From Oscillospiraceae bacterium (GTDB lineage: Bacteria > Bacillota_A > Clostridia > Oscillospirales > Oscillospiraceae), in assembly GCA_017936985.1 (NCBI GenBank), contig JAGBEM010000139.1, forward strand, positions 1 to 9,461: DNA of 9,461 nt, in the 5' to 3' direction. A program made the translations under genes and the position numbers. Every line of letters begins with the position of its first letter. The stretch's first letter is position 1. Below the pieces are notes generated by a model, which was given only the letters and a program-made list of their open reading frames with translations, ran no database searches and had not been told where the DNA came from. Below, piece by piece: positions 1-9,461 of the stretch.

Positions 1-291
1 CGGGATATCGGTACTGTGGTGCTGCCCGATGCGGACGTGAAGATCTTCCTCACCGCCTCCGCTGAGGTTCGTGCCAAGCGCCGCACCGATGAGCTGCTGG
101 CAAAGGGTCAGAAGGCCAGTTTCGATCAGATCCTCAAGGAGATCCAGCAGCGGGATTATCAGGACACCCACCGGGAACTGGCTCCGCTGAAAATGGCCAA
201 GGACTCCATTAAGGTGGATACTTCCGATTTGGATATTGATGGGGTCGTTGCCGCGATCCAAAAGATCGTGAAGGAGAAGATCCCGGTATGA
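1..291 (+). CDS. cmk: Cytidylate kinase, 3' end (5' part outside window)
   Basis: This is the C-terminal 96 residues of (d)CMP kinase, which phosphorylates CMP/dCMP with ATP in cytoplasmic pyrimidine metabolism. The frame is open from base 1. It begins with RDIGTVVLPDADVKIFLTAS, the family's conserved block (GRDIGTVV-P-A--K-FLTAS), followed by the arginine-rich lid (AEVRAKRR) and the QRDYQDTHRELAPLK segment, which carries the conserved R-D and the PLK motif. The P-loop and CMP-binding N-terminal half lie upstream. The stop TGA (289-291) overlaps the ATG of ispH-rpsA as ATGA, which implies translational coupling. cmk next to an S1 gene is a widely conserved bacterial neighbourhood (E. coli cmk-rpsA, B. 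subtilis cmk-ypfD). The plsC gene often found between cmk and ispH in Clostridia is absent. Identification is firm; only the 5' boundary is unknown. Confidence 0.93.
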   Translation, partial: RDIGTVVLPDADVKIFLTASAEVRAKRRTDELLAKGQKASFDQILKEIQQRDYQDTHRELAPLKMAKDSIKVDTSDLDIDGVVAAIQKIVKEKIPV

Positions 292-2261
292 GCGTGACAG
301 TTGCCAAAAGCGCAGGCTTCTGCTTTGGTGTCAACCGGGCAGTGGAAACGGTAGAAAAGGCGGCGCAAACCGGTGGCCAGGTGGTCACCCTGGGCCCCAT
401 CATCCATAACCGGCATGTGGTGAAAAAGTTTGATGAGATGGGTGTCCGGGTCATCGAAAGTCCCGAGGAAGCCCAAAAAGATATGACAGTCATCATCCGC
501 TCCCACGGTGTATCCAGAGCGGTGCAGGAAGCGCTGCAGGCTAAGGGCGCGAATATTATCGACGCTACCTGTCCTTTTGTCAAACGGATCCATGGGATCG
601 TGGAAAAGGCGGAGCAGGAGGGAAAATTGCCGGTCATCATCGGAACCCGATCCCATCCGGAGGTAGAGGGGATCGCCGGTTGGTGTGGGAACTGCAGGAT
701 CTTTGAGTCGCCGGAAGAACTCCAAAACTGGATCGAAACCGGCGAGGTTAGCCCCGATTCGCCAATTTGCATGGTTTGCCAGACCACTTCCACTGAAAGT
801 TTGTGGAAAAAATGCATCCAAATTGCAAAAAAAGAGTTTACTAACTTAAAAATATTTGATACAATATGCAGAGCAACCGAATTTCGGCAGACGGATGCCG
901 CGCTTTTGAGTGCGGAAAATCAGGCTATGGTGGTGGTTGGGGACGCAAAAAGTTCCAATACCGGAAAACTTGCCATGATCTGCCGGGAACACTGCGGGAA
1001 GGTCGCATTGGTGGACAACGCCAGCGAATTGGATCCGGCCTTTTTTGACGGTGTGCATCATGTTGGAATCACTGCCGGTGCATCCACGCCGGCGTGGATA
1101 ATAAAGGAGGTCAATAAGACTATGAGCGAAATTATCAATGCTGATGCTGTGCAGGAGGAAACCTTTGAGGCACTCCTGGAGCAGTCCATCAAGACTTTAA
1201 ATACAGGAGATAAGGTTATCGGAACCGTTACCGGTATTGGCAATACCGAAGTCCAGGTCGATCTGGGCACCAAGCATGCCGGCTACATTCCCTACGACGA
1301 AGTTAGTGCCGATCCTTCTGTGAAGCCTGAGGACATTCTCCATGTGGGCGACGAGATCGAGGTCTTCGTTGTACGCGTCAACGACCAGGAAGGCACTGTT
1401 CAGCTGTCCAAGAAGAAGCTGGACGGCATGAAGGTTTGGGACGACATGGCTGCCTGGGTGGAGGACAAGACCACTGTGGAAGGCGTCATCACCGAGGAGA
1501 ACAAGGGCGGCCTGGTTGCTACCGTTAAGGGCATCCGCGTGTTCATTCCTGCTTCCCAGTCCGGTGTTGCCAAGGGTGGCGACATGGCCGGTCAGGTGGG
1601 CAAGACCGTTAAGCTGAAGGTCACCGAAGTCAACCGCGCACGCCGCCGTGTCATCGGCTCCATCCGCGCTGTTGCTTCCGAGGAGCGTAAGGCCAACCAG
1701 GAGAAGATCTGGGCTGAGATCGAAGAGGGCAAGAAGTACCACGGCACCGTTAAGTCCCTGACTTCCTACGGCGCATTCGTGGACATCGGCGGCGTGGACG
1801 GCATGGTCCATGTGTCCGAGCTGAGCTGGAATCGCATCAAGACCCCTGCTGAGGTGGTCAGCGTCGGTGACGAGATCGATGTTTACGTCATCTCCTTCGA
1901 CCCCGAGAAGCACAAGATCTCTCTGGGCTACAAGACCGCTGAGATGAACCCCTGGAACCAGTTCATGACCGGTTACAATGTGGGCGACGTTGTGGAAGCC
2001 AAGATCGTCAAGCTGATGACCTTCGGTGCTTTCGCTGAGATCCTGCCCGGCGTTGACGGCCTGATCCACATTTCCCAGATTGCTGACAAGCGCATCGGCA
2101 AGCCTGAGGATGTTCTGTCCGAGGGTCAGACCGTGACTGTCAAGATCACCGATGTGGACGCTGAGAACAAGCGCATCTCCCTGTCCATCCGTGCTCTGAT
2201 CGAGCCCGCTGCTGAGGAAGCAGAAGAGGCCGAGGAAGTCGAAGAGACTGAGGCTGAGTAA
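288..2261 (+). CDS. ispH-rpsA: IspH-S1 fusion: HMBPP reductase fused to ribosomal protein S1
   Basis: A 657-residue two-part protein. Residues 1-278 are IspH (LytB), the [4Fe-4S] enzyme that reduces HMBPP to IPP/DMAPP, the last step of the MEP isoprenoid pathway. Cluster cysteines are C12 (AGFCFGV), C95 (DATCPFV) and C194 (DTICRATE). Substrate-site residues visible are H40, H73, H123, E125, T166/T167, the SSN at 222-224 and S266. Residues about 305-637 hold four S1 RNA-binding domains (about 306-376, 395-462, 480-550, 566-637). Domain 3, with [21 protein letters not shown], is the most typical. The protein ends in an acidic tail (638-657). The fusion is known from Clostridia. The start ATG overlaps the cmk stop. 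All ten cysteines lie in the IspH part and the S1 part has none. Codon usage changes abruptly at residue 279, where an internal Shine-Dalgarno and ATG sit, so a separate S1 product is likely. Confidence 0.95.
837..865 (+). promoter_or_regulatory. Candidate internal sigma-A promoter within ispH
   Basis: TTTACT (837-842) and TACAAT (860-865) are separated by 17 bp. The -10 box is preceded by TG at 857-858, giving an extended -10 (TGATACAAT). The boxes match consensus at 4/6 and 5/6. They lie in a conspicuously AT-rich island (about 809-875) inside an otherwise GC-rich gene. Codons rare elsewhere in this gene (TTA, ATA, ATA, AGA) are bunched here. The -10 box lies across the codons just before catalytic C194. 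Transcription would start near 872 and run about 250 nt to the internal S1 start at 1122. That it acts as a promoter is inference from sequence. Confidence 0.5.
1103..1110 (+). promoter_or_regulatory. Internal Shine-Dalgarno for a free S1 protein
   Basis: AAAGGAGG lies 11 nt before an in-frame ATG at 1122-1124 (M279 of the fusion). It is as good as any ribosome-binding site in the window. It sits exactly at the junction between the IspH domain end ([10 protein letters not shown]) and the S1 part. Caution: the bases also encode I-K-E-V, and the IIKEV-type ending is common in IspH proteins, so part of the match is forced by the protein. Confidence 0.65.
1122..2261 (+). other. rpsA: Nested reading frame: stand-alone S1 protein from internal ATG
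   Basis: Translation from the internal ATG would give a 379-residue protein starting [22 protein letters not shown]. It holds four S1 domains plus the acidic tail, about the size and domain number of the four-S1 proteins of Firmicutes (B. subtilis YpfD type). The short acidic/amphipathic N-terminus before the first S1 domain resembles that of free-standing S1 proteins. All 30 lysines use AAG, and all 12 arginines use CGC or CGT, the pattern of a very highly expressed gene. The preceding ispH part uses AAA, CGG, AGA, AGG and CGA freely. This entry is an alternative product of the same frame as the fusion, not a separate locus. That both proteins are made is inference. Confidence 0.55.
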
Positions 2262-2272
2262 TTAAACGCTAC

Positions 2273-2305
2273 ATACCGGGGCTGGCAAAGTGCCGGCCCC
2301 GGTAT
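2273..2305 (+). terminator. Strong hairpin after ispH-rpsA, terminator or attenuator
   Basis: The arms 2273-2287 (ATACCGGGGCTGGCA) and 2291-2305 pair over 15 bp with a single G-U wobble (2283/2295) and an AAG loop. The following tract, TTATATT, is T-rich but interrupted, so termination may be partial. The hairpin starts 11 nt after the ispH-rpsA stop and ends 10 nt before the ribosome-binding site of the next gene. It would lower expression of the downstream genes, for which I see no convincing separate promoter. Confidence 0.75.
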
Positions 2306-2324
2306 TTATATTATGGAGGTCAAT

Positions 2325-2606
2325 ATGGTCAAACATATCGTTTTGTATACCCTGAAAGAGGGCGTTGACAAGGATGAGGCGGTCAAGTTGATCGCATCTC
2401 ATTTGGAACCGTTGGTCGGAAAGATCCCCGGTCTTTTGAAGATGGAGATCCGCCGGGCTTATCAGGGCATGGATTATGCCCTGTATTCTGAGTTTGAGAG
2501 CAAGCAGGCGCTGACGGATTACGCAAGCCATCCGCTGCACTTAGAAGCGAAGGAACATTTTTGGCATATGCTGGACAGTCGGACGGCTGCCGACTATGAG
2601 GTGTAA
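2325..2606 (+). CDS. Dabb-family (stress-responsive A/B barrel) small protein
   Basis: A 93-residue protein starting MVKHIVLYTLKEGV. The family features are the N-terminal strand with K-H-I-V, the central IPGLLKMEI strand, the LYSEFESKQALTDYASHP stretch and the conserved histidine after it (PLHLEA). These single-domain proteins form dimeric alpha+beta barrels. Known members have diverse roles (plant stress proteins, polyketide cyclases, heme-degrading relatives), so the substrate here is unknown. I chose the ATG at 2325 because GGAGG (2315-2319) sits 5 nt before it. An in-frame ATG at 2313 would include that ribosome-binding site in its own codons. The gene ends 3 nt before the ACT-domain gene, which implies co-translation in one operon. 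No signal peptide is visible; it is cytoplasmic. Confidence 0.85.
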   Translation: MVKHIVLYTLKEGVDKDEAVKLIASHLEPLVGKIPGLLKMEIRRAYQGMDYALYSEFESKQALTDYASHPLHLEAKEHFWHMLDSRTAADYEV

Positions 2607-2609
2607 GAT

Positions 2610-2879
2610 ATGAAAGCGATCGTAACGGTTGTCGGTAAGGACAGAGTGGGCATCATCGCCGGTGTCTGCATCAAGCTTGCTGAGTATAATGTGAATGTTC
2701 TGGACATCAGCCAGACTGTCATGCAGGGTTATTTTACCATGATGATGGCGGTGGATGTCAGCGAAAGCAATGTTCCTCTGGCGGACTTGAGCCGGAATAT
2801 GGAAGAAGCAGGAAACGAAATGGGCCTGTCCATCCGCGTTCAGCGGGAGGATATTTTCGAGGCTATGCACCGAATTTGA
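2610..2879 (+). CDS. ACT-domain protein, UPF0237 family
   Basis: An 89-residue protein made of one ACT domain. The first strand, MKAIVTVVGKDRVGIIAGVC, carries the G-x-D-x-x-G-I-I-A signature that forms the usual amino-acid-binding turn between strand 1 and helix 1. It is followed by LAEYNVNVLDISQTVMQGYFTMMMAVDV, strands 2-3 of the ferredoxin-like fold. The remainder is a helix and a final strand (LSIRVQREDIFEAMHRI). The length is normal for UPF0237. ACT domains typically bind small ligands, often amino acids, and regulate a partner; no partner is proven for this family. The gene is preceded by GAGG (2598-2601) and followed 8 nt later by the UPF0210 gene. The two families are often adjacent in Firmicutes, so a sensor/effector pairing is plausible but inferred. 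Confidence 0.92.
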   Translation: MKAIVTVVGKDRVGIIAGVCIKLAEYNVNVLDISQTVMQGYFTMMMAVDVSESNVPLADLSRNMEEAGNEMGLSIRVQREDIFEAMHRI

Positions 2880-2887
2880 GGTAGAAT

Positions 2888-4246
2888 ATGCTGAATCAAA
2901 AGGATATTTTACAGACGCTGGACATGATCGACAAGCGGCACCTGGATATTCGCACCATTACCATGGGCATCAGCCTGCTGGATTGTTGCGATCCCGACCT
3001 GCAGGTGTGCTGCGACAAGATCTACAATAAGATCACCCGGTGCGCTAAGGACTTGGTCAAAGTAGGCCAGGAGATTGAACGGGAATTTGGTATTCCCATC
3101 GTTAACAAGCGGATCTCGGTAACACCCATCGCACTGGTTGCCGGTTCCTGTGAAACGGAATCCTATGTCCAGATCGCAAAGACACTGGATGCTGCTGCCA
3201 AGACCTGCGGCGTCAACTTTATCGGCGGTTTTTCGGCCCTGGTGCAGAAAGGCTGTACCAGCGGCGATTGGAAGCTGATCCGCTCCATTCCGGAGGCGAT
3301 GGCCTGCACCGAACGGGTCTGCGCCAGTGTCAATGTGGGCTCTACCAAGGCCGGAATCAACATGGACGCTGTGGCAGAAATGGGCCGCATCATCAAGAAG
3401 ACCGCCGAGATCACTGCGGATAACGACGGCTTGGGCTGTGCAAAATTAGTGGTATTTGCCAACGCGGTGGAGGATAATCCCTTCATGGCAGGCGCGTTCC
3501 ATGGCGTAGGTGAGCCGGAATGTGTTATTAACGTGGGTGTGTCCGGTCCCGGTGTGGTGTACCATGCACTGCAAAGCGTCAAGGGTCAGCCCTTTGATGT
3601 AGTGGCCGATACCATCAAAAAGACGGCTTTCCAGATCACCCGGATGGGTCAGATCGTTGGTGTGGAAGCATCCCGGCGCTTGGGTGTGCCTTTTGGTATC
3701 GTAGATCTGAGCCTGGCACCCACCCCTGCGGTAGGTGACAGTGTGGCCCGTATTCTGGAGGAAATGGGCCTGGAGGTTACCGGTACCCATGGTACCACTG
3801 CGGCACTGGCACTGCTCAATGACGCAGTGAAAAAGGGCGGCGTGATGGCCTCCGGTCATGTGGGCGGCCTGTCCGGTGCGTTTATCCCGGTTTCTGAGGA
3901 CGAGGGAATGATCGCCGCGGCAGAAAGCGGAACACTGACCCTTTCCAAGCTGGAAGCCATGACCTGCGTTTGCTCCGTAGGCCTGGATATGATTGCCGTG
4001 CCCGGAGATACCAGCGCAGAAACGATTTCTGCCATCATTGCGGATGAGGCAGCCATCGGCATGGTCAATACGAAGACCACCGCCGTGCGCATCATTCCGG
4101 CACCTGGGAAGACTGTTGGTGACCGTGTGGAAATGGGCGGCTTGTTGGGCAGCGCACCGGTGATGCCTGTGCACAGCGAATCCAGTGAGAAGTTTGTCAA
4201 CCGCGGCGGCCGGATTCCGGCACCGCTGCAGAGTCTGAAGAATTAA
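2888..4246 (+). CDS. UPF0210 (DUF711) 'PFL family' protein, function unknown
   Basis: A 452-residue cytoplasmic protein of the UPF0210/DUF711 family, full length (members are about 445-455 residues). It starts at ATG 2888 after GAGGT (2878-2882). Recognisable blocks are [14 protein letters not shown] (25-36), [16 protein letters not shown] (73-88), [13 protein letters not shown] (110-122), [11 protein letters not shown] (214-224), [15 protein letters not shown] (273-287), [20 protein letters not shown] (299-318) and a C-terminal [15 protein letters not shown]. Databases call it 'PFL family' for fold resemblance to pyruvate formate-lyase; I see no canonical glycyl-radical motif. It is cysteine-rich (14, including the C33-C34 and C41-C42 pairs) but has no clear cluster-binding motif. 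The ACT-domain protein encoded just upstream may regulate it. The family is clear; the biochemical function is not established. Confidence 0.92.
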
Positions 4247-4249
4247 GCT

Positions 4250-5113
4250 ATGAGAAGCGACAGGATCAAACTGATTGCGGTGCTGTGTGCCAGTGCGGTG
4301 CTTTTTGGGGTGCTTGCCTTATTTGTCAGAGAATTTCAGCCCAGTGGGACGGAAAATCTGCAAAACAGTGAACCCTCACAGAGCCAGTTCACCCAGCAGA
4401 CAGAGCAGAGCAGTAATTCAGAGTCAACAGAAACCACAGGCCCCCAGCATGCAAACGAGCCCTTTTCCCAGGATGATTTCATCAAGAATGGGGAATGGAT
4501 GACCTGCGTTACCGCAGATTTCTCCCTTGGTGTGGATGTTTCCAAATATCAGGGAGATATTGATTGGGAACAGGTGGCAGCGGCAGGCATTCGGTTTGTC
4601 ATGATCCGTGTCGGTGGCCGAGGCTACGGACAGGCTGGCAACCTGTTTGCCGATGAGATGGCGCAGAAAAATTACGACGGCGCAAAGGCAGCCGGTCTGC
4701 AGGTAGGTGCGTATTTCTTCTCTCAGGCTATCAGTACTGAGGAAGCAAAGGCGGAGGCAGAGTTTGCATTGGCGCAGATCGAAAAATGGAAGCTGGATCT
4801 GCCGGTAGCCTTTGACTGGGAGTATATCAGCGATACTGCCCGAACGGCGCAGACAGATTCGGTGACCGTGACCGCTTGTGCGCAAGCATTTTGTGACCGG
4901 ATCCAGGCAGAGGGCTTGGAAGCGATGATATATATCCGGCCGGAAGATCAGAAGCTGGATCTGGAACAACTGACATCCTACACTCACTGGGTAGCCTATT
5001 ATAGTGATGTTATGGATCTGCCTTTCCGATTCTCCATGTGGCAGTACACCAAGACCGGCAAAGTGCCGGGCATTTCCGGAAATGTGGACATTAACATCTA
5101 TATACCCCAATAA
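4250..5113 (+). CDS. Membrane-anchored GH25 muramidase (lysozyme family)
   Basis: A 287-residue protein predicted to cleave the MurNAc-GlcNAc bond of peptidoglycan outside the cell. Residues 7-26 form a hydrophobic segment after a basic start (MRSDRIK), a signal anchor or signal peptide. There is no lipobox cysteine in a credible position. Residues 30-75 are a Ser/Thr/Gln/Glu-rich linker. The GH25 barrel runs from about 91 to the end: D96 in GVDVSKYQGDIDW, the catalytic D189 and E191 in FDWE, then FSMWQY (261-266) and VDINIY (279-284). No binding repeats or SLH domains are present, so it looks like a housekeeping or remodelling enzyme, not a phage endolysin. It begins 3 nt after the UPF0210 stop with only a weak ribosome-binding site, which suggests translational coupling. 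A terminator follows immediately. Confidence 0.93.
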   Translation: MRSDRIKLIAVLCASAVLFGVLALFVREFQPSGTENLQNSEPSQSQFTQQTEQSSNSESTETTGPQHANEPFSQDDFIKNGEWMTCVTADFSLGVDVSKYQGDIDWEQVAAAGIRFVMIRVGGRGYGQAGNLFADEMAQKNYDGAKAAGLQVGAYFFSQAISTEEAKAEAEFALAQIEKWKLDLPVAFDWEYISDTARTAQTDSVTVTACAQAFCDRIQAEGLEAMIYIRPEDQKLDLEQLTSYTHWVAYYSDVMDLPFRFSMWQYTKTGKVPGISGNVDINIYIPQ

Positions 5114-5118
5114 CAACA

Positions 5119-5145
5119 AAAAGACCGGCAGAAAGCCGGTCTTTT
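5119..5145. terminator. Bidirectional intrinsic terminator between convergent operons
   Basis: A perfect 11-bp stem: AAAAGACCGGC (5119-5129) and its complement (5135-5145) around an AGAAA loop. On the plus strand it ends in TTTTCATTTTCATTTTT; on the minus strand it ends in TTTTTGTTG. It therefore can stop both the GH25 operon (stop codon 5 nt upstream) and the U32 operon, whose stop at 5157-5159 is 11 nt away on the other side. Confidence 0.92.
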
Positions 5146-5156
5146 CATTTTCATTT

Positions 5157-6374
5157 TTATTTTGCGGAAAGATCCACACTGTGCCGCAGGATCGTAAAGG
5201 GCGGCACGGTTTTGCCCAGGGGGATGTAAAACTTAGATTGAGGCGTTTTGGGCTCATCCAGAGGATTGCCCTCCAAATCGGTCATATTACCGGCGGTTAC
5301 CCCAAAGGGCCGCAGATCCGGGCCGACCACTTCCAGTTCTTCACCGGCAGGGAATTTGTTGCGCAGGCTGCAGAGTGCCAGACCGTTTTCGTCGCAGCTT
5401 TCCACAATGGCACAGACCTGCCACTGACGGATGTAACGGGAGTTTTCGGTATACTGTCCCGGTTCGCCGTAGTAAAAGCCGGTGGAGTAGATCCGGTGGG
5501 AAACGTGCTCCACTTCATTCCGCCAGACTGGATCGATGGGGCGTCCGGCAGCGGCATCATCAATACAGTGCCGGTAAGCGCCGGTAACGATGGCGGCATA
5601 GTAGGCGGATTTTGCTCTCCCTTCGATCTTGATGCAATCTACACCGGCGTCCATCAGATCGTTTAAGTGGTCGATCATGCACATATCCCGGGAGTTTAGA
5701 ATGTAAGTACCCTTTTCGTCCTCATAAACGGGGAAATACTCTCCCGGACGCTTTTCTTCCATCAGTGCATACTGATACCGACAGGGTTGGGCGCAGGCGC
5801 CCCGGTTGGAATCCCGGCCTGTCATATAGTTGCTTAAGAGGCATCTGCCGGAGTAGCTGACGCACATAGCACCGTGACCGAAGGTCTCAATTTCCAGTTC
5901 TTTCGGTGTCTTTTCCCGGATGGTACGGATCTCGTCCAGATTCAGCTCTCTTGCCAGAACCACTCGCGTTGCGCCCAGGTCGTACCAGGCGCTGGCACAT
6001 TCGTAGTTGGCAATGGATTGCTGGGTGGAGATGTGCCGCTGACATTTGGGGGCGTATTTACCTGCCAGGGTAAAAGCGCCCATGTCCGCAACGATCAGCG
6101 CATCCACACCGGCATCCTGAAGCTGTTCCAGGTAGGCAGGCAGATGGCAGATCTCATCGTTACGGGGCATGGTGTTTACCGTTACATGGACTTTGACACC
6201 GTGATCATGGGCGTACTGTACCGCCAGAGGCAGCTCCTCCGGCGAAAAATTTCCGGCGAAGGAGCGCATACCAAAGCTGGTACCTGCCAAGTATACCGCA
6301 TCTGCGCCGTAAAGAACGGACATTTTCAGCCGTTCCATATCTCCGGCGGGGCTGAGTAGTTCCAGTTTTGCCAT
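5157..6374 (-). CDS. U32 peptidase family protein, TrhP-like tRNA U34 hydroxylation factor
   Basis: A 405-residue U32-family protein. The N-terminal barrel begins MAKLELLSPAGDMERLKMSVLYGADAVYL, typical of the family. The family signature E-x-F-x2-G-[SA]-[LIVM]-C-x4-G-x-C-x-[LIVM]-S is matched exactly at residues 163-181 (C171, C178). It is followed by GACAQPCRY with C194 and C198; these four cysteines are the expected iron-sulfur ligands. A C-terminal beta-barrel domain follows (about 310-400). Despite the peptidase label, characterised relatives (E. coli TrhP/YegQ, B. subtilis TrhP1/TrhP2, E. coli RlhA) hydroxylate tRNA or rRNA pyrimidines using prephenate-derived chemistry; TrhP forms ho5U34 in tRNA. 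The start ATG is 4 nt after the mltG stop, with AGGGTGATC upstream. B. subtilis has the same mltG-trhP neighbourhood (yrrL-yrrM-yrrN-yrrO). The exact RNA target is inferred. Confidence 0.85.
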   Translation of the reverse strand: MAKLELLSPAGDMERLKMSVLYGADAVYLAGTSFGMRSFAGNFSPEELPLAVQYAHDHGVKVHVTVNTMPRNDEICHLPAYLEQLQDAGVDALIVADMGAFTLAGKYAPKCQRHISTQQSIANYECASAWYDLGATRVVLARELNLDEIRTIREKTPKELEIETFGHGAMCVSYSGRCLLSNYMTGRDSNRGACAQPCRYQYALMEEKRPGEYFPVYEDEKGTYILNSRDMCMIDHLNDLMDAGVDCIKIEGRAKSAYYAAIVTGAYRHCIDDAAAGRPIDPVWRNEVEHVSHRIYSTGFYYGEPGQYTENSRYIRQWQVCAIVESCDENGLALCSLRNKFPAGEELEVVGPDLRPFGVTAGNMTDLEGNPLDEPKTPQSKFYIPLGKTVPPFTILRHSVDLSAK

Positions 6375-6378
6375 GTGA

Positions 6379-7839
6379 TCACCCTACGGAATTGACGTTG
6401 TCCTGGTGCTGTTTGTAGGTTTCTGCAAACAGGTGCTCACCGATGGAAGGATCCAGAACAAAGTAATAGTAGTCGGTCTCTGCGGGACTCAAAGAGGCCA
6501 TGATGGCGGAAGGACCGGGGTTTGCAATGGGGCCGATGGGCAGACCCTTGACTACATAGGTGTTGTAGGGGCTGTCGATGCCATAGTCCAGGTTTTCCTT
6601 GTTGCCGCCGTGGGCATAAACAACCGTAGCATCAGAGTTCAGATAGGGGAAGTTGCCTGCATTGGCAAGACGGTTGTAGAAAACAGAGGCGATGTCGTAG
6701 TTTTCACCGCTGTGGGCGCTTTCTTTTTGGACAATGGAGGCCATGGTGATCACTTTGTAGAGTGTCATCCTGTTTTGCTCGATATAGCTGGAGCTGTAGC
6801 CGTGCTTGCGCATTTTGGCGGCCATGGTCTCGTTCAAAGAGTCTAGATAGGCCAGTAGTTCTTCGTCCACCTGGTCATCAAACCGGGACAGGAACTTGTC
6901 GAAAATACGCTGAGGAGTATCGTTCTCATAAAATTGGTAGGTATCCGGGAACAGGAAACCCTCCAGACAGTACTTGCTGCCGCGCTCCACACCTTCCAGG
7001 AAATCGTAGCTGGCAAATTCGCTGGTTGCGGCGTAGTCTTCCAGGATCTGAACCGTGGAGACGCCTTCCTTTTCCAGCAGCGCAAAAATCTGCGCGCAGG
7101 TATAGCCCTCGGGGATCACAACCTCTACTGTCTTTCGGTCAGAGGAGGAGGCACGCAGGCCGTTGACGAGCGCATGGTAATCGTACTGCGTGTTCAAGGT
7201 AAAGGTGCCGGCGCTGATCTTCTCGTCAGCATTGGCAAGCTCTGCGTACAGCTTAAAAAGTTCTTTGTACTTGATGAGACCTGCGTCAAAGAGCTTGTCA
7301 GTGACAGATTCTACAGTATCCTCTTGGGTGATGGTGATGGTGATGTTCTGATCCGGTCTGCCAAAAGCCAGCACGTCTGCGGCGCAGACCCAAACCAATC
7401 TGCCCAGAGAGAAGCCGATCAACACAGCGATGGCCAGCCAGATGGCAGTGGCGGCAAGATGCGGAATACCAAAAAGACCGTAGCCTTTTTTGCGCCGTGG
7501 ACGAACCTTACGGACGGGGGCATCCGGATCAACGGGTTCTTCATCCCGGTCGTCTTCCGCGTATTCTTCTACGGCTTCGCCGTTGTCAGCATATTCATCC
7601 CGGTGTTCTGCCATGGGCTCGGGATCATCAAAAACCGGCTCAAAGTCTTCAATATTCCAGTCATCAGACAGTGCTTCCTTCATGATCTCGTCCAGCTCCC
7701 GGTCGGAGATCTGGCCCATATCATGAGAGTCCATGGCAGCTTCGTCGACGGTGAGCTCGGCGCTATGCTCCACAGCGCCAAACAGCTCGTCCAGCCATGC
7801 GCTGTCTTCTTGTTCGTTTTTGAATTTTTCGTTATCCAT
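6379..7839 (-). CDS. mltG: Endolytic murein transglycosylase MltG (YceG-like)
   Basis: A 486-residue inner-membrane lytic transglycosylase thought to cut nascent glycan strands and set their length. Residues 1-108 are a strongly acidic cytoplasmic region, followed by a basic stretch (109-119, RKVRPRRKK), one membrane helix (127-149), a LysM-like domain (about 165-230) and the YceG catalytic domain. Motifs are LEGFLFPDTYQFY (292-304), ASIVQKESA with catalytic E373 (equivalent to E218 of E. coli), VFYNRL (387-391), LPIGPIANPGPSAIMASLSP (433-452) and YYYFVLD (457-463). E. coli MltG is about 340 residues; most of the extra length is the acidic N-terminus, and other Gram-positives also have long cytoplasmic parts here. 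The start ATG is supported by AGGAGGA 7 nt upstream. It lies between the pfpI-type gene (14-nt gap) and the U32 gene (4-nt gap), all co-directional. Confidence 0.95.
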   Translation of the reverse strand: MDNEKFKNEQEDSAWLDELFGAVEHSAELTVDEAAMDSHDMGQISDRELDEIMKEALSDDWNIEDFEPVFDDPEPMAEHRDEYADNGEAVEEYAEDDRDEEPVDPDAPVRKVRPRRKKGYGLFGIPHLAATAIWLAIAVLIGFSLGRLVWVCAADVLAFGRPDQNITITITQEDTVESVTDKLFDAGLIKYKELFKLYAELANADEKISAGTFTLNTQYDYHALVNGLRASSSDRKTVEVVIPEGYTCAQIFALLEKEGVSTVQILEDYAATSEFASYDFLEGVERGSKYCLEGFLFPDTYQFYENDTPQRIFDKFLSRFDDQVDEELLAYLDSLNETMAAKMRKHGYSSSYIEQNRMTLYKVITMASIVQKESAHSGENYDIASVFYNRLANAGNFPYLNSDATVVYAHGGNKENLDYGIDSPYNTYVVKGLPIGPIANPGPSAIMASLSPAETDYYYFVLDPSIGEHLFAETYKQHQDNVNSVG

Positions 7840-7853
7840 AAAGATTCCTCCTG

Positions 7854-8396
7854 TCAGCGGATCACGATCTGCTGCGCCACAGCTTCGCTGACTTCCTTGC
7901 CTTTCAGGGCTTCGATCAGTGTCAAACCAAAGGAAACCGCACAGCCGGCGGAAGTGCCGGTGATCAGCTTGCCGTCTCGAATGCTGTCAGCGTTTTCTAC
8001 CATAATGGCATCAGCCATACCGCTTTCGCAGCCGGGGTAGCAGGTGGCTTTTTTGCCGCTTACCAAGCCTAAGTCCGCAAGAACAGTCGGCCCGGCACAA
8101 ATGGCAGCCACATATTTATCATTATCCCACGCAAACCGGATAGCATCCAGGGCTTCCTGGCTTGCCCGGATAGAGGCGACCCCTCCCAGACCGCCGGGAA
8201 GGACGATCATATCCATAGCGGTCAGATCCATTTCACCCAGGGAAATGTCCGCTTCTACGCCGATGCCGTGACCGCCGTATACGATCTTTCCGTTCAAGCC
8301 CACAGTCATAACGGGAATCCCGGCTCTGCGCAAAAGATCCAGCGGCGCAATGGCTTCTGTTTCTTCAAACCCGGTTCCCAGCAGAATATAAACCAT
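7854..8396 (-). CDS. DJ-1/PfpI (ThiJ) family protein
   Basis: A 180-residue single-domain protein of the class I glutamine amidotransferase-like superfamily. It aligns along its length with DJ-1/YajL: LLGTGFEETEAIAPLDLLRRAGIPV (E14 corresponds to DJ-1 E18), MIVLPGGLGG, and the nucleophile elbow AAICAGPT with C100 (C106 of human DJ-1). The DJ-1 histidine region THP is CYPG here (119-122), as in YajL-type bacterial members. Proposed activities for the family include deglycation, chaperoning and oxidative-stress sensing, some disputed, so I assign only the family. The start at ATG 8396 is set by GGAGG 7 nt upstream; a GTG at 8414 in frame would put that site in its codons. The start lies 2 nt after the tmk stop, and its ribosome-binding site sits inside the last tmk codons, which indicates tight coupling. 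Confidence 0.92.
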   Translation of the reverse strand: MVYILLGTGFEETEAIAPLDLLRRAGIPVMTVGLNGKIVYGGHGIGVEADISLGEMDLTAMDMIVLPGGLGGVASIRASQEALDAIRFAWDNDKYVAAICAGPTVLADLGLVSGKKATCYPGCESGMADAIMVENADSIRDGKLITGTSAGCAVSFGLTLIEALKGKEVSEAVAQQIVIR

Positions 8397-8398
8397 AC

Positions 8399-9067
8399 TC
8401 AATCCTCCAGACACTTCCGTACATGGCGGTAGATCTCTTCGTGAATATCTTCGATGCTGCGCATCTGACCGTCACGGACACATTCAATGACTGTCCAGCC
8501 GTAGAACTGGGCTGCAGCCCGGCCGGTTTCCCGACAGGTGGCAAGATAGGTCATGTCCTGCTCATGAATGTCTGCATGGGTATTGGTGGCAGCTTCCCGG
8601 TGGCGCATCAGCTTTTCGGTAAAAGCGGTGGGCACATCCAGATAAATGGTCAGATCCGGCCGGGGAAGGCCCAGCTTGTCGTACTCGAATTCATAGAGCC
8701 ATCTTAAAAACTCACTTTGCTTGTCTTTCGGCTCCTTGGAGGTCTGGTGAACGGCGTTGGAGGTGGTGTACCGATCGGAAACGATCAGACCGCCCTGCTC
8801 AAACCACTGACCCCAGTCCTGCTTATAGGATGCGTAACGATCCACAGCGTAAAAGGCGGAAGCGGCATAAGCGTTTACATCGGTAGGCTTGTTTCCAAAT
8901 TCACCGCCCAGATACATCCGGATCAGCGAGGAGCTGGGCTCGGAATAACGGGGGAATACCAGCGTTTTGAATTCGGTGTTTTCCCTTTGCAGGCGCTCGG
9001 TCAAAGCCTTGAACTGTGTGGACTTGCCGGAGCCGTCGGTGCCTTCGATTACGATCAGTTTACCCAT
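8399..9067 (-). CDS. tmk: Thymidylate kinase (dTMP kinase)
   Basis: A 222-residue kinase converting dTMP to dTDP with ATP, essential for dTTP supply. It has the P-loop EGTDGSGKST (8-17), FPRYSEPSSSLIRMYLGG (38-55), which holds the dTMP-binding arginine region, SDRY (97-100), the substrate/Mg loop, LDVP (143-146) and a lid-like RHREAATNTHADIHEQD (155-171). The length is normal. I chose ATG 9067 because the conserved MGKLIVIEG start is there and GGGAGGA lies 8 nt upstream. A longer open frame reaches 9196 but runs through the promoter region and shows no family similarity. An in-frame ATG at 9088 would add seven residues and destroy the ribosome-binding site. It is the first gene of the minus-strand operon (tmk, DJ-1, mltG, U32). 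The usual Firmicute neighbours (holB, PII-like darA) are missing. Confidence 0.95.
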   Translation of the reverse strand: MGKLIVIEGTDGSGKSTQFKALTERLQRENTEFKTLVFPRYSEPSSSLIRMYLGGEFGNKPTDVNAYAASAFYAVDRYASYKQDWGQWFEQGGLIVSDRYTTSNAVHQTSKEPKDKQSEFLRWLYEFEYDKLGLPRPDLTIYLDVPTAFTEKLMRHREAATNTHADIHEQDMTYLATCRETGRAAAQFYGWTVIECVRDGQMRSIEDIHEEIYRHVRKCLED

Positions 9068-9097
9068 TTTTCCATTCCTCCCGGGCATAGCAATACT

Positions 9098-9106
9098 ATG
9101 ATAACA
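9098..9106 (-). promoter_or_regulatory. Candidate extended -10 promoter of the tmk operon
   Basis: Read on the minus strand, TGTTATCAT gives an extended -10 (TGn plus TATCAT, 5/6 to consensus). There is no good -35; a run of seven A residues lies about where one would be, which may help polymerase binding. The predicted start is near 9091, giving a leader of about 24 nt that contains GGGAGG before ATG 9067. It fits the position expected for the operon's promoter. Confidence 0.45.
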
Positions 9107-9175
9107 TACAATACCATATTTTTTTCGATTTGTCCACCATTGCGGCAAATTTCCGTTGGCACAAGCATCATGGGT

Positions 9176-9201
9176 CCACTTTGCCATTCTTGGCAAAGTG
9201 G
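9176..9201. promoter_or_regulatory. Perfect palindrome, candidate operator upstream of the helicase promoter
   Basis: CCACTTTGCCA (9176-9186) and TGGCAAAGTGG (9191-9201) are exact reverse complements with a 4-nt TTCT spacer. The palindrome ends on the base before the -35 box of the helicase promoter. No T-run follows on either strand, so it is not an ordinary terminator. The placement suits a dimeric DNA-binding regulator. I do not recognise the motif as that of a specific regulator. Confidence 0.6.
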
Positions 9202-9230
9202 TTGCAAAATGGTCAAAAAGCTGATAGAAT
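9202..9230 (+). promoter_or_regulatory. Sigma-A promoter of the DEAD-box helicase gene
   Basis: TTGCAA (9202-9207), a 17-bp spacer, and TAGAAT (9225-9230), preceded by TG at 9222-9223 (extended -10). Transcription is expected near 9237, giving a leader of about 29 nt. It is the best promoter match in the window and correctly placed for the only rightward gene here. Confidence 0.75.
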
Positions 9231-9235
9231 AGCGG

Positions 9236-9265
9236 AAAGGACTAACACATAAAGGACGAACAGAT
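9236..9265 (+). repeat. Tandem 15-nt near-repeat forming the helicase mRNA leader
   Basis: AAAGGACTAACACAT (9236-9250) is followed directly by AAAGGACGAACAGAT (9251-9265), 13 of 15 bases identical, and then the ATG at 9266. Each unit contains an AAAGGA that can pair with 16S rRNA; the second is the normal ribosome-binding site (9 nt spacing). The transcript is predicted to begin at the first unit. Confidence 0.7.
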
Positions 9266-9461
9266 ATGAACGAGAACATTACCTTTGCCCAGCTTGGCCT
9301 CAGCGATGCCATGCTGAAGGCATTGGAGAAAAAAGGTTACGGCTATCCCACCACCATCCAGCAGCTGGCGATCCCGGAGTTTATGCAGTGGAAGGATGTG
9401 ATCGCCAAGGCACCCACCGGCACCGGCAAGACCTTTGCATTCGGTATCCCCATGATTGAGC
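9266..9461 (+). CDS. DEAD-box ATP-dependent RNA helicase, 5' end (cut by window edge)
   Basis: The first 65 codons of a DEAD-box helicase (superfamily 2), which unwinds or remodels RNA using ATP in ribosome assembly, mRNA decay or cold adaptation. The Q motif is complete: F7, LGLSDAMLKALEKKGY (10-25), PTTIQQLAIP (28-37) with Q32. Motif I follows as APTGTGKT (49-56); the commonest form has Gln where this has Pro50. The DEAD, SAT and C-terminal motifs lie beyond the window, so the subfamily (CshA, CsdA/DeaD, RhlE type) cannot be set. The start is supported by the promoter at 9202-9230 and AAAGGA 9 nt upstream. It is transcribed divergently from tmk. Confidence 0.93.
   Translation, partial: MNENITFAQLGLSDAMLKALEKKGYGYPTTIQQLAIPEFMQWKDVIAKAPTGTGKTFAFGIPMIE

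Follow-up and report, generated by a model that had tools for sequence, protein, structure and literature searches.

A predicted rpsA gene nested in frame within the ispH-rpsA fusion of Clostridia

Internal in-frame start codons are known as a kind, and they yield N-terminally shortened isoforms such as those of IF2 (from infB), ClpB and CheA. In Escherichia coli and Bacillus subtilis, rpsA, the gene for ribosomal protein S1, is found in a cmk-rpsA operon. A fusion of IspH with S1 is likewise already known: the IspH-RPS1 'Rosetta stone' fusion (Rao et al. 2015, PMC4746011; NF000907) belongs to the same gene family as the gene analysed here. According to that report, which lists C. acetobutylicum and C. 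thermocellum among the carriers, organisms with the fusion have no other ispH or rps1 gene, and the roles proposed for it involve links to the ribosome, RelA and Rho (PMC4746011). The recombinant full-length fusion from C. thermocellum was purified and was active (PMC4746011), so the fusion can exist as such. The protein is described there as one bifunctional polypeptide, and the words promoter, start codon and internal are absent from the main text of the report (PMC4746011). A nested gene producing free S1 would alter that reading.

The window, a stretch of 9,461 nucleotides from an Oscillospiraceae bacterium, has the gene order cmk-ispH-rpsA. As in the cmk-rpsA operon, cmk precedes rpsA; here, however, ispH is interposed and fused to rpsA in frame. 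The fused frame matches the profile for bifunctional IspH/S1 proteins (NF000907) over positions 1-652 of 671. The main features are as follows.

1..291, + strand: 3' end of cmk (cytidylate kinase, PF02224), last 96 codons; its TGA overlaps the ispH ATG (ATGA)
288..2261, + strand: ispH-rpsA fused frame, 657 aa; NF000907 736.3 bits against a cut-off of 624
288..1121, + strand: IspH (LytB) part; PF02401, residues 3-279
1103..1111, + strand: putative Shine-Dalgarno sequence AAAGGAGGT of the nested rpsA, from sequence match and conservation
1122..1124, + strand: putative start codon ATG of the nested rpsA, codon 279 of the fusion
1122..2261, + strand: predicted nested rpsA, 379-aa ribosomal protein S1 with four S1 domains (PF00575, four stretches)
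2273..2305, + strand: terminator-like stem after rpsA, 15 pairs with a T-rich tail

Further along, within 2313-9196, the + strand carries Dabb, ACT domain, DUF711 and GH25 lysozyme genes, and the - strand peptidase U32, YceG/MltG, DJ-1/PfpI and thymidylate kinase genes.

We propose that two genes share one frame at this locus, ispH and a complete rpsA nested in the 3' part of the ispH frame. Ribosomes initiating at 288 would read through to yield the IspH-S1 fusion, while ribosomes initiating at the internal Shine-Dalgarno sequence and ATG (1103-1124) would yield free S1. A sigma-70-type promoter at 837-865 would, in this lineage, provide an extra, shorter mRNA with the S1 gene only, and with such an mRNA the output of S1 could far exceed that of IspH. 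Judged from sequence, this arrangement of a nested rpsA giving free S1, read-through from ispH giving the fusion and a lineage promoter boosting S1 is very probably correct. The locus would resemble infB, ClpB and CheA in having a second Shine-Dalgarno sequence and start in the same frame with a C-terminal product. Unlike in those genes, the product would be an entire ribosomal protein with no relation to the enzyme domain that precedes it, and the signal is shared by nearly all fused genes sampled, is preceded in part of them by a predicted promoter and has relatives in which the two genes are split out of frame.

Conservation of the Shine-Dalgarno sequence and start codon at the IspH/S1 junction

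The first-pass annotation had placed AAAGGAGG 11 nt 5' of an in-frame ATG that lies where the IspH part gives way to the S1 part, and this was borne out: the two elements lie at 1103-1110 and 1122-1124, the PF02401 match ends at residue 279 and the NF005208 match runs from residue 291. Read as AAAGGAGGT, the element is followed by 10 nt and then the ATG, a usable distance for an internal start, and it forms a 9-nt complement of what we take to be the 16S tail. It occurs once in the window, whereas shuffled sequences contained 0.04 copies on average, with at least one copy in 9 of 200 shuffles. The match stands far beyond chance because of its conservation, which was examined in a close set and a wider set of genes.

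The close set comprised 81 genes: that of the window and the 80 best (L001-L080) of the 156 confirmed loci, with best segments that were 78-88% identical. The peptide WIIKEVNK was among the six patterns used in the scan for this set, so the junction residues are not an independent sample, but the codons still are. On a tree with a length of 10.3 substitutions per site, changes were counted by parsimony. AAG GAG GTC was present in 81/81 genes with an ATG four codons downstream, and synonymous changes in the ribosome-binding codons 269-278 numbered 20 against 158.3 expected. A codon-usage model implies 13.8 of 81 for the G-ending pair in the close clade; since that pair was used at 90/206 comparable tripeptides elsewhere in ispH, the model overstates the surprise there.

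The wider set was taken from the class of G001, the genome of L060 (Pseudoflavonifractor, class Clostridia), in which 225 of 291 genomes scored above the fusion cut-off. Reading started at the highest scores and covered 148 of these 225 genomes; G001 was excluded as a repeat of L060. A first batch held 110 class genes (L085-L194). The second held 65 fused genes, 38 from more class genomes and 27 from a phylum sample. In the latter 118 genomes matched, of which 30 were read, giving 27 fused and 3 unfused genes. Alignment of the junction across fused genes had been proposed as a check at first pass, and in this alignment the Shine-Dalgarno sequence and start were kept above synonymous expectation: xxG-GAG-G was found in 172/175 of these Bacillota genes where codon usage predicts about 19. 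The first batch contributed 109/110 (12.3 expected from each gene's own codon usage) and the second 63/65 (7.0 expected). At comparable tripeptides elsewhere in ispH of the class genes, the G-ending motif form was used in 22/192 cases. Codon 274 (GAG) had the top z (17.7) among 606 columns tested; together with codon 273 it also changed least often on the class tree among the two-fold columns tested there.

A start codon was present in 175/175 of these genes, either as ATG or GTG at the junction codon or as ATG one codon earlier. The junction codon was ATG in 108 of the first 110 genes and GTG in 2, both with an ATG one codon earlier; the second 65 genes had ATG at the junction codon in 60 cases, GTG in 1 and ATG one codon earlier in 4 (L243, L244, L258 and L263). 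Free use of GAA or AAA codons, or of non-ATG residues at the junction, had been named at first pass as speaking against internal initiation; it was not seen. The exact motif was missing from three fused genes. L109 lacks it, yet has GGAGGGG plus an ATG six codons downstream, and its start site seems to have moved; L239 has AAAGGA closer to the ATG; and in L284 Glu is replaced by Gly, with the sequence still G-rich.

The same annotation had cautioned that the bases also encode a conserved Lys-Glu-Val at the end of IspH, so that the match might be an accident of the protein sequence. These residues are indeed frequent at this position, and the close clade favours the G-ending pair elsewhere as noted above. 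The wider set counters this caveat, because the residue preceding Glu varies (Lys, Glu, Arg, Gln or Gly among the 175 fused genes) while the third base is kept: the first motif codon was AAG, GAG, AGG, CGG, GGG or CAG in 173/175, the exceptions being L109 (AAA) and L239 (AGA). With AAG GAG GTC invariant in the close genes, the motif in 172/175 and, as described below, in just 1/17 control genes, an accidental match is extremely improbable. Conservation at the nucleotide level thus goes beyond that of the protein, as for an internal initiation site.

A perfect 18-nt palindrome, ATCCACGCCGGCGTGGAT at 1083-1100, lies just 5' of the Shine-Dalgarno sequence and folds in the window. It was considered as a conserved RNA hairpin at the start and rejected, as its synonymous sites vary freely in the close genes (codons 266/267 with 29/31 changes); with synonymous sites varying in relatives, the palindrome is probably due to chance. 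The fold was ordinary (z -0.40), and an Rfam search gave no family at gathering score. In the same stretch, the GCG codon of Ala269 (1092-1094) was invariant in 81/81 close genes without a clear reason.

Unfused relatives and control ispH genes

Of the class genomes below the fusion-level score, 51 were checked; an ispH match was present in 39, and 30 loci were obtained. Three of these (L196, L207 and L222) were left out, and L205 and L219, fused genes whose frame reaches the end of the available sequence, were also set aside. In 11 unfused relatives from other Clostridia (L198, L199, L203, L204, L206, L212, L216, L217, L220, L221 and L223), ispH and rpsA overlap in different frames, seven in one frame and four in the other, so that no in-frame fusion is encoded. 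The same Shine-Dalgarno sequence stands in the same ispH codons with the S1 start soon after: in 11/11 cases GGAGG within ispH precedes the homologous ATG, from which the S1 frame is read, and the N-termini include MSELTFEQMLEESLKT. For L220 the start was taken as the ATG behind GGAGGTT at the usual place, the automated pick having been an upstream TTG. Going by these sequences, the frame of S1 relative to ispH is immaterial to the start site.

As controls we used 17 ispH genes without an S1 start at this place, 14 from the remaining 25 unfused loci together with L266, L268 and L269. In 13/17 control loci no S1 match was found within at least 1440 nt 3' of ispH; at L218 the S1 match lies only beyond a Cmk-like stretch, and at L195, L211 and L266 it starts 3' of the ispH stop. 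The motif was found in 1/17 of these genes (Fisher p 7e-20, with phylogeny ignored), and in 7/17 an Asp codon replaces Glu, which further counters the caveat that the conserved residues dictate the match. The site is thus tied to S1 initiation and not to IspH. The first-pass reading of a second in-frame product, a 379-residue free S1, gains support from the junction conservation and the 11 out-of-frame relatives alike.

The existence of relatives with a separate overlapping rpsA also suggests that the signal may be ancestral, in which case the elements within fused genes could be unused relics of a formerly separate rpsA. Against this, over 10.3 substitutions per site most synonymous sites of ispH change freely and the signal sites do not. 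Moreover, the site in L109 has apparently moved with replacement, and in L243, L244, L258 and L263 the start has shifted with the ATG kept. We consider disused relics very improbable and a start signal in use the better account of the junction.

Two further arrangements were noted in the sampled genomes. At L218 (genome G256), ispH is in frame with a cytidylate-kinase-like P-loop stretch in an ORF of 512 aa, with the S1 match beyond it; this is an apparent IspH-Cmk fusion, the kinase having been recognised by eye. Genome G351 has two ispH matches, one in a 644-aa frame (fusion length) and one in a 301-aa frame.

A predicted promoter within ispH codons

Upstream of the junction, a predicted promoter that was absent from the first-pass annotation lies at 837-865 (TTTACT-N17-TACAAT with an extended -10 TG). 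Its -10 sits within the codons of the IspH F-D-T-I-C motif. Its parts, with codon counts from the close set, are listed here.

827..833, + strand: A-tract AAAAAAA directly 5' of the -35; codon 181 AAA in 81/81, codon 182 AAA in 79/81
837..842, + strand: -35 box TTTACT of the predicted internal promoter; TTT in 81/81, ACT in 79/80 Thr codons
857..865, + strand: extended -10 TGATACAAT, with TG at 857-858 and TACAAT at 860-865, in the F-D-T-I codons of IspH

The synonymous-entropy profile of ispH lay mostly at 0.6-0.9 of expectation and had two deep troughs, one at the ribosome-binding site and start and the other at 800-875 inside ispH. The lowest ratios in 10-codon windows were 0.10 at the promoter and 0.13 at the ribosome-binding site, whereas the lowest outside both was 0.50. 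Promoter codons 181-193 were nearly frozen across the 81 close genes, with 31 changes against 181.0 expected, in contrast to comparison codons 198-210 (151 changes against 152.3 expected). Within the -10, GAT was kept in 81/81, ACA in 80/81 and ATA in 81/81, with at most one tree change each. Codons of the boxes changed 0-1 times, while spacer codons 186, 187 and 189 changed 8, 10 and 19 times. Codon 188 (AAA), which is also part of the spacer, had zero changes. The element thus has the form of a sigma-70/sigma-A promoter, with hexamers 17 nt apart, boxes that are kept and a spacer that varies except at codon 188. The A-tract would be UP-element-like in function. A lesser synonymous dip at codons 252-262 (1041-1073), at 0.50 of expectation, was also seen and has no explanation.

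The -10 recurs in 51/110 class-wide genes. Among the 60 class genes of the Asp type, GAT-ACA-ATA was used in 49 against 6.5 expected, whereas among the 43 Asn-type genes with N-T-I, AAT-ACA-ATA was used in 6 against 6.1 expected. In the 51 GATACAAT genes the mean -35 score was above all 500 codon resamplings. The 46/110 class genes with Asn at the -10 position had no clear -35 excess (38/500 resamplings reached the observed value), and no alternative shared promoter stood out when one was sought in the Asn-type genes. The promoter label changed only 7 times on the class tree, consistent with a clade-wise spread. The internal ribosome-binding site is thus general, and this predicted promoter belongs to about half of the 110 class genes and to this lineage.

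Less specific tests gave little signal. A simple promoter scan of 1-4300 found no excess (3 sites against 2.8 expected), and whole-ispH codon shuffling gave weak promoter p values both in close genes (median 0.12; 13/81 at <=0.05) and in class genes (median 0.28; 13/110 at <=0.05). Whole-gene shuffling is too blunt here, since it leaves the F-D-T-I residues in place and scatters AT-rich codons; the column-wise tests took its place for the promoter.

Shine-Dalgarno-like sequences within genes have been proposed to pause ribosomes, and a domain junction is a plausible place for a pause; the purine-rich stretch could then slow translation between the IspH and S1 domains for folding, with no start involved. 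Such a pause needs neither an ATG or GTG at a near-fixed distance (175/175) nor an upstream promoter, nor an rpsA that opens there out of frame. A pause in place of a start is decidedly unlikely, and an internal rpsA start accounts for these features together.

The nested S1 product and the reading of the fusion

On its own, the predicted nested product scores above the curated threshold of the stand-alone S1 family (NF005208, 399.7 bits against 368). Its codon usage differs from that of the IspH part: in the window the effective number of codons was 51.6 for ispH and 32.2 for S1, which makes S1 the most biased among 11 segments of the window that were tested. The number was lower in S1 in 81/81 close genes (means of 50.3 for ispH and 33.3 for S1) and in 93/110 class genes (means of 48.5 and 43.7), with no drop in S1 in 17/110 class genes. 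A step at the junction is unexpected if both parts are always translated together; extra translation of S1 alone would explain it.

Free S1 might instead be cut from the fusion at the linker, with no internal initiation, and the stretch after the junction is variable among class genes, which fits a flexible linker. Proteolysis, however, leaves unexplained both the nucleotide constraint on the Shine-Dalgarno sequence, start and promoter and the step in codon bias; as the source of free S1 it is highly improbable compared with initiation at the internal ATG. In the proposed model, the Shine-Dalgarno sequence with its start and the promoter would be active in the cell, and free S1 would outnumber the fusion. 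The conserved internal start speaks against the full-length protein being the sole product. A second full-length S1 match was found in none of 6/6 fusion genomes, in agreement with the earlier report (PMC4746011).

Across much of the class Clostridia, the label 'bifunctional IspH-S1' probably hides two genes, with S1 made chiefly as the free protein. In IspH, an essential Fe-S enzyme, codons and even residues (F-D-T-I-C in the core and K/E-E-V at the end) would be dictated by the rpsA promoter and ribosome-binding site, making the fusion mainly a by-product of the shared frame. In the literature searched, neither an internal start nor a promoter turned up as described for this fusion gene, nor did transcription start site data; within that literature, the nested gene and its broad conservation are new, as are the relatives with out-of-frame genes and the promoter in enzyme codons. 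If the model is correct, annotation has been misread in hundreds of genomes, the 'Rosetta stone' link of isoprenoid synthesis to the ribosome amounts at least in part to a pair of nested genes, and a source of free S1 in Clostridia is identified. It would further illustrate clearly how the promoter and ribosome-binding site of one gene can constrain the codons and residues of an enzyme. The question of the fusion's purpose, dating from 2015, becomes directly testable through synonymous mutations.

A protein of 46 kDa was purified along with the recombinant C. thermocellum fusion and was considered here as free S1. This was rejected: the authors identified the protein as Rho of E. coli, with coverage of 69% (PMC4746011), and it is therefore not counted as evidence for free S1.

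The N-terminus of the predicted free S1 can be compared with that of E. coli, in which an N-terminal segment of S1 (the S2-docking helix) anchors the protein to ribosomal protein S2 (PMC4288201). One feature is added to those above.

1158..1193, + strand: N-terminal segment of the predicted nested S1, 12 residues; aligns with E. coli S1 chain residues 3-14

Counted from 1122, the protein has a 12-residue lead; alignment to E. coli S1 then sets in at chain residue 3 of the latter, and by sequence alone a putative docking segment is recognisable from residue 13 of the nested S1 onward. The free N-terminus may permit docking on S2 and, by analogy, would be better suited to it than an N-terminus placed behind IspH.
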